Shown: piece by piece, positions 1 to 64,000 of the stretch
Layout of the letters: each line of letters opens with the position of its first letter
Numbering within the stretch: the first letter of the stretch is position 1
NCBI GenBank assembly: GCA_004297165.1
Contig: SCUJ01000006.1
Coordinates: 1,240,464 to 1,304,463 of the forward strand
From: Gammaproteobacteria bacterium
Lineage (GTDB): Bacteria; Pseudomonadota; Gammaproteobacteria; Eutrophobiales; Eutrophobiaceae
Direction of reading: 5' to 3'
Length of the DNA stretch: 64,000 nucleotides
Position numbers and translations under genes: made by a program
The notes under the pieces: model-generated
Database searches by the model: none
What the model was told of the DNA's origin: nothing
Seen by the model: only the letters and a program-made list of their open reading frames with translations

Positions 1-227
1 TGGCCATGGGCTGGGCCGGGGATCCGAGTTTCCGTTCCCCCATGGGCGTCGCCGTGATCGGCGGGTTGATCGTGTCAACGGTCATGAGCCTGTTCATCGT
101 GCCGGTCATATTTACCTTCATGGATGACATTCAAGCGTGGTTCCGCAACAAATTCGGCGCACTGCCAACGCGGCATGATGCGCCGGTTCTGCACGCCGGC
201 AGAGCGTTGGCAAAAGAACCGGGCTGA
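1..227 (+). CDS. RND efflux pump inner-membrane subunit, C-terminal fragment
   Basis: The reading frame is open at the left edge and ends at a TGA at 225-227, so only about 75 C-terminal residues are present. The stretch around RSPMGVAVIGGLIVST followed by a hydrophobic helix and FMDDIQAW is the last transmembrane helix and cytoplasmic tail of the AcrB/HAE-type RND family. These proteins are proton-driven exporters acting with a periplasmic adaptor and an outer-membrane channel. The substrate cannot be told from this piece. The tail after the last helix (about 30 residues) is ordinary for the family. Confidence 0.85.
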   Translation, partial: AMGWAGDPSFRSPMGVAVIGGLIVSTVMSLFIVPVIFTFMDDIQAWFRNKFGALPTRHDAPVLHAGRALAKEPG

Positions 228-340
228 TCGCCGCCGTCCCGGTGTCGATCGATTCCGGTCATGCTATGCTGGCGCGGCTTGCGTAGCAGGGATTCCACGC
301 CCACAAATAATTACAACGTACCAAAATGGGGAGACACCAC

Positions 341-2074
<1,734 letters not shown>

Positions 2075-2077
2075 CGT

Positions 2078-4210
2078 ATGTTGTTGAACCGCGGCCTCGG
2101 CTCCCGGACTGTTACACTGCTGGCAATTTTGACCGGCGCCACCGGATGGGCCGGGCATGCCGCGGCCCAGGGAATCATCCCCTCCCCTGCCTTCACCGCC
2201 GAGCAACTCCACGCCTTGCCTACCGATGGCTGGGTCACCAACGGCGGCAATCTCTACAACCAGCGTTACTCCCCGCTCGCCGCCATCAACCGCGACAACA
2301 TCAAACAGGTCAAGGCCGTGTGGCGCACGCATCTGAATGGATCGGGGATGGGGCCGCAGAACTCCGGCCAGGGGCAGATGCTGTATTACGCCGGTACGCT
2401 ATACGCGGTCACCGGGGCCGACGATGTCTTCGCCGTGGAGGTCGGGACCGGAAAGATCCTCTGGAGTCATGAGGCGAAACTGAATCCCGACAACGTGCTG
2501 GTCTGCTGTGGCTGGGTGAGCCGGGGACTCGGCATGGGCGATGGCCGCATATATCTCGGCCGGCTGGACGGCAAACTGGAGGCGCTCGATCAGCGCACCG
2601 GCGCCGTGGTCTGGTCCATCCAGGCCGAGGACCCGCACCAGGGTTTCAGCATCACCGCAGCGCCGCTGTATTACGAAGGCAAGGTCATCATCGGCTTCGC
2701 GGGCGGGGACATGGGGATCCGCGGCCGTCTCAAGGCCTATGACGCGAAGACCGGGGCATTGCTCTGGACCTTCCACACGATCCCTGGCCCCGGCGAATTC
2801 GGTCATGACACCTGGCCGCAGGACAACGATGCCTGGAAATACGGCGGTGCCTCCATCTGGCAGACGCCGGCCATCGACACCGAACTCGGTCTCATCTATT
2901 TTTCCACCGGCAATCCGGCCCCGGATTTCAATGGCGCGACCCGCGCCGGCGACAACCTCTTTACCTCATCCATGATGGCGCTGGATGTGAATACCGGAAA
3001 CTACCGCTGGCATTTCCAGCAGGTGCACCACGACATCTGGGATTATGATGCCCCCAGCCCCGTGGTCCTGTTCGATGCCAGGTACAAGGGCAAGGTCCGC
3101 AAGGCCATCGCCGAGATCCCGAAGACCGGGTGGGTCTACATCCTGGATCGCGAGACCGGCAAACCCCTGCTCCCGATCGAGGAACGCCCCGTCCTCCAGG
3201 AACCCCGGCAGAAGACCTCAGCCACGCAGCCGTATGTGATCGGCGATGCCGTGGTCCCCCAGGAGATCGATATCGCCCCCGAAGGCGTCGACCTGGTGAA
3301 CGGGGGCAGGATCTTCACCCCGTTCTGGGATGTGCCGACCATCTATAAACCCCAGATGGCCGTCAACTGGCCGCCCACCTCCTACGATCCACAGACCAAC
3401 CGCCTGTTCATTTGCGCGATGGACCATGTCGGCAACTCCGCCTCCGATCAAAAAGAGGAATTCGAAATGCCCGGTTTCCAGGGCATGTGGCTCGGCGCCG
3501 GGGCCGCGGCCCAGCACGGGATCGCGAGACGGGGCGTCTTCGCGGCCATGGAAATGAACACCAATCGGCTGATCTGGCGCCGCCAATGGAGCGACAGTTG
3601 CGTCAGCGGCTCCATCAACACCGGCGGCGGACTGGTCTTCACCGGCCGGAATGACGGACGCCTGATCGCCCTGGACAAGAACGACGGCCGGCTGCTGTGG
3701 GAATTCCGCACCGATGCCGGGGTGAATGCGCCGGTCACCACCTTCGAATACGAGGGGGAACAATATATCGCCGCCTTCTCGGCCGGCACCATGTTCTTCT
3801 CCACGGGGGCCAAGGGCGACAGCGTCTGGCTGTTCTCACTGAATGGAACAATGGAACAACTGCCGCCACCGGCCCCAACCGGGGCGCTTCCCCCACCTCC
3901 GCGTTCAAAGACCGAGACCGCGGCAGAGGCTGTAGCACGCAAAAAACCTGAGGCGTCGCCTGCCAGTCTGACCGCGGACACGGCGCGGGGCAGCGAGATC
4001 TATTTCAGTACCTGCATGCCCTGTCACGGCGACGCCGGTCAGGGCGGACCGGGCGGCGGGATGCCGTTCACCGACGCGCTGACCGTCGACAGCATCGCCG
4101 CCATCCTCAGGACCGGACGCAACAACATGCCGGAGTTTGGCAGCGTGTACACCGTCGAGGATATCGACAGCATCGCGCATTTCGTCGTGGAAAAACTGAT
4201 CCGAAAATGA
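2078..4210 (+). CDS. Quinohaemoprotein: PQQ dehydrogenase with C-terminal cytochrome c (quinoprotein 2)
   Basis: A 710-residue precursor. A signal peptide (about residues 1-28, ending HAAAQ) is followed by a PQQ propeller (about 35-590), a Pro-rich linker (about 598-635) and a class I cytochrome c domain with CMPCH (C646, C649, H650). The vicinal disulfide pair of PQQ alcohol dehydrogenases is present (C143-C144 in VLVCCGW). The segment HHDIWDYDAPSP carries D322 and D324. The architecture is that of type II quinohaemoprotein alcohol dehydrogenases, which pass electrons from PQQ to their own haem and then to a periplasmic acceptor. It lies 3 nt after quinoprotein 1 and its TGA overlaps the dacB start (ATGA), implying one transcript. 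Specificity cannot be assigned. Confidence 0.88.
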   Translation: MLLNRGLGSRTVTLLAILTGATGWAGHAAAQGIIPSPAFTAEQLHALPTDGWVTNGGNLYNQRYSPLAAINRDNIKQVKAVWRTHLNGSGMGPQNSGQGQMLYYAGTLYAVTGADDVFAVEVGTGKILWSHEAKLNPDNVLVCCGWVSRGLGMGDGRIYLGRLDGKLEALDQRTGAVVWSIQAEDPHQGFSITAAPLYYEGKVIIGFAGGDMGIRGRLKAYDAKTGALLWTFHTIPGPGEFGHDTWPQDNDAWKYGGASIWQTPAIDTELGLIYFSTGNPAPDFNGATRAGDNLFTSSMMALDVNTGNYRWHFQQVHHDIWDYDAPSPVVLFDARYKGKVRKAIAEIPKTGWVYILDRETGKPLLPIEERPVLQEPRQKTSATQPYVIGDAVVPQEIDIAPEGVDLVNGGRIFTPFWDVPTIYKPQMAVNWPPTSYDPQTNRLFICAMDHVGNSASDQKEEFEMPGFQGMWLGAGAAAQHGIARRGVFAAMEMNTNRLIWRRQWSDSCVSGSINTGGGLVFTGRNDGRLIALDKNDGRLLWEFRTDAGVNAPVTTFEYEGEQYIAAFSAGTMFFSTGAKGDSVWLFSLNGTMEQLPPPAPTGALPPPPRSKTETAAEAVARKKPEASPASLTADTARGSEIYFSTCMPCHGDAGQGGPGGGMPFTDALTVDSIAAILRTGRNNMPEFGSVYTVEDIDSIAHFVVEKLIRK

Positions 4211-5682
4211 ACCAGGCAACACGCTGGCGCTCCTCGACGTTGGGGAGACTGCTCTTACTGAATCTGGCATTCCTGATCGTCCAGCCGGTCCTGGCCGAGG
4301 ACAGCCAGCAATCCGCGTCGCCGCGGATTGAAATCCCACCCGCGGTGAAAAAGGTGATCGTCGGGCACCGCCTGCCCCCGGACAGCTACAGCATCATGGT
4401 CCAGGAGGTGGACGCCCCAACCGCACTGCTCGCTGTCAATCCAATCCTGCCGCTCAATCCGGCCTCCACCATGAAGGTCCTCACCACACTGGCGGCGCTC
4501 GAGGTCCTCGGCCCGGCCTATACCTGGAAGACCTCGGTTTATGCCCTGGGCAAGACGGAGAACGGCGTCTTGCAGGGCGATCTGCTGATCGAGGGCGGCG
4601 GCGACCCCGCGCTGGACGAGAACAGCCTTCGGGGCCTGCTGAAGACCCTGCGGCGGATCGGCATCAAGGGAATTGCCGGTGACCTGATCCTCGACGCGGA
4701 TTACTTCGATATTGCGGTGAGCAACGGACCCAGCATTGATAATAAGGACGACCGCGCCTACAACGTGCGGCCCCATGCCCTCCTGAGCAACTTTCAGAGC
4801 GTGAATTTTTACCTCTATCCGTTGCGCGGGACCGGCAAGGTGAGTATCCGGACCGATCCCGAGCTGCCGAACCTGAACATCGTCAATCAGATCCGGATCC
4901 AGCAAGGCCAGTGCGGCGGTTATCAGCGGGGCATCAGTTTCAAGCCGGACCCGAAAAATCCCAATGGCGTGATCTTCTCTGGCAACTATCCCTCCTCTTG
5001 CGGCGAGTATCTACTGGTCAGGGCCGTGCTGGATGCGCCCAATTACACCTATGGGCTCTTCCAGATGCTCTGGCGCGAACAAGGCGGCGAGTTTAACGGC
5101 GCCATGCGGCTGGGAGCGGCCCCGGCTGGCCGGCGGCCGAATCTGATCTGGCCGTCCCGTCCGCTCTCGGATCTCCTAAAGCAGATCAACAAGTACAGTA
5201 ATAATGTAATGACCCGGCATCTCCTGCTGACGCTCGGCGCCGAGGCCCATGACGCCCCCGCGACCCCCGCAAAGGGGACCCAGGCCATTCAGGATTTTCT
5301 GCACGAACGCCAGATCGACATGACCGGGCTCGTGATCGAAAATGGCGCCGGCCTGTCCCGCAATGAGCGCATCACCACCCGGCTCATGAACGAGGTCCTG
5401 CGCCGCGGTTACCGCAGCAATTTCATGCCGGAATTCATCTCCACCCTGCCGCTGACCGGGATCGACGGCACCATGCGCAACCGCCTGCGCGCCGAGACCA
5501 CCCGCGGCCGCATGCACATCAAGACGGGGACCATAGATAATGTCTCCGCCATCGCCGGCTACGTCCAGGCCAGCTCGGGGAGATACTACACAGTCACCGC
5601 CATCCTCAATCACGAACTGGCCAACCGCGGACCTGGGGTGGAATTGATGGATGCCCTGCTGCGGTGGGTGTATCAGCAGTAA
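4207..5682 (+). CDS. dacB: D-alanyl-D-alanine carboxypeptidase/endopeptidase (PBP4 family)
   Basis: A 491-residue periplasmic peptidase S13 enzyme that trims or cleaves peptidoglycan cross-links. The three active-site motifs are visible: SxxK as STMK (S87, K90), SxN as SNN (S331) and KTG at K439 in HIKTGTIDNVSA. A signal peptide (hydrophobic core LLLLNLAFLIVQPVLAE) precedes a mature N-terminus. The large insert between the first two motifs (about residues 110-300) is typical of the PBP4/DacB family. Its ATG overlaps the TGA of the preceding quinohaemoprotein, so it may be translationally coupled, an unexpected partner for a housekeeping cell-wall enzyme. Confidence 0.92.
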   Translation: MNQATRWRSSTLGRLLLLNLAFLIVQPVLAEDSQQSASPRIEIPPAVKKVIVGHRLPPDSYSIMVQEVDAPTALLAVNPILPLNPASTMKVLTTLAALEVLGPAYTWKTSVYALGKTENGVLQGDLLIEGGGDPALDENSLRGLLKTLRRIGIKGIAGDLILDADYFDIAVSNGPSIDNKDDRAYNVRPHALLSNFQSVNFYLYPLRGTGKVSIRTDPELPNLNIVNQIRIQQGQCGGYQRGISFKPDPKNPNGVIFSGNYPSSCGEYLLVRAVLDAPNYTYGLFQMLWREQGGEFNGAMRLGAAPAGRRPNLIWPSRPLSDLLKQINKYSNNVMTRHLLLTLGAEAHDAPATPAKGTQAIQDFLHERQIDMTGLVIENGAGLSRNERITTRLMNEVLRRGYRSNFMPEFISTLPLTGIDGTMRNRLRAETTRGRMHIKTGTIDNVSAIAGYVQASSGRYYTVTAILNHELANRGPGVELMDALLRWVYQQ

Positions 5683-5719
5683 GGTCGGGTTGTGTTCAGT
5701 CGATGTTTCTTCAGGACAT

Positions 5720-6769
5720 TTACTGTGGCAGTTTCTTGCCGATGGCCACACCCCAGGGCGATTTGCCAACCGGGATCCGCTCACTGACGGTAAAGGTCTC
5801 CGTGTCGATGACGGTCACGTCGTTGGAAGGACCGTTCGCGGTGTAGAGGCGTTTGCCATCCGGCGACAGGGCTATGCCCCAGGGCCGCGGGCCGACCTCA
5901 GCGCTGGCAAGGACCGCCCCGCTCTGGTAATCGATCTTCGAGACCGTCTTCGCGCGGCCGTTGGCGACATACAGGATCTGCCCGTCCGGCGCGAGGGCAA
6001 GCCCCATGGGCAACACCCCCTCCTGGAGCTTGATCGTCCGCACCACGGCACGAGTCGCCATATCGATGATATCGACCTGGTGGCTGGCCTCGGCGGAAAC
6101 GATCGCCTGGCGGCCATCCGGGGTAAAGATGATGTCACGGGGACGCAGGCCGACCTTGACGCTCCCGAGCAATTCCCCACTCCTGGCATCGACAATGCTG
6201 ACATCGTGATCCGATTCCCCGGTGACCAGAAACACATTCCCGTCCGGCGCGGCCTTGACCCCCTCCGGCTCGCGGCCCACGCGCAACTCCTTCACCACCT
6301 GCCCCGAGGCGATATCCACGATGGTCGCCGTCCCCTGGTCTTCGTTGGCAATGAACAGCCGGGACTGGTCCGGGCTGATGTCGAATTGCTCGGGATCGGA
6401 GCCGCCCGGCAACACCCGCTCCACCTTGCGCGTTGTAGCATCGATCACGGCGATCCCGTCCGCGGTCTTGTCCGCGATCAATTTTTCGCACTCGCTATCC
6501 GGCATGGAGGGCGGGCATTTCGGCGAACCACTCAAGGCCACATAAATCTTCGCGCCGTCGGGGCTCACCCGCACGCCGCGCGGGCGCTTGCCGACCGCGA
6601 TCGTCCCGATCGACTCATTGTTATCGGGATTGATGATCGACAGCTCATTCGAATCCTCGTTGCTGGCGTAGACCAAGTAGTCGTCCGCCTGAACCTGCGT
6701 CGCCATGAGAGAGAGGATTAAAACCTTTGTCACCGAACGAATGCCTGGAAACCAATGTCGCTTCAACAT
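5720..6769 (-). CDS. YVTN-type beta-propeller protein, exported
   Basis: A 349-residue exported seven-bladed propeller made of about 42-residue repeats, each with a core like VSPDGAKIYVA or LSPDGKRLYTAN followed by VIDTET. The start ATG at 6769 is preferred over in-frame codons up to 6862 because GAGGTG lies just upstream and a Sec signal ending TQVQA follows. It resembles the beta-propeller proteins found beside PQQ-dependent catabolic genes, which have no proven activity and may act as a scaffold or accessory for quinoproteins. An insert with two Cys (SPKCPPSMPDSEC) sits in an early blade. It lies downstream of the minus-strand UGSC operon but behind a strong terminator. Confidence 0.82.
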   Translation of the reverse strand: MLKRHWFPGIRSVTKVLILSLMATQVQADDYLVYASNEDSNELSIINPDNNESIGTIAVGKRPRGVRVSPDGAKIYVALSGSPKCPPSMPDSECEKLIADKTADGIAVIDATTRKVERVLPGGSDPEQFDISPDQSRLFIANEDQGTATIVDIASGQVVKELRVGREPEGVKAAPDGNVFLVTGESDHDVSIVDARSGELLGSVKVGLRPRDIIFTPDGRQAIVSAEASHQVDIIDMATRAVVRTIKLQEGVLPMGLALAPDGQILYVANGRAKTVSKIDYQSGAVLASAEVGPRPWGIALSPDGKRLYTANGPSNDVTVIDTETFTVSERIPVGKSPWGVAIGKKLPQ

Positions 6770-6851
6770 AAAAACACCTCTGATAACCTTGAATAATAAT
6801 AACGCTCGTGCTTGCCGGCAGAAGACCGGATGTCCATTTATGGTATTAAAA

Positions 6852-6882
6852 AACCCGCTCACCTTCAGGGGATGAGCGGGTT
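6852..6882 (-). terminator. Rho-independent terminator of the UGSC 1 operon
   Basis: A perfect 10-bp stem, AACCCGCTCA (6852-6861) with TGAGCGGGTT (6873-6882), is followed on the minus strand by a run of T residues. It lies 27 nt past the stop of the minus-strand selenoprotein gene and separates it from the propeller gene at 5720-6769. Confidence 0.8.
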
Positions 6883-6909
6883 GTGGTTTTACTGGTCTCT
6901 CAATAAAGC

Positions 6910-8790
6910 TTATTTATCCGGAACCAGTCGCGTGGTCAGTTTCGTTCCCGCGCCCCCCTGGCTGGCCTTGGTCAGGGTCGCGCTGTGCACGAGCTTGGAG
7001 ATGTGCGCCACCGGCTTGTACACGCCATCGAGGAAGTAGGTCATCGTCAGGGTGTAGCCGGGGATGCCGCCCGCGACCATGAATTGCACGTCATCGGGAC
7101 GCGAGAGCATCGGGACCTTGCCGCCCGGTTTGAGCCCTGCCTTGAAGCGCTCCGCGAACTCCGCCGGGATATAACCGCTATCGATGGCGCGTTGCACGGC
7201 CTCGACTTCATTGGGCTTCAACTCCTCGAAGGGCACGCTGGAGGCCTCGAAGATATGCTCCTTGAGCTTTTCGCGCGTATAGCCCAGGCGGCTGTTCAGC
7301 TCTTGCGCAATCTCGGGATTGAAGATCACGAAGAACTTGCGGTAGTTGCTGCGCACGGCCTTCTCGTTGCCGGTCGCCCCGCCTGCGGCGATTCCGGTGC
7401 GGACGCTGCTGATGTCGCGAACTATGCTCTGCAGGACCGCCTCCGGCGGGACCAGCGCGACCGCGCCGCCGCCGTAGACATTGGTCCCGGTGCGGCCATA
7501 GCCACCCGTCACCGTGAGTGTGACGGTGCTGTCCTCGGGCGCGAAGCCGGCCGCTTCATGATAGGAGGTCCACGGGCTCTGGGCCTGATTTTCGGCGAAG
7601 GTCAGGAAGGCATGCGCCCCCGGACGGCCGACCAGCGCCATGTCGTTTTGCGCCGGCCAGGTATGGCCCATGTTGATCATCGCCAGCCGCACCGCGCGGC
7701 CGATGGTCCCGTTCGCGCGCGAGCCGTAACTGAAGAGGCCGAGCCCGGAGTTCATGCCGATCTCATCCGCGATCGGTCCACTGACGCCGATGACGAGATT
7801 GAAGGACCCGGTCGAGGTCGAGAAATGCAGCTCGTCGAAGTTCGGATCGGCAAGCCCTTCGACCGCCGCGATAATCACGGGCAGGTATTCCGGTTTCGCC
7901 CCGGCCATGACCGCGTTGATCGCGATCTTCTCGATGGTCACGGTCCCGTTGCGAGGCGAGAGTTGGCCGATGACCTCATCCGGCGCCCGGCTGGTGCCCG
8001 AGAGCATCCACTTCACCCGTTCCGGGGTCGGCGGGACGAGCGGCAGGCCGTCCGACCACTGGTTGTCGAGAAACTGCTGATTGAAATCCTCGAGCGCCGC
8101 CTCCGGCGTGTCGCCGGTGAAGGCAATCGTGCCGGTCACGGAAGACCGCTTCTTCGGATTGGATTCCTCTTCGGTGATCGGCTGGGTCAGGGACGCCAGC
8201 ATCTCGTCGATCATCTTCTCCGCCACCGGTCGCGCGCGTTCCTTGCTGATGCGCTCGCGATAATAGAGATCGGCGGGCACGCCGATGATGCGCATCGTCG
8301 GGACGCCGTTATCCTCGGCGGAGAGATGGGCGTTCTGGAAGAACTGCGATGTGGCTAGGTAAACCGCGGGAACCCCTGCTTTTTCCATATTGGCTGCGCC
8401 GGCGCCGCCGGCCCAAGTACAGGACCCTCAATCCCCCACACCATAGAAAATGGTATCGACCTCCTTGGCGATCTCTTGCGCGCGTTTCTCGCCGAGGTCA
8501 AACGGTCCTTCGTAACGCACGGTCTTGGTATTCGGGAATCGCTCGTTGAGCACTTCCTCCACGCCGTCCCAGAAGTTGTCGCCGCCGGCCTTGCCAATCC
8601 AGTAGATCCCCACCGTCTTGCCGGCGAGATCGGTCACTCGCGGGGATGGCGCATGGAACGGCGGCGGCGGGATCTCGCCGCGCGGATTCATCACCTCCAG
8701 CGTCGCCGATTGGGCGAGCGCGGGCGTGCAGACGGCGAGGACAGGCGCCACCGCGAGTCCTAGTAACAGGGATTTGATGTGTTTGTGCAT
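6910..8790 (-). CDS. UGSC-family selenoprotein (UGSC 1), in-frame TGA at 8430-8428
   Basis: Read through a single TGA (codon 121) as selenocysteine, this is a 626-residue exported protein. The start ATG at 8790 has AGAGGAG upstream and a Sec signal ending PALAQS. Sequence around the TGA reads YGVGD-U-GSCTWAGGAG, the exact motif that names the UGSC family, with a UxxC redox-like arrangement. The frame then runs without a stop to 6910. The C-terminal domain (about residues 190-626) shares motifs with the two other copies here: DGLPLV, GTSRAPDEVIG, NAVMAGAKPEY-PVI. Function of the family is not established; a thiol/selenol redox role is plausible from UxxC. It is the last gene of a probable operon with the haem c/propeller protein (8838-10961) and the MDR dehydrogenase (11045-12157). 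A standard gene caller would split it in two at the TGA. Confidence 0.85.
8390..8416 (-). promoter_or_regulatory. Candidate SECIS stem-loop of UGSC 1
   Basis: On the minus strand, 15 nt after the TGA, GCCGGC-GGC-GCCGGC (8412-8398) can form a 6-bp stem with a 3-nt loop. An outer TTGG/CCAA pairing (8416-8413 with 8393-8390) lies around it, with a GCAG bulge. The position within about 50 nt downstream of the Sec codon fits a bacterial SECIS, but the sequence is GC-rich coding DNA and the loop is short, so this needs RNA folding to confirm. Confidence 0.4.
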
Positions 8791-8837
8791 ACTTTGCTCC
8801 TCTATGTTATTGGTCATTTGTCACTGGTCATTTGTCA

Positions 8838-10961
8838 TCAATGCGCCAGCGGATCCGGGCGGATCTGGAAGTGCACCATCTTGCCGCGGGTCCCCTTGCC
8901 GCCCTCCACATGCCAGAGCAGGTGGGTGCCGTAATTCGCCCACAGGCCACGGCCTTTCCAGCCAGCCTCCGGGTCATCGATGCGGCCGTCCATGCCGCGC
9001 TGGAAGAAGCCCAGCGGATAGGGCACGCGCATACGGGTCCATTTCTCCGAGCCGGGATCGAAGGCGATCAGGGAGTCGGAATTCGAGCCGGTAAGGAACG
9101 GCGTGTCCGTGCCGAGCCCCGAGGCGTTGTGTTGATCCACCCAGCCGAAGTAATGAAAGTCCGCCGGGACATCGGTGCCCTTGAGGCGCGGGCCGTCGGT
9201 GCGGTGGAAGGTCCAGCCCGCGTCGCATTGCGTGCCGTTGCGGACCTCGGGGCCGTTGAAGACCTGGCACTTGTTCCGATCGAGGCTCGCGAGGTGACTG
9301 CTGCCCGCGAGCGCCACCCAGACGAGCCCCTTGCTGTCGATGTCCATGCCGCGCGGATCGAAACCCGGCTCGGGCACGCGATAGACCTCGGTCATGCAGG
9401 TCTCCGGGGGATTCGCCCCCGGATCCATCCGCACGATGTAGCCGGGATAGGTCTCGGACGCGCCCCACACGGAATCATCCGCCGGGCTTGGGATTACCGA
9501 ATAGAGATTGTAGCGGACCTCGGTGTCCAGCGCCGGATCGAACTCCCCCTGCGGCTTGTTCCAGGGCTTGGTGATCCGGCCATCGCCATTGGTATCGACG
9601 ATCTGGGGACACCAGCCCTGCGCTGCTTGTTCATCGCGGTTCAGGTCGAATTGCCGCGTCTTGATCCAGCCGATGATCGGGCCCATCAGCTCGTTGAAAT
9701 AGACCGTCTGATCGGGGTCGGTGTCGAACTGGAGATGGTGGGTGGCGAAACAGGTATCGATCAGGGTGAATTCTTTCGTGGCCGGATCATAGAAAGAGGC
9801 CTGCCGGTTGCTGAAGGTCAAGGGGTAATAGCGGGCGAAGGGATGATCGGAGCCCTCCTTGCACCAGGCGGGCTCGGCCTCGCGGATCTTCGAGGTCATC
9901 CAGACCCGGCCCTTGCGGTCCATCATCGGATTGTGCGGATCGGCGGGGTGCTCCGCACCCCACAGCAGATCGTTGCCGTAAAAATTGGACGGGGCGATCG
10001 GCGGCGGAAAGCGGGAACTCACCTGGCGCGGGTCCTCGCGCGTGGGGATCAGAAGTTCATGAGTGCTGTTGCCCTGCGGATCGAGGACCGTGAGCTTGCC
10101 GTGCCCGGACGAGACGGCATACACCGGTCCCCCGGCATTCACGGTGGGGTCGTTCTTGTCGGTGGTGATCTCATCGTGCATGTAGGAGGTCTCGACGCCC
10201 CAATCCCAGAGGGTCGCCACCAGATTGCGTTCAACCCCGCTCGGGCGCGCGGGCGCTGGCGGCACTTCGCCTTTTGCAATCCGCGTGGTCCAATCGGCGA
10301 AGACCCGGCTCGCGTTTTCGATCCCAAAGGCATTGAAGGCCCCCGCCATGTGACTGCCGCGTACGCCGAGTTTTGTCCGGTAGGCCCAGGCCTCTTCAGG
10401 CGTGGCGAAGTTCAGGTGCGCCATATGATCTAGGGTACGGGTGATTTGATTGCCGAGTTGGTGGCAGAGGTGACAATTGCTCTTGAGATTGTTCAGCCAC
10501 TCGACCTGGGTTTTAAGCGTAGGCGCGATCCCGTTGCCCTCGGGCCCGGTGCCGGGGAACGCGTTCGCGGGCGGCGGCTCCAGCAGCGAGAGCCAGTAAT
10601 CGGGGGGATAGACCTGTGCCGCCTCTTGCGGCGTCTTCGCGGTGACCGCGGCGAGATCGAGTTCATGATCGCCCGGCCTCGCCTCGATCTTTTCCGAGTC
10701 CTTCAGGCCAAAACCCCGGATCCAGATGCGGTAGGTGGCTTCGGGCATCTGTGGCAGGACGAATCGTCCCTTGTCATCGGTCACAACGATCTTGATAAAT
10801 GGCGTCAGTAGTTCCGCTGTCTCCGCGATGACCCAGACCCCGGGCTCCGCGCCCTTATCGCTCGCGACCTTGCCCGCGATATAACCCTCGGGCGCTGGAT
10901 CGGCCGCAACCGGCACGACCATCCCGTTGAACAAAAGGCTTAACCAGAGAATAAAGCGCAT
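8838..10961 (-). CDS. Exported haem c / carboxypeptidase-regulatory / Vgb-like propeller protein 1
   Basis: A 707-residue protein. ATG 10961 has GAGGAG 6 nt upstream and gives a short Sec signal ending VPVAAD. Residues about 26-105 form a carboxypeptidase-regulatory-like beta sandwich (GYIAGKVASDKG to IWIRGFG). A single CxxCH haem site follows (C163, C166, H167 in NCHLCH). The rest is a streptogramin-lyase (Vgb)-like propeller with blades such as DRKGRVWMTS and DSKGLVWVALAG, and many additional Cys. It is probably a periplasmic electron-transfer or oxidoreductase subunit. It is paralogous in architecture to the gene at 52394-54160. It lies between the MDR dehydrogenase and UGSC 1 on the same strand with short gaps (about 80 and 47 nt), suggesting an operon. 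Confidence 0.8.
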   Translation of the reverse strand: MRFILWLSLLFNGMVVPVAADPAPEGYIAGKVASDKGAEPGVWVIAETAELLTPFIKIVVTDDKGRFVLPQMPEATYRIWIRGFGLKDSEKIEARPGDHELDLAAVTAKTPQEAAQVYPPDYWLSLLEPPPANAFPGTGPEGNGIAPTLKTQVEWLNNLKSNCHLCHQLGNQITRTLDHMAHLNFATPEEAWAYRTKLGVRGSHMAGAFNAFGIENASRVFADWTTRIAKGEVPPAPARPSGVERNLVATLWDWGVETSYMHDEITTDKNDPTVNAGGPVYAVSSGHGKLTVLDPQGNSTHELLIPTREDPRQVSSRFPPPIAPSNFYGNDLLWGAEHPADPHNPMMDRKGRVWMTSKIREAEPAWCKEGSDHPFARYYPLTFSNRQASFYDPATKEFTLIDTCFATHHLQFDTDPDQTVYFNELMGPIIGWIKTRQFDLNRDEQAAQGWCPQIVDTNGDGRITKPWNKPQGEFDPALDTEVRYNLYSVIPSPADDSVWGASETYPGYIVRMDPGANPPETCMTEVYRVPEPGFDPRGMDIDSKGLVWVALAGSSHLASLDRNKCQVFNGPEVRNGTQCDAGWTFHRTDGPRLKGTDVPADFHYFGWVDQHNASGLGTDTPFLTGSNSDSLIAFDPGSEKWTRMRVPYPLGFFQRGMDGRIDDPEAGWKGRGLWANYGTHLLWHVEGGKGTRGKMVHFQIRPDPLAH

Positions 10962-11044
10962 CAAGATCTCCTCAAGATCGGTTGTTAAGTTTTAGGATTC
11001 AGGGATCTCGCCAAGACGCAAAGCGCGCCAAGGGATGTTATTAA

Positions 11045-12157
11045 TTATTCCGCGACCTTAATGACGATCTTCCCGAAAAACCTCTCACTCTCCAGGTAGT
11101 CGTAGGCCGCCATCGCCTCCTCGAAGGGGAAGACGCGATCGATGACGGGCTCTATCTTATGTTCGGTCACGAAGGTGACCAGATTTTCGAGGTCCGTGCG
11201 CGAGCCGGTATAGATATGCGTCAGGCGCGCATTGAAGGGCTTCAGCAGATCCTCCGGCGTCGACCGTTCAAAACCGCCCTCCGAGAGTCCCCCGATGAGT
11301 GCGATATGCCCGCCCGTCTTGAGGCTCTTGATCGCCATCGGCAGGGTATCCTTGCCGCCGACCTCAAGGACATTCACGACACCAACACCACCAGTCGCCT
11401 CCCGGACCGCGGCGGTCCAGTCGGGCGTGTTCCGGTAATTAATCGTGGCAATCGCGCCGAGGGCCTTCGCCTTCGCCAGCTTCGCGTCGCTCGAACTCGT
11501 GATGATGGGTTTCGCGCCGATGGCGGCGGCGAGTTGCAGGCCGAAGATGGAGACTCCGCCAGTGCCTTCCAGCAGGACAAAATCTCCTGCCTTGACGTCA
11601 TCCTCCACGAAGTAGGAGGTCCAGGCCGTGACCCCGGCGCAGGGCAGCGTGGCGGCGTCCTCGTAGCTCATGGAATCGGGCATGTGCGCCAGGGTCTGTT
11701 CCGTGATGAGGGCGTATTCCGACAGCAGGCCCTCGCGCGGCTTGTAACCGGCGTGTTTGCCGTCCACCCACTCCCGGTCGAAGCCCCCGACCACGCGATC
11801 GCCAACCTTGAAGCGGGTAACGGCCGAGCCAATCGCCGCGACATCCCCCGCCCCATCCGAGATCGACAGGCCGGGGGTTGCCTTGCCCGTCCCGCGGGAG
11901 CCTTCGATGGCGTAGATGTCCTTGCGGTTCAGCGAGACGGCCTTGATCCGGACCAGGACCTCGTTGGCCGCGGGTGTGGGCACCGGCGCCTCTTTGATGA
12001 CTGCGACATAACCCTCGCCGCTGTCCGCCTTGACCATCTGATACTGGCGCATGGTCGCGGGATCGGCGGCCTGGGCTACCGCTGTAACCACTGACAGGAT
12101 GGCAATAATGATGCTTGAAAAATTAATGGCGATTCGCCGCAAAGCGTTCTGATTCAT
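11045..12157 (-). CDS. Zinc-type (MDR) alcohol dehydrogenase / quinone oxidoreductase-like, with signal peptide
   Basis: A 370-residue medium-chain dehydrogenase/reductase. The GroES-like N-domain (EVLVRIKAVSLNRKDIYAI) and Rossmann domain (LLEGTGGVSIFGLQLA, then IITSSSDAKLAKAKALGA) are clear. The usual ADH catalytic-zinc Cys is not seen where NRKD occurs, as in quinone oxidoreductase relatives. An N-terminal hydrophobic segment ending AVAQAAD (about residues 1-31) looks like a Sec signal, odd for an NAD(P)-dependent fold. ATG 12157 is preceded by GGGGGA. It is the first gene of the minus-strand run ending in UGSC 1 and diverges from the TonB receptor gene across a 314-bp gap. Substrate unknown. 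Confidence 0.82.
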   Translation of the reverse strand: MNQNALRRIAINFSSIIIAILSVVTAVAQAADPATMRQYQMVKADSGEGYVAVIKEAPVPTPAANEVLVRIKAVSLNRKDIYAIEGSRGTGKATPGLSISDGAGDVAAIGSAVTRFKVGDRVVGGFDREWVDGKHAGYKPREGLLSEYALITEQTLAHMPDSMSYEDAATLPCAGVTAWTSYFVEDDVKAGDFVLLEGTGGVSIFGLQLAAAIGAKPIITSSSDAKLAKAKALGAIATINYRNTPDWTAAVREATGGVGVVNVLEVGGKDTLPMAIKSLKTGGHIALIGGLSEGGFERSTPEDLLKPFNARLTHIYTGSRTDLENLVTFVTEHKIEPVIDRVFPFEEAMAAYDYLESERFFGKIVIKVAE

Positions 12158-12471
12158 GCTGTTTCCCCCATGCTGAACCCCTGTGGATCCTCGATGAGAA
12201 GGTTATAGAGACAGTAGGTTTATTTCAAGGCAGAAAGTAAGTCATCGTTCTGATCCCAAAATAGTTTTATGGAATTGCCACACCAAGGTGAAGTGCCTTA
12301 AGGTTTCATCTCGATGTGTATTATTTATGGTAATGTGTTGCATATATGGTAAAGTACCGCCCCGGTGAATGCCGTAAGCGGCATCTCGCCATATCAATTG
12401 GAAGACCGTCGGCGCCGCAGTTCGCTCAGTGTCGCCGGTATATCCCAAGTCTGTAATTCGATGAGGTATTC
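12158..12471. promoter_or_regulatory. Divergent intergenic region between MDR operon and TonB receptor
   Basis: This 314-bp gap is more AT-rich than its flanks and must hold promoters for both directions. No gene with a ribosome site is visible in it. I see no convincing operator palindrome and no unambiguous -35/-10 pair. Confidence 0.4.
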
Positions 12472-15400
12472 ATGATGAAAAAACCCAAGTTCAGTAGAAG
12501 TATTCTGCCTTTGACGGCTGCTTTACTCGCGCTGGGCATCGGCGCCGGTAATCCGGCCCTGGCCCAGGGAGATGAGCAATTGGAAGAGGTGGTAGTGACC
12601 GGTTCGCGCATCGTGCGGCGCGACTTTGAGTCGAACAGCCCCATCCTCACGGTAGGCGAGGAGTTGCTCGAACAGACGTTCACGTCGTCAATCGAAAGCA
12701 ACCTTAATAAACTGCCACAGTTCATCCCCGACAAGACGCCCGATCAGGGCGGCGACATCCAGCCGACGGCCACCAACACACCCGGTTCGGCCACGGTCTC
12801 ACTGCGCAATCTCGGCGCCAACCGCAGCCTCGTGCTGCTCGACGGCCGCCGCGCGACGCCAGGCAATGCCTCCATGGTCGTCGACATCAACACGATCCCG
12901 GCCTTTGCCATCGATCGCGTCGAGATCATCACCGGCGGCGCCTCGGCGACCTACGGCGCCGATGCGGTAGGCGGCGTCACCAACTTCATCATGAAGAAGA
13001 ATTTCGAAGGCTTTCAGATCGGCAGCCAGGCCGGCATCACCGAACGGGGCGACGCCCTAGAATGGAACTTGAGCGGTATCCTGGGCACCAATTTCGCCGA
13101 CGGCCGCGGCAATATCATGCTCAGCATGTCGACCAACCGGCGCGAAGAAGCCTTGCGCCGCGATCGCTCCTGGTTCGAGGATTTTTACAAGGATCCGAAT
13201 CGGGGCGGCACCGAGTTCTTCCCGGATTTCTCGGCGGTCGATTTCGACTTCGGCGATCCCAGCCAGGCCGCAGTGGATTCCATCTTCGGCGCGGCTGCCG
13301 CGGTTTCCCCGGCTGACCGCTTTTATGTGAATGCCGATGGCACGCTCTTCACCGGTTTCTTCCAGAGCTTCTCGACGGGCGGCGTCTCCCGCTTCGATGG
13401 CGACACGACCGGCATCAAGTGGAAGGAGACCGCGAACGGTCTGCTGGCGCAGAATTTCGTCAACGAGCTTTTGACTCTGCCACTTGAGCGTCAGAACCTC
13501 TTCGCCCGCGGCAATTACGAGATCAACGACTGGCTGGGCGTCTTTGCCCAGGGCATGTTCAACGATGTCTCCGTCCACACTGTCCAGCAGCCTTCGCCTT
13601 CGGTCAACGGCTGGGCGGCGTATATCCCCAACGATGGACGGACGGTACCGGCGGAAGTACAGACATTGCTGAACGGTCGCGTGGATCCCACGCAAGACTG
13701 GCGTCTGACCTATTACCTCGACTACGCCGATCGCACCTCCAGCGTCGATGTCACCACCTATAACCTGATGGCCGGCTTCGAAGGCTCGATCCCCAGCACC
13801 GACTGGACCTGGGAAGCGTACGTCTCGCAAGGCGAATCCGAGACTGCCGCCCTGGAAGAAGGCTTCGCTTCGCTGGAACGCTTCCGCGCGGTCATCTCCT
13901 CGCCGAACTGGGGCGCTGGTTTTTCCGCCCAGGGTAACCCCTTGTTTGGCGGCTTTGGCGCTTCGACCGGAACCTGCACCAGCGGTTTCAATCCCTTCGA
14001 TCTGAATCAGGCGATAAGCGCGGATTGTATCGAAGCGATCTCGGCGGACATCAAGACCCGGTCGACCATGACGCAGACGGTGTATGAAGCCAATGCCCAG
14101 GGCGGTCTGTTCGATCTCCCGGCCGGCGAGCTGCGGGGCGCGATCGGTCTTTCCCGGCGCGAGAACGAATACCGGTTCCTCAACGATACGCTGACCACTC
14201 AGGGCCGCTCCTTCCTTGACCAGGCTATCGGTCTCTATCCGAGCGGTAACTCGGCCGGCGCCATCGAAATCAACGAGGTGTATGGCGAGTTGCTGGTCCC
14301 GATCCTGGCCGATGCCTTCTACATCAAGAAGTTCGATCTTGAACTCGGCGGTCGGCATTCGGATTACAACACCACCGGCGGCAGTTGGACTTACAAGATC
14401 CTCAGCGATCTGACGATCAACGACCAGTTCCGCCTGCGCGGCGGATTCAACCGGGCGGAACGCGCCCCGAACGTCGCGGAACTCTTCCTCGCGCCGCAGC
14501 AGACCTTCGTCTTCTCGGCCGGCGGCGATCCGTGCTCGCTCAACAGCCGTCTGGCCTGGTCGGCCAATCCAGCCTCAAACCCGACCAACGCCGCCGCGGT
14601 CCAGGCGCTCTGCACCACGATCATGGAGGCCAGCGCACCGGGAACGGCCGCCACCTTCTACGGTAACGCTACGTTCCAGACCTCGGGCGGCACCTTCGCG
14701 TTCCCCACGCTGCAAGGCAATCCGACCGTCGCGCCTGAAACGGCGGACACCTGGACCGTTGGCCTGGTGATGGATTCGCCGATCGATTACCCGCTGCTTG
14801 AGACCTTGCGGATGACGATCGACTACTACAACATCAGCGTTGAAAACGCGATTGGCCCGCAGTCGATAGATGTCGCCCAGCAACAGTGCTTCAGCACGGA
14901 GTACAACCCCACGTTGAGCGTCACCTCGCCCTACTGCGCAGGGATCAACCGCGTGGCGAACGATGGCGCCATCGGCAACATCATCACCACGTATTACAAC
15001 AACGGACGTTTCACGACCGATGGCATCGACTTCCAGCTCGATTGGGGCATGGATATCGGACCGGGTACCTTCAACATCAATTCCCTCACCAACTACCTGC
15101 TCAAACTGAAATCTTCAGAACTGCCAGGCAACGTGGGAATAGACTACGCCGGGTCGCTGGGGCCGAGCCAGAACGGGCTCAACCCCGGTTCCTATGAGTG
15201 GAAGATGCTGAATACCTTCAGCTACAACTGGGACAAGTACCTCGTCTCGTTGCAGTGGAGACACCTGCCATCGATCGATTCGGCCTCCATCCCGGCCGTA
15301 CCGACTGCCACCACGCTCGGGGCGGGATCCTACGATCTGATCAGCCTCAATGGCGGCATCGAGTTGGGTGAGAGCATACTGGGCTCGAACCTTTCGATCC

Positions 15401-15567
15401 GGTTCGGCGTCGAGAACCTGTTCGACCAGGCGCCCCCGGTGCTGGAAGTCAACTCAGCCCCGCCTCCGGGCACACTGGCTGGCGGCGGTTTCTCCAGCTC
15501 GGCCGGCAGTTACTTCTATGACCTGCAAGGCCGTCGTTTCTACTTGGGCGCGAACTTCGAGTTCTAA
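12472..15567 (+). CDS. TonB-dependent outer-membrane receptor 1
   Basis: A 1031-residue TonB-dependent transporter. A signal peptide ends NPALAQG, the TonB-box-like region is EEVVVTGSRIVRRDF, and the plug domain (about residues 45-175) contains SLRNLGANRSLVLLDGRR and EIITGGASATYGADAVGGV. The remaining 850 residues form the 22-strand barrel, ending with FYLGANFEF, a C-terminal aromatic residue as expected for BAM recognition. The long form with RNLGANRSLVLLDGRR is typical of receptors for organic substrates rather than classical siderophores, but the ligand cannot be inferred. It diverges from the MDR/UGSC 1 operon and is closed by a strong terminator, so it is probably monocistronic. Confidence 0.92.
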   Translation: MMKKPKFSRSILPLTAALLALGIGAGNPALAQGDEQLEEVVVTGSRIVRRDFESNSPILTVGEELLEQTFTSSIESNLNKLPQFIPDKTPDQGGDIQPTATNTPGSATVSLRNLGANRSLVLLDGRRATPGNASMVVDINTIPAFAIDRVEIITGGASATYGADAVGGVTNFIMKKNFEGFQIGSQAGITERGDALEWNLSGILGTNFADGRGNIMLSMSTNRREEALRRDRSWFEDFYKDPNRGGTEFFPDFSAVDFDFGDPSQAAVDSIFGAAAAVSPADRFYVNADGTLFTGFFQSFSTGGVSRFDGDTTGIKWKETANGLLAQNFVNELLTLPLERQNLFARGNYEINDWLGVFAQGMFNDVSVHTVQQPSPSVNGWAAYIPNDGRTVPAEVQTLLNGRVDPTQDWRLTYYLDYADRTSSVDVTTYNLMAGFEGSIPSTDWTWEAYVSQGESETAALEEGFASLERFRAVISSPNWGAGFSAQGNPLFGGFGASTGTCTSGFNPFDLNQAISADCIEAISADIKTRSTMTQTVYEANAQGGLFDLPAGELRGAIGLSRRENEYRFLNDTLTTQGRSFLDQAIGLYPSGNSAGAIEINEVYGELLVPILADAFYIKKFDLELGGRHSDYNTTGGSWTYKILSDLTINDQFRLRGGFNRAERAPNVAELFLAPQQTFVFSAGGDPCSLNSRLAWSANPASNPTNAAAVQALCTTIMEASAPGTAATFYGNATFQTSGGTFAFPTLQGNPTVAPETADTWTVGLVMDSPIDYPLLETLRMTIDYYNISVENAIGPQSIDVAQQQCFSTEYNPTLSVTSPYCAGINRVANDGAIGNIITTYYNNGRFTTDGIDFQLDWGMDIGPGTFNINSLTNYLLKLKSSELPGNVGIDYAGSLGPSQNGLNPGSYEWKMLNTFSYNWDKYLVSLQWRHLPSIDSASIPAVPTATTLGAGSYDLISLNGGIELGESILGSNLSIRFGVENLFDQAPPVLEVNSAPPPGTLAGGGFSSSAGSYFYDLQGRRFYLGANFEF

Positions 15568-15592
15568 TCCAGGATTGAAACGGTAATACCAG

Positions 15593-15626
15593 GAGGTCCT
15601 CCCGCAAGGGAGGGCCTCTTTTTTTT
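15593..15626 (+). terminator. Rho-independent terminator of TonB receptor 1
   Basis: An 11-bp stem (15593-15603 with 15608-15618, one G-T wobble, loop GCAA) is followed by eight T residues, 26 nt after the receptor stop codon. Confidence 0.9.
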
Positions 15627-15629
15627 GCC

Positions 15630-15658
15630 TCCCTATCCCCTATCCCCTATCCCCTATT
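15630..15658. repeat. Heptanucleotide tandem repeat (CCCTATC-type, about four units)
   Basis: Just after the terminator, a short tandem array of the unit CCCTATC fills the gap between the convergent TonB receptor and MFS genes. It is a simple low-copy repeat with no visible function. Confidence 0.7.
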
Positions 15659-15666
15659 CCCAATGA

Positions 15667-16872
15667 CTAATGACCAGTAACAGCCACTTGATCCATCCGA
15701 TCCAAGTGTCGCAGTCTGGTGCACAGCGCATAGCCGCCGAAGGTGACGCCAAAGGCCATAATCGCTCCAGTGACCACCGTGGCCACCGGCCCGATGAGGG
15801 CAGCGACCGAACCTGCGCGGAAATCGCCGAGTTCGTTGGAGGTGGCGATGAAGAGCACATTGACGGCGCTGACCCGTCCGCGCAATTCATCCGGGGTGCC
15901 AAACTGGACCAGAGTGGCGCGGATGTTGACGCTCACCATGTCCGCGGCCCCATAGACCCAGAGCGCCGCGAGGCTCAGCCAGAAACTGGCTGAGAAGGCG
16001 AACACGAGGATGGACACGGAGAAGATCAACAGCGACAGGAACAGCACGTTCCCCGTATGCCGCAGCGGCGGCAGCCGGGAGAACAGGAGACCCATCATCA
16101 CGCCGCCGAGGGCCGGCATGGCGCGCAGCATCCCGAGGGCCTCGGGTCCGACCTTGAGTACATCCACGGCATAGACGGGCAACAGGGCCACCACGCTCCC
16201 GAAAAATACGATAAATAGATCGAGTGCGATGCTGGGCAGGACGATCGGGCTCGCCAGCACGTAATGGATCCCGTCTAGCAGCGGCCGCCAGCCACGGCCC
16301 AGGGGCTTGCCGGAAGGCAGTTTCGGCAACAGGAAATAACAGACCGCCCCCAGGCTGGACAGCACCGCGAGCAACCAATAGGTATGAAAATCCACCCAGC
16401 CTATCATCAGGCCGGCGACGAAGGGTCCGACCGTCGAGGCCGTGGTCCAGGCCGCGCTGGAGATGGCGACGGCGTGCGGCAGGAATTCCCTGGTCACGAT
16501 ATTGGGCAGGATCGCCTGCAACGCCGGGGAGTTGAAGGACCGCGCACAGCCGTGCAGAAACAGCAGCGAGAAGACCACCACGCGGCTCAGTTCGCCGTCC
16601 TGCATGCTGAAGGCAAGACCGAGATAGGCGATGGCCTCGAGGATGGCGCACACGATCAGGATCAGGTTGCGCGGGTAATGATCCACCACCCAGCCGGTGA
16701 CGATAAAGAGCCCCAGCATCGGCAGGATCTGCATCAGGCCGACCAGCGCGAGGTCGAAGGGGTTGCCGCTGAACTGGTACAGATGCCAGCCGATCGACAC
16801 GGTCAGCATGGTGTCGGCGAGCGAGATGAGCACGCGGGCGGCGAGATAGGCCCGGAACGGGAATTGGTTCAT
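15667..16872 (-). CDS. MFS exporter (EntS-like, MFS_3 family)
   Basis: A 401-residue twelve-helix inner-membrane major facilitator protein. The N-terminus (FRAYLAARVLISLADTMLTVSIGWHLYQ) and the A-motif-like region WVVDHYPRNLILI match the enterobactin-exporter-like MFS_3 group. Such transporters export siderophores, drugs or other small molecules by proton antiport. It converges with TonB receptor 1 and diverges from quinoprotein 3 across a 190-bp gap with two palindromes. No strong ribosome site is seen before the ATG. Substrate unknown. Confidence 0.85.
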   Translation of the reverse strand: MNQFPFRAYLAARVLISLADTMLTVSIGWHLYQFSGNPFDLALVGLMQILPMLGLFIVTGWVVDHYPRNLILIVCAILEAIAYLGLAFSMQDGELSRVVVFSLLFLHGCARSFNSPALQAILPNIVTREFLPHAVAISSAAWTTASTVGPFVAGLMIGWVDFHTYWLLAVLSSLGAVCYFLLPKLPSGKPLGRGWRPLLDGIHYVLASPIVLPSIALDLFIVFFGSVVALLPVYAVDVLKVGPEALGMLRAMPALGGVMMGLLFSRLPPLRHTGNVLFLSLLIFSVSILVFAFSASFWLSLAALWVYGAADMVSVNIRATLVQFGTPDELRGRVSAVNVLFIATSNELGDFRAGSVAALIGPVATVVTGAIMAFGVTFGGYALCTRLRHLDRMDQVAVTGH

Positions 16873-16955
16873 GCGACGTTACGCGCTAACGAGGATATAG
16901 GCCATGCGCAAACAGCATGACAGATGAGCGGTTTTGAAGAAAGAATTTGAGGATT

Positions 16956-17035
16956 CGGGACGGAATTGAATTCTGTCCCGGATCCCGGTGCTGTGGTAAA
17001 TTCAGGGTTAAATCCAGACAGAATTCTATTCTGTC
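16956..17035. repeat. Pair of related palindromes upstream of quinoprotein 3
   Basis: Two inverted repeats built on the same GACAGAAT/ATTCTGTC core occur 37 nt apart: 16956-16980 (12-bp arms, one wobble, central G) and 17017-17035 (8-bp perfect arms). The second ends 27 nt before the quinoprotein 3 start codon. They could be paired operator sites or copies of a small dispersed palindromic repeat; the sequence alone does not decide. Confidence 0.6.
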
Positions 17036-17062
17036 CCGCATAAATCATACGGGGAGTTGATA

Positions 17063-18787
17063 ATGCAGCGATACTGGCCATCTGTCCTTCTAGCCTTGTT
17101 AATTCATCCGTTCGCCCAGGCCGATGACTCCCTGCCGGACAGTTTCGTTCCCGTCACCGACGCGATGCTGCGGTCACCCGATCCCGCGGACTGGCTGATG
17201 TACAGCCGCACCTACGACGCCCAGCGTTATAGCCCACTCGATCAGATCAACACCAGTAACGTGAATGGTTTGCAGTTGGCGTGGGGGCGCGGCCTGCCAG
17301 ATGGCGTCACAGAGACGATCCCGCTGGTCTATGCCGGGGTCATGTACGTCGTCGCGCCCGGTTCGCGAGTCCAGGCGCTCGATGCGACGAATGGCGATCT
17401 GATCTGGGAATACGCCCGCGAACCCGCCGACCCCACCGCCCGGACCAAGAGCCTCGCGATCTACGCGGATCTTTTGATCTACACCGCTCCGGACAGTCAT
17501 ATCGTGGCGCTCGATGCCCGCACCGGCGCGGTCCGCTGGGAGACGAAGACCGGAGAGCGCGGCCACACCTCGGGCCCCCTCGTCATCGAGGGCAAGGTGA
17601 TCTCGGGCGGGACCTGCGGCGGGAGTCGCGACAACTGCTACATCTCGGCGCACCACGCCCGCACCGGGAAAGAGGCTTGGCGCTTCTACACCACCCCGGC
17701 CCCCGGCGAGCCGGGCGACGAATCCTGGGACGGCGCGGCGCTCGACAAGCGGCAGGCATCCACCTGGGGCCTGCCCGGCAGTTACGACCCGGAACACCAT
17801 CTGATCTACTGGGGTATCGCCAATCCGATGCCGGACCTGCGCATCGACCGGCACGACGGCGATTCCGGCCCCAAACGCCTGACGGCCCCGTCCGATCTCT
17901 ACAGCAACTCGACCGTGGCCCTGAATCCGGACTCCGGCAAGCTCGTCTGGTATTACCAGCATCTGCCGGGCGATGACGCCGATCTGGATCACACCCACGA
18001 ACGGACCCTCGTACGAACCGCGATCGCCCCCGATCCCCGCTTCGTCAAGTGGATCAACCCGAAGATCAAACCGGGCGAGGTCCGCGAGGTCTCCGTCACG
18101 CTCCCGGAAGGCGGCGGCCTCTTCGTGAACGATAGAATCACCGGGGAATTCCTCTGGGCAACGCCCTTCCCCTTCGAGACTCCCCAGATGTTGCTCAAGG
18201 ATATCGACGTCAAGACCGGCCGGACCAAGATCAACTACGACCTGGTCATGAAGACAAAAGGCGCGCCGCGTGTCGTCTGCTACTGGAACACCCGCAGCTA
18301 CTGGCCCACGGCCTACAGCCCGGACACGAATTCCCTCTATACCTCCTACATCGACAACTGCCGCGAGATGACCGGCCAGACCGGCCGCGGCGCCTGGCGG
18401 GTGATCCCGAGACCGGGATCCGATCCCAAGGCCCTGACCGGGATCGCGAAGATCGATCTCGCGACCGGCGAGATCCTGCGCTTCGACACCGGCCGGGCTC
18501 CGGGCAACGGGGCGCTGCTCGCGACCGCCGGCAAGCTCGTCTTTCACGGCGACATGAGCCGACGCTTCCGCGCCTTCGACGCCACCACAGGCGAACGCCT
18601 CTGGGAGACGGTGCTGGGCGGCAATGTCTCCGTGAGCACCATCGCCTACGCGGTGAACGGCCGGCAGTATGTGGCCGTGATGACCGGGGACAACCTCAAG
18701 GTGCCTGAATTGCTGGGCGTGGTCCCGGAGCTGAAGCTCCCTGCCGGCCACAACGAGATCTATGTCTTTGCCCTGCCGCAGAGGTAA
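17063..18787 (+). CDS. PQQ-dependent dehydrogenase (quinoprotein 3), exported
   Basis: A 574-residue quinoprotein clearly paralogous to quinoprotein 1 (shared SRTYDAQRYSPLDQI, WGRGLP, GLPGSYDPE, DLYSNSTVAL). ATG 17063 has GGGGAG 6 nt upstream and a Sec signal ending HPFAQAD. As in quinoprotein 1 the vicinal Cys pair is replaced by Cys residues six apart (CGGSRDNC), and there is no haem site. The catalytic segment is DDADLD (D307, D309): the D-x-D pattern associated with lanthanide-dependent enzymes is kept, but the Trp before the catalytic Asp is Ala. The exported SDR gene starts 37 nt downstream and is probably cotranscribed, hinting at two successive periplasmic oxidation or reduction steps on one substrate. 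Confidence 0.88.
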   Translation: MQRYWPSVLLALLIHPFAQADDSLPDSFVPVTDAMLRSPDPADWLMYSRTYDAQRYSPLDQINTSNVNGLQLAWGRGLPDGVTETIPLVYAGVMYVVAPGSRVQALDATNGDLIWEYAREPADPTARTKSLAIYADLLIYTAPDSHIVALDARTGAVRWETKTGERGHTSGPLVIEGKVISGGTCGGSRDNCYISAHHARTGKEAWRFYTTPAPGEPGDESWDGAALDKRQASTWGLPGSYDPEHHLIYWGIANPMPDLRIDRHDGDSGPKRLTAPSDLYSNSTVALNPDSGKLVWYYQHLPGDDADLDHTHERTLVRTAIAPDPRFVKWINPKIKPGEVREVSVTLPEGGGLFVNDRITGEFLWATPFPFETPQMLLKDIDVKTGRTKINYDLVMKTKGAPRVVCYWNTRSYWPTAYSPDTNSLYTSYIDNCREMTGQTGRGAWRVIPRPGSDPKALTGIAKIDLATGEILRFDTGRAPGNGALLATAGKLVFHGDMSRRFRAFDATTGERLWETVLGGNVSVSTIAYAVNGRQYVAVMTGDNLKVPELLGVVPELKLPAGHNEIYVFALPQR

Positions 18788-18824
18788 TTGGCGTTACGAC
18801 GAATCATTTGATGGAGGAAACCGT

Positions 18825-19631
18825 ATGCGTTCACGAATGACATGCCTCACGCTTCTCATCGCCGTCATCGCCGCGCCTGCCTGGGCCGAGACCGTGCTGA
18901 TCACAGGCGCCAACTCCGGCATCGGCCTGGAATTCACCAAACAATACGCGGCGAAGGGCTGGACGGTGATCGCGACCCACAGGCGCGCCGGTGCGCCCGA
19001 ATCCCTGGCCGCAGTCAGCGCCGAGTTCAAGAACGTGCGCATCGAACGCATGGATGTGACCAGCGCCGAAGACGTTCAGGCGCTCGCCGCGAAACTGAAA
19101 CAGACGTCGATCGATCTCCTCATCAACAACGCGGGCGTCTACAACGACCGAAGCGCCTGCACGGTGGAGGATTGCCCGGGGGATTGGAGCAATCAGGACT
19201 TCGGCAAACTGCATTTCCCGCTGCTGGAGACCATCATGGCCGTGAATCTGAAGGGTCCGCTGCAAGTGTCGGAGGCCTTCACGGAGCACGTGGCGGCCAG
19301 CCAACGCAAGCTGATTGTCTCGATCAGTTCCACCAACGGCTCGCTCACCGAACCGTTTCCCGGCAGCGGCGCGATCTTCTACCGGGCGAGCAAGGCGGCG
19401 CTGAACCGGGCGATGCAACTGGTCGCCGCGAAGCTTGCGGACCGGGGCATCGCTGTCGTGTTGCTACACCCTGGGGCGGTGGTCACCGAACGGCAATCCT
19501 ATCTGGCCGGGGCAGAAGGCATGGTGGAATTGAATTTCTCCGTGACGCACATGATTGAAACCATCGACAAGCTCACCATCAAGGATTCCGGACGCTTCAT
19601 CGATTACGACGGCAATACCCTGCCCTGGTAG
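18825..19631 (+). CDS. Short-chain dehydrogenase/reductase 1 with Sec signal peptide
   Basis: A 268-residue classical SDR. The cofactor motif TGANSGIG, the structural INNAG, and the catalytic Ser and YRASK (Tyr-x3-Lys) are all intact, so it should be an active NAD(P)(H) oxidoreductase. ATG 18825 is set by GGAGG 8-12 nt upstream. The first 21 residues (MRSRMTCLTLLIAVIAAPAWA) form a textbook Sec signal placed directly before the first beta strand (ETVLITGANSG), so the Rossmann fold itself would be exported. That is unusual because free NAD(P) is scarce in the periplasm. It follows quinoprotein 3 closely. A second gene of identical design lies at 51512-52321 (shared DSGRF and terminal PW). Confidence 0.86.
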   Translation: MRSRMTCLTLLIAVIAAPAWAETVLITGANSGIGLEFTKQYAAKGWTVIATHRRAGAPESLAAVSAEFKNVRIERMDVTSAEDVQALAAKLKQTSIDLLINNAGVYNDRSACTVEDCPGDWSNQDFGKLHFPLLETIMAVNLKGPLQVSEAFTEHVAASQRKLIVSISSTNGSLTEPFPGSGAIFYRASKAALNRAMQLVAAKLADRGIAVVLLHPGAVVTERQSYLAGAEGMVELNFSVTHMIETIDKLTIKDSGRFIDYDGNTLPW

Positions 19632-19641
19632 GATTTCCTCA

Positions 19642-20838
19642 TCAGCGCAGGAGATTGATCGTCAGCGTGATCAGCAGGGCGTTGACGAAATCGATAAACA
19701 GCGCTCCGACGATGGTCACCACGAAGAAGGCCCGCGGCGCCGGGCCGTGGGTGCGCACAAGTTCGTTCATGCAGGCCATGGCGTTCGCCGTCGTGCCCAT
19801 CATGAAGCCGAAATAGCCGGTGGACATCACCGCGGCCTGGTAGTCGCGGCCCATGAGGCGGAAGACCAGCAGCCAGCACACCGCGACCAGGATCGCAATC
19901 TGGCCGCAAAGAATAATGAATACCGGCAGCGCCAGGTTCGCGATCTCCCAGAGCCGCAGGCTGAGCAACGCCATGACGATGAAGAGTTCGAGCGCGACGA
20001 CGCCCATCTGATCCATCTTCGCCACGGAGATTCTTTTCCCGTCCCCCACCTCGTCGATGTTGCGCAGGATGGCGGCGCAGATCATCGGCCCGATGTACAC
20101 GGGGAAGGTTAGCCCCATCTCTGTAAATGGCCGGTTCAGCAAGACCCCGAGACCCATGGCGAGACACAACATCAGTGCATTGCCGAACCACGAGGATTCG
20201 TCATCCTGCGCCGATGGCGTCAGGGAGACTTCAGGATTATCCCTGACAACTGCCGGCTCGATCTTGTTCCGCTGGATCAAATGTCCGCCGACATAGCCCC
20301 CAACCAGTCCCCCGATGACGATGCCGAACATCGCGGCACCGACGCCGAGCGTCGTGGCCGAGGCCACCCCGAGCTCCTCGAAGACGCTGCCGAAGGCCAG
20401 CGCAGTGGCCGGCCCGCCGGTAAGCGCGACCGCGCCGGGGATGATGCCGATAAGGGGATCCAGACCGAACAGGGTCGCGGCGCCGACGCCCCAGGCGATT
20501 TGTAAAATGAGACCGACCACCGCCGCGCCGAGAAAGATGACGACCTGCACCCCGCCGATCCAGAGCAGCCGGAGGCTTGCATTCATGCCGATGGTGGTAA
20601 AGAACGCCACCATCAATACATCGCGGATGGTCGTATCCAGATCGAAGTTCAGGACCCGATCGCGCAGCAGGAGGGCCAGCACGGCATACACCAGTCCACC
20701 CACAATCGAAGTCGGGATGTTGAGCCGATCCAGCGCCGGCAAACGATGCTTGATCCATCCGCCCAGCACGATCCCGAAGGCGGCGAGTCCGAGCAGTTCG
20801 AACGGCCCCAGCTTCAGCGTCAGGATGTCTTCCGGCAC
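19642..20838 (-). CDS. gltS: Sodium/glutamate symporter family protein
   Basis: A 398-residue inner-membrane protein of the ESS family with two inverted repeats of five helices. Family motifs include GGLVYAVLALLLRD, FFTTIGMNASLR, the re-entrant loop with ALTGGPATALAFG, and FGFMMGTTANAMACMNEL in the second repeat. It imports glutamate, or a related dicarboxylate, with sodium. The start is GTG 20838, with GGGGAG 5 nt upstream. It converges with the SDR gene and diverges from UGSC 2. The soluble linker between repeats (about 210-240) is charged, as in GltS. Confidence 0.88.
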   Translation of the reverse strand: MPEDILTLKLGPFELLGLAAFGIVLGGWIKHRLPALDRLNIPTSIVGGLVYAVLALLLRDRVLNFDLDTTIRDVLMVAFFTTIGMNASLRLLWIGGVQVVIFLGAAVVGLILQIAWGVGAATLFGLDPLIGIIPGAVALTGGPATALAFGSVFEELGVASATTLGVGAAMFGIVIGGLVGGYVGGHLIQRNKIEPAVVRDNPEVSLTPSAQDDESSWFGNALMLCLAMGLGVLLNRPFTEMGLTFPVYIGPMICAAILRNIDEVGDGKRISVAKMDQMGVVALELFIVMALLSLRLWEIANLALPVFIILCGQIAILVAVCWLLVFRLMGRDYQAAVMSTGYFGFMMGTTANAMACMNELVRTHGPAPRAFFVVTIVGALFIDFVNALLITLTINLLR

Positions 20839-20880
20839 GGCATCTCCCCTTGTCAGTTTTTTCTACTTTACCGATTTTGG

Positions 20881-20956
20881 GTGAGTATATATCACCAAGA
20901 TTGCCCGATCTTTGTATATTCCTTCCATATTAGAACGCGATGTTCTTTGCTATGAT
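20881..20956 (+). promoter_or_regulatory. Possible promoter/operator of UGSC 2
   Basis: The 151-bp divergent gap between gltS and UGSC 2 holds GTGA-N7-TCAC (20881-20895), a palindrome AGAAC-GCGAT-GTTCT (20932-20946) and a TATGAT box (20951-20956) just after it. The palindrome would overlap the -35 to -10 interval, a usual repressor or activator position. No good -35 hexamer is seen, so this is tentative. Confidence 0.35.
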
Positions 20957-20989
20957 TAATTCGCCAACCACTGGAGGAGGACCGTCCCG

Positions 20990-22624
20990 ATGAAACAACC
21001 GTACCGATGGCTTCATGCATTAATCCTGGCATCCCTGATGTGCGCCGGCCTGCCGCTGGCGGCCGCCGATCAGGAGATGCTGACCACGCTCAGCCCGCTC
21101 GGGAATCCCCCGGGGATTGAGCTCATCCCGCTGGCCAAGCGGCTCGACAACCTCGATGGCAAGACGATCTATTTCGTCGACGACGGCTTCCTCGGCGGCG
21201 ATGTGCTGCTGAACGAGATGATCAAATGGTTCGCCGAGAATCAACCGAACGTCAAGACCGAGTTCCGCAAGAAGGGCGGCATGGGCTTCGCCGCCGAGGA
21301 CCCGCAGCTCTGGGCCGAGATCAAAGAGAAAGGCAATGCCGTGGTGATGGCCACCGGGCATTGAAGCACCTGCACGCCGGCGGTCGTCGGCCACTGCATC
21401 AACCTGGAAAAAGAAGGCATCCCCGCGGTGCCCATCGTCACCAGCTCCTTCATCACCCTGGCGAAGACCAACGCCGCCAGCCACGGCATGCCCACGCAGC
21501 GGGTGACCTTCGTCCCGCATCCTGTCTGGGGCAAGAGCGCCGAACAATTGCATGAGGTCATCCGGGGGAATGACCCGGATTCAGGCAAGCCGATCATGCC
21601 GCAGATCGTCGCCGCCCTGACCACCCCGCTCAATGCCGAAGAACAGAAGACCGGCACCGTCACCCCGTCGACCGGCCCGGCCGAGATCGGCCCGGACACC
21701 GCGGAGAATCTGCAACAGTATTACCAGGACAGCGGCATGACGGATTACCTCCCCATCGTCCTGCCCACCGCGGAGAAGGTGGCGGCGATGCTTAAGGGCA
21801 CCAGCCACAAACCGGATGAGATTGTCGGGAAGATGTCCCCGGCCATGGGCGCCTATGAACCCTGGTCCTACACCGTGCGACAGGTGGCGGTGAATGCCGT
21901 CATGGCGGGCGCACGACCGGAATATTTCCCGGTCATCCTGGCGCTGGCCGCCTCGGGCGCGACCTCGATCTCGAGTTCCACCAATTCCTTCGCGCGCATG
22001 GCCGTCATCAACGGTCCGATCGCCGATGAGATTAAAATGAATTACGGGATCGGCGCCATGGGTCCCTTCAGCCATGCCAATACAACCATTGGCCGGGCCT
22101 GGACCCTGCTCTCGAAGAACCTCGGCAACTCCGGGATCCCCGGCGTGACCTACATGGGCACGCTCGGCAACCCGACGACGCTGATGAACATCGTCATCGT
22201 CGAGAACCCGAAGGACAACCCGTGGCCGGCCTACCACACCGAAAAGGGCTTCAAGGCCGAAGACAGCGTGGTCAGCCTGTTCATGGGCTACGGCATCGTC
22301 TCCGGACAGGGGATGACCGCCGGGGCCACCTCGAATGACCCGCATTTCGACACCGAGTTGAAGAACGTCTTCGCCACCCTTGGCCCCATGTTCGGCGGCT
22401 TTGTCGTGATGGATCCGACCGTGGCCAAGAACCTGGTCGATCACGGCTACGCCGACAAGCAGAAGCTGCTGGACTTCCTCTTCCAGGCCCCTGGCGAGGA
22501 ACGGCCGCATTTCCGCAACAAGACGGACATCAGCATCGTCGTCACCGGCGGCCAGACCAACCTGTATTACCATGCCGGCGGGATGCGTTACGGCAATTCC
22601 GTCTCCATCGACGCCTGGCGTTAA
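20990..22624 (+). CDS. UGSC-type selenoprotein, U-S-T-C variant (UGSC 2), in-frame TGA at 21362-21364
   Basis: With TGA at codon 125 read as selenocysteine, a 544-residue exported protein results. The ATG at 20990 has GGAGGAGG upstream and a Sec signal ending PLAAADQ. The N-domain contains LDGKTIYFVDDGFLGGD and runs to MATGH-U-STCTPAVVGH; the frame continues unbroken to TAA at 22622. The C-domain repeats the family motifs GTSHKPDEIVGKM and NAVMAGARPEYFPVIL and ends GGQTNLYYHAGG. It is close to UGSC 3 and more distant from UGSC 1, in which the motif is U-G-S-C. A ferredoxin and a fumarate-reductase/AprA-like flavoprotein follow on the same strand, suggesting a redox pathway. No molecular function is known to me. 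Conventional annotation would report a 124-residue ORF and a separate C-terminal ORF. Confidence 0.85.
21371..21398 (+). promoter_or_regulatory. Candidate SECIS stem-loop of UGSC 2
   Basis: Eleven nt after the TGA, GCCG (21376-21379), loop GCGGTCGT and CGGC (21388-21391) form a short upper stem with a GGU in the loop. An outer TGCA/TGCA pairing (21371-21374 with 21395-21398) extends it. The 16-nt core is identical in UGSC 3, including every wobble base. A small stem-loop about 11 nt after UGA is the arrangement known for bacterial SECIS elements such as that of E. coli fdhF. Confidence 0.5.
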
Positions 22625-22647
22625 CTTCGAAATTAAAGGTGTTTGTC

Positions 22648-22678
22648 CGTAGGGAACGGTTTCAAACCGTTCCCTACG
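22648..22678. repeat. Perfect 15-bp palindrome downstream of UGSC 2
   Basis: CGTAGGGAACGGTTT-C-AAACCGTTCCCTACG is an exact inverted repeat with a 1-nt centre. It shares the CGG(T/A)TTCAAA(C/T)CCG core with the palindrome inside the start of TonB receptor 2 (32824-32848), so it is probably a dispersed REP-like element. It could also end the UGSC 2 transcript, though no T run follows. Confidence 0.75.
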
Positions 22679-22785
22679 ATTTTATGTAACCCCCTGGATA
22701 TATCGCCGGATTGATCTGCCTCAAGTAACCCGCCCGCCTTTTTCATTACCTTAGACCTGTGGTTCTGAACCGGAGGAGGCAAACC

Positions 22786-23025
22786 ATGTTCAATCCCGTA
22801 ATCATCGACGAGGCCGTCTGCAACGGCTGCAACCAGTGCGTGGATATCTGCCCCATGGATATCTTCGAGGCCAGCCCCAACCGGGGCGAGCCGCCGACCG
22901 TGAAATATCCCGACGAATGCGCCTTCGACGGCGTCTGCTGGGAACGCTGCCCGAACAACGAGGCCGGCGCGATCCGCGTGATCCCGCCGCTGCCGATGCG
23001 GGTCTCCGTACTGCGCGGCCAATAA
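22786..23025 (+). CDS. 4Fe-4S ferredoxin-type protein (AprB-like partner of the flavoprotein)
   Basis: A 79-residue protein with two Cys clusters. The first is CNGCNQCVDICP; the second is CAFDGVCWERCP, where the spacing between the first two Cys is longer than in a plain ferredoxin. This pattern recalls the beta subunit of adenylylsulfate reductase and related small electron-transfer partners of fumarate-reductase-like flavoproteins. ATG 22786 follows GGAGGAGG by 6 nt. The flavoprotein gene starts 36 nt downstream, so the two should form a heterodimer. There is no export signal, placing the pair in the cytoplasm, unlike most neighbours. Confidence 0.85.
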   Translation: MFNPVIIDEAVCNGCNQCVDICPMDIFEASPNRGEPPTVKYPDECAFDGVCWERCPNNEAGAIRVIPPLPMRVSVLRGQ

Positions 23026-23061
23026 CAATAATTACAACGCATCAAGCTCCCAGGGGGAACC

Positions 23062-24825
23062 ATGGCTCTCAATACTGAAATCGTGGATGTCGATACCGAC
23101 GTCCTCGTCATCGGCGGCGGTCTCGCCGGCTGCATGGCGGCCATCAAGGCCAGGGAATCGAATCTCTCCGTGACCATCGCGGAAAAGGCCAACACGCTCG
23201 CGAGCGGCTGCGCCGGCTCCGGCATCGATCACATGTGGGCCTACATCCCGGAGGTCCACGAGCCGATGGGCTACACCATGGACGACATGGCGGACAACCA
23301 CGTCCGCGTCGTCGCCCGCGGCTTCGTGAACCGCGACATCCTGCGCCTCGTGATCGAGGACAGCTATCAGCGCATGCTGGATCTCGAGAAATTCGGTCTG
23401 AAGTTCCGCTTCGAGGACAGCAAGCAGCCCGGCAAATTCCGGGTGGTACATCAGTTCCACGCCCTGCCGGACACCTTCAACTTCGAAGGCCGCCGGGTCA
23501 AGGTCTACCTCACCAAGGAGGCCAAGCGCCGCGGCGCGAAGATCTACAACCGGGTGAACATGACGGAACTTCTCACCACCGCCGACGGCCACGTGGCGGG
23601 CGCCCTGGGTTACGGCACCCGCGACGGCCGGATCTACCGCTTCCGCGCCAAGGCCGTGGTGACCTCCACCGGCCGCGTGAATCGCCTGAACAAGACCTGG
23701 ACGGACGTCTGGGGCAATCACCGCATCCCCGTGAGCGAGACCGGCGACGGGCGGGCCATGGCCTATCGCGCCGGCGCGAAGATCATCAACATGGAATTCC
23801 TCTCACCGGCCCGTTTCTCAATCGGCAACTTCGAACTCAACCTTGGCTCGCCCCGCAACACCGTGCAACCGGCCGGCTCGGTCGTCGATGGCAATGGCCG
23901 CGTCATTGTGCCGCGCACGCAATTCTATCCCTGGGAGACCCTGGATAAAGGCAAGGTGGATGTCCCGGCCGTCATCGCCCGACATATGGAGAGTACCGCG
24001 AAGACCCATCTCAATTATCACAAGCTGATGATGGAGGGTCAGGGCCCGTTCTATCTCGACCTCACCGGCGGGACCGAGGAGGAGATCAACTATATCGAAT
24101 GGTCCATCTCCCACGAGGGCAAGGGCTCGCTGTTCCTCGAACACCTGCACAACCAGGTGGGCTTCGATTTCCGCAAGGACAAGCTGGAATGGTTGCCGAA
24201 CAGCCGCGAGATGGCGGGCACCGCCTCCTCCGGCCTGCTTGTGGACAAAAACCTGGAATCGAACATCAAGGGTCTGTACGCCGCTGGCGATGAAGTCGGC
24301 GGAGTGCCCTGGTCCGCCTCACCCGGCGCCTTCACCATGGGCTGGAAGGCGGGCGAGAACGCCGCGAAGGAAGCCGCGTCCATGAAGGCCCTGCCGGAGG
24401 CCGCGCCGGAGACGCTGGAACGGCTCGATCAATTCGTTCACGAGGCCAAGTCCGCCAGGGGCGGCCAGCACTGGCGCGAGGTGGAGCTTGCCGTACAGAA
24501 CATCGTCGATCACTACGCCGGCAACCATCGCGCCGAGAAGATGCTGGAACGCGGCCTCACCCGGCTCGCGGAACTGCGCGAACTCATCCGCTTCCACGCC
24601 GCCAATCCCCACGAGACCGGCCACTGCCTCGAGGTCAACTCGCTCCTCGACAACGCCGAGATGGTCCTGCGCGGCTCGCGCGAGCGGAAGGAAAGCCGCC
24701 TCGCCCCCTTCGGCTTCATGCGCGCCGATTACCCCGAACCGAACGACGCGGAGTTCTTCAACTTCCTCGCGCAGCAGAAGAACGGCAAGGGCGCGAACTT
24801 CTCCAAGGTCGCCCTGCCGCGCTGA
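23062..24825 (+). CDS. FAD-dependent oxidoreductase, fumarate reductase / AprA-like
   Basis: A 587-residue flavoprotein. The FAD-binding N-terminus is DVLVIGGGLAGCMAAIKA, followed by the fumarate-reductase-family substrate domain, the second FAD contact (IKGLYAAGDEVGG) and a helical C-terminal domain (about residues 440-587). Paired with the upstream two-cluster ferredoxin it has the layout of dissimilatory APS reductase (AprA with AprB). However, no sulfate adenylyltransferase or sulfite reductase gene is near and the family also includes unassigned oxidoreductases, so I do not assign APS as substrate. No signal peptide. A perfect 12-bp hairpin follows 16 nt past the stop. Confidence 0.85.
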   Translation: MALNTEIVDVDTDVLVIGGGLAGCMAAIKARESNLSVTIAEKANTLASGCAGSGIDHMWAYIPEVHEPMGYTMDDMADNHVRVVARGFVNRDILRLVIEDSYQRMLDLEKFGLKFRFEDSKQPGKFRVVHQFHALPDTFNFEGRRVKVYLTKEAKRRGAKIYNRVNMTELLTTADGHVAGALGYGTRDGRIYRFRAKAVVTSTGRVNRLNKTWTDVWGNHRIPVSETGDGRAMAYRAGAKIINMEFLSPARFSIGNFELNLGSPRNTVQPAGSVVDGNGRVIVPRTQFYPWETLDKGKVDVPAVIARHMESTAKTHLNYHKLMMEGQGPFYLDLTGGTEEEINYIEWSISHEGKGSLFLEHLHNQVGFDFRKDKLEWLPNSREMAGTASSGLLVDKNLESNIKGLYAAGDEVGGVPWSASPGAFTMGWKAGENAAKEAASMKALPEAAPETLERLDQFVHEAKSARGGQHWREVELAVQNIVDHYAGNHRAEKMLERGLTRLAELRELIRFHAANPHETGHCLEVNSLLDNAEMVLRGSRERKESRLAPFGFMRADYPEPNDAEFFNFLAQQKNGKGANFSKVALPR

Positions 24826-24841
24826 TCTCCTCGGTCACTCC

Positions 24842-24872
24842 GGGGACAGACCCATACACCGGGTCTGTCCCC
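24842..24872 (+). terminator. Hairpin terminator after the ferredoxin/flavoprotein pair
   Basis: GGGGACAGACCC (24842-24853) pairs perfectly with GGGTCTGTCCCC (24861-24872), with a 7-nt loop and a modest T-rich stretch after it. It may also belong to a dispersed palindrome family of the GGGACAG type (compare 16956-17035). Confidence 0.6.
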
Positions 24873-25142
24873 TTGTATTTCCGCTCAACGAGTAGGCTGG
24901 TGGTGAGCGCCGCGAACACCAACATGATCACTCGTCATTATCCGTTGGAGTTCGTTCCTTCGATTGTCCGCCTGTCATCCGCGACGGACGATCTTCATCA
25001 TTTATAAAAACACATGCAAATCCAATTGCATTCCTATTTACCCTTATTGGAGAATGTGTCCATAAAAACCTTTGGATGACCATTTCGGTAGGTGTGGCTG
25101 CGTTTCATTTAATACTTCTTGGACATGGATTCGGAGACCTTT
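24873..25142. other. Intergenic stretch with repeat copy A1
   Basis: Nearly 270 bp with no credible gene. It holds repeat copy A1 (24892-24960, listed separately) and then lower-GC sequence up to the lipoprotein-like start at 25143. The base composition falls sharply here relative to the flavoprotein gene, marking the left edge of the accessory region. Confidence 0.5.
24892..24960. repeat. Dispersed palindromic repeat, copy A1
   Basis: This copy shares GTAG-N5-GGTGAGCGC-GCGAAC-CCAACAT, then CGTCAT and GTTGG-GTTCGTTCCT, with copy A2 at 25910-25984. The two flank the lipoprotein-like and small antitoxin-like genes. This copy is more degenerate in its inverted arms. Confidence 0.65.
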
Positions 25143-25585
25143 ATGCATAAACTTGTTCTAACACTGTCGATTTTGACAGCCGCACTGAATGGTTGCAGTA
25201 TCGGCACGTTTCCGTGCCGAAAGAATTAATACCTATAGTGGATGCTGATATTAAAAGTATGATGACGGGCAACCATCACTATGCCTTTGGCTCAGGTTCG
25301 AGATGTAATGAAGATGGCATGGAATGTAAGGATTTCCGCAAGGTGTGCACAGTTAAAGATGATATTTCGCGCGCCGATAGCGCTAATGGTGTTGCGGAGC
25401 GTATAGCGATATATGGCGAATATCTTCGTAGAAACCCGAACTTCCCCAGCCTAAATAACGCCAATGAATGGCATACAAACGAAGTACGCGGCTTATATAT
25501 TCTGAAGAATAGCGAATGGCAAATTGTGGAATCCATGCATGAGATCCCCCCTAGCAATCATCCTGCTTGTCTGGAATGGCGATAG
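25143..25585 (+). pseudogene. Small lipoprotein-like gene, apparently frameshifted
   Basis: ATG 25143 (GGAG upstream) opens a lipoprotein signal, MHKLVLTLSILTAALNGCS, with Cys18 as lipid site. That frame stops after 28 codons. A second frame, open from before 25193, continues as a plausible soluble domain of about 125 residues (VPKELIPIVDADIKSM to HPACLEWR, stop at 25583-25585) with five Cys. Joining the two needs one frame change between about 25200 and 25225, exactly where an 8-bp perfect hairpin lies (25201-25220). This could be a decayed gene, a sequencing error at the hairpin, or two unrelated ORFs (the second could start at TTG 25193). I do not recognise the family. Its GC content is lower than that of neighbours. 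Confidence 0.45.
25201..25220. repeat. 8-bp perfect hairpin at the frame break
   Basis: TCGGCACG-TTTC-CGTGCCGA is a perfect stem-loop. It sits where the lipoprotein signal frame and the downstream domain frame fail to join. Confidence 0.7.
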
Positions 25586-25687
25586 AAAACAAGAACGCGA
25601 GCAGGACGGGGGCAAATCTTGGAAATCAAATGGGTCAGTGTCGATTGAGGTCCACAAGAGTAATGACCCCGCACGAGCGGCAAGCTT

Positions 25688-25891
25688 ATGAGCAGTGACA
25701 AAGACAGCCTCCGAGACGAGTATCCGCCTGAACTCATCAAAGCGGGAGTACGCGGCAAATACACGAAGCAATATCGTAAAGGCACGAATGTAGTATTGAT
25801 CGACCCGGATCTGCACAAGCTTTTTCCCGACTCCGAATCCGTGAATCGAGCGCTGCGTGCTTACGCCTCTACACGGCGGATTTCAAGCTAG
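25688..25891 (+). CDS. Small hypothetical protein, antitoxin-like
   Basis: A 67-residue, charged protein with LIKAGVRGKYTKQYRKGTNVVLIDPDLHKLFPDSESVNRALR. It resembles a widespread family of very short proteins that often sit beside toxin-like genes and are presumed antitoxins. No partner toxin gene is visible on either side; the flanks are repeat A2 and the frameshifted lipoprotein. It may be an orphan left by loss of the toxin. ATG at 25688; the ribosome site is weak. Confidence 0.6.
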   Translation: MSSDKDSLRDEYPPELIKAGVRGKYTKQYRKGTNVVLIDPDLHKLFPDSESVNRALRAYASTRRISS

Positions 25892-25909
25892 CAAAAATGC
25901 CCCATCCTG

Positions 25910-25984
25910 TAGTAGTTGGTGAGCGCAGCGAACCCCAACATTATTGTTCGTCATGAAACGTTGGGGTTCGTTCCTCACCCCAAC
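25910..25984. repeat. Dispersed palindromic repeat, copy A2
   Basis: About 75 bp with long imperfect inverted arms (TTGGTGAGCGCAGCGAACCC near 25916 and its partner ending near 25984). It matches copy A1 at 24892-24960. Such elements are usually non-coding mobile or REP-like repeats. Confidence 0.7.
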
Positions 25985-26043
25985 GAACTGACACCACTGA
26001 TTACGGAGAGGATTCTCATGCAGCGAGCAGCGGATAATCCTGT

Positions 26044-26613
26044 ATGAACCACGAGACCGCACTGACGCCTGCCCCGATCGAGTTGCGGCTGAATGATATC
26101 AATCAACTGTTCAATTCCCTGGACCCTACGCCATTCCCTGAAAAGGAGTTGGATGTCGACGCTGAGGATTTTATTGTCAGTTGGGCGATGGAATTGCCCC
26201 GTGACGAGCCCTTGACCCTGATTATCCACCTGGCAAAACCACCGGACAAAGACAAGGATGAAACCGCCATGAACGATGCGGTCAGGAATTTTTTCAATTA
26301 CCGCGCCAATCTGGCAGCCTGGAAAAATCGTCAACTGCTGCGCGAAGGCTGGAAAAATCTGGGCATCGGCCTGGTCTTCCTAACTGGCTGTCTGTTCGGT
26401 GCACAACTCCTGTCCAACATAGAGGACGGTACCCTAATCGCGATTGTGCGCGAAAGCCTCTTGATTGGCGGTTGGGTGGCGATGTGGCGGCCCATGGAAA
26501 TTTTTCTTTACGAGCGCTGGCCGGGCAAACGCAAGCAAGAGTTGTATATCCGGCTGAGCAAAATGCCGGTAAAACTGTCGTTGCTCAGCAAGCGTAGCCC
26601 GGATGAAATATAA
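26044..26613 (+). CDS. Hypothetical protein with two membrane helices
   Basis: A 189-residue protein. It has an acidic soluble N-half (about residues 1-100, including LRLNDINQLFNSLDPTPFPE), a helix LGIGLVFLTGCLFGAQLL, a second hydrophobic segment (LLIGGWVAMWRPMEIFLYE), and a basic C-tail. I do not recognise a named function, though small proteins of this plan recur in bacteria. The last residues and stop codon fall inside repeat copy B1 (from 26594), so the C-terminus has been rewritten by the repeat or the gene may be slightly truncated. Confidence 0.65.
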   Translation: MNHETALTPAPIELRLNDINQLFNSLDPTPFPEKELDVDAEDFIVSWAMELPRDEPLTLIIHLAKPPDKDKDETAMNDAVRNFFNYRANLAAWKNRQLLREGWKNLGIGLVFLTGCLFGAQLLSNIEDGTLIAIVRESLLIGGWVAMWRPMEIFLYERWPGKRKQELYIRLSKMPVKLSLLSKRSPDEI

Positions 26614-26677
26614 TGGAATCCGGGAAATGGCGGCGATGGATGAATCCCCAGGTTACGTTACGCTCCATCCATGCTAC
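26594..26677. repeat. Dispersed palindromic repeat, copy B1
   Basis: It begins GTAGCCCGGAT, contains TAATGGAATCCGG, and ends CTCCATCCATGCTAC, so the ends are inverted repeats. The same layout is seen at 27311-27388 (B2). It overlaps the 3' end of the hypothetical membrane protein gene. Confidence 0.75.
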
Positions 26678-26780
26678 GTTTTTTGACCCCATTTCTCCCC
26701 GCTTCTGTTTTCAATCTGGACACCCTGGACAAAGGCTGCCTATACTTCCCTAAACCGAATGCAATCAATAACAAGGAGGT

Positions 26781-26861
26781 ATGATGCATGTTGAGATCAG
26801 CATCTATATATCCTATTGGATAACGCGGCTGGTAAACTGCAGAAGTGCCACTAAAAGCTAA
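26781..26861 (+). CDS. Possible 26-residue small ORF with a strong ribosome site
   Basis: A near-consensus AAGGAGGT (26773-26780) lies immediately before ATG ATG CAT. The frame encodes about 26 residues (MMHVEISIYISYW...) and stops at TAA 26859-26861, 20 nt before hicA. It may be a real leader or small protein, or the remnant of a longer gene. Nothing else supports it. Confidence 0.25.
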   Translation: MMHVEISIYISYWITRLVNCRSATKS

Positions 26862-26881
26862 CATAACAAGATCATTCATGG

Positions 26882-27067
26882 ATGAAAGTGCGAGAACTTA
26901 TTCGGATGTTGGAGGCTGACGGCTGGCGGCAGGTTCGAATGCGTGGAAGTCATCGCCAATTCCGGCATTTGAATAAACCGGGAACGGTAACCGTTGCAGG
27001 GAAACCAAGTGTCGATATTCCACCCGGGACATTGAATTCGGTTCTGAAATCGGCAGGATTGAAGTAG
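26882..27067 (+). CDS. hicA: HicA-family mRNA interferase toxin
   Basis: A 61-residue dsRBD-like toxin. It has the N-terminal KVRELIRMLEADGWRQVRMRGSHRQF segment in which the His of GSHRQF is the catalytic residue, followed by VTVAGKPSVDIPPGTLNSVLKSAG. HicA cleaves mRNA when free of HicB. The antitoxin gene starts 9 nt downstream, the standard hicAB order. Confidence 0.93.
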   Translation: MKVRELIRMLEADGWRQVRMRGSHRQFRHLNKPGTVTVAGKPSVDIPPGTLNSVLKSAGLK

Positions 27068-27076
27068 GAGCGATCG

Positions 27077-27289
27077 ATGAAATATGCGGTAGTAATAGAA
27101 AAAGGAAAACGGGGTTTCGGCGCCTATGTGCCGGATCTGCCCGGTTGTGTGGCGGCTGGAGAAACGTATGACGAAGTGCTCCGTTTAATTCAAGAAGCAA
27201 TTGAGCTTCACATCGACGGTTTACGGGAAGACGGCATAAATGTTCCGCCACCTTCATCGTCGGTAGAATTCATAGAAATCGCGGCATAA
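27077..27289 (+). CDS. hicB: HicB-family antitoxin
   Basis: A 70-residue protein with the partial RNase H-like fold of HicB: MKYAVVIEKGKRGFGAYVPDLPGC then AAGETYDEVLRLIQEAIELHIDGL. It neutralises HicA. This short form lacks the C-terminal HTH or ribbon-helix-helix DNA-binding domain of longer HicB proteins, so autoregulation by HicB alone is doubtful. Confidence 0.93.
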   Translation: MKYAVVIEKGKRGFGAYVPDLPGCVAAGETYDEVLRLIQEAIELHIDGLREDGINVPPPSSSVEFIEIAA

Positions 27290-27310
27290 TCTCTGGTGAA
27301 CATAGCAAGG

Positions 27311-27388
27311 GTAGCCCGGATGGAATGTAATGGAATCCGGATATTGCGCTTACGATCCTCGGATTGTGCTCCCCTCCATCCAGGCTAC
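27311..27388. repeat. Dispersed palindromic repeat, copy B2
   Basis: GTAGCCCGGATGGAATGTAA through CTCCATCCAGGCTAC; the ends are inverted and match copy B1 at 26594-26677. The two copies bracket the hicAB module. The left part also resembles other GTAGCC-type intergenic palindromes (partial match near 50480). Confidence 0.75.
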
Positions 27389-27399
27389 AATTTCAACGA

Positions 27400-27744
27400 C
27401 TACTCGCACACCTGCCGCATCACCGGAACCGCCGAGCCCCGGACCGATTCTGTGGTGTAGAAGATCGATCGGCCATCTGGCGCATAGGCGATCGCCTCCG
27501 CCTGGATCAGTTGGGCGATTGACAAGGCCCGATGCGTGCGCCCTTCTATCCATGCATCGGTCTTTGGCAAAGGGTCGTTCACATCCAGCGCAATCTCGAT
27601 CGCGGAATCGTAGGTCAACAGAATAAACCGATCGCCATCCTGCGTGATGTCCATCGACGTGACCGTGCGCCGGCGACTTGACCCGATGTTCGTAAGCGCA
27701 GGAACCGGGATCTCGCCGAACAGGGTGGATTTCCTGTATTCGAT
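27400..27744 (-). pseudogene. C-terminal remnant of a propeller-type exported protein
   Basis: On the minus strand a frame open from just after a TAA (27747-27745) encodes about 114 residues with no proper start. It contains RRTVTSMDITQDGDRFILLT, AIEIALD, QAEAIAYAPDGRSIFYTTE and a terminal C-rich tail. These are two blades of a WD40/PD40-like propeller, with the N-terminal bulk missing, so this is a truncated gene. An internal ATG at 27654 would only give the last 84 residues. Confidence 0.6.
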
Positions 27745-27908
27745 TTAATCTCTTTGCCTCTCGTCCTGTTGCTGCAAGCGGCGGCCCATACCACCGAGAT
27801 GAAGTGTCGATCAGTATCCTATGCGTCTGTGATAAAACCAATGACCAAAATAAAGCCTGTACTGAAACAGTCATGGCTAAAAGAAAGGAAGAAGGCACGA
27901 CTATAATC

Positions 27909-27931
27909 ATCATTTGATGTATCATTTGATG
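27909..27931. promoter_or_regulatory. Probable VapB operator: tandem ATCATTTGATG
   Basis: ATCATTTGATG occurs twice, at 27909-27919 and 27921-27931, each nearly palindromic (CATCA/TGATG), 25 nt upstream of vapB. Ribbon-helix-helix and related antitoxins bind such tandem palindromes to repress their own operon. Confidence 0.6.
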
Positions 27932-27955
27932 ATTAAAGATTGATGGGTGAATTCC

Positions 27956-28153
27956 ATGCGGACGACACTTAACATTGATGACCATTTACTGGACGCCGCG
28001 CAACGCATCACCGGTCTGTCGGAAAAAGCCGCGGTGGTCAGGGAGGGATTGCGCGCCCTGATCGAGCGTGAAAGCGCCCGGAGATTGGCGAGGTTGGGCG
28101 GCAGTGAACCGGACTTGAGACCCGTACGCCGCAGGAAATCCGCATCGGCGTGA
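27956..28153 (+). CDS. vapB: VapB-type antitoxin
   Basis: A 65-residue antitoxin. The N-terminal MRTTLNIDDHLLDAAQRITGL is the ribbon-helix-helix-like DNA-binding part of the VapB family (start of the type RTTLNIDD), and the Arg-rich tail (RRLARLGG to RRRKSASA) would wrap the toxin. ATG 27956 follows GGTGA; an in-frame GTG at 27947 is less likely. Its TGA overlaps the vapC start (GTGA). Confidence 0.92.
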   Translation: MRTTLNIDDHLLDAAQRITGLSEKAAVVREGLRALIERESARRLARLGGSEPDLRPVRRRKSASA

Positions 28154-28518
28154 TCCTGGTAGATACCTCAGTTTGGGTCGATCACCTGCGCACGGGCGAT
28201 AAATCCCTCGCGTCGCTTCTCGATAATAGTCAGGTATTAATGCACCCTTTTGTTCTCGGCGAATTGGCTTGCGGTAACCTGCGCAAACGTAGCGAGGTCT
28301 TGTCGTTGCTTAAAGATCTCCCCAGGGTTGTCGTGACTACGGATGATGAGGTGTTATTTTTTATCGAACGGCATGCATTAATGGGACGGGGAATCGGGTA
28401 TGTGGACGCACACCTGTTGGCTTCGGTGACCCTGAATGGACCAACACGGTTATGGACACGAGACAAACACCTGCATGCCGTAGCCGATTCACTGGGATTG
28501 GCTACAAAAAATTCATAA
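28150..28518 (+). CDS. vapC: VapC-type PIN-domain ribonuclease toxin
   Basis: A 122-residue PIN-domain protein. The acidic metal-binding residues are in place: VDTSVWVDH, the Glu of LGELACG, the Asp of YVDAHLLAS, and the Asp of WTRDKHL. VapC toxins cleave tRNA or rRNA until bound by VapB. The GTG start overlaps the vapB stop, coupling translation. Confidence 0.93.
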   Translation: MILVDTSVWVDHLRTGDKSLASLLDNSQVLMHPFVLGELACGNLRKRSEVLSLLKDLPRVVVTTDDEVLFFIERHALMGRGIGYVDAHLLASVTLNGPTRLWTRDKHLHAVADSLGLATKNS

Positions 28519-28540
28519 ACGAAAATTGCGAGACCCCTAC

Positions 28541-29203
28541 ATGCTGCCGAAACTGACTGCCAATGAAGCCCGAGTGATCGGTTGTCTGATGGAGAAATCC
28601 GTCTTCACGCCGGATCTGTATCCGTTGACGCTCAATGCCCTGACCAATGCCTGCAACCAGAAATCCTCGCGCGAGCCCGTCATGTCGCTGGACAAGGGTA
28701 TGGTGCAGCAAACCGCGCGCGTATTGCGCGACAAACATCTGGTGGAGATAGAGGAGAATTTCCGCACCGGCGTGGAGAAATACCGGCAGCGTTTCTGCAA
28801 CACGACCTTTGGCGATTTCCGCTTCGACCCGCCCCAGTTCGCCATCGTCTGCCTGCTCCTGCTCCGCGGTCCGCAGACGCCGGGCGAGTTGCGGGCGCAC
28901 AGCGGCCGTCTGCACGCCTTTGCGGACAACGACGCTGTACAGACTGCGCTCATCAGCCTGATAGAGTGGAAGAGCGACCCGCTGGTGGTGCAATTGCCGC
29001 GCATGTCGGGGCGCAAGGATTCGGAGTACATGCACCTGTTCTCCGGGCCCGTCGATATGGAGGCGCACGCCGCGAGAGCGGCTCTCGCGCCTTCGTCGGA
29101 CCGCGTCAGTGTGGCGGATCTGGCGGAACGGGTCGCCGCCCTTGAGGCCGAGGTCGCGGAACTGCGGGAGCGCTTGAACGAGACGAAAGGGTCAGGGCAA
29201 TAG
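28541..29203 (+). CDS. YceH family protein (DUF480)
   Basis: A 220-residue cytoplasmic protein with the two winged-helix domains of the YceH family: LTANEARVIGCLMEKSVFTPDLYPLTLNAL and the second copy near FAIVCLLLLRGPQTPGELRAHSGRLH. A C-terminal coiled coil (AERVAALEAEVAELRERL) follows. Function is unknown in the family. ATG 28541 is preferred to an upstream TTG because the family begins at LTANEARV. It marks the return to chromosomal-type coding after the toxin-antitoxin region. Confidence 0.9.
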   Translation: MLPKLTANEARVIGCLMEKSVFTPDLYPLTLNALTNACNQKSSREPVMSLDKGMVQQTARVLRDKHLVEIEENFRTGVEKYRQRFCNTTFGDFRFDPPQFAIVCLLLLRGPQTPGELRAHSGRLHAFADNDAVQTALISLIEWKSDPLVVQLPRMSGRKDSEYMHLFSGPVDMEAHAARAALAPSSDRVSVADLAERVAALEAEVAELRERLNETKGSGQ

Positions 29204-29310
29204 CGATACAATCCGCTTGCATTCTCCTGATGCAATTCCGGAAAGGACCTTTTAAACTTCAAGACCAAGTAGACTTTAGAAAGTCACGAAACAAGCGCCA
29301 AACGCCATTA

Positions 29311-29386
29311 GTCGTCTTTCCGGCGAAAGCCGGAATCCAGTCATAACAATTGGCTACTGGATGCCGGGTCAGGCCCGGCATGACGG
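29311..29386. repeat. REP/BIME-like intergenic repeat
   Basis: Two hairpins back to back: TTCCGGC-GAAA-GCCGGAA (29318-29335) and ATGCCGGG-TCAGG-CCCGGCAT (29361-29381), with TCCAGT/ACTGGA pairing between them. The TTTCCGGCGAAAGCCGGAAT core is a very common bacterial intergenic repeat. It lies in the gap between yceH and the Tat-exported protein gene. Confidence 0.8.
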
Positions 29387-29444
29387 GATAGATAATTTTG
29401 CAGAGTTTCCTTAATACAAATTGCAAGCAGGCAAGGAGAAAGTC

Positions 29445-31499
29445 ATGTCATCGAACCAGAATAATTCCCGACTGTTGCTGGATAAAAAGATTAAGCGCCG
29501 CGAGTTGATGCTGGGCGCGGGCAGGACGGCCGTGTCCGCGGCTGTAGCCACCACGGCCCTGGCCGGCATCCAAGCCACGGCCCAGGCCCAGGGGGAATCG
29601 CAACCCGCCCTGTCCGCGGCCGACATGAGCGCCAGGCGCACCTTCATGGAAGGCATGGTCGATAAGTACCTCGCCTCAGTGGTGGCGCATGATCCGGGCT
29701 TGTGTCCACTGACCGAGAATGTCGTATTTGTGGAAAACAACCAGCCCATCCCCGTCGGCGAGGCCGGCTGGCGCACAATCAACCGCATCGGGTCCTACAA
29801 GCATTATTTCTGCGATTTCGAAATGAACCAGGTCGGTCTGATCGCCAACGTCTACGAACACGACTCGGGCTGTGTCTACGTCCTGCGCCTGAAACTTGAA
29901 GACGACAAGATCTCCGAGATAGATCAATGGATCAGCCGCGATCCAAACGGCGCGGAAAACTACGAGAAACTCGGCGCACCGGATCCGATCTGGCTTGAGC
30001 CCATTCCGTTGGCGCAGCGCCAGAGCCGCGAGGCGCTGATGATGAACGCCCACATATATTTTCAGGCCCTGGAGCGCAATGACGGCACCGGGATCTATCC
30101 GTTCCGCGATGATTGCGAGCGCATCGAGCACGCCCGCAAGACAGTCAGCCAGAAGGACAACAGCGGCTACGGCCATTCGGACGCCACCACGAAATTCGTC
30201 ACCATGCCGGCCAAGGCCCAGTACGAATTCGGTTTGATGGCCTTTGTAACGAAGATCCGCGACCGCCTTGCCCCGGTGATCGACGTCGAGCGCGGCGCGG
30301 TGATGGGCCAGGGCACCTACGACTTCGATGGTGCCCTGACCAATATCCACTTCATCAAGGACAACGTGGACTGGGCGATTGCCCCCTACTTCCGCACGGC
30401 GCGCAGCCACACGGCGACAGAGGCGTTCAAGGTGATCAACGGTTCCTTCCGTTACATCGAAATGACCTTCATCGAAGTGCCGTACGGCACCCGCCAACAC
30501 TGGCTCGGCAAACCCATGACCGTGGCCCTGACCTATGAACCCACGCGCCCGAAGCCGAAACCCGTGAAGGCGGATACGCATGAGACGTTAGTGGCCCTGA
30601 ATCAGCAGGTGCTGGAGGCGATCATCAACGATTGCCCGTGTCACTTGCCGCTCGCGGAGAACGCGCGTTATACGGAGAACGGCGTGCTGGTGCAACCGGG
30701 TTCCGGCGGCCTGTGGAAGACCATCAAGGGCCTACGCAAATTCAGCGTGCATCTGGCGGATCCCGGCACCCAACAGGCGGCCTGGTTCGGTACCCTGGAC
30801 GAAAACGGCCTGTTCGCCGCCATCGCCATGCGTCTCAAGGTCAAGGATGGCTACATCAGCGAGATCGAAACCATCATCGCCCGACCCGAGGCCATGGGCC
30901 AACGCGGGGAATTGAAGGCAGCCACGAATACAATGTTCCAGGCCCCCTATCTGGCGGACGTGGATCAGGATGCCTTCGAGGCCGTGCCTGCGGTGTTGCA
31001 AACTGCTGTTCCAAGCGAGCGCGCCGCGATCGAACGGGCGCTGGAAAATTATCATCGGGCGATTGCCCGGCGCGATGCCTCGCTCGCCAGCTTCTCGGAT
31101 GACTGCATCCGCCGGGAGAACGGCATCAATGCCTGCGATAACCCCAACGGACCGCAATTCAGCGAAGCGCAGCCGGATTTGCGTTTTTACGCCGGAGACC
31201 TCGCGACCGAGATCAATCGCGGCTATCTGACGCAACTGACCAAGGCGCGCGAACACCGCACCTGGGTGGTGGACGAAAGGCAGGGACTGGCGCTCGATCT
31301 TTGCATCTTTGATAACGCCGCGGCCGCCACTACTGTGAACCTGGCTGGCGTGGGCGAGGCAAAAGTCCCGCGGTCGTTCCTGACCCCCTGGACCGATCTG
31401 CATGCCGCGCTATACAAGGTCGAGGACGGCAAGATCGCTCACATCGAGGATCTGAACCGGCGCGTGCCCTACGGCCAGAAGTCCGGCTGGACCGCTTAA
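29445..31499 (+). CDS. Tat-exported protein, tandem DUF8021/SnoaL-like duplication
   Basis: A 684-residue protein. ATG 29445 has AAGGAG upstream; residues about 14-50 are a twin-arginine signal (KRRELMLGAG then an Ala-rich core ending AQAQG). The mature part is two tandem halves of about 320 residues. Each half begins with the same block (CPLTENVVFVENNQPIPVGE in half 1, PLAENARYTENGVLVQPGSG in half 2, then RLKLEDDKISEID or RLKVKDGYISEIE). Each half then continues with a SnoaL/NTF2-like region with conserved FRDDCERIEH or FSDDCIRREN. Tat export implies folding, or cofactor binding, before export. The gene is 18 nt upstream of the extradiol dioxygenase gene. The catalytic role is unknown; NTF2-like folds include hydratases and isomerases. 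Confidence 0.75.
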   Translation: MSSNQNNSRLLLDKKIKRRELMLGAGRTAVSAAVATTALAGIQATAQAQGESQPALSAADMSARRTFMEGMVDKYLASVVAHDPGLCPLTENVVFVENNQPIPVGEAGWRTINRIGSYKHYFCDFEMNQVGLIANVYEHDSGCVYVLRLKLEDDKISEIDQWISRDPNGAENYEKLGAPDPIWLEPIPLAQRQSREALMMNAHIYFQALERNDGTGIYPFRDDCERIEHARKTVSQKDNSGYGHSDATTKFVTMPAKAQYEFGLMAFVTKIRDRLAPVIDVERGAVMGQGTYDFDGALTNIHFIKDNVDWAIAPYFRTARSHTATEAFKVINGSFRYIEMTFIEVPYGTRQHWLGKPMTVALTYEPTRPKPKPVKADTHETLVALNQQVLEAIINDCPCHLPLAENARYTENGVLVQPGSGGLWKTIKGLRKFSVHLADPGTQQAAWFGTLDENGLFAAIAMRLKVKDGYISEIETIIARPEAMGQRGELKAATNTMFQAPYLADVDQDAFEAVPAVLQTAVPSERAAIERALENYHRAIARRDASLASFSDDCIRRENGINACDNPNGPQFSEAQPDLRFYAGDLATEINRGYLTQLTKAREHRTWVVDERQGLALDLCIFDNAAAATTVNLAGVGEAKVPRSFLTPWTDLHAALYKVEDGKIAHIEDLNRRVPYGQKSGWTA

Positions 31500-31517
31500 G
31501 GCAGACAGGAGCCCAGC

Positions 31518-32813
31518 ATGGCCAGATTCGTAGGCGGCATCGCCACTTCGCATACCCCGACCATCGGTTTCGCGGTCGATACCAAAAAACAGGCGGACCC
31601 GGTATGGGCCCCGATCTTCAAGGACTACGAGCCGGTGCGGCAGTGGCTCAAGGACAAGGCCCCGGACGTGCTCTTCTATATCTACAACGATCACGTCACC
31701 TCCTTCTTCTTCGATCACTACTCCCATTTCGCCCTCGGCGTGGACGATTCCTATCCGCCGGCGGATGAAGGCGGCGGTCCCCGCAATCTGCCCGCCATCA
31801 AAGGCCATCCCGGTCTGGCACGGCACATCGCTAGCTGCCTCACCATGGAGGAATTCGATCTCTCCTATTTCCAGAAGAAGGGACTGGATCACGGGGCCTT
31901 CTCGCCGCTCTCCCTCATCTGGCCGCAGGACCCGGTACACGGCTGGCCCGGCGCCATTGTCCCCTTGCAGGTCGGCGTGTTGGTGTTTCCGGGACCGACC
32001 GCGCGACGCTGTTACAAACTCGGCCAGGCCCTGCGCCGCGCCATCGACAGCTATCCAGAAGATATCAAGGTGGCCATCGTCGGTACGGGCGGCCTGTCCC
32101 ATCAGGTGCATGGCGAGCGTTCCGGTTTCAATAACACCCCCTGGGACATGGAATTCCTGGATCTCCTGGAGAAGGACCCGGAACAACTGACGAAACTCAC
32201 CGTCGCCCAATTCGCCGAACGCGGCGGTATGGAAGGGGCCGAGGTCATCATGTGGCTGATCATGCGCGGGGCCATGGCGCCCAAGGTGAAGAAACTGCAC
32301 CAGGCGTATTACCTGCCGTCGATGACGGCGATCAGCGCGGTCATCTACGAAGATGACCCAACCTCCCTGCCGCCAGCCGTCGAATCCCCCGCGGCCTATC
32401 GGACTCGCGCCGCACAGGAACTCGCGGGCGTCGAGAAGCTGGAAGGGAGCTATCCCTTCACGCTCGAGCGCAGCCTGAAGGCTTACCGGCTGAACGATTT
32501 CCTGCATCGGTTGATCGAACCCGGATTCCGTCAGCGGTTTCTGGAAGATCCCGAACCGCTGTTCGCGGAGCATGGCCTCACCGATGAAGAAAAAGACCTG
32601 ATCCGGCGCCGCGACTGGCGCAAGCTCATGCACTATGGCGTGATCTTCTTCATGCTGGAGAAATTCGCCGCGGTGATCGGCACGACAAATCTCCACGTCT
32701 ATGCCGCCATGCGCGGAGAGCCGCTGGAGGAATTCCTGAAGACCCGCAAGACCAAGGTGCTCTATTCGGTCGCGGGCAAGGACGCCGGCAAGACCGATTG
32801 GGATAAGAAGTGA
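31518..32813 (+). CDS. Class III extradiol dioxygenase, LigB-LigA fusion (gallate dioxygenase-like)
   Basis: A 431-residue cytoplasmic Fe(II) ring-cleavage enzyme. The N-terminal 280 residues are LigB-like (GGIATSHTPTIG with the iron-ligand His, YNDHVTSFF with the second His, and AIVGTGGLSHQVHG). The C-terminal 130 residues are the LigA-like cap (YRLNDFLHRLIEPGFRQRF to EEKDLIRRRDWRKLMHYG). In two-subunit protocatechuate 4,5-dioxygenase these parts are separate; the fused order B-A and about 420-residue length match gallate dioxygenases (GalA/DesB). Gallate or a related trihydroxylated aromatic is the likely substrate. AGGAG precedes the ATG. The stop overlaps the next gene (GTGA), so the TonB receptor is in the same operon and may import the aromatic. 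Confidence 0.87.
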   Translation: MARFVGGIATSHTPTIGFAVDTKKQADPVWAPIFKDYEPVRQWLKDKAPDVLFYIYNDHVTSFFFDHYSHFALGVDDSYPPADEGGGPRNLPAIKGHPGLARHIASCLTMEEFDLSYFQKKGLDHGAFSPLSLIWPQDPVHGWPGAIVPLQVGVLVFPGPTARRCYKLGQALRRAIDSYPEDIKVAIVGTGGLSHQVHGERSGFNNTPWDMEFLDLLEKDPEQLTKLTVAQFAERGGMEGAEVIMWLIMRGAMAPKVKKLHQAYYLPSMTAISAVIYEDDPTSLPPAVESPAAYRTRAAQELAGVEKLEGSYPFTLERSLKAYRLNDFLHRLIEPGFRQRFLEDPEPLFAEHGLTDEEKDLIRRRDWRKLMHYGVIFFMLEKFAAVIGTTNLHVYAAMRGEPLEEFLKTRKTKVLYSVAGKDAGKTDWDKK

Positions 32814-35314
32814 AGTATATTTCGGGGGCGGATTTCAAATCCGTCCCCATCTTTATTCTGTCGCTTTGCCTCATCTCTGTCAGCAGCCCAGCGCAGGAAG
32901 CCCTTGAAGAGATTCGCGTTGTCGGCGTCACCCCCGGCTCATCCCTGCGGCAGGACGTCGACAAGATTCCCTATGCGGTGCAGAGCGCGGGGTTCGCCGA
33001 TCTCGCGCGGAGCCAGAGTCAGGACCTCGGCGATTTCATGAACGAGCGGCTGGACAGCATCAACATCAACTCAGCGCAAAACAACCCGCTCCAGCCGGAC
33101 GTGCGTTTTCGCGGTTTCACCGCCTCGCCCCTGCTTGGCCTGCCGCAGGGCATAGCCGTCTACCAGAACGGGGTGCGCATCAACGAACCGCTGGGCGACG
33201 CCGTCCACTGGGATCTGCTGCCGGAATCCGCGGTGCACCGCATGGACCTTATCGGCGGGGCGAATCCAATCTTCGGCCTGAACGCCCTGGGTGGGGCGCT
33301 CGCGCTCTCCATGAAGAACGGATTTAATTTCTCCGGTCATTACGCGGAAGGCTCCGGGGGCGCCTGGGGCCGGCTCAACGGAGAGTTGGAAGGTGGCGGA
33401 AACAACGGCGCGTGGGGCCATTATCTCAACCTGTCACATTTCCGGGAGGACGGCTGGCGGCGGCTTTCCGCATCCGAGGCTACAAATTTCTATGGCAGTA
33501 TAAGCTTTCGCGATGGAGTGCGCTCCGCCGTCGATCTGATCTATCAACAGGGCCGGAGCGATCTGACCGGCAACGGCCCATTGCCCACTGGCATGCTGGG
33601 GAACCGGACGGACATCTTCACCGCCCCGGACATCACCCGGAATAATCTGCGAATGATCAACCTTGATGCCAGCCACAATCTCACCGATTCCCTGCAACTC
33701 GCGGGTAACGTTTTTTGGCGCGAGAACGTCACCGACACCTTCAATGGCGATGGTGCGGATATGAAGCGTTGCTTTTTTGCCGGCGGCGATCAGTCCCTTT
33801 TGGACGACGCGGACGAGATTGCCGGGGACCTCGATCGGGAACTCGGTCTGAATTTATATGCATTATGCGGAGGAACAGATCCGGCGATATCGAATCTCGA
33901 CGATCTGGAAACACTCATCGCAACAGCGGCTCTCAGCGCGGGTCTCGACCCTGCGGATTTCGAGTTGGAAGATCTAAGCGGCGATTTGAGCGGCACAGGG
34001 ACACTCGCGGACCAGGCGATCAACAACATCAGCGAACGCGAACAAACCAGCCGGGGCTTGAATGGGCAATTGGCCTGGCGGAAGGATCTCTTCGGCCTCG
34101 GTAACCGGTTGATCCTGGGTTTCAGTCATCTCTCCGGCGGATCCGATTTCGGATCCGTGGTGGAACTCGCCACACTGGACCCGGCAACCCGTAGCACCAT
34201 GGGACGCGGCGTCGGGACCTTCATCGATTCCGCTGCGACCGCCATCCGGACCGCTGCTGAAACCTATGGCTGGTTCTTCATCGACGCCCTCGAGTTGAAT
34301 CCGCGACTCACTGTGACCATCTCCGGACGCTATGACACAACCGACATCCGCCTGCGCGACCGTTCGGGCAAACGGCCTGAATTGAACGGCGACCACGCCT
34401 TCGCGCGCTTCAACCCGGCGGCGGGATTTACCTTCAATATCGCCACGGAGTTGAACCTCTACGGCTCCTATAACGAATCCAGCCGCGTCCCCACGCCGAT
34501 CGAACTCTCCTGCAACGAAGGCGTATTCCAACTGGCGCGCGAATATGCCAACGCCAAGGGTGAGGACCCCGATGACATAGATTTCGAGTGCCGCCTGCCG
34601 AATGCCTTCCTGGCCGACCCGCCACTCTATCCCGTGGTGACCAGAAACTTCGAATTTGGCGTGCGCGGGTCCTACGCTACGGTGGACTACCATGCCGGAT
34701 TCTTTCATGCCACGAACTCGGATGACATCATCTTCCAGTCCACGGGTCGCGCCACCGGACTTTTTGCCAATGTCGATGAGACCCGCCGCTGGGGTTTCGA
34801 GGCACGTCTGCAGGGGACAGTCGCGGACAAACTGGATTGGCATGCGGCGTATTCCTACATCAAGGCCACCTTCGAGGACGATTTTTTTGTGCTGAGCCCG
34901 AATCACCCAGATGCCGATGCCGACGGCCGGCTCGCCGTGCAACGCGGTGATCGTCTGCCGGGAGTGCCTGAGCATCTGTTGAAGATCGGCGGCGATTATC
35001 GCTGGAACGACAGGCTTAGCGTAGGCCTCGATGCCATCTTCAATTCCGATCAGTTTATCCGCGGCGATGAAGGCAACAACCTGGATCCGATCGACGGCTT
35101 CACGGTGACGAATCTGCGCGCGAGCTATGCGGTGGGCGAACGACTCACCCTGTTCGCGCGGGTCACCAATCTGTTCGATGCCGACTACGAGAACTTCGGT
35201 CTGCTCGGCGAGGCCCCCTCCGGCATCGTTCCAGGGCTCGCCGACACCAGGCCGATCTTTCTCGGCATCGGCGCGCCGCGCGCCGCCTGGGCAGGCTTCC
35301 GCGCGCTGTTCTAA
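32810..35314 (+). CDS. TonB-dependent outer-membrane receptor 2
   Basis: An 834-residue TonB-dependent transporter. GTG 32810 overlaps the TGA of the dioxygenase gene. A signal peptide ends SSPAQEA; the plug (about 30-160) has DVRFRGFTASPLLGLPQGIAV and the barrel ends GFRALF with a terminal Phe. The plug style (LPQGIAVYQNGVRINE) differs from receptor 1. The first 14 codons are formed by a REP-like palindrome (32824-32848), giving an unusual ISGADFKSVP segment before the hydrophobic core. The true start may originally have lain elsewhere. Coupling to the gallate-type dioxygenase suggests an aromatic or tannin-derived ligand, by inference only. Confidence 0.88.
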   Translation: MKYISGADFKSVPIFILSLCLISVSSPAQEALEEIRVVGVTPGSSLRQDVDKIPYAVQSAGFADLARSQSQDLGDFMNERLDSININSAQNNPLQPDVRFRGFTASPLLGLPQGIAVYQNGVRINEPLGDAVHWDLLPESAVHRMDLIGGANPIFGLNALGGALALSMKNGFNFSGHYAEGSGGAWGRLNGELEGGGNNGAWGHYLNLSHFREDGWRRLSASEATNFYGSISFRDGVRSAVDLIYQQGRSDLTGNGPLPTGMLGNRTDIFTAPDITRNNLRMINLDASHNLTDSLQLAGNVFWRENVTDTFNGDGADMKRCFFAGGDQSLLDDADEIAGDLDRELGLNLYALCGGTDPAISNLDDLETLIATAALSAGLDPADFELEDLSGDLSGTGTLADQAINNISEREQTSRGLNGQLAWRKDLFGLGNRLILGFSHLSGGSDFGSVVELATLDPATRSTMGRGVGTFIDSAATAIRTAAETYGWFFIDALELNPRLTVTISGRYDTTDIRLRDRSGKRPELNGDHAFARFNPAAGFTFNIATELNLYGSYNESSRVPTPIELSCNEGVFQLAREYANAKGEDPDDIDFECRLPNAFLADPPLYPVVTRNFEFGVRGSYATVDYHAGFFHATNSDDIIFQSTGRATGLFANVDETRRWGFEARLQGTVADKLDWHAAYSYIKATFEDDFFVLSPNHPDADADGRLAVQRGDRLPGVPEHLLKIGGDYRWNDRLSVGLDAIFNSDQFIRGDEGNNLDPIDGFTVTNLRASYAVGERLTLFARVTNLFDADYENFGLLGEAPSGIVPGLADTRPIFLGIGAPRAAWAGFRALF
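32824..32848. repeat. REP-like palindrome inside the signal-peptide region of TonB receptor 2
   Basis: 12-bp arms with one wobble around a single C (GGGGGCGGATTT / AAATCCGTCCCC). It shares its TTTCAAA centre and CGG/CCG arms with the palindrome at 22648-22678. Confidence 0.75.
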
Positions 35315-35376
35315 GTCATGCCTGTTTGACCGAAAATCCGCGGATCGATTAGTTAATGTTATCAATGGGCCGCGCC

Positions 35377-38364
35377 ATGAAATTTTCGGACTCACCCCCG
35401 CGATGGGTTTTCTATGTCATCTTTACCATTTCCGGTTTTACCGGGCTGATCTACGAATCGATCTGGTCACATTATCTCAAATTGTTTCTTGGCCACGCCG
35501 CGTATGCGCAATCCCTGGTGCTGACGATATTCATGGGCGGACTCGGGCTCGGATCCTGGATTGCCGCCAGATTCTCCGGGCGACTCCGCGCGCCGATCCT
35601 GCTTTACGCGATTGTTGAAGGCGGCATCGGGGCGTTTGCGCTTTTCTTCCATGATATATTCGTTGTCATTACGGACGCCTTTTACTTCTCGATCCTGCCG
35701 GACCTCGCCTCGCCCTCGCTGGCCGGAGCGTTGAAATGGATCGCGGCCAGCACCCTGATCGCGCCGCAGTCGGCGCTGCTCGGCATGACCTTTCCGCTCC
35801 TGACGGGCGGCATCATCCGCCGATATCCGGATCAAGCCGGCGGCAGCCTCGCAATGCTTTATTTCACCAACAGCATCGGCGCGGCGATCGGCGTACTCAT
35901 CTCCGGATTCTGGTTAATCGGAGTCGTGGGACTTCCAGGAACGATTATGACTGCCGGATTGCTCAACATTGCGTTGGCGCTGACAGTCTGGCTTCTGGTC
36001 ATACTCGATCCGCAACCCGCCGCCAGTCCATTACAGACGACGGCCAGCTCAGCCAGAACCGATCCGCTGACAAGCCTCTTTTTCGCGGCCGCTGCCGTCA
36101 CCGGTGCGGCCTCTTTCGTTTACGAAATCGGTTGGTTGCGCATGCTGAGCCTGGTGCTCGGCAGCACCACGCATTCGTTCGAACTCATGTTGAGCGCCTT
36201 TATCACCGGGCTGGCTTTCGGCGGCTTATGGATCAAACGCCGCATCGATCGAATCGAAGACAGCATGGGCTTCGCCGGTTGGGTCCAGGTATTGATGGGC
36301 GCGATGGCGGCGCTGTCCATCCCCCTCTATGTCAAAACCTTCGACTGGATGGCGGCGTTGCTCTCGGCGTTGCAAACGACGGATTCCGGCTACAATCTAT
36401 ACGCTGCTTTCAGCCATGGCATCGCCTTGTTCGTGATGGTGCCAACAACGTTTCTCGCCGGCATGACCTTGCCGCTCTTCACGCACGCTTTACTTCGCAG
36501 GGGTCAGGGCGAGGCGGCGATCGGGCGGGTTTACGCGATCAACACGCTGGGCTCGATTGCCGGAGTGCTATTCGCGGTGCATATCGGCATGCCCATGTTG
36601 GGCTTGAAATCGCTGATCCTTTTCGGCGCGGCGCTGGATATTGTGCTTGGCCTAACGCTGCTCTCCAAGAGCGGCGCCGGACCAAGGCTTATACCGGTCG
36701 CGCAAGGGGCCTTGCTTGGGGCCGTTGTGCTAATGATCGTGTCACTGACGGTCCAGCTCGACCCGCGCCGGCTCGCCTCCGGGGTCTATCGTTACAAAAG
36801 CGCCGAACTTGGCCCCGAAAAACAATTGCTTTCCCATGAACACGGTAAAACCTCCAGCGTCAGCCTGTTCGCCACCGGGACGCAGCTGACGATCGCCACC
36901 AACGGCAAACCCGACGCGGCGATCCAGATGGATTCCAAAGGTAAGCGCGCGCTGGACGAGATCACGATGGTCATGGCCGCCGCATTGCCGCTCGCCTACA
37001 ACCCGCACGCCCGTCGCGCGGCGAACATCGGCTTCGGATCCGGCCTTACCACGCACACGTTGCTGGCGAACCCCGGCCTCGAACGCGTGGACACGGTGGA
37101 AATAGAGGCCGCCATGGTGCGCGTGGCGCGGGCTTTCGGCAAGCGCGTCAGCCGGGCCTACCACGACCCGCGCAGCAGCATTTACATCGAGGACGCCAAG
37201 ACATTTTTTTCATTGCAAAGCCAAGACTACGACATCATCATCGCCGAACCGTCGAATCCCTGGGTCAGCGGCGTGGCGAGCCTCTTCTCGCAGGAATTTT
37301 ACCGGACTCTGCCCAACTATCTGACGCCGGAAGGAATCTTCATTCAATGGCTGCAGCTCTACGAGTTCAACGATCACCTGTTGCTGTCGGCGCTCAAGGC
37401 GTTGTCGTTGAATTTCGCGGATTTTGCGATCTACAACACCGACAACGCCAATATTCTCATCGTCGCCAAGGTCAGGGGCAGGCTGCCCCGTCCGGATTTC
37501 TCCCGGCTCTGGGATGGCGCCCTCGGCGGCGAACTGGCGGATGTTGGACTGCGCGGGGCGGACGATGTTTTGGTGCGCCAGGTAGGGACGCGGCAAGAGA
37601 TCGGGGCGCTGCTGGATCTGACTCTCGATCCGCCAAATTCGGATTTCTTCCCGTTTCTGGATCTGAACGCCGCCAAGGCGCGCTTCAAGGTCGAGAACGC
37701 GCTGTTGTTTTATGGTTGGAGCGTCTCGACGCTGCCCTTGCTCGAGATGCTTGGCTTGGGGTCTTTCGATCATCGCCGCGTGACCGATGACGACAATTTC
37801 AATCGCGCGCATCTGATCCAGAAAGCCAGGGACATCCACGATCAAGTCGTTCTCAAGCGCGAAGGCGCCGGCAACGGGGATACGACCTTGGCGCTGGTGT
37901 TGTCCTTCCGCAGTACCTGCGGACAGACTGCTATTGAGGAAGAAGCGTTGCTCGAGGCTCTGCACATACTGGCGCAAAAAACGCTGCCATTTCTCGATCG
38001 CCAGGCGGCGATTGCGCTAATCGACGCCTTGATGCCGGCAGAGTGTCTGGCGCCCGGCTTCGCGCGTTTAGGACTCTGGGTTAACCTCTATCGTGCGCTG
38101 GCCGCCCGCGATGCCTGCGACATCGCGCCGGCGGCGATAGTCGCGCTTGCGGATGCGGCGAGCGACGCGCACAGACGGCGGTACGCCCTTGCCGCCGCGA
38201 TGCTCGGCCATCTCGTCTGCGCCCAACCTCAGGCGGCCCTCGACCTTTGGGCAGAGCGCCCCCGGCAGTTGCGCGAACTGGGACCGGTGCCTGATATCGA
38301 TCTGATAGTTATGCTTGCCGGTAAGCGTGTCGCGGAAATGCAAGCAGACGCTTCAGAGGAATAA
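35377..38364 (+). CDS. Membrane spermidine-synthase-like fusion protein
   Basis: About 995 residues. The N-terminal 450 residues contain roughly a dozen hydrophobic helices in two similar halves (FTISGFTGLIYESIWSHYL and GAASFVYEIGWLRMLSLVLG open each half). This is followed by a spermidine-synthase-like Rossmann methyltransferase-fold domain (about 480-720: NIGFGSGLTTHTLL, VDTVEIEAAMVRVA, DYDIIIAEPSNPWVSGVASLF) and a helical C-terminal region. Fused membrane/SpeE-like proteins of this type are widespread; the substrate is unproven. The start is uncertain (ATG at 35356, 35365 or 35377; no clear ribosome site). It lies 62 nt after TonB receptor 2 on the same strand. Confidence 0.8.
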   Translation: MKFSDSPPRWVFYVIFTISGFTGLIYESIWSHYLKLFLGHAAYAQSLVLTIFMGGLGLGSWIAARFSGRLRAPILLYAIVEGGIGAFALFFHDIFVVITDAFYFSILPDLASPSLAGALKWIAASTLIAPQSALLGMTFPLLTGGIIRRYPDQAGGSLAMLYFTNSIGAAIGVLISGFWLIGVVGLPGTIMTAGLLNIALALTVWLLVILDPQPAASPLQTTASSARTDPLTSLFFAAAAVTGAASFVYEIGWLRMLSLVLGSTTHSFELMLSAFITGLAFGGLWIKRRIDRIEDSMGFAGWVQVLMGAMAALSIPLYVKTFDWMAALLSALQTTDSGYNLYAAFSHGIALFVMVPTTFLAGMTLPLFTHALLRRGQGEAAIGRVYAINTLGSIAGVLFAVHIGMPMLGLKSLILFGAALDIVLGLTLLSKSGAGPRLIPVAQGALLGAVVLMIVSLTVQLDPRRLASGVYRYKSAELGPEKQLLSHEHGKTSSVSLFATGTQLTIATNGKPDAAIQMDSKGKRALDEITMVMAAALPLAYNPHARRAANIGFGSGLTTHTLLANPGLERVDTVEIEAAMVRVARAFGKRVSRAYHDPRSSIYIEDAKTFFSLQSQDYDIIIAEPSNPWVSGVASLFSQEFYRTLPNYLTPEGIFIQWLQLYEFNDHLLLSALKALSLNFADFAIYNTDNANILIVAKVRGRLPRPDFSRLWDGALGGELADVGLRGADDVLVRQVGTRQEIGALLDLTLDPPNSDFFPFLDLNAAKARFKVENALLFYGWSVSTLPLLEMLGLGSFDHRRVTDDDNFNRAHLIQKARDIHDQVVLKREGAGNGDTTLALVLSFRSTCGQTAIEEEALLEALHILAQKTLPFLDRQAAIALIDALMPAECLAPGFARLGLWVNLYRALAARDACDIAPAAIVALADAASDAHRRRYALAAAMLGHLVCAQPQAALDLWAERPRQLRELGPVPDIDLIVMLAGKRVAEMQADASEE

Positions 38365-39039
38365 AGACGGGGGAGCCTCGTTGCGAATTGGTAACTTCCT
38401 GAGCCGTCTGCCACATCCCAACCCCGCCATGCCAAGTCCCATCAATACAAGGGTGGCCGGCTCAGGAACATTACTTACCGCTGTGCCCTTGATTTGAATC
38501 TGACCCGTCAAGACCTCGTGAAATGCGCCCCAAAACGTATAACTTCCACCCCACAAACCAAGTTTATTTTCATACATCGTATTCACATTGTCAGCGTTTC
38601 CTCCAGCGATAGGACCCTCTCCCTCAACAGCAAACTGAAATGCTCCACCCAGGCTGTAATAGTCTGCATGCAGGCCGCTGATATAACCACCCGTGCTCGC
38701 GACAGATCGGAGATAGGCTTCCGGGACGACGCCCGCGGCCCATATACCGCTGTCTATTTCCGGTTGATCCCAAAACAATCCCAGACCGTTAGATCCCCAT
38801 CGATTCTTGTAATCAATGGCGATGTCATACCAGGCGCCTGGGGTCATGTTGAAAGAACCCGTGCAGACGCCAGATCCATACGAATCATGGGTACAAATAT
38901 GACTGCCTCCTATAGTCAAGGAAGCATAATCATCTGCGCTGACCACGAAATTCACCAATGCTGCCTGTGCCTGTGGCGATAGCCAACACAACGCAGCCAT
39001 CAGGATTTCCAAGGTAATCTTATGTTTATTTTTTAACAC
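38353..39039 (-). CDS. PEP-CTERM sorted exported protein
   Basis: A 228-residue secreted protein. The start is best at GTG 39039: GGAGG lies 8 nt upstream, and the signal then begins with a short basic region before LEILMAALCWLSPQAQA. In-frame ATGs up to 39111 have no ribosome site. The C-terminus carries VPEPATLVLMGLGMAGLG followed by basic residues, the PEP-CTERM sorting signal cut by exosortase. The middle (ADDYASLTIGGSHICTH, GLGLFWDQPEI, GLHADYYS) looks like a PA14/GLEYA-type beta domain, usually carbohydrate-binding. No exosortase gene is in the window. Its end overlaps the 3' end of the convergent spermidine-synthase-like gene by 12 nt. Confidence 0.85.
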   Translation of the reverse strand: MLKNKHKITLEILMAALCWLSPQAQAALVNFVVSADDYASLTIGGSHICTHDSYGSGVCTGSFNMTPGAWYDIAIDYKNRWGSNGLGLFWDQPEIDSGIWAAGVVPEAYLRSVASTGGYISGLHADYYSLGGAFQFAVEGEGPIAGGNADNVNTMYENKLGLWGGSYTFWGAFHEVLTGQIQIKGTAVSNVPEPATLVLMGLGMAGLGCGRRLRKLPIRNEAPPSLFL

Positions 39040-39457
39040 TGTAGCTTCCTCCGCCGTCAGTTTTATTTTTGTCATTCTTGTATATACGCGAGTGAAAAGC
39101 CCGGAACCCATCAGGCTTACCAGTGAGCATCTTTAGCATTGTTCGTGCCAACTATATTTATATGAATGTATTCAATCAGTTAAATAATTATGAAGCTTGA
39201 TATCCAACTCTTCTTATTAAGTAACGCCGACAACATAAATACCACGGTTTATTTTACGCACTATAAAATAATCAATGAATACAGTGGGATATGTCTATAT
39301 TTTGATGCAGTAACGTGGTGGTAATTTATACAGACACTCTGGAGGGATATTTCGCAACAAACCCCATCAGGTGATGGGGGCGAAGGGGAAGAATATAGAG
39401 TCCACGAAAGGATTCCGGTACCCCACATAGTGGGATACCGGATCGATTCATGTAGAT
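39040..39457. other. AT-rich intergenic region with two hairpins
   Basis: A 418-bp gap, clearly lower in GC than its flanks, with no convincing gene. It must hold the promoter of the PEP-CTERM gene on the minus strand. Two hairpins occur on its right side: CCCCATCAGGTGATGGGG (39362-39379) and the terminator-like stem at 39415-39441. Confidence 0.5.
39415..39441 (-). terminator. Probable terminator of quinoprotein 4
   Basis: CCGGTACCCCAC pairs with GTGGGATACCGG (one wobble), loop of 3-4 nt, 17 nt past the stop of the minus-strand lipoprotein quinoprotein gene. No long T run follows, so the call is moderate. Confidence 0.5.
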
Positions 39458-41404
39458 TTACGGCAGGGCGAACACCTTCACCTCGTTCCGGGCAGCGATC
39501 GCGACATACTGTTTGCCATTGGCGCCCATGTAGGTCATGGGATTGGCGCTCGCTACCTGGCCAAGGTCCGTGGCCCAAAGCTCGTTGCCGTTCGCCGCAT
39601 CGAAGGCGCGAAGGCGGCGATCGTTGGTGGAGCCGATGAATACCAGACCGCCTGCGGTGACCGACGGACCCGCGCTGCCGCTGCCGCCGACCTTCTGCTT
39701 GCCTTCCGGCAGGGCTTCATTGAGGCCAAGCACGGTCTCCCAGGCGATCTCGCCGGTCTTCGCATTGACCGCGACCAGCCGCGCCCAGGGTGGTCTCTGG
39801 CAAGGCCACATACCGATCACATTGCCGTCCTTGTCCTTGACCTGGGCATTGAAACCCGCGTACGGTCCAGGTCCGGAGATGCTGGCCCGGTCATAGGTCT
39901 GGGTCGCCCCTTCGGTCCCACGCCCGTAGTTGAGGCCGGGTTTCTTCTTTTCGACCCAGCCAACCAGTGAGGTCTCCGTTGCGTTCAGGATCACGAGGTC
40001 CTGCGACGGGTCATAGGCCGGCCCGCCCCAATTCACGCCGCCGCCGCCGCCAGGGAACTGCACGGTGCTCTTCGGCGGATCGCCCTCTTCATGGAAACCG
40101 AAGGGCGTGTAGGGTCCCTCATTATTAAAACCTCCGCTATCGTCCCAGAGCTTCTGACAGGCGGCGGCATGTTCGGGCGTGGTGTCTTCCGCCGTGACCA
40201 TGTCCTCCTTCTTGAAGCTCACCCTGGACATGGGCGGCGTCTTCACCGGGAACGGCTGGGTCGGGGAGTACCATTCGCCGGGGACGTTCCCTTGCGGCAC
40301 CGGGCGTTCCTCGACGGGATGGATGGGTTCGCCGGTCACGCGGTTCAGGAAGAACAGATAGCTGGTCTTGTTGAGGACGGCGAGGGCCGGGATCGTCTGA
40401 CCATCCATTTCCACATCGAAGAGGACCGGCGGCGAGGGCATGTCCTCGTCCCACAGGGCATGGTGCGCCAACTGGAAATGCCAGAGGTATTTGCCGGTTT
40501 CCGCCTCGACCGCGACCACGGAATTGCCGAACAGGTTGTTGCCGGGCCGGTCACCGCCCCAGTAATTGGGCGAGGGTCCGGAGATCGGCATGTAAAGGAT
40601 GCCGCGTTCTTCATCCACGGTCATGCTGAAGGCCCAGACGTTGGTGCCCGAGCGTCCCTTCCAGCTCTCGCCTTCCCACGTCTCGTGACCGACCTCGCCG
40701 GGCTGCGGGACATTATGGAACTCCCACACTTTCTCGCCGGTGCGGGCATCGAAGGCGCGGGTGTTGCCAGGCTCGCCAAAGGAGAGTTCCCCGGTGTTGG
40801 CGCCGATTATGACCAGATGTTTGTAGATGGTGGGCACACCGAGATACGGGGTGCCGACCTCGGTCTCGCCATTCGTGCCGAAACCCGCCGCGGGCTCGCC
40901 CGTGGCGGCATCGAGGGCAAGCATCCTGGGACCGATCATCACGAAGATGCGCGCCGGGTGATCCGCATCGCCGGGCCAGTAGGCGACGCCGCGCCCCGAC
41001 GGACGGCTCTGATCGCCCAGATCATGATTCCAGACGACTGCGCCGGTGTCCGCGGTCACGGCCGCCACCCCGTTGGAGGTCGGCAGATACATCACATTCG
41101 CGATCACGATCGGGGTAGCCTGCCCGCCCGAGGGATGGCTCCAGACCTGCTGGAGTTGCGCGACGTTGCTCCGGTTGATCTGATCGAGCGGCGAGTAACG
41201 CATCCCGTTCAGACGCCGGTTATAGTTCTGCCATTCGCCAGGCGCGGGATCGGCAATGACCTTGGCCGCTGGCGGGGTCGCTGCGGGCGGCGCTTCAGCC
41301 TGCGGTGCGGCGGCCGGTTGCGCCGCACCCTGATCGGGACCTTGCGAACCACAGGCGCCGAGCAGGGCCGTAAGGATTAATGTTGCGAGAATGCGTGAAT
41401 TCAT
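39458..41404 (-). CDS. PQQ-binding lipoprotein dehydrogenase, glucose-dehydrogenase-like (quinoprotein 4)
   Basis: A 648-residue precursor with a lipoprotein signal (lipobox LLGAC, Cys18) and a Pro/Ala-rich linker (about 20-50), so it is tethered to a membrane. The propeller contains QNYNRRLNGMRYSPLDQI, RGVAYWPGD, AHHALWDEDMPSPPVLFD and SAGPSVTAGGLVFIGSTNDR. The WDEDMPSPPVLFD and RGVAYWPG segments are closer to membrane-type glucose/polyol quinoprotein dehydrogenases (Gcd-like) than to methanol dehydrogenase. It has no haem domain and no membrane anchor other than the lipid. GGGGGA precedes the ATG. It is downstream of the exported aldo/keto reductase on the same strand, though a 66-bp gap separates them. 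Confidence 0.85.
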   Translation of the reverse strand: MNSRILATLILTALLGACGSQGPDQGAAQPAAAPQAEAPPAATPPAAKVIADPAPGEWQNYNRRLNGMRYSPLDQINRSNVAQLQQVWSHPSGGQATPIVIANVMYLPTSNGVAAVTADTGAVVWNHDLGDQSRPSGRGVAYWPGDADHPARIFVMIGPRMLALDAATGEPAAGFGTNGETEVGTPYLGVPTIYKHLVIIGANTGELSFGEPGNTRAFDARTGEKVWEFHNVPQPGEVGHETWEGESWKGRSGTNVWAFSMTVDEERGILYMPISGPSPNYWGGDRPGNNLFGNSVVAVEAETGKYLWHFQLAHHALWDEDMPSPPVLFDVEMDGQTIPALAVLNKTSYLFFLNRVTGEPIHPVEERPVPQGNVPGEWYSPTQPFPVKTPPMSRVSFKKEDMVTAEDTTPEHAAACQKLWDDSGGFNNEGPYTPFGFHEEGDPPKSTVQFPGGGGGVNWGGPAYDPSQDLVILNATETSLVGWVEKKKPGLNYGRGTEGATQTYDRASISGPGPYAGFNAQVKDKDGNVIGMWPCQRPPWARLVAVNAKTGEIAWETVLGLNEALPEGKQKVGGSGSAGPSVTAGGLVFIGSTNDRRLRAFDAANGNELWATDLGQVASANPMTYMGANGKQYVAIAARNEVKVFALP

Positions 41405-41470
41405 AAAGGTCCCCCAATCGTTATCAATTTATCCTGGATATTATCATAAGAGCGAAAATACGACCGAACT

Positions 41471-42385
41471 TCAAACGCTGTCGATGAAATCCTCCATCCG
41501 CTTGCGCATCGCGGCATCCGGCAGCCGGCCCATGGCCGCGCCGAGATTATCCTCGGCATGCTGGGGTTTGCGGGTCCCCGGGATCGCGACCGTCACGGCG
41601 GGATGGGAGACGATGTATTTCAGGAAAAACTGGCCCCAGCTTTTACAGTCGAATTCGGCGGCCCACTCCGGCAGGGGTCGCTGCCCGACATTCCCGAACA
41701 GGCTGCCGCGCCCGAGCGGCACATTGATGAATACACCGAGACCCTTATCCGCGGCAAGCGGCAGGATTTTTTCCGCCGCCGCGCGATCCCCCAGGGAATA
41801 ATTCACCTGAATGAAATCCAGTTCCTGCTCCTGCATCAATTTCGCCAGTAGTTCATGCTGTTGCGTCTGGGAAGTGGTCACGCCGTAATAACGCAGACGG
41901 CCGGCCGCCTTCCATTCGCGCATGGCCGGCAACTGGCCATCCCAGCCCATCAGGTTATGGACCTGCATGAGATCGATGACATCCCATTTCAGGCGGGCGA
42001 CCGATTCCTCCATCTGTGTCGCGCTTTGCTCCTGCGTTTGCATGTTGCACTTGGTGGCCATGAACAGGTCGTCCCGGATGCCGAGCCCGTCGATCAGATC
42101 GCCCAGTACGGCCTCCGAATTGCGGTAGGCCGGGGCCGTGTCGATCACCGTGCCGCCCAGTTCCCGGAATTTCTTCAGGGTCTCGCGCAACGGCGCAAGC
42201 TGTTCCTCCACGGCGTCCACGCCATAGCGGTTGGTGCCGATGCCGATGACCGGTATCAGCTCACCCGTCTTCGGGATGGGTTTTTTAATCAATTCCGTCT
42301 GCGCGCGTAGCGGCGGGATACCCAGCATCCCCGCCGCCGTCAATGCCGCCGAGCCCTTGAGTACCTGCCGCCTGGTCAAACTCAT
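41471..42385 (-). CDS. Tat-exported aldo/keto reductase
   Basis: A 304-residue AKR. ATG 42385 has GAGAGGG 8 nt upstream and starts a twin-arginine signal, SLTRRQVLKGSAALTAAGMLG; upstream in-frame codons to 42610 encode nothing plausible. The AKR tetrad is visible: Asp and Tyr in DTAPAYRNSEAVLG, Lys in MATKCNM, His in MQVHNLMGWD. The C-terminal NADPH-binding part is VAIPGTRKPQHAEDN. Tat signals let a protein be exported with its nucleotide bound, as in glucose-fructose oxidoreductase, so a periplasmic reductase with tightly bound cofactor is possible. It diverges from the dienelactone hydrolase gene. Confidence 0.87.
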   Translation of the reverse strand: MSLTRRQVLKGSAALTAAGMLGIPPLRAQTELIKKPIPKTGELIPVIGIGTNRYGVDAVEEQLAPLRETLKKFRELGGTVIDTAPAYRNSEAVLGDLIDGLGIRDDLFMATKCNMQTQEQSATQMEESVARLKWDVIDLMQVHNLMGWDGQLPAMREWKAAGRLRYYGVTTSQTQQHELLAKLMQEQELDFIQVNYSLGDRAAAEKILPLAADKGLGVFINVPLGRGSLFGNVGQRPLPEWAAEFDCKSWGQFFLKYIVSHPAVTVAIPGTRKPQHAEDNLGAAMGRLPDAAMRKRMEDFIDSV

Positions 42386-42536
42386 GAGAAAGACCCTCTC
42401 CTGCTCATCACTATGGGTTTCAGAATCGTATCCGGATGCGGATCCGCCTTGCCGTTCATGCGGACCGCCAATATGATGCCTAGTTATAATCCAGTTGCTC
42501 ACACAAGTACATATCGACGGCGGGAGGATCGACATC
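42386..42536. promoter_or_regulatory. Divergent promoter region (AKR / dienelactone hydrolase-UGSC 3)
   Basis: A 151-bp gap between divergent starts. The right side contains TAGTTATAAT (TATAAT at 42485-42490), a good -10 candidate for the rightward operon leading to UGSC 3. No operator palindrome is obvious. Confidence 0.4.
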
Positions 42537-43274
42537 ATGAAACTTTTTTCCACAATTGCGTTGCTGTTATGCGGTGTGTCCGGCGTGCTGACCGCGGGCG
42601 AGAAGGTCAATTACGACGTCGGAGGCGAGGCCTTCGAGGGTTATTATGCGAGCCCCACGGCGAACGCCCCGCTGGTGCTCCTGGTGCACGACTGGGACGG
42701 CCTGACCGATTACGAGGTGAAGCGCGCGGAGATGCTGGCGGAGCTGGGTTATTCGGTCTTCGCGGTGGACATGTTCGGGGCCGGCAACCGGCCGGCGGAC
42801 ATGGCCGGCAGACAGAAACTGACAGGCGCCTTGTACAACGATCGTCCACGGATGCGGGCCTTGATGGCCGGCGCCCTGGAGGCCGCTAAACAGCAGGGCG
42901 CAAACACGGGCAATGCCGTCGCCATGGGTTATTGCTTCGGCGGATCGGTGATCCTCGACTACGCGCGCTCAGGCGCGGACCTCAAGGGCTTCGTCACTTT
43001 TCACGGGGGACTCGCTACACCCGAGGGACAGAACTATGCGCAGGCCAAGGGACAGATCCTGGTGCTGCACGGCACTGCCGACGACGCGGTGACCATGGAT
43101 CAGTTCGCCGCGCTCGCCAAGGAACTCGAAGGCCAAAAGATCAAACACGAGATGATCGCCTACAGCGGCGCGCCGCACGCCTTCACGGTCTTCGGTTCAG
43201 AGCGTTACCGGGAAGATGCTGACAAAAAATCGTGGCGGCGTTTCGGGGAATTCCTGGAAGAAGTGCTGAACTGA
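42537..43274 (+). CDS. Dienelactone hydrolase family protein, exported
   Basis: A 245-residue alpha/beta hydrolase of the DLH family. It has an unusual N-terminal signal (MKLFSTIALLLCGVSGVLTAGE). The catalytic triad is seen as Cys in MGYCFGGS, Asp in HGTADDAV and His in GAPHAFTV. Members hydrolyse dienelactones or other small esters and lactones; intradiol and haloaromatic pathways use cytosolic versions, so export is notable. ATG 42537 has GGGAGG upstream. UGSC 3 starts 37 nt downstream, suggesting an operon. Confidence 0.88.
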   Translation: MKLFSTIALLLCGVSGVLTAGEKVNYDVGGEAFEGYYASPTANAPLVLLVHDWDGLTDYEVKRAEMLAELGYSVFAVDMFGAGNRPADMAGRQKLTGALYNDRPRMRALMAGALEAAKQQGANTGNAVAMGYCFGGSVILDYARSGADLKGFVTFHGGLATPEGQNYAQAKGQILVLHGTADDAVTMDQFAALAKELEGQKIKHEMIAYSGAPHAFTVFGSERYREDADKKSWRRFGEFLEEVLN

Positions 43275-43311
43275 GCAACGGACATTATCGACAACCATGA
43301 GGAGAAACACG

Positions 43312-45036
43312 ATGCGAATCCAATCAGGTCTGACGGCGGCGCTGGCTGTATTGATGCTGTTGCTCGGCGCGAACGCCGACGCGGCCAGCGAGAAACTCAC
43401 CGTCCTCAATCCGCTGGGTCAGCCCCCGGCTATCGCGCGGATCCCCATGGCCCCCCGGCTCGATACGCTGGATGGCAAGACCATCTATCTCGTGGACATC
43501 GGTTTCACCGACACCCATCAGCTTTTCACGGAGATGCAGGATTTATTGAAGTCCCGCTACCCGAAGACCGCCTTCGAGGTGCGCAAGAAGGCCGGCGTCT
43601 ATTACGAGGATGACCCGGAGCTATGGGCGGAGATCAAGGCGAAGGGCGATGCCATGATCATCGGTGTGGGCCATTGAAGCACCTGTTCGCCGGCGGTCGT
43701 CGGCCATGGCATCACCCTGGAGAAGATGGGCATCCCGATCGTTGGCGTGGTGACCACCGCGTTCAGCAATCTGGTCATAAGCTATTCCGGCAAGCAGGGC
43801 ATGCCCGGTGAACGCTTCGCCTTCGTGCCCCATCCCATCACCGGCGTCCCGGCGGCAAAATGCCGGGCATATCTGGAAGGCCAGGACCCCGTCACAGGCA
43901 AACCCGTGCTTGATGAACTCGTCTCTAGTCTGACCGGGAAGTTGACCGCGGAGGAGACCGCCACCGGCTTCATCGAGCGGCCCATTCCCCGCGTGGTCGA
44001 GGTTCAGGACACCGAGGAAAACCTGACTCAATTATTCCACAACAACGGCTGGACCGACGGCATGCCCATCGTCCTGCCCACGGAGGAAAGGGTTGCGGCG
44101 ATGTTGAAAGGCACCAGCCACGCCCCCGACGAACTCGTGGGAAAGATGCAGGCCTCCGCGCCGCACGAGGCCTGGAGTTACACGGTGGAGAAGGTCGCGG
44201 TGAACGCCGTGATGGCGGGCGCGCGACCCGAACACTTCCCCGTGATCCTCGCCATTGCCTCGACCGGGGCGCCGGCGCTCTTCACCTCCACGACCTCCTT
44301 CGCCCGCATGGCAATCATCAACGGCCCCATCCGCAACCAGATCGGGATCAACTCCGGGATCGGCGCGCTTGGCCCCTTCAGCCAGGCCAACGCGGTGATC
44401 GGCCGGGCCTGGACCATCCTGTCGATGAATCTCTGCGGCGGCGGGCGCATCGGCGAGACCTACATGGGCAGCCAGGGCAACAACTTCAACTACAACAACC
44501 TCACCTTCGGCGAGAACGAGGAGCAGTTGCCGGAAGGCTGGAAACCTCTGCACGTCCAGAAGGGCTATGAGCCGGGCGACAGCGTGGTCAGCGTCTTCAA
44601 CGGCTGGGGCATCACCCACGCCGACCAGAGTTTTGGCAAGGACTTTCATCCCCAGATCCCGCGCTGGTTGCAGTTCATCAGCCCGTGGTCCCCCGCCATC
44701 CTGCTGCTCGATCCTTCCATCATCAAGCAGTTGAAGGACTCGGAGGGTTTCGCCAGCAAGGAGCAACTCATCGACTGGATCTACAGCAACACCAAGGTCA
44801 AGGCCGGCGATTACTGGGAGAATTACTACTCGGTGCAAAACTTCACCCGTCCGAGCGCTGAGAAGGGCGTGGAACCCTACGCCTCCTGGCTCAAGCTGCC
44901 CAAGGACGCCGAGATCCCGCAGTTCTCCCGGCCGGAGCGCATCACCGTGATCTCCGTCGGCGGCGAGACCAATCTCTTCTGGCAGGCCGGGGATTTCGGT
45001 TACCTGTCCTCCGCTTCCGTTGACGACTGGAGATAA
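43312..45036 (+). CDS. UGSC-type selenoprotein, U-S-T-C variant (UGSC 3), in-frame TGA at 43675-43677
   Basis: With TGA at codon 122 read as selenocysteine this is a 574-residue exported protein. ATG 43312 is chosen over 43297 because GAGGAG lies 7 nt upstream; the Sec signal ends GANADAAS. The N-domain shows NPLGQPPAIARIPMAPRLD and LDGKTIYLVDIGFTDTH, then IIGVGH-U-STCSPAVVGHG. The frame then runs open to TAA at 45034. C-domain motifs GTSHAPDELVGKM, NAVMAGARPEHFPVIL and a terminal VGGETNLFWQAGDFG match UGSC 2. It follows the exported dienelactone hydrolase and precedes a small exported protein by 1 nt, so the three are probably cotranscribed. Biochemical role unknown. Split into two ORFs by any pipeline that treats TGA as stop. 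Confidence 0.86.
43689..43704 (+). promoter_or_regulatory. Candidate SECIS stem-loop of UGSC 3
   Basis: Starting 11 nt after the TGA, GCCG-GCGGTCGT-CGGC is identical base for base to the UGSC 2 element (21376-21391). The codons flanking this block differ between the two genes (TGC ACG against TGT TCG before it). Identity at all wobble positions in the loop is consistent with an RNA constraint beyond the protein sequence. Confidence 0.5.
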
Positions 45037-45037
45037 C

Positions 45038-45604
45038 ATGATTCGATCAGGATTTTCCGCCCTTGTCCTGGCGGGTGTACTTTGCGTGCAGAATAGCGCA
45101 ATGGCGCAGAATAACTCGCCGGGTTCCGCCGCGGCCATCGGGGCGACCGTCGCCGGCATCGTCGAATGCGGCCAGGGCTACTCCTCGCACGAATTGTACA
45201 ACGTCAAGGTCAGCGTCCAGGAGGTCCTGCGCGGTCCGGCCGCCAGCGAACGCCTCCAATCCGCCGCCGGTGAAATCCCCGCCCCAGCCGCGGACAATGA
45301 ATATCTCCTCGCCAGCGTGAGTTTCAATTACAAGGCGCGCGGCAAACCCGGCCTCTGCGCGCATCCCCTGCGGCCGGCGCAGTTCAAGGCGATCTCCGCA
45401 GCCGGTGTGGAATATCCGCGCCCTGATTTTCCACCGCCCGATCCCCCATTAACCGGCGACATCAAGTCCGCCGAAACCCTGGACGGCTGGCTGGTTTATC
45501 TCGTTCCGCGCGCCGACTCCTCCCCATTGCTCTATTTCAATGTCGACGAAAACGGCGGCGTCGCCCACGGCGGGAATCTGTGGTTCAAGCTGGGGGCGGA
45601 ATAG
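45038..45604 (+). CDS. Hypothetical exported protein of the UGSC 3 operon
   Basis: A 188-residue protein with a Sec signal (MIRSGFSALVLAGVLCVQNSAMAQ). The mature part is beta-rich (ELYNVKVSVQEVLRGPAASE, NEYLLASVSFNYKARG, DGWLVYLVP) and ends with YFNVDENGGVAHGGNLWF. I do not recognise a named domain; the pattern could be an immunoglobulin-like sandwich. ATG 45038 lies 1 nt after the UGSC 3 stop, so translation is probably coupled and the product may work with the selenoprotein in the periplasm. Confidence 0.75.
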   Translation: MIRSGFSALVLAGVLCVQNSAMAQNNSPGSAAAIGATVAGIVECGQGYSSHELYNVKVSVQEVLRGPAASERLQSAAGEIPAPAADNEYLLASVSFNYKARGKPGLCAHPLRPAQFKAISAAGVEYPRPDFPPPDPPLTGDIKSAETLDGWLVYLVPRADSSPLLYFNVDENGGVAHGGNLWFKLGAE

Positions 45605-45638
45605 GCTGGATTCACCTGGATTGTCGAATCGGGCGATC

Positions 45639-46847
45639 ATGTCAAACGAGAACTTTTACTCGAACCTGCCCGTCCTCGACGATTTCACCGCCGTCACCGA
45701 CCTGGGCAACTATCAGCCCTTGCCCGAGGACTGGTGGATCGTCGTCGCCGACATAGCCAACTCCACCGGCGCCATCCGTTCCGGGATGTACAAGGCGGTC
45801 AACCTCCTCGGTGTTTCCGTGATCACATCCGTTGTTAATCTCGCCAATCCTTTACTCATTCCCTACATCTTTGGCGGCGATGGTGCGGTGATGTGCGTAC
45901 CGCCCGGCCTGCTCGATAAAACGCGCACGGCGCTACTCGCCACGCAGGCCCTCGCACGCGCAACTTTTGGTCTCGACCTGCGCGCCGGTCTCATACCGAT
46001 AAGCGCGATAAATCGTTCCGGGGCGCGTATCCTGGTTGCCAGGCACCGGATGTCGCGGCATTTCATCCAGACCGCCTTTGCCGGCGGTGGCGTGGAGTAC
46101 GCGGAACGATTGTTGAAGGATGAAACCGCGGGCGCAGAGTATCGTCTGCCCCATGCTGAAGCCAGTTCCGGGGCGGATTTTTCCGGTCTGGAATGCCGCT
46201 GGGACAATGTACCAAGCAAGCACGGTGAGATCATCGCCCTGATCGTCAAGGCCATGGCGCCCACGCTGGATGCAGAGGCGCGGATCTACGATGAGATTAT
46301 CGCAAAGGTGAAGGAGATCTACGGCGACGATGACTCCTGCCGTCCGGTGCATCTCGGCGGCCTGCATCTCACCTTTAACGGCGGGAAATTGAGCCATGAA
46401 ACCTGGATCCGTACCTTTCCGCGCGGACTCTTCGCGCGTCTCCGCTACTGGTACAAGGTGCGATTGCAGAATGTCCTCGGCTGGATCTTCATGGGATGCG
46501 GGTTCAACATCGGCGGCACGGACTGGGTGCAATACAAGCAGGACTTGATCCTGAACACCGACTTCAAAAAATTCGATGGCATGCTGCGTGCGGTGCTGTC
46601 AGGCACAAGGGAACAACGCTGGCGACTTAATCAATATCTCGAAGCGCGTTTCGACCGGAAGGAGTGCGTCTACGGCATCCATCCATCGGATTCGGCCTTG
46701 ATCACCTGTCTCATCAGGAAACGCTCGGGGGAGCATTATCACTTCGTCGACGGCGCCGACGGCGGTTATGCGATGGCGGCCGCGGCCTTGAAAGACCGGC
46801 TGAAGGAACTTAATTCTCCGGAGACACCAAACCCTCCAACCGGGTAG
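45639..46847 (+). CDS. DUF3095 family protein (nucleotide-cyclase-like)
   Basis: A 402-residue cytoplasmic protein of the DUF3095 family: FYSNLPVLDDFTAVTDLGNY, DWWIVVADIANSTGAI, FGGDGAVMCVP near the start, and GGTDWVQYKQDLILNTDFKKFDG further on. The DIANST and FGGDGA segments resemble the metal-binding parts of class III nucleotidyl cyclases, and the family is thought to be related, but activity is not established. No signal peptide. ATG 45639 is preferred over upstream codons inside the previous gene. It is 34 nt after that gene and may be part of the operon. Confidence 0.83.
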   Translation: MSNENFYSNLPVLDDFTAVTDLGNYQPLPEDWWIVVADIANSTGAIRSGMYKAVNLLGVSVITSVVNLANPLLIPYIFGGDGAVMCVPPGLLDKTRTALLATQALARATFGLDLRAGLIPISAINRSGARILVARHRMSRHFIQTAFAGGGVEYAERLLKDETAGAEYRLPHAEASSGADFSGLECRWDNVPSKHGEIIALIVKAMAPTLDAEARIYDEIIAKVKEIYGDDDSCRPVHLGGLHLTFNGGKLSHETWIRTFPRGLFARLRYWYKVRLQNVLGWIFMGCGFNIGGTDWVQYKQDLILNTDFKKFDGMLRAVLSGTREQRWRLNQYLEARFDRKECVYGIHPSDSALITCLIRKRSGEHYHFVDGADGGYAMAAAALKDRLKELNSPETPNPPTG

Positions 46848-46866
46848 CAGGCTGTTGGTGCAGACC

Positions 46867-47751
46867 TCAGCCCTTCGGCATCAGGGCAGCCTTATTCGCA
46901 GTAAGAAAATCGCGCACTGAGGTCGGCGCACTACCGGTCAGGTCCTGTACCGCCGGTGAAACGGTGGCATGATAACCACGCGCCGTTGCCACATCGAAGC
47001 CAACCAAAGCCCCGATCAGTGTGGGTGGGAGTCCCGCGGATTTCATCCCCTCCGCCAGTTGCTCCTTGGTGATGCTGACATGCTTGAGCGGCTTGCCCGT
47101 GAGTTCGGTCGCCATCCTCGCGACCTCCTCCGCCGTGACGGGCGCGGGGCCGGTGATATCGTAGATGCGCTTGCTGAAATCGGATGCGGCCAGCGCGGCC
47201 GCGTCGGCCTTGGCGCAGTCTTCCCTCGTCACCGAATTACGTCCCTTATTATCCGTGGCAGTCGCCCAAGTCCCGGAGGCCAGGGCGTTAGGCAGGGAAT
47301 TAAGGAGATTGTCGGTGTACAGGGCATGACGCAGGATGGTCCAGCTCATGGAACTTCCGAAGATGGCCTGTTCCGTCCAGAAGTGATCGTTCTCGATGAT
47401 GCTGTCGCTGGGGAACGGCGAGACCACCGAGGTATAGAGGATGTGCTTGACGCCCGCGGCCTCTGCGGCTGCAACCGCGGCCCGGTGCTGGCCGAGGCGC
47501 TGGCCCGGCACGATGATGGCGTCCGTGCTGATCAGCAGCAGACGATCGATGCCGGCGAAGGCGGCCCGCAAGGATTCGGGTTTGCCGAAATCCGCGGCGC
47601 GGACCTCCGCGCCCTTGGCGGCCAGATCGGCGATCTTGGCCGGATCGCGGGACGCAGCAACTACAGTACCAGCTTTCTTTTGCAGAAGGATTTCGACGAC
47701 GCGACGGCCGAGATGGCCATTGGCGCCGGTGACGAGCAAACGGTTGGACAT
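46867..47751 (-). CDS. NmrA-like NAD(P)-binding oxidoreductase (atypical SDR)
   Basis: A 294-residue atypical SDR. The N-terminus VTGANGHLGRRVVEILL is the GxxGxxG dinucleotide site; the family's YTSVVSPFPSD and TILRHALYTDN segments follow. Members include azoreductase or quinone oxidoreductase-like QOR2 proteins and redox-sensing NmrA relatives. ATG 47751 has AAGGAG upstream and the family start MSNRLLVTGA; upstream in-frame codons are not needed. Unlike most dehydrogenases in this window it has no export signal. It is the last gene of a minus-strand run that begins with the SnoaL-like genes. Confidence 0.85.
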   Translation of the reverse strand: MSNRLLVTGANGHLGRRVVEILLQKKAGTVVAASRDPAKIADLAAKGAEVRAADFGKPESLRAAFAGIDRLLLISTDAIIVPGQRLGQHRAAVAAAEAAGVKHILYTSVVSPFPSDSIIENDHFWTEQAIFGSSMSWTILRHALYTDNLLNSLPNALASGTWATATDNKGRNSVTREDCAKADAAALAASDFSKRIYDITGPAPVTAEEVARMATELTGKPLKHVSITKEQLAEGMKSAGLPPTLIGALVGFDVATARGYHATVSPAVQDLTGSAPTSVRDFLTANKAALMPKG

Positions 47752-47816
47752 GACTGGCTCCTTATTCATGAGGGGATGGGTTCGTATTATAAAAGAATAT
47801 TGCCGATGGAATCTTT

Positions 47817-48320
47817 TTACCCTTCCATCTGCCACTCGTTGACCAGTTTATATCGCGCCGCCTTGATTTGTTTGAACTTGCCGTCAACGACCCAATAGAT
47901 GCCGAAACTGATAATCCTGAACACCTCCCCCTTTTTTAACTGCCGGCCAAAATACTGGCTGTCCCAGTCCTTGAAACACCGGAACTCGGAGGGGACGACG
48001 GCGGCGATGCCGGTGGCATCGGACACGAAGTGGTCAACGATCACCGTTTCCTTGATGTACTGCTTCACTTCGGCGTAGAAATCCAGAATTCCCTGGCGTC
48101 CCTTAATCGTGGCATTTCTCAACTCCAGTTCGACGTCCTCGTGATAAAAGTCGGCGAAGCGCGGATCGTTGTTGTTGAACCAATCCAGATACTGGTCATA
48201 TTGCGCGCGGCTGATGCCTTCATTGCATTGCGCCTGAACTGTGGGCAACAAAGTCGCCGCGGTGATGCCGGTAGCGCCCGCAAGCAACTGGCGTCGCGTA
48301 GTCGTGATGATCTTTTTCAT
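47817..48320 (-). CDS. SnoaL/NTF2-like protein 1, Tat signal
   Basis: A 167-residue exported protein. It begins with a twin-arginine signal (TTRRQLLAGATGITAATLL to VQAQ). The mature domain has the NTF2-like cone pattern: LDWFNNNDPRFADFYHEDVELEL, then KGRQGILDFYAEVKQ and a beta-rich end. AGGAG precedes the ATG by 7 nt. It is the nearest of four SnoaL-like genes to the NmrA-like gene. Substrate or partner unknown. Confidence 0.78.
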   Translation of the reverse strand: MKKIITTTRRQLLAGATGITAATLLPTVQAQCNEGISRAQYDQYLDWFNNNDPRFADFYHEDVELELRNATIKGRQGILDFYAEVKQYIKETVIVDHFVSDATGIAAVVPSEFRCFKDWDSQYFGRQLKKGEVFRIISFGIYWVVDGKFKQIKAARYKLVNEWQMEG

Positions 48321-48381
48321 GATGCACTCCTGCTGTTAATTTTCACACGCAAACCTAACCTGAGCTGAGCGTTGCCCGTCC

Positions 48382-48927
48382 CTATTCCCGGCGGACGCGT
48401 TTGACGATGTACCACTGGCCGTTGCGTTTCTCCAGCTCGTCTTCGTACCGGCCGATGGCGGAGGTGTGGATATCGACGTTGGTGCGCATGACCGCCATCC
48501 AGTTGCAGTAATGCCGGGCATGCGTTGCGTCGATGATCTCGATGTACTGGTTGCTGTTGCGGCTGAAACGCCGCAGGGTCGCCGGATTGAAACTTTGCGT
48601 GTCGGGATTGGGCTTTTCGCTCAACCGCCGGGTGATGATGGTGCGTATGTCATCGCGGCCTGTATATCGCAACTTCTCAAAACCGAAGATCGGCCATTGA
48701 CTGTCCAGGATGTAGACCGCGTCCTCCGCGAAGGCGTTGGCGAACATGTCCGGATCGCTCAACTCAAAACCGAGATTCGAGAAATACAGCACCTTTTCTA
48801 TGGCCTGGCGCTCCAGAAACATCTGCGCCCCATCCGTCTGCGCCGAGACCGGCTGCACGCAGAGGGCCAGTATCAGACCGACCCCGAATCCAGCAACCGT
48901 TGATCGGTATACCGAGTGTATGTTCAT
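48382..48927 (-). CDS. SnoaL/NTF2-like protein 2, exported
   Basis: A 181-residue protein with a Sec signal ending QPVSAQT. NTF2-like features: LERQAIEKVLYFSNLGFELSD, MFANAFAEDAVYILD, then HARHYCNWMAVMRT and a terminal ERNGQWYIVKRVRRE-type strand (here KRNGQWYIVKRVRRE). ATG 48927 follows GAGGGGG. Same strand and short gaps (61 and 60 nt) to its two neighbours of the same fold. Confidence 0.78.
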   Translation of the reverse strand: MNIHSVYRSTVAGFGVGLILALCVQPVSAQTDGAQMFLERQAIEKVLYFSNLGFELSDPDMFANAFAEDAVYILDSQWPIFGFEKLRYTGRDDIRTIITRRLSEKPNPDTQSFNPATLRRFSRNSNQYIEIIDATHARHYCNWMAVMRTNVDIHTSAIGRYEDELEKRNGQWYIVKRVRRE

Positions 48928-48987
48928 ATTAACCCCCTCGTGAATAACAAATGCAGCCTGGCATCCGGGTTGCGATTTCTGCCCCCT

Positions 48988-49581
48988 TTATTCTTCTTGT
49001 AACGGATTCTCGCGAGGTTTGTAGTTCGTATCGAAGCGGTTCGGCATGCGGCCATCGGCGGTGATATAGCGACGCTTGATGAGCCACTTTCCGTTTTGTT
49101 TGACCAGCTCCGTATCCTCACGACCCTGCTCGAAGATTTGCGGCAGTTTGCCAATTCCCTCGTTCATCACGCCGGTCCAGATCACGTGCGCCGTGGCCGT
49201 GTCGCCGTTGATTTCGACGATCGGGTTGGTCAGCAGCATGTGCCCGCGACGACCCGCCTCCGGCGCCGGCTCATTCGGATCCGGTTCCGGGCGCCGGTAC
49301 AGTTTCGCAATTTCCGCGTGACCCTTTGCGACCGTGCCATCGACATCGAGCAAGGCATCTTCCGTGAAATACTCAGACAGCTCATGGGCGTTGCCCATCG
49401 AGAGATCGTAATAATAGCGCGTCAGGAGATCCTCAACCTGGATACGGTCGAGCAGGGTTTCCATGGTGACCTGCTGCGCGAACGACGTTGGCGACTGGGA
49501 CAGGAACAGCATTGCCATGGTTACAGCGACAGCGTGGACGAACCTGGTAGTACGCATGGTCGAATGATTATCTCTGGACAT
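48988..49581 (-). CDS. SnoaL/NTF2-like protein 3, exported
   Basis: A 197-residue protein with a signal peptide (core VAVTMAMLFLSQSPTSFAQQ). The mature part has IQVEDLLTRYYYDLSMGNAHEL, YFTEDALLDVDGTVAKGHAEI and KQNGKWLIKRRYITADG, the SnoaL-like arrangement. GGGGGAGA precedes ATG 49581. It is more similar in layout to protein 2 than to protein 4. Confidence 0.78.
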   Translation of the reverse strand: MSRDNHSTMRTTRFVHAVAVTMAMLFLSQSPTSFAQQVTMETLLDRIQVEDLLTRYYYDLSMGNAHELSEYFTEDALLDVDGTVAKGHAEIAKLYRRPEPDPNEPAPEAGRRGHMLLTNPIVEINGDTATAHVIWTGVMNEGIGKLPQIFEQGREDTELVKQNGKWLIKRRYITADGRMPNRFDTNYKPRENPLQEE

Positions 49582-49626
49582 GTGATCTCCCCCTCTTATA
49601 GTTTGGTTCGTGGATATTAAACCCGT

Positions 49627-49772
49627 AGCGGGCTGTTGAAAAACGTCGCGAGCGACGGCAGAACCAGGCGCGAGCAGGCAAGAAACCGGAGTTTACACGG
49701 GCAGTAAATGAGGATTTCGAGCACGCTCGCAACGCCGTTATGTCTAGCGTAGCAGTTTTTCAACCGCCTGCT
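49627..49772. mobile_element. MITE-like element with 18-bp imperfect terminal inverted repeats
   Basis: Ends AGCGGGCTGTTGAAAAAC (49627-49644) and GTTTTTCAACCGCCTGCT (49755-49772) are inverted repeats matching at 16 of 18 positions. The 146-bp interior has no ORF. Its right end supplies the stop codon (49771-49773) of SnoaL-like protein 4. Non-coding elements with TGTTGAAAAAC ends are common in proteobacterial intergenic DNA. Confidence 0.65.
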
Positions 49773-50394
49773 AGCGCATATCCGGCGTTTGCAGCGCTGG
49801 GTTATGCCAGGCCCTGGTTCGGACATGCGTACGCTGTTTGATCCGCCAGCCGGCTGGTGTTTTGACATAAACATCTTCATAACCGCCATCGCGGATGGCA
49901 TCGCCGGGGCCGTCCATGCCCAGCATGATCAGGTAGACCCGCCCGGTGGCGCCTCCGGGGGCAGGTTCGATGACATGATTGACCATCAGATGACTCCAGC
50001 CGTTCCAGGCAACCGCGCCGTCGCCGGGGGTCGATAATTTGCCGTTTACCGGTTTCTGGCAGCCTTCGGCCCCGCCACCCGCCGCCCGCGCCAGTTGTTC
50101 CCGGCCTCGCGCACGCGCAACTCCGCCCTTGCTGAAACCGTCATCCGAATAGTTATCGACGAATACGCCATCGTCCGTATACAGATCCGCATAGTCATAA
50201 CCATTATTGGAGCAGGTATCCAGGGCATGGGCATAACGATTCGCGAGTTGCTCAATCTCATGGTAATCGAGCGCGGTGAGATTGTTTTCCTGGCCATACG
50301 CCGGCAATACCGTAAATACGCTGAAAGCGTTCAGGATAATAATTAAGGTCCACCATGTTTGATGGTTCAGGGATAGAGTCTGCTTATTAGTCAT
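49771..50394 (-). CDS. SnoaL/NTF2-like protein 4, exported
   Basis: A 207-residue protein. ATG 50394 is preferred (AGGAG about 10 nt upstream); a GTG at 50403 sits too close to that site. A signal (LIIILNAFSVFTVLPAYGQ) precedes a SnoaL-like domain: DYHEIEQLANRYAHALDTC, YADLYTDDGVFVDN, RGREQLARAAGGG and GGYEDVYVKTPAGWRIKQRTHV. The stop codon lies in the MITE-like repeat, so the last residues (LQTPDMR) may not be original. It heads the minus-strand run of NTF2-like genes. Confidence 0.76.
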   Translation of the reverse strand: MTNKQTLSLNHQTWWTLIIILNAFSVFTVLPAYGQENNLTALDYHEIEQLANRYAHALDTCSNNGYDYADLYTDDGVFVDNYSDDGFSKGGVARARGREQLARAAGGGAEGCQKPVNGKLSTPGDGAVAWNGWSHLMVNHVIEPAPGGATGRVYLIMLGMDGPGDAIRDGGYEDVYVKTPAGWRIKQRTHVRTRAWHNPALQTPDMR

Positions 50395-50724
50395 CTCGCT
50401 CACACTCCTGTCGGTTCATTTTGTCATTTGGCGCCAAATCGTGTCTGGTAAGCGTCGCTTTATGCAAATATTAGCAAACGTAGCCTGGGTTGAGCGTTGC
50501 TAGGGTAACCCAAGGGAATTATTGTATAAATGTAGTTATATAAACGCTGTACCTTTGAATGACATCTGGTTTTTTCGGTCATCCTCGACTTGAGTAATGG
50601 TAGGTCACTCATTATTTTTTGTACACCGAGGAAGCGGCTTGTTATTGCGGATTTGTCATGTGATTTGATGCCGGCGAGGACAAACGATACATTACAATGG
50701 AAGACGTAATCAGGAGAGCCGGGA
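50395..50724. other. Intergenic region, repeat fragment near 50480
   Basis: A 330-bp gap between divergent genes. Around 50480-50515 a partial palindrome (GTAGCCTGGGTTGAGCG to AACCCA) resembles the left part of the GTAGCC-type repeats at 26594 and 27311. The remainder shows no gene; short frames lack ribosome sites. Confidence 0.4.
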
Positions 50725-50928
50725 TTGAATGCGAATTTGGTGCTATGGGGGATTCTGTTCAGTTCCTTTGGAATGGGCTTCTTTATGTACGGCAGGAAAC
50801 AGAAAGCTGTGGCGCCGTTAGTCTGTGGCCTGCTACTCATGATTTATCCTTATTTCATCTCCAATACCATTCTGCTTGTCCTGATCGGAATAGTCCTGAT
50901 TGCGATCCCTTATTTTGTCAGGTACTGA
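50725..50928 (+). CDS. Small membrane protein, 67 residues
   Basis: TTG start with AGGAGAG upstream. Two hydrophobic helices (LVLWGILFSSFGMGFFMYG and NTILLVLIGIVLIAIPYFV) are joined by a short basic loop (RKQKAVAP). Small conserved proteins of this plan are often mislabelled amino-acid transport protein; no function is established. It converges with the cold-shock gene across a terminator. Confidence 0.65.
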   Translation: MNANLVLWGILFSSFGMGFFMYGRKQKAVAPLVCGLLLMIYPYFISNTILLVLIGIVLIAIPYFVRY

Positions 50929-50973
50929 CGGCGAATAGATCCTGCCTGGACTGGATTGTACCCTGGCAAAAAA

Positions 50974-50995
50974 AAGCCCCGCGATGGCGGGGCTT
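50974..50995 (-). terminator. Rho-independent terminator of the cold-shock gene
   Basis: AAGCCCCGC (50974-50982) pairs with GCGGGGCTT (50987-50995), loop GATG. On the minus strand a run of T residues follows (the A run at 50968-50975), 28 nt after the csp stop. It can also close the convergent small membrane protein gene. Confidence 0.88.
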
Positions 50996-51022
50996 CTTGC
51001 ACAGACTGATGTACTGTCTGGT

Positions 51023-51226
51023 CTAGCGCACAGTCACATTGGTTGCGCTGGGGCCTTTCGCGCCTTGCTCGATGTCAAAGCTCACGGTCTGACCCTCTGA
51101 CAACGATTTGAACCCTTCCGCGCGGATGGCGGAATGATGCACGAATACATCGGGGCTGCCGTTGTCCGGCGTGATGAATCCAAAACCCTTGCTGTCGTTA
51201 AACCACTTTACTTTACCTGTAGCCAT
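51023..51226 (-). CDS. Cold-shock protein (CspA family)
   Basis: A 67-residue single cold-shock domain with both RNA-binding motifs intact: RNP1 as KGFGFITP and RNP2 as VFVHHSAI. It starts [12 protein letters not shown] and ends SATNVTVR. Such proteins bind single-stranded nucleic acid and act as RNA chaperones or antiterminators. AGGTAACC precedes the ATG; the long gap upstream (51227-51511) may carry a structured leader as in other csp genes. Housekeeping gene, not tied to its neighbours. Confidence 0.96.
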
Positions 51227-51511
51227 TACGGTTACCTCATTGATGATTGATAAAAGAACAATGTATTAGCATCTGTATTGTTGACGATGGATCACGGAAA
51301 AGTCTGCTGTTATACACTGCGAGGGATTACCGGAAGTCGCTACAAAAAACATTCATACTTATGCTAATGGTCATCACCCTATAGCATTTTGTTTAGGAAT
51401 ACCAGTTATTTAACATGCCAGGCGCATGCGTTTCTGTCAGGACTGACCCGAGATGATATCATCCGTTGCGGGGGAAGCAGTCCTGTATCCATGTCATCGA
51501 GGGGAAATGTT

Positions 51512-52321
51512 ATGCGTAGCCGCCGATCGTTCCGTCATCCCGTTTTGCTCCTGATTCTTTCACTCCTGGCAAGCGCCGGGGCCGCGCTGGCCGACACCGT
51601 CATGATCACCGGGGCCAATTCCGGCATCGGTCTCGAATTCACCCGGCAGTATGCCGCGCAAGGCTGGACGGTGATCGCCACGCACCGGCGGGATCAGATC
51701 CCGGACACCCTCAAGGCACTAGCCGATCAATACAGCAACCTCCGGGTCGAACGCATGGATGTCACCGACCAGACGCAGATCGAGGCCCTCGCGGACAAGC
51801 TCAAGGGCACGCCCATCGATGTCCTGATCAACAACGCCGGGATCGCCACCATCGGCGAATTCAAGGGGATCGGGGTGGACGAAAATCAGACCCTCGGCAC
51901 GCTGAATTATGACCAATTCGATCTCTTCATCCGCACCAACGTCCGCGGACCGATCATGATCTCGGAGGCCTTCCTCGATCACGTCAAGGCCAGCAAACAG
52001 AAAAAGATCATCGCGATCAGCTCGGCCTCCGGCATGGTCAGCGCTGCGCCGCCCCGCGGCGGCATGTACTGGTACGGGATGAGCAAGGCCGCACTCAACA
52101 AGCTCATGGTGACGCTCTCCGCGGATGTACGCGCGGCCGGGGTCATCGTGGCCATGTTCCACCCCGGCGCGGTCCGGGTGGAGAAATTCTCCGAGCTCGA
52201 CTGGCCCGGAATGGAGGAAAGCCCAGAGGCCATCGGCAAGATGATCAAGACTATCTCCGGTCTCACATTGGAGGACTCCGGCCGATTCATGCAGAATGAC
52301 GGCAAGACACAGCCCTGGTAG
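51512..52321 (+). CDS. Short-chain dehydrogenase/reductase 2 with signal peptide
   Basis: A 269-residue SDR of the same design as that at 18825-19631. A signal (MRSRRSFRHPVLLLILSLLASAG to ALA, cleaved before DTVMITGANSG) runs straight into the Rossmann fold. TGANSGIG, INNAG, the catalytic Ser (AISSASG) and YGMSK are intact. The MRSRRSF start has two Arg, so Tat use is possible. ATG 51512 follows GAGGGGA. The terminal DSGRFMQNDGKTQPW mirrors the ending of SDR 1. Downstream at 73 nt is the second haem c/propeller gene, so SDR-type and haem c-propeller genes are again neighbours. Confidence 0.86.
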   Translation: MRSRRSFRHPVLLLILSLLASAGAALADTVMITGANSGIGLEFTRQYAAQGWTVIATHRRDQIPDTLKALADQYSNLRVERMDVTDQTQIEALADKLKGTPIDVLINNAGIATIGEFKGIGVDENQTLGTLNYDQFDLFIRTNVRGPIMISEAFLDHVKASKQKKIIAISSASGMVSAAPPRGGMYWYGMSKAALNKLMVTLSADVRAAGVIVAMFHPGAVRVEKFSELDWPGMEESPEAIGKMIKTISGLTLEDSGRFMQNDGKTQPW

Positions 52322-52393
52322 CAGCAAGTACCTAGAAAATCCCGCCCTGCCGGGTTAAGCTTGAGTCCGCATAACGCATCGAGGGGAGAGCAC

Positions 52394-54160
52394 ATGCCAA
52401 ATGCCAGAAATCGTCTGCGCCTTTTTATCATCACCTTATTAGCTATCGCCGCGCCCGCGCTGTCGCGCGCGGATGTCGCCGTGCATGGACAGGTCCTCGA
52501 CCTCAACGGCCGGGGGCTCAAGGAGGTCATGGTGACCGTGGAGCCCGGCCCGGCCGAGACCGGCATCGCCGCGGTCACGGTCTTCAGCGATGACCAGGGG
52601 ATATTCACCTTCCCAGGAAAGATCGCCAATGCCACCGCGGCCAATCTGCCGATCCGCGCCGCGAAGCTCGGCTATCGCCAGACCGAAGTTCAGAACGCGA
52701 ATGAAGGCGCGGCCGGCGTCGCTGTGACCATCCTCATGGAGACGAGCGCCGAGCAGGCCGGCATCGCCCCCGCCTCCGCCTGGTTGAAACACATCCCGGA
52801 ACAGGAGGACGTCGCGAAGATCATCATGAATTGCGTGGGCTGCCACCAGTTGCCCGGTCCCGAGGTCCGCAAGTACGCCAGGATGGTGCACGACGTACCA
52901 TCAACCGACCCGGCCGCGGTGCGCCAGCAAAGCTGGTCCGCCATGGTCAAATACATGAACTTCGTCTCGGCGGAGGAATTCGGCCGCGGTATCGTGGGCG
53001 CCGCACCCATCCAGCCGGATCGGGTCTATGGCATTACCGACGAAGATGCCGTCACCAAGGTGCTGGCCAAACACATGACGGGAGACTTCCAGTCCGTGCA
53101 GGGCTACGACTGGGGCGCGCCGCTCGCGGTCAACGGCAAGACCGTCATCCGCGAATATGCCGTCGCCACGCCCAACAACGTGCGCGAGGCGCTCCTGCTT
53201 GGCGACCCGCCGCGCCTGTGGGCCGCGGACGTGGGCTCCGACAACATTGTCGCCATCGATGCCGCCACCGGCCGGCAGAAGATCTATACCGTCCCCTCGG
53301 ACATCCCGGTGGGTCCCCATACCCTGGTCGCGGGACAGGATGGCTCCCTCTGGGTTGCACCCTTCTTCAACGGCGTGGTGGCGCATCTCGATATCGCGAA
53401 GGAGACCTGGGAGGTCTGGCCGCTCAAGACGCCGGAAGGCGGCAACATCGGGATCCATGACCTCTCCTTCGATGCGGATCACGAACTCATCACGGACAAA
53501 CAAGGCCGCGTCTGGTATTCCGATATCGTCAACAACGCCGTGGGCTATTTCGATCCGAAGACGGGCAAGGCGGAGATCTTCCACGTCCCCGAGAAACCGG
53601 GACGTCCGGCCCAAGGCGCCGCGCTCTACGGTCTCGCCATGGCCTCGGACCAGAAGACCATCTGGTTCTGTCAACTCGGGATAGCGAGCTTCGGAAGTTT
53701 CAATACCGAGACGTTGAAATTCGAGGCCTACGAGTCCCTGCCGATGATGGATGCCGGCCCCCGGCGCATCGCGATGAGCGATGAGGACGTCCTTTACCTC
53801 GCCCTGTACGGCGCCGGTCAGTTGCTCGAATACGATACGAAGACGCGCAAGACCATCGGCCTTTATGACCTGCCGGATCGCGCCAGCGCGCCGTATTCGG
53901 TCACCTGGGACAATCTCCGCAAGGTGGCGTGGATCCCGACCTCCAACGCCAATGTGATCTACCGTTTCGATCCCAGGGACAAATCCATCAAGGTGCTGCC
54001 CCTGCCCCGCGAGCAGGGTTTCCTGCGCATGGTCGGCATCGATCCCAAGACCGGCTATCTCGCCACTTCCTACGCGAACATCTCGATCCCGGTGCACGGC
54101 CCGCGCATGGCCGTGTTGATCGACCTCGGCGACGGGGTCGGCAAGACCGCTACTCGCTGA
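52394..54160 (+). CDS. Exported haem c / carboxypeptidase-regulatory / Vgb-like propeller protein 2
   Basis: A 588-residue protein of the same three-part plan as 8838-10961. The signal ends ALSRAD; a carboxypeptidase-regulatory-like sandwich runs about 26-118 (AVHGQVLDLNGRGLKEVMVT); the haem site is CVGCH (C147, C150, H151); then a Vgb-like propeller (AGQDGSLWVAPFFNG, TDKQGRVWYSDIVNNAVG). The sequence differs enough from copy 1 that ligand or partner specificity could differ. ATG 52394 with GAGGGGAG upstream. A small cytochrome c gene starts 21 nt downstream, an obvious electron acceptor. Confidence 0.82.
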   Translation: MPNARNRLRLFIITLLAIAAPALSRADVAVHGQVLDLNGRGLKEVMVTVEPGPAETGIAAVTVFSDDQGIFTFPGKIANATAANLPIRAAKLGYRQTEVQNANEGAAGVAVTILMETSAEQAGIAPASAWLKHIPEQEDVAKIIMNCVGCHQLPGPEVRKYARMVHDVPSTDPAAVRQQSWSAMVKYMNFVSAEEFGRGIVGAAPIQPDRVYGITDEDAVTKVLAKHMTGDFQSVQGYDWGAPLAVNGKTVIREYAVATPNNVREALLLGDPPRLWAADVGSDNIVAIDAATGRQKIYTVPSDIPVGPHTLVAGQDGSLWVAPFFNGVVAHLDIAKETWEVWPLKTPEGGNIGIHDLSFDADHELITDKQGRVWYSDIVNNAVGYFDPKTGKAEIFHVPEKPGRPAQGAALYGLAMASDQKTIWFCQLGIASFGSFNTETLKFEAYESLPMMDAGPRRIAMSDEDVLYLALYGAGQLLEYDTKTRKTIGLYDLPDRASAPYSVTWDNLRKVAWIPTSNANVIYRFDPRDKSIKVLPLPREQGFLRMVGIDPKTGYLATSYANISIPVHGPRMAVLIDLGDGVGKTATR

Positions 54161-54181
54161 TCTGACCAGGGGACGCAAGAC

Positions 54182-54520
54182 ATGAAAAAGATCCTTATCC
54201 ACTTCGTACAAGTATCGTTTATCTTCGGCTGCGGCGTTCTGCCCGGCCTCGCCTCGGCGGCGGACGCCGACGGCGCAACGCTGGTGCAGGCACGCCGCTG
54301 CTACGGTTGTCATCAAATGACGCAGGCATTGATCGGCCCGGCCTACACGGCCATCGCCACACGGCACGCCGCCAACAAGCCAGTCATGGAAAAGGTGCTG
54401 GCCCGCAAGATCATCGACGGCGGCGCTGGCAACTGGGGCGTGGTCCCAATGGTCCCCAACGAACAAGTCAGCGAAGACGAGGCCCGCGTCATCGCCCGTT
54501 GGATCCTTAATCTGAAATAA
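54182..54520 (+). CDS. Periplasmic class I cytochrome c
   Basis: A 112-residue precursor: Sec signal ending ASAAD, haem motif CYGCH, and a Met ligand in VPMVPNEQ near the C-terminus, as in c551/c552-type cytochromes. Mature size about 85-90 residues. Placed directly after haem c-propeller protein 2 and near SDR 2, it probably carries electrons from that protein towards a terminal oxidase. Confidence 0.9.
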   Translation: MKKILIHFVQVSFIFGCGVLPGLASAADADGATLVQARRCYGCHQMTQALIGPAYTAIATRHAANKPVMEKVLARKIIDGGAGNWGVVPMVPNEQVSEDEARVIARWILNLK

Positions 54521-54538
54521 CTTACCCGAGACCTCCCG

Positions 54539-55015
54539 ATGAGCAAATTCGCCGAGTGCAAACTGGAACATGTCTTTGACATCGTCGTCGAGTTCGGCGC
54601 CGACCGTACGACCTTCGGTCCGCTGCCCGGCGGCAATCAGCAGGGTTACACGCCGCCCATCGGCGGGACGATCACCGGCCCGCGATTGAACGGGATCGTG
54701 GTGCCGCGTTCGGGCGCGGATTATGCCATTGTGCGCAGCGATGGCGTCCTCGAACTCGAGGCCCACTACATGCTGCAGGCCGATGACGGCACGCTGATCT
54801 ACATCGTCAATCGCGGCTATCTCGTGCGCGCGCCGGAGGGCGCCGGCGAAAAGAACGAACAGGGCATGTTGCAACCCGCCTACTTCCGCTGCACGCCGAC
54901 CTTCCGCGTGCCCGCCGGTCCGCACGACTGGCTGGCCCGCACGGTGTTCGTCGGCGGTGGGGAACGGCGGCAGAATCCCGACCACTCCTTCTTCAGCTAT
55001 TACGCGGTGCGCTGA
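54539..55015 (+). CDS. DUF3237 family protein
   Basis: A 158-residue cytoplasmic protein of the DUF3237 (UPF0311) beta-barrel family, with GGTITGPRLNGIVVPRSGADY and DGVLELEAHYMLQADDG. It has no signal peptide. The family is often found next to genes for degradation of aromatic or cyclic compounds, but its activity is undefined. It starts 18 nt after the cytochrome c gene, so it is likely in the same operon. Confidence 0.88.
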   Translation: MSKFAECKLEHVFDIVVEFGADRTTFGPLPGGNQQGYTPPIGGTITGPRLNGIVVPRSGADYAIVRSDGVLELEAHYMLQADDGTLIYIVNRGYLVRAPEGAGEKNEQGMLQPAYFRCTPTFRVPAGPHDWLARTVFVGGGERRQNPDHSFFSYYAVR

Positions 55016-55110
55016 TCGAAACGACCGTCGAATTATCTCCGGCAATAATCGCGCGAACGTTCATGCAAACCGACTGTCTATCTCTGCATCACTAAATACA
55101 AGGGGGCCTT

Positions 55111-55887
55111 ATGCGTCTGTCACTGCTACTTCTCTGCCTCGCGTTTTCCATACAACCGGCGCTCGCGCAATTTCAAGCGCCCGAATTGACTCCGTTTCAA
55201 AAGAAAATTCAGGAGGCGATGCAATCCGATATCCGCACCGCCGAAGAGAAGGCCCGCGACAACAATCGAAAACCCCTGCAGACGCTGAGTTTTTTCGGAC
55301 TGAAGGAGGATATGAAGGTCATCGAGCTGGTACCTGCCGGCGGTTGGTTCACGAAGATCCTGGGACCGGTGCTGCGCGACAAGGGAGTGCTTTATATCGT
55401 CCAGCCGGGACAATACGCGGGCGCCACCGCCGAGGTCCTGAAATTACCCGGCCTCGACAAGGTTAAATCACTGGATTGGGGGCAATGGGACGGGGAACTG
55501 GAGGCTGGGGTGAGAACGCTCCCGCCGCCGGGCAAGTGGGATATCGATGATGCCGATCTGGTCCTGACCTTCCGGAATTATCATAATTTTTCCGAACAGG
55601 CGCGAGCCGTCCTCAACCAGTCCGTGTTCGCGGCCCTCAAGCCCGGCGGTTTCTACGGCATTCTTGATCACACCCGCCGCCACATGGAGCCTGAATACCG
55701 GGAAAATGGCCGACGCGAGGACCCGGTCGCCGTCATCAAGGAGGTCCAGGCCGCCGGATTCGTCTTTGTCGACTACAGCAACATCCACTATACCCCGGAT
55801 GATGAACTGCGCTACGAGGTCGGCCGCGTGAGCGTCGCGAACAACTCCGATCGTTTCACGCTGTTGTTCAAAAAGCCGGAAAAGTAA
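55111..55887 (+). CDS. Exported SAM-methyltransferase-like protein (COG4798 type)
   Basis: A 258-residue protein. A Sec signal (MRLSLLLLCLAFSIQPALAQ) precedes a class I methyltransferase fold: MKVIELVPAGGWFTKILGPVL (motif I region), DLVLTFRNYHNF and ALKPGGFYGILDHTRR. The motif I glycines are reduced compared with active enzymes (ELVPAGGWFT), and SAM is not expected in the periplasm, so it may bind another ligand. ATG 55111 with AAGGGGG upstream. It is followed by a strong bidirectional hairpin. Confidence 0.82.
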   Translation: MRLSLLLLCLAFSIQPALAQFQAPELTPFQKKIQEAMQSDIRTAEEKARDNNRKPLQTLSFFGLKEDMKVIELVPAGGWFTKILGPVLRDKGVLYIVQPGQYAGATAEVLKLPGLDKVKSLDWGQWDGELEAGVRTLPPPGKWDIDDADLVLTFRNYHNFSEQARAVLNQSVFAALKPGGFYGILDHTRRHMEPEYRENGRREDPVAVIKEVQAAGFVFVDYSNIHYTPDDELRYEVGRVSVANNSDRFTLLFKKPEK

Positions 55888-55908
55888 ACCAAACTACGCA
55901 TGCAGTAT

Positions 55909-55938
55909 CGCAGGGGCGAAAGATTTTTCGCCCCTGCG
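55909..55938. terminator. Bidirectional terminator between methyltransferase-like gene and putA
   Basis: CGCAGGGGCGAAA (55909-55921) pairs perfectly with TTTCGCCCCTGCG (55926-55938), loop GATT, with A/T tracts inside the stem top. It lies between convergent genes and suits both directions. Confidence 0.8.
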
Positions 55939-55950
55939 GTATTCGTAACG

Positions 55951-58900
55951 CTATTCCGGTCGCGTCATCTGCAACAGGCGGGTATCGCCGCCGATGGCCG
56001 AGGTGTTGATGGTGCAGGTCTGCTCCGTGGCGAACCGCAGCAGGTAATGCGGGCCGCCGGCCTTGGGCCCGGTGCCGGAGAGTCCCCGTCCCCCGAAGGG
56101 TTGCGCGCCGACTGTCGCGCCGATCATGTCGCGGTTCACATAGACATTCCCGACCCGCGCCAGTTGGCGAATCCGGTCCGCGCGGCGCACGATGCGGCTC
56201 TGCACGCCGAGCGTGAGGCCATAACCGCAGGCGTTGATCTCCTCGATAATCCCATCGAGATCCCTTGCCGCATACCGGATCACGTGCAGGATGGGACCGA
56301 AGACCTCGCCTTGCAGTTGACCGATGCGTTCGATCTCCACGAGGGCCGGGCCGAAGAAATTCCCTTTGTCATGTAAAGCGCCGATCGGGCACTGATGGAT
56401 CAGACGGCCCTCGCGCTGCATGCGTCCGAGATGCGCCTGTAGTGTCGCCCGTGCCCCGCCATCAATTACCGGCCCGATATCCGTCTCCAGCGAGGCGGGA
56501 TCGCCGATGCGGTAATGTTGCATTAATCCGGCGAGCAGATCGAAGGTCTCCTTGGCAATCTCCTCCTGCACATAGAGGACGCGCAGCGCCGAACAACGCT
56601 GCCCTGCGCTGTTGAAGGCGGAGCGCGCGGCATCCAGCGCCACTTGCTGCGGCAACGCGGAGCTGTCCGCGATCATGGCGTTCACCCCGCCGGTCTCGGC
56701 GATCAATACCGCGATAGGGCCTGTCCGTTCCGCCAGTATCCGATTGATGAGACGCGCGGTCTCCGTGGCGCCGGTGAAGGCCACGCCGGCAATGCGTGGA
56801 TCCGGAAGGACCTGCGCGCCGATGTCCGGACCCGAGCCGGGCAGGAACGCCAGCGCCTCCACGGGTACGCCCGCCTCGTGCAGCAGCTCCACGACCCGGC
56901 ATCCTATCAGCGGCGTCTGTTCGGCGGGCTTGGCGAGCGCGCAGTTGCCGGCGGCGAGCGCCGCGGCGATCTGGCCGGTGAAGATCGCCAGCGGGAAATT
57001 CCACGGGCTGATGCAGAGGAATGTCCCGCGTCCGTGCAGATACAGCGCGTTGCTCTCGCCGGTCACGCCCGGTAGTGCAAGCGGTTCCGAGAAATGCCTG
57101 CGACACTCCGCGGCGTAATAACGGAGAAAATCCACCGCCTCGCGCAACTCCCCCACACTGTCGTGCAGGGTCCGACCCGCCTCCCTGACGCACAAGGCGA
57201 TGAGTTCCCCGTGATGTTGTTCGAAGAGCCTGGCGGCGCGATTGAGGATCGCGGCGCGCTCCGACGCCGGCGTGGCATTCCAGCGCGGCCAGGCCGCCTC
57301 TGCGCTGGCGAGGGCCGCTTCGATCTGCCCCGCGTCCGCATCGAGGACCAGGCCCACCACGTCCGCGTGATCCGCGGGATTTCGGATCTCGCTGTATTCA
57401 CGATTTGTCCCGGGCGCCTGTACCGGCCGAGCGCGGGAGGTCCAGTCGCGCGATCCCGACAGCGCCTTCGTCAATTCCCGGACTTCGTGATCGTCGTTAA
57501 GATTAATCCCCAGGGAATTGACGCGATCCGGGGCGAAGAGGTCCCCCGGCAGCGGGATGGCGGGATGCCGGATCGCCTCGCCGAGGGACCGAACCTGTTC
57601 CAGCGGACAGCGGACGAGGGTTTCGAGATCCTCTTCCGTCTGCCGCGCCTGGTTCACGAAGGAGGTATTGGCGCCGTTCTCCAGCAGACGGCGCATCAGA
57701 TAAGGCAGGAGTTCACGATAAGGTCCGACGGGCGCATACACCCGGCAAGGCCGGCCGAGCCTGTCCGGATCGATGACCGCCGCATAGAGTTCCTCCCCCA
57801 TTCCATGCAATCGCTGAAACTCGTAGTCCCGCGTCCCTGCATGGTGATAAACATAGGCCACGGTGTGGGCGTTGTGGGTCGCGAACTGCGGATAAATATC
57901 GGGGCACTCGGCGAGGATGTGATTCACCGCCGCGAGGTAGGACACATCGGTATTCGCCTTGCGCGTGAAGACCGGGTATTCGCGCAGCCCCTGTTGCTGG
58001 GCATGCTTGATCTCGGTGTCCCAATACGCGCCCTTCACCAGCCGGATCGGGATCCGCAGGGCCTGCTTCCGGGCGGTCTCCTGCACCCAGTCGAGCACGG
58101 GGAGACAGCGTTTCTGGTAGGCCTGCACCGCTAGCCCGAATCCCCGCGGCTCGCCGGACGGGAAACTCCGACACACCTTCTCGAAGACCCGCAGGGTAAT
58201 CTCCAGCCGCTCCGATTCCTCGGCGTCCACGGTGAGTCCGATCCCCGCGCCCGCCGCCTGCCGCGCGAGTTGCGCGAGACATTCCGCCGTTTCCTTCACC
58301 GCCGTTTCCTGCTGCGCCTGTTCGAAGCGCGGGCACAAGGCGGACAGCTTGACGGAGACCCCCGGGCGCCACCGCAACGGCAGCGTGGTATCGGCCTGTA
58401 CGCCGACAGCGGCGATGGCCCCGCTGTAGGCCGCGAAATAGCGATCGCAATCGGCGCGACACAGCGCCGCCTCGCCGATCATGTCGAAGGAATAAAGATA
58501 GCCGCGATTCCCATCTTCCCCGGCGCGGGCCTGAGCCTCCGCGATATCCCGGCCGATCACGAACTGCCGGGCCAGGACGGTCATCGCGACCCGGAGCGCC
58601 CCGCGGATCAACGGCTCCTCCAGCCGGCCCAGCAACCGGCCCAGGATGCCCGCGAGGTCATGACGCGGATCAGCCTGCGGTTGCAGGGACTCCCCCGTGA
58701 GCAGCAGGGCCCAGGTGGAGGCGTTCACGAACAGGGAGTCGCTCTCGCCGAGGTGTTTACGGAAATGCGCAGTCGTGAGCTTGTCCACGATCAGGGCATC
58801 GGCGGTGTCCGCATCGGGGATGCGCAACAGGGCCTCCGCGAGACACATGAGGACGATCCCCTCCTCCGAGGACAGATCATATTCGGCGAGCAGGGCCTTG

Positions 58901-59088
58901 ACGCCGCTCTTGCTTCGATCGCCCGCGTGCATGGCCTGGACCAGCGTTACCGCCGTGTCATGGATCCGGCGATCGAGTTCGGGCGCGGCCTCGATCCTTG
59001 CGAGCAACCCCCGGATCAATTCCGCCTCATCGGCGAGATAGTAAGGATGGAGTCGCTCGCTGAGGGCCGTTGTAATGCCGGTTTTCAT
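55951..59088 (-). CDS. putA: Bifunctional proline dehydrogenase / delta-1-pyrroline-5-carboxylate dehydrogenase
   Basis: A 1045-residue PutA that oxidises proline to glutamate at the inner membrane. The N-terminal proline dehydrogenase barrel (about 85-430) includes IPIRLVKGAYWDTEIKHA and FATHNAHTVAYV. The aldehyde dehydrogenase part (about 520-1000) has CISPWNFPLAIFTGQIAAAL, the catalytic Glu (IAETGGVNAMI) and catalytic Cys (SAGQRCSALRVLYV). At about 1000 residues it is the shorter PutA type without the N-terminal ribbon-helix-helix repressor domain, so it does not regulate itself. It ends GGDTRLLQMTRPE. The lactate permease gene lies 45 nt upstream on the same strand. Confidence 0.95.
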   Translation of the reverse strand: MKTGITTALSERLHPYYLADEAELIRGLLARIEAAPELDRRIHDTAVTLVQAMHAGDRSKSGVKALLAEYDLSSEEGIVLMCLAEALLRIPDADTADALIVDKLTTAHFRKHLGESDSLFVNASTWALLLTGESLQPQADPRHDLAGILGRLLGRLEEPLIRGALRVAMTVLARQFVIGRDIAEAQARAGEDGNRGYLYSFDMIGEAALCRADCDRYFAAYSGAIAAVGVQADTTLPLRWRPGVSVKLSALCPRFEQAQQETAVKETAECLAQLARQAAGAGIGLTVDAEESERLEITLRVFEKVCRSFPSGEPRGFGLAVQAYQKRCLPVLDWVQETARKQALRIPIRLVKGAYWDTEIKHAQQQGLREYPVFTRKANTDVSYLAAVNHILAECPDIYPQFATHNAHTVAYVYHHAGTRDYEFQRLHGMGEELYAAVIDPDRLGRPCRVYAPVGPYRELLPYLMRRLLENGANTSFVNQARQTEEDLETLVRCPLEQVRSLGEAIRHPAIPLPGDLFAPDRVNSLGINLNDDHEVRELTKALSGSRDWTSRARPVQAPGTNREYSEIRNPADHADVVGLVLDADAGQIEAALASAEAAWPRWNATPASERAAILNRAARLFEQHHGELIALCVREAGRTLHDSVGELREAVDFLRYYAAECRRHFSEPLALPGVTGESNALYLHGRGTFLCISPWNFPLAIFTGQIAAALAAGNCALAKPAEQTPLIGCRVVELLHEAGVPVEALAFLPGSGPDIGAQVLPDPRIAGVAFTGATETARLINRILAERTGPIAVLIAETGGVNAMIADSSALPQQVALDAARSAFNSAGQRCSALRVLYVQEEIAKETFDLLAGLMQHYRIGDPASLETDIGPVIDGGARATLQAHLGRMQREGRLIHQCPIGALHDKGNFFGPALVEIERIGQLQGEVFGPILHVIRYAARDLDGIIEEINACGYGLTLGVQSRIVRRADRIRQLARVGNVYVNRDMIGATVGAQPFGGRGLSGTGPKAGGPHYLLRFATEQTCTINTSAIGGDTRLLQMTRPE

Positions 59089-59133
59089 ACTGACATTATA
59101 AGTCAGTCTGTCGCCGGCAACCGGTTCTGACCG

Positions 59134-60741
59134 CTACAGGTAAGCGTAGAGCGTCGCCAGCAGTCCCAGCACGCAGGCAAGAAACACGCTATGCCGGAAG
59201 GTGAAACGGAACAGCATGCCTTCCTCGGCGCGCGCCATGCCGGTGGCGGCGACCGCCACCGCGATGCTTTGCAGGCTGATCATCTTGCCCATGACGCCGC
59301 CCGCGGAATTCGCCGCCGCCATGATGGCCGGATCGAACCCAAGGCGGGTCGCGGTCACCACTTGCAGATTGCCGAACAGGGCGTTCGACGAGGTGTCGCT
59401 GCCGGTCAGGAACACACCAAGCCAGCCGAGCAGCGCGCTGAAGAAGGGGAACAGCGCGCCGGTCGCTGCAAACGCGAGTCCCAGGGTCACTGTCGCGCCG
59501 GAGTAGTTCATCAGATAGGCCAGCGCGAGCACGGCGGCGATCGTGAGCAGCGAGAAAAATAATTGCCCCGCCACCGAGCCCAGCAGCCGCAGATAGCGCA
59601 GCGGCGAGACGCGCAGGATGAACGCCGCGACCACGGTGGCAAGCATGCAGGCCGTGCCCGAGGCCGACAACCAATTGAAGGAAAATATCGCGGCATACGG
59701 CGTTGGTCCGGCAACAACCGGGGCAACGCGCTCGATCTGGTTGTGCAGGCCGGGCCAGGGGATCGGCAGCGTCACTGTATCCAGCATGGGTTTGGTCCAG
59801 GGACTGCCCCACAGCAGCACGAAGACCACCAGAAACGCATAGGGCGACCAGGCAAGCAAGGTTGTTTTGAAGTCATGCGTCTTGAGCACCAGCGTACCCG
59901 TGGTCTCGCCGGGGAGATGGAAGGTATCGGCCGGTTGCCAGAGCTTGAACAGAACGACCAGCGAAGCGATCGCGCCGAGCGACGCGATGATGTCCGTGAT
60001 CTGGGGACCGATATAATTGGAGACGAGAAACTGCAAGCTCGCGAATGTGACCCCGCAGACAACGGCCGCCGGCAGCACCCCGCGCAGGGCGCGCGGTCCG
60101 CCCATCACCAGGATCAGATAGGCCGGGATGAACACCGAGATCGGCGCGCACAGGCGCCCCGCCCAGGCGCTGAGTTCCATCTCCGGCAGGCCGGTGAGGC
60201 CGGCCAGCGTGACTATAGGTATGCCGATGGAGCCGAAGGCGACCGGCGCGGTGTTGGCCAGCAGGCAGATGCCGGCGGCATAGAACGGAGAAAACCCAAG
60301 GCCCGCCAGCATGGCCGCGGCCACCGCAACCGGCGTGCCGAAACCCGCCGCGCCCTCGATGAAGGCGCCGAGCGCAAACGCGATCAGCAGCGCCTGCAAA
60401 CGCCGATCCGGAGTCAGGCCGCCAACCGAATCCTTGATGATCTCGAACTGCCCCGTCTCCACCGTCAGGCGATACAACACGATCGCCCAATAGACGATCC
60501 AGCCGATCGGAAATAATCCGAACAAGGCGCCGTAGGCGATGGAATTTCCCGCCAACGACGCCGGCATGTCGTAAATGCCGATCGCGACCACCGCCGCCGC
60601 CGCGAGACCCGAGAGCGCCGCGATCCAGGCGGGCTTGCGCAGCACGCCGATCAGCAGCAACAGGATGAAGATGGGTATTGCCGCCGCGAGCGCGGAGAGC
60701 GCGAGATTGTCCGCGATGGGGAGGTAATCGTGCTGCCACAT
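59134..60741 (-). CDS. lldP: L-lactate permease family protein
   Basis: A 535-residue inner-membrane protein with about 13 helices of the LctP family: MWQHDYLPIADNLALSALAA, FGAFIEGAAGFGTPVA-like segment (here LGAFIEGAAGFGTPVAVAAA) and SDTSSNALFGNLQVVTA. It imports L-lactate or glycolate with protons. AGAGGA precedes the ATG. It lies 41 nt after quinoprotein 5 and before putA on the same strand, so the three may be cotranscribed. The link may be uptake of 2-hydroxyacids produced by alcohol or aldehyde oxidation, by inference. Confidence 0.9.
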   Translation of the reverse strand: MWQHDYLPIADNLALSALAAAIPIFILLLLIGVLRKPAWIAALSGLAAAAVVAIGIYDMPASLAGNSIAYGALFGLFPIGWIVYWAIVLYRLTVETGQFEIIKDSVGGLTPDRRLQALLIAFALGAFIEGAAGFGTPVAVAAAMLAGLGFSPFYAAGICLLANTAPVAFGSIGIPIVTLAGLTGLPEMELSAWAGRLCAPISVFIPAYLILVMGGPRALRGVLPAAVVCGVTFASLQFLVSNYIGPQITDIIASLGAIASLVVLFKLWQPADTFHLPGETTGTLVLKTHDFKTTLLAWSPYAFLVVFVLLWGSPWTKPMLDTVTLPIPWPGLHNQIERVAPVVAGPTPYAAIFSFNWLSASGTACMLATVVAAFILRVSPLRYLRLLGSVAGQLFFSLLTIAAVLALAYLMNYSGATVTLGLAFAATGALFPFFSALLGWLGVFLTGSDTSSNALFGNLQVVTATRLGFDPAIMAAANSAGGVMGKMISLQSIAVAVAATGMARAEEGMLFRFTFRHSVFLACVLGLLATLYAYL

Positions 60742-60782
60742 TTAAAGGTCCTCTTGTTATTATTATCGTTATGCCGCCCGCT

Positions 60783-62771
60783 TCACTCCCTCACGGCGAA
60801 GGCCATGATGACCTGGCCGACGGCCGCGGCGATGTACTGGGTGTTGTCGAAGACATAGGTCATGGGCGAGGCGCGCCAGCCCTGGTTCGTCGGATAGGAC
60901 CAGAGCACCGCGCCGGTCCGGGCATCCGCCGCGGCGAAGTGACCGCTGTTCTCGCCGAAAAACACCAGCCCCGCCGCGGTCGAGAGCACGCCGCCCGAGG
61001 ATGAGGCCCGGGTGTTTGCCTGCGGCAGATCCCAGGCGATTGCGCCGGTGCGGATATCCACCGCGCGCAGGGATTTCACGGCGACCTCGCCGGGGACGGC
61101 GCGGGCTGTGCCGCTCATGTACGGATAGCCGGGTCGCCATTCCTCCTTGCGCTTGGCGAAGAGATTGCAGCGATCCATGACCTGAAAATAATAGAGGCCG
61201 GCGCCGGGGTTGTAGGAGGTCGAATACCAGTTGGTCCCTCCGCCAAAGGCCGGGCAGACGTAGGTCTCGCCGGTGGGCGTGAGCGGCAGTTCCTTCAGTA
61301 TCGGCCGGCCATCCTTGCCGACACCTGAGGCCCAGTTGACCTTGTCCATGAAGGGCTTCGCCAGCAACAACTTCCCGTCGGTGCGATCGAGCACGTAGAA
61401 GAACCCATTGCGGTTCGCCTGAATCAGCAGCTTGCGTTCCCTGCCCTCCCAGATCGTGTCGATCAGGACCGGCGGCTCCTGTGCGTCCCAGTCATGCGTG
61501 TCGTGCGGCGTGAACTGATAATGCCACAGCAGCGCGCCCGTGCGCGGATTCAGGGCCAGGATGCTGTTGGTGTAGAGATTGTCGCCGAGGCGGTCATCGC
61601 CGTCGTAGTCCGGTCCCGGATTGCCGACCGGCCAGTAGAGGATGTCGAGTCCGGGGTCGTAGCTCCCGGTCATCCAGGTGGCGCCGGCCCCGTGCAGGAT
61701 GGCGTTGCCTTTCCAGGTCTCCGCGCCCGGTTCGCCAGGCAGCGGGATCGTCCAGAAACGCCAGACCTCCTTGCCGGTCTCGACAGCGTACGCGGCGAGG
61801 AATCCCCGGATGCCCTCATCCCCGCCGCCGACGCCCGAGATCACGAGACCGCCCACGGTCATGGGCGCGGCGGTGCCGCTGTAATTCTGTTTGTAATCCG
61901 CCATGGTCACATCCCAGAGCAGACTGCCGTCGGACTTGTTGAGCGCGAGGAGATGCGCGTTATCGGTTTGCAGGAAGACCCGTTCGCCTTCCACCGCCAC
62001 GCCCCGGTTCATGCCCATGGCCGCGAGTCCCCGCATGTCCGCCGTGCGCGGGCGCTTGAAATGCCAGATCTCGCGGCCGGTGCCGGCATCCAGCGCCCAT
62101 ACCTCGTTGGCGTTGGAGACGTACATGACGCCCTCGATCACGAGCGGCGTATTCTCCACCACCTGCGCATTGGCCAGCGGGAAACTCCAGGCCGGCGCAA
62201 GCCGGGTGACGTTCTCCCGTGCGATCTGCGTGGCCTCAGTGTAACGGTTGGCGCTGTTGTTGCCGTTGTAGGTGGGCCAGTCCTGCTGCGAGGTCACCTC
62301 CCGGTAGCGATCGCCAGACAGGCGGCGCAACAGATGGATGGCCCCGTCATCGCCGCGCAACTGCAAATCGGTGAATCCCTCGTTCAACACGATCCCGGCG
62401 AGCGCCGCGCCATCGGCGAGTTTCAATTCGCGCCGATCCACCACCGGCGGGCCCGGCGTCATGACCGGCACCAGCGAACGCAGATACCCGATCAACTGAT
62501 TCATCTGGCGTTCTTCGACAGCGATCGGCGGCATGCCCATGTCGGGATTGCCGGTCCTGATGTAAGCGGCGAGATCGGCATCCGGCGTCGCGGAGACCCT
62601 GGCGATGATGTTCGGGCCGGTCTCCCCCCCGGTCCCGTCGCCGCCGTGGCAGCGCCCGCAGGTATCCTCGAAGAATCCCCGCCCCGCCTCGGTGGTCTGG
62701 GCGATTGCGGGCGATGCGAGGACGAGCGCGGCGCCAGCGAGAAACAGCGCCGGGATGCGGAGATTATTCAT
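60783..62771 (-). CDS. Quinohaemoprotein: N-terminal cytochrome c and PQQ dehydrogenase (quinoprotein 5)
   Basis: A 662-residue precursor: signal ending ASPAIAQT, cytochrome c domain (CGRCH at C38, C41, H42; GMPPIAVEERQM giving the Met ligand), linker, then the propeller (WPTYNGNNSANRYTEATQI to the end). The domain order is the reverse of quinoprotein 2. The catalytic segment reads HDTHDWDAQEPPVLID: Asp is followed by Ala-Gln, so the extra lanthanide-type Asp is absent. No vicinal Cys pair is seen. ATG 62771 overlaps the TGA of the iron-sulfur flavoprotein gene (ATGA), implying coupling. In-frame codons extending to 63242 are out of frame with that real gene and are rejected. Confidence 0.88.
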   Translation of the reverse strand: MNNLRIPALFLAGAALVLASPAIAQTTEAGRGFFEDTCGRCHGGDGTGGETGPNIIARVSATPDADLAAYIRTGNPDMGMPPIAVEERQMNQLIGYLRSLVPVMTPGPPVVDRRELKLADGAALAGIVLNEGFTDLQLRGDDGAIHLLRRLSGDRYREVTSQQDWPTYNGNNSANRYTEATQIARENVTRLAPAWSFPLANAQVVENTPLVIEGVMYVSNANEVWALDAGTGREIWHFKRPRTADMRGLAAMGMNRGVAVEGERVFLQTDNAHLLALNKSDGSLLWDVTMADYKQNYSGTAAPMTVGGLVISGVGGGDEGIRGFLAAYAVETGKEVWRFWTIPLPGEPGAETWKGNAILHGAGATWMTGSYDPGLDILYWPVGNPGPDYDGDDRLGDNLYTNSILALNPRTGALLWHYQFTPHDTHDWDAQEPPVLIDTIWEGRERKLLIQANRNGFFYVLDRTDGKLLLAKPFMDKVNWASGVGKDGRPILKELPLTPTGETYVCPAFGGGTNWYSTSYNPGAGLYYFQVMDRCNLFAKRKEEWRPGYPYMSGTARAVPGEVAVKSLRAVDIRTGAIAWDLPQANTRASSSGGVLSTAAGLVFFGENSGHFAAADARTGAVLWSYPTNQGWRASPMTYVFDNTQYIAAAVGQVIMAFAVRE

Positions 62772-63376
62772 AACTTGTATTTCTCCACCACATGCGGGAT
62801 CAACCCGCGATTGTATTCGCTGGGGAACCGGAATCCCTGTTTGGCGAGCTGGACCATCTGGAAACCCAGTTCGCGGGCGGTCTTCATGGTCCGGATATTG
62901 GCGGCGACGCCGCCTTTCTCGCCCACATGTGCGACCACCTGATCGGCCGCGGGCATGTGATTGTGCGCGAAGTAGAAATAGAGACTGTGCAGGGCATCGA
63001 TGGCGCCCATCATTCCGGCCACAACGATCGCCCCGCCGATCTTGTCGGTAAGGCGCAGCACCGGCGAGCGGAGCGCGAAGCTGCGATCGATGATCGCCTT
63101 GCACTGCGCCGACATGGAATGGAAATAAATCGGCGTGCCGAAGATGATGCCCCGCGCCGCGGTCATTTTTTCGTAGAGGATCTGCATGTCGTCCTGGATA
63201 TGGCAAACGCCGCTCTCGCGACAGGTCCCGCAACCGTCGCAAGGCTGGATGTTTTTGCCGACGACGCTGAAAAACTCCGCGTGCATCCCCGCCTCGAGCG
63301 CCCCTTCCAGGGCCTCACGCACCAGCAATTCGGTATTTCCCCCTTCCCGCGGACTGCAAGCTATGCCCAGAATCAT
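62768..63376 (-). CDS. Iron-sulfur flavoprotein / NADPH-dependent FMN reductase family
   Basis: A 202-residue cytoplasmic flavodoxin-fold protein. MILGIACSPREGGNTELLVREAL is the FMN phosphate loop. A Cys cluster, CDGCGTCRESGVC, is of the kind that binds a 4Fe-4S centre in archaeal and bacterial iron-sulfur flavoproteins. GTPIYFHSMSAQCKAIIDR follows. ATG 63376 is chosen because GGGGGA lies 7 nt upstream and the family begins MxILGI; the alternative ATG 63391 overlaps that site. Its stop overlaps the quinoprotein 5 start. A cytoplasmic electron-transfer protein coupled to a periplasmic quinohaemoprotein is unusual. Confidence 0.88.
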   Translation of the reverse strand: MILGIACSPREGGNTELLVREALEGALEAGMHAEFFSVVGKNIQPCDGCGTCRESGVCHIQDDMQILYEKMTAARGIIFGTPIYFHSMSAQCKAIIDRSFALRSPVLRLTDKIGGAIVVAGMMGAIDALHSLYFYFAHNHMPAADQVVAHVGEKGGVAANIRTMKTARELGFQMVQLAKQGFRFPSEYNRGLIPHVVEKYKL

Positions 63377-63462
63377 GACGTTTTCCCCCATGATGGAACA
63401 TCCGGATTATCACGGAGAGGGGGCAGGTACTGCAAATATTACTCAGGGAGAAGGGGCGGAAG

Positions 63463-64000
63463 TCATCCCGTCCGGGCCGGCATCCCCGACGGCAGGACGC
63501 GGCTGATCGTGGAGTAGACCGGCTCCTCGCCGTTTGCCGCGGGATGCGCCAGGATGACCTGCCAGAGCAGCAGTTCGCGCCCATCGCGGGTGAGAAATAC
63601 GGTCTCGCCCTCCCAGAAACCTTCCCGCGCGATTTGTTGCGTCCGCTGTTCCCCAAGTTCCCCGAACAACTCCGGCGGATGGAATTCCTTCAGATTCAGA
63701 CAGGTCACGTCCTCATCAAGGCCGATGCCGAGCAGGCGGCGGCCCGCTCGGTTGATGTAATGTATCCGGCCCTGACGGTCGGCAATGCCGATAAAATCGG
63801 TGGCCGCCTCGATGATTTGCGTCAACCGCTCGCGGACGGCCATGCCCCGCTTGCGCGCCGTGATGTCCAGGCTGGTGCTGAGTGAATAGCGCACGCCGCC
63901 GATCTCCACCAGATCCGAGTTGAGCAGGATCGTGCGCCGTTCGCCGGATTTCGTCCGCACGGAGACTTCATGGTCGCGCAACGTGAGATTTACATCCGCT
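63463..64000 (-). CDS. PAS-domain signalling protein, C-terminal part (truncated by window edge)
   Basis: The frame is open from the right edge and ends at 63463; about 178 residues are seen. It has the end of one PAS domain (VSVRTKSGERRTILLNSDLVEIGGVRYSL then DITARKR) and a full second PAS domain (LTQIIEAATDFIGIADRQGRIHYINRAGRRLLG to the PAC-like end ELLLWQVILAHPA). No kinase, GGDEF or output domain follows before the stop, so the output, if any, lies N-terminal. It is probably a sensor of redox or small ligands; the role in regulating the downstream minus-strand genes is speculative. Confidence 0.8.
   Translation of the reverse strand, partial: ADVNLTLRDHEVSVRTKSGERRTILLNSDLVEIGGVRYSLSTSLDITARKRGMAVRERLTQIIEAATDFIGIADRQGRIHYINRAGRRLLGIGLDEDVTCLNLKEFHPPELFGELGEQRTQQIAREGFWEGETVFLTRDGRELLLWQVILAHPAANGEEPVYSTISRVLPSGMPARTG

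Follow-up and report, generated by a model that had tools for sequence, protein, structure and literature searches.

A two-domain UGSC selenoprotein, one of 16 family copies in a gammaproteobacterial genome, as a possible thiol-recycled relative of GrdB

The open reading frame at 43312-45036 of a 64,000-nucleotide gammaproteobacterial DNA segment (hereafter the window, the whole stretch that was analyzed) spans 574 codons, and its sole internal stop is a TGA at codon 122. This raises two questions: (i) whether the TGA is read as selenocysteine (Sec), and (ii) what a protein with Sec at this position might do. An earlier note on this DNA had placed the TGA at 43675-43677 and had reported TGA codons at the homologous place in two other genes of the window. 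Frame reading confirmed the first position, and our reading agrees with the note on the others, which are codon 125 in 20990-22624 (+) and codon 121 in 6910-8790 (-). The +1 and +2 frames of 43312-45036 contain 17 and 8 stops, respectively, and an in-frame ATG at 43297 is a possible other start. The features we refer to are as follows.

6910-8790 (-): paralogue with the motif UGSC, found by a search of the organism's own genome with the 43312-45036 protein
20990-22624 (+): paralogue with the motif USTC, found by the same search
42537-43274 (+): exported dienelactone-hydrolase-like (DLH-like) protein, PF01738, from a Pfam match; found as a neighbor of a UGSC gene at the present locus only
43312-45036 (+): gene for a UGSC-domain fusion protein, almost certainly a selenoprotein, 574 aa with Sec122; alternative start at 43297
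43402-43869 (+): UGSC domain, residues 31-186, from a Pfam match; modeled as Rossmann-like
43675-43677 (+): UGA very probably decoded as Sec in a U-S-T-C motif, from frame reading and codon comparison
43689-43704 (+): SECIS-like hairpin, 6-bp stem GCCGGC/GTCGGC with the apical loop GGTC at 43695-43698, from comparative evidence
43999-45033 (+): C-terminal (second) domain, residues 230-574, without a Pfam family or a detected PDB fold; perhaps the 'Unknown_1' of PMC2398784
45038-45604 (+): 188-aa protein, predicted to be exported; recurrent neighbor of Sec-type UGSC genes

Searching the host genome (3.5 Mb, 98.95% complete) with the 43312-45036 protein returned 17 matches, comprising 16 family members and the tail piece of one of them. 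Fifteen of the copies are full and one runs into N. Each of the 16 has exactly one in-frame TGA, within a U-x-x-C motif, which upholds the argument of the note that the homologous TGA codons are beyond chance. The note had read all three copies in the window as U-S-T-C; this is right for two of them, and the copy at 6910-8790 reads U-G-S-C. Across the 16 copies the motifs are USTC (4), UGSC (4), USSC (3), UNGC (2), USLC (1), UDGC (1), and UHGC (1), and the second Cys of UxxC is invariant among family members. We then counted codons at the Sec site in the best 80 of 466 named loci confirmed in the genome collection, a sample whose counts are not a census. After 17 matches without the Sec column were left out, the 85 aligned matches had TGA in 65 cases, TGC in 16, and another codon in 4 (two split copies reading Leu, L074 and L079, and two opposite-strand matches), with neither TAA nor TAG at the site.

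Comparison of 43312-45036 with four close relatives gave third-position differences 1.6 to 3.7 times as frequent as second-position differences, and dN of 0.21 to 0.41 versus dS of 0.9 to 3.1 (one dS was not computable), in both cases on both sides of the TGA. Judged by these substitution patterns, the half downstream of the TGA is under purifying selection. The host genome encodes SelA and SelB (both above NCBIfam cut-offs), tRNA-Sec, and SelD, and its selD itself has one in-frame TGA. An ARAGORN call and a 70.8-bit Rfam match for tRNA-Sec coincide at one place in the genome; the Rfam model also responds in 14 of 14 control genomes, above its cut-off in 5. We found no match for SelA in the related genome G001 (76% complete), despite the Sec-type copies there. 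In the standard code TGA is a stop, and an ATG at 43726 is available to the downstream half, so the locus could in principle encode two proteins or be a decaying gene. A true stop is hard to reconcile with TGA in 16 of 16 own copies, with 16 homologues that have TGC, with the lack of TAA and TAG across 85 matches, with selection on both halves, and with a full set of Sec machinery in the host, and we consider this reading extremely improbable. Since family codons, selection, and machinery agree, we are nearly certain that the 43312-45036 product is a selenoprotein with its UGA serving as a Sec codon at the homologous position, as the note had proposed.

The distribution of Cys forms fits this reading. 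In the family tree (a quick method, with SH-aLRT as the only support measure), 15 of the 16 Cys forms fall in two separate, fully supported clades, the remaining one having been omitted for an extra stop. The first clade is Burkholderiales, and the second comprises Alphaproteobacteria, Ramlibacter, and an unplaced proteobacterium. Because the two clades are separate, Sec and Cys would have been exchanged at least twice, and the tree supports a family that swaps Sec for Cys. Among cultivated organisms, Cys forms occur in Variovorax, Neorhizobium, Arthrobacter, Roseovarius, and haloarchaea.

The UGA of 43312-45036 is followed by the potential hairpin GCCGGC-GGTC-GTCGGC, whose 5' arm ends 17 nt past the UGA. 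A GGTC loop is also found in the SECIS of E. coli fdhF. When the comparison is limited to genes encoding an identical peptide (U/C-S-T-C-A), 29 of 30 with TGA have this loop, versus 1 of 15 with TGC, and a GGTC loop on a stem of at least 4 bp occurs in 47 of 88 TGA versus 0 of 16 TGC sequences. Loop-anchored stems were stronger in the 88 TGA than in the 16 TGC sequences (p = 1.3e-6; named loci only, p = 7.6e-5), in a test that was devised once the GGTC loop had been seen, and so was not blind, and with p values that are optimistic because the compared sequences are related. Repeated 51-nt segments were removed from the loop-anchored stem and folding-energy tests. About 19% of the 88 TGA stems and none of the 16 TGC stems beat synonymous shuffles at 0.05; the 43312-45036 stem taken alone was not significant by this measure (p = 0.19). 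Whole-segment folding energy was dropped as SECIS evidence, as TGA and TGC sets were alike (MFE, p = 0.15), with p < 0.05 in 3 of 6 own, 28% of 25 relative, and 4% of 57 named TGA sequences and in 12% of 16 TGC sequences. SelB and the GGUC-loop SECIS hairpin would together carry translation through the UGA of 43312-45036.

What kind of selenoprotein is this? The 43312-45036 protein matches the Pfam UGSC family (PF24696) over residues 31-186 with 110.7 bits (cut-off 25; E = 1.1e-31), as do all 79 members of the alignment (E 0.01), and scores 81.3 bits against the NF041046 equivalog, under the cut-off of 125. The alignment of 79 rows holds 15 own copies and 64 of 102 listed sequences; six were left out for extra stops, two TGAs, N, or shortness. 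UGSC-containing proteins and a 'UGSC/Unknown_1 fusion' were described in 2008, according to the accessible text of PMC2398784. The suggestion that the system had not been described thus fails for the protein itself, which belongs to a known family (PF24696 / NF041046) with a fusion in print. As far as that text allows the comparison, 43312-45036 resembles the family and the published fusion in its PF24696 match, its Sec/Cys site, and its conserved second domain. It differs from the family in having USTC in place of a literal UGSC, which only 4 of the 16 own copies have, in its predicted export, in falling below the NF041046 cut-off, and in being 1 of 16 Sec copies.

New here is the presence of 16 UGSC-family genes in one genome, with one UGA each and two of them within the sel cluster, where one separates selB from selA and the other lies about 130 nt from tRNA-Sec. 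The other 14 full own copies are 26-53% identical to the 43312-45036 protein, so that its nearest own paralogue (53%) is more distant than its nearest relatives, in a genome of the same family (72%) and in MAGs labeled Acidobacteria and Deltaproteobacteria (65-70%). The 15 full own copies occupy eight places in the drawn tree, as read by eye, with sequences of other genomes between them. Scored against ten sequences of two related genomes, the own-copy label changes 10 times, compared with a mean of 8.1 for shuffled labels; because 10 is not below the shuffled mean, the own copies are not clustered. This dispersal and the closer relatives in other genomes point to old dispersed paralogues or transfers and not to a recent tandem expansion. 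Beyond the host, the family was found in 2 of 39 relatives (SelA matched in 6 of the 39, once weakly at 24.8 bits) and, in a phylum-wide draw with at most three candidates scored per genome, in 5 of 398 genomes, the host's own included. In the tree, the G001 copy L034 is identical to L075, from 'Gammaproteobacteria bacterium RIFCSPLOWO2_02_FULL_56_15', and this puts the host within Gammaproteobacteria.

Hydropathy (cut-off 1.9 for predicted export) marks 13 of the 16 own copies as exported-looking. These include 43312-45036, for which the export claimed in the note is borne out as a prediction by this crude test. The note had also proposed a periplasmic three-protein system from the flanking genes, to be checked by co-occurrence. 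The spacings it gave are exact: the DLH-like gene ends 37 nt before the UGSC gene, and the ATG of the 188-aa gene lies 1 nt downstream of it. Within the loci we fetched, the 188-aa family produced 18 ORF matches, which reduce to 16 distinct ORFs spread over 15 loci; the UGSC genes nearby belong to Gammaproteobacteria, Acidobacteriota, Chloroflexota, and 'Deltaproteobacteria' MAGs. All the matches are on the strand of the UGSC gene and at most 2.2 kb from it, a closeness that is partly built in because the searched loci were picked around UGSC genes. The family is found beside 12 of 97 copies, 12 of 12 being Sec type and none belonging to the 16 of Cys type, mostly downstream of the UGSC gene and sometimes upstream. 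Given this frequency and variable side, the 188-aa protein would partner a subset and not the whole UGSC family. The DLH-like protein had no match elsewhere at phmmer E 1e-5 among the own-genome loci, the loci of relatives, and the best 80 of 466 named loci. We therefore dropped DLH-UGSC-188aa as a conserved three-gene system: the link to the 188-aa family recurs at Sec-type loci of several phyla, whereas the DLH was found as a neighbor at this single locus, and the proposed system holds for at most two of its three genes.

The predicted structure bears on the chemistry. The full 43312-45036 model has a pLDDT of 93.0 and a pTM of 0.90. In its UGSC part five beta-alpha units follow one another, and Sec122 sits between the strand at 114-120 and the helix at 125-138. 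VIA-align matches include 8s7v_H (Z 10.9, 139 residues, 5.0 A) and AerR (7te2; Z 10.2, 113 residues, 2.4 A). On our reading of the model and these matches, the UGSC domain is modeled as Rossmann-like. The thioredoxin fold runs beta-alpha-beta-alpha-beta-beta-alpha with UxxC at a helix start. Thioredoxin-fold selenoproteins share UxxC with 43312-45036, whose fold is predicted to be Rossmann-like instead; no thioredoxin appeared among the VIA-align rows, where a missing row is not proof of absence. The present model is unlike the 'likely Trx-like fold' that the accessible text of PMC2398784 assigns to UGSC proteins.

For the second domain, modeled alone with a pLDDT of 94.9 and a pTM of 0.93, comparison with the PDB gave no match at E <= 0.001 and VIA Z values of at most 5.0, which does not by itself prove a new fold. 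The C-terminal 344 residues matched no Pfam family, and PDB sequence searches gave no usable match. Three structural resemblances were not accepted: the full model to glycoside hydrolases (Foldseek best E 8e-4, TM 0.17), and the second domain to fumarate hydratase (E 0.015, TM 0.22) and to tubulin-like domains (Z <= 5.0). Compared by description only, and from the part of PMC2398784 that is accessible, the second domain is perhaps its 'Unknown_1'. That text states that fused domains usually have a conserved Cys; unlike this rule, our second domain has no column with Cys in more than about 30% of the 79 rows.

The two domains also occur apart. They are encoded by separate neighboring genes in four other genomes of the phylum (G359, G191, G325, and G187) and in five of eight plasmid regions examined. 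The Sec site of the split pairs is TGA in G359 and at both G187 loci and Cys in G191 and G325, the G325 UGSC match having a TGA at another position. In G359 and G191 the second domain has at its N-terminus a thioredoxin-like stretch containing CHTC or CETC; these stretches match one another at E 4e-7, and that of G191 matches the thioredoxin model at E 6.9e-4, under the model cut-off. The pair in G359 adjoins selB and an ORF that reads by eye as SelA. Such arrangements support the view that the UGSC and second domains act as a pair.

The eight plasmid regions were drawn from 24 records with a match, and seven of them have Cys at the Sec site, with TGA in Acidovorax T1. A TrxB-like stretch is found in five of the eight (weakest in V. 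boronicumulans, 28% identity). The gene order is trxB-trxA-hypothetical (second domain)-UGSC in Arthrobacter ERGS1:01 and LysR-hypothetical-UGSC-trxB in Roseovarius THAF8, and in Variovorax SRS16 two genes lie between trxB and the UGSC/second-domain pair. Other plasmid neighbors are TctC or TRAP receptors, CoA-transferases, and isocitrate lyase/PEP mutase family proteins, along with phosphosulfolactate synthase and DUF6282, each of which occurs in two regions. We counted neighbors for 97 copies, 16 own and 81 from the best 80 of 466 named loci, with export called by hydropathy. A TrxB-like gene lies within 6 kb of 12 of 59 non-exported versus 0 of 38 exported copies (Fisher p = 0.003). Eight of these 12 copies are Cys-type, at least seven of them from one clade, and among Sec-type copies alone the counts are 4 of 43 versus 0 of 38 (p = 0.12). 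No trxB lies within 6 kb of any of the three window copies. In the neighbor-protein set, which included 84 of 100 neighbors, 8 of 8 TrxB-like proteins of the first cluster have CxxCD. The counts support an association in which several non-exported UGSC members sit beside thioredoxin-system genes.

A PQQ dehydrogenase, present near 10 of 38 exported versus 4 of 59 other copies (p = 0.015), was considered as a partner for the exported ones and is treated as no more than a lead. The four 'non-exported' cases (L086, L101 twice, and L110) have leaders like those of exported Acidobacteriota copies, below the hydropathy cut-off.

These observations bear on three alternative functions. A general thiol-disulfide oxidoreductase or peroxidase, acting on protein disulfides or removing peroxide, would account for the UxxC motif and the trxA/trxB neighbors and would accord with the placing of UGSC among Trx-like selenoproteins in the accessible literature. 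It sits poorly with a model of five beta-alpha units in non-thioredoxin order whose best solved matches are Rossmann-like; a conserved second domain of about 340 aa and 16 diverged copies ill suit a housekeeping role, and genes of organic-acid or alcohol catabolism are among the neighbors. We rate this explanation as unlikely. Rossmann-like Cys enzymes of the Asp/Glu racemase kind exist, and a hydantoin racemase appears at rank 31 (E 0.014) among weak Foldseek matches, in line with a hydrolytic or isomerase chemistry in which Sec/Cys serves as an acid-base residue; with thioredoxin-system neighbors and an invariant second Cys in UxxC speaking against it, such a chemistry seems decidedly improbable. 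Lastly, Sec and Cys might bind or shuttle metal or selenium species, with the sel-cluster copies feeding Sec synthesis. Two own copies do lie within the selA/selB/selC cluster, and a copy in another genome adjoins a SelB gene and a SelA-like ORF, but the 14 other own copies lie outside the sel cluster and plasmid Cys forms adjoin catabolic genes, so we see very little likelihood in a selenium- or metal-handling role.

We prefer a relation to GrdB, the Sec-containing subunit type of glycine reductase. An hhalign comparison of the UGSC domain with a GrdB-like set (five of seven loci, each read through its own TGA) placed Sec on Sec with a probability of 90.7% and E 1.2e-6. With Sec and Cys masked the same alignment was obtained at E 5.6e-4 and a probability of 29.7%, the drop arising because the Sec/Cys columns supply part of the score; reversed and five column-shuffled controls gave E values of 0.14-0.61. 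At the level of family models, the 43312-45036 protein matched only UGSC and not GRDB (PF07355) in Pfam to E 0.1, the GRDB model was unmatched by the 79 aligned members at E 0.01, and PF07355 had no match in the own genome. Weak NCBIfam matches among the 79 members were to GrdF (2), GrdB (1), and PrdB (1), with a best E of 0.0015, and an SDR model was matched about as weakly by 2 of 79 (E 0.0035). GrdE/PrdA (PF09338) gave no match in the own genome and was found in three of three positive-control genomes; GrdA (PF04723) gave none in the own genome, but none in the controls either. The idea that the second domain is itself a GrdE/PrdA relative was dropped (hhalign E 0.39).

The likeness to GrdB, GrdF, and PrdB (PF07355), the Sec subunits that bind the substrate in glycine, sarcosine, and D-proline reductases, thus consists of the Sec-on-Sec alignment and a Sec that follows a hydrophobic stretch, and UxxC is present in three of the five GrdB-like sequences used, as in 43312-45036. 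GrdB-type proteins also have several substrate-type copies in some genomes, as reported in the accessible text of PMC10838667, which may be compared with the 16 UGSC copies here. Unlike GrdB, the UGSC domain lacks the first ~240 GrdB columns and has no PF07355 match; unlike GrdB and PrdB, it is joined with an unrelated second domain, export is predicted for 13 of the 16 own copies, and the genome has no GrdE/PrdA. In the accessible parts of PMC2398784, PMC13188914, and PMC9312934, UGSC is called Trx-like or is unassigned, and the accessible literature on UGSC and glycine reductase, supplements aside, contained no statement of a UGSC-GrdB link. We put at about even the chance that the two-domain UGSC protein is a thiol-recycled GrdB-like reductase in which Sec is the nucleophile and the substrate is organic.

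Published chemistry suggests how such an enzyme might work. According to the available text of PMC10298544, the accepted view of glycine and D-proline reductases is that Sec attack yields a selenoether, which a thiol cleaves to give a selenenyl sulfide. The available text of PMC10838667 proposes that FarB, a GrdB-like selenoprotein, serves monofluoroacetate defluorination in Cloacibacillus through a Sec that attacks the C-F bond, and notes many bacteria with multiple substrate-specific B complexes. By this description FarB is like our protein in its proposed Sec attack on a carbon-heteroatom bond, and differs in belonging to a rumen bacterium and in having a product predicted to go to GrdA/GrdC. 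By analogy with the glycine and D-proline reductases, we infer attack-resolve-reduce chemistry for Sec122 and Cys125. A small organic substrate would lie against the second domain, and Sec122, at a helix start in the Rossmann-like domain, would attack it at an electrophilic carbon (or heteroatom), as in GrdB/PrdB chemistry. Cys125 of UxxC would resolve the Sec-substrate adduct to a selenenyl sulfide, and a dithiol would regenerate Sec: thioredoxin for cytoplasmic forms and some periplasmic donor for exported copies, 43312-45036 among them. As GrdE/PrdA is absent, amine substrates would have to obtain carbonyl activation from another source or do without it. The 16 diverged copies may be substrate-specific versions of one enzyme.

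UGSC proteins are among the most abundant selenoproteins in Global Ocean Sampling data, above all in the non-marine samples (PMC2398784, accessible text), and a 2026 review counts UGSC among selenoproteins with largely uncharacterized functions (PMC13188914, accessible text). The largest bacterial selenoproteome named in the accessible parts of PMC5029168 and PMC9312934 has 39 genes; 16 Sec genes of one family per genome would amount to an unusual reliance on selenium. Tentatively, and at somewhat less than even likelihood, two-domain UGSC proteins would form a large class of thiol-driven Sec/Cys reductases that shares an ancestor with GrdB, extends outside the classical fermentative anaerobes and into haloarchaea, acts in the periplasm when exported, has 16 substrate-specific copies in one gammaproteobacterium, and carries a second-domain fold not yet in the PDB. 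The link to GrdB, the thioredoxin neighbors, and the Cys forms in cultivated hosts make the function open to direct testing.

Four open reading frames (ORFs) in the window resemble PQQ-type dehydrogenases and fall into one BLAST cluster, a label that derives from this shared cluster and a Pfam scan of a member from another locus. All four have UGSC genes within about 5 kb. They are listed here with other features of the window.

326-2074, 2078-4210, 17057-18787 and 39458-41404: PQQ-type dehydrogenase-like ORFs
41471-42610 (-): ORF of an aldo/keto-reductase cluster, by cluster membership, with Pfam run on one member
45639-46847 (+): DUF3095 protein (Pfam DUF3095, 430 bits)
50968-51372 (-): cspA thermoregulator RNA (Rfam RF01766, E 2e-22)

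PQQ-type dehydrogenase-like genes likewise adjoin UGSC genes at Acidobacteriota loci. The aldo/keto-reductase cluster occurs near UGSC genes at 7 loci, of which 5 are Cys-type (TGC at the Sec site). The DUF3095 gene comes next after the gene for the 188-residue protein, and its product had no tblastn match at any other UGSC locus of this genome.

Elsewhere in the same genome, one cluster contains selB, selA and tRNA-Sec together with a TrxB-like gene, two genes for UGSC selenoproteins and one whose product is homologous to the 188-residue protein.

L021 (contig C2) 2945-13099: sel cluster with UGSC genes

In several Caldilineaceae, a gene of a 547-residue family lies about 50 nt 5' of the UGSC gene; the one member scanned had no Pfam match.

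L120 3471-5114: member of the 547-residue family, with relatives in other Caldilineaceae loci

A profile search also recovered copies that read Leu (IGQLDTCAP) at the Sec position.

L074 5607-7397 and L079 6001-7779: UGSC copies with Leu

Each consists of two separate profile matches, with an opposite-strand match nearby. These copies have perhaps lost Sec, or are perhaps frameshifted.

Fusions of a UGSC domain to a second domain were read from plasmid sequences.

L168 7001-8461: fusion whose Sec-site codon is TGA, on IncP plasmid p2-T1 of Acidovorax sp. T1
L172 6977-8645: Cys-type fusion in two frames, Neorhizobium galegae VafX2 plasmid

By its TGA, the Acidovorax fusion is a candidate Sec-type copy; the sole entry listed in its annotation is a 291-nt hypothetical protein. 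The Neorhizobium fusion is annotated as an overlapping pair of hypothetical proteins, and its two-frame arrangement is possibly a frameshift. Phosphosulfolactate synthase is annotated near UGSC genes on an Arthrobacter plasmid and a haloarchaeal plasmid (L173, L175), neighbours that are a possible hint of a C-S substrate for UGSC proteins.
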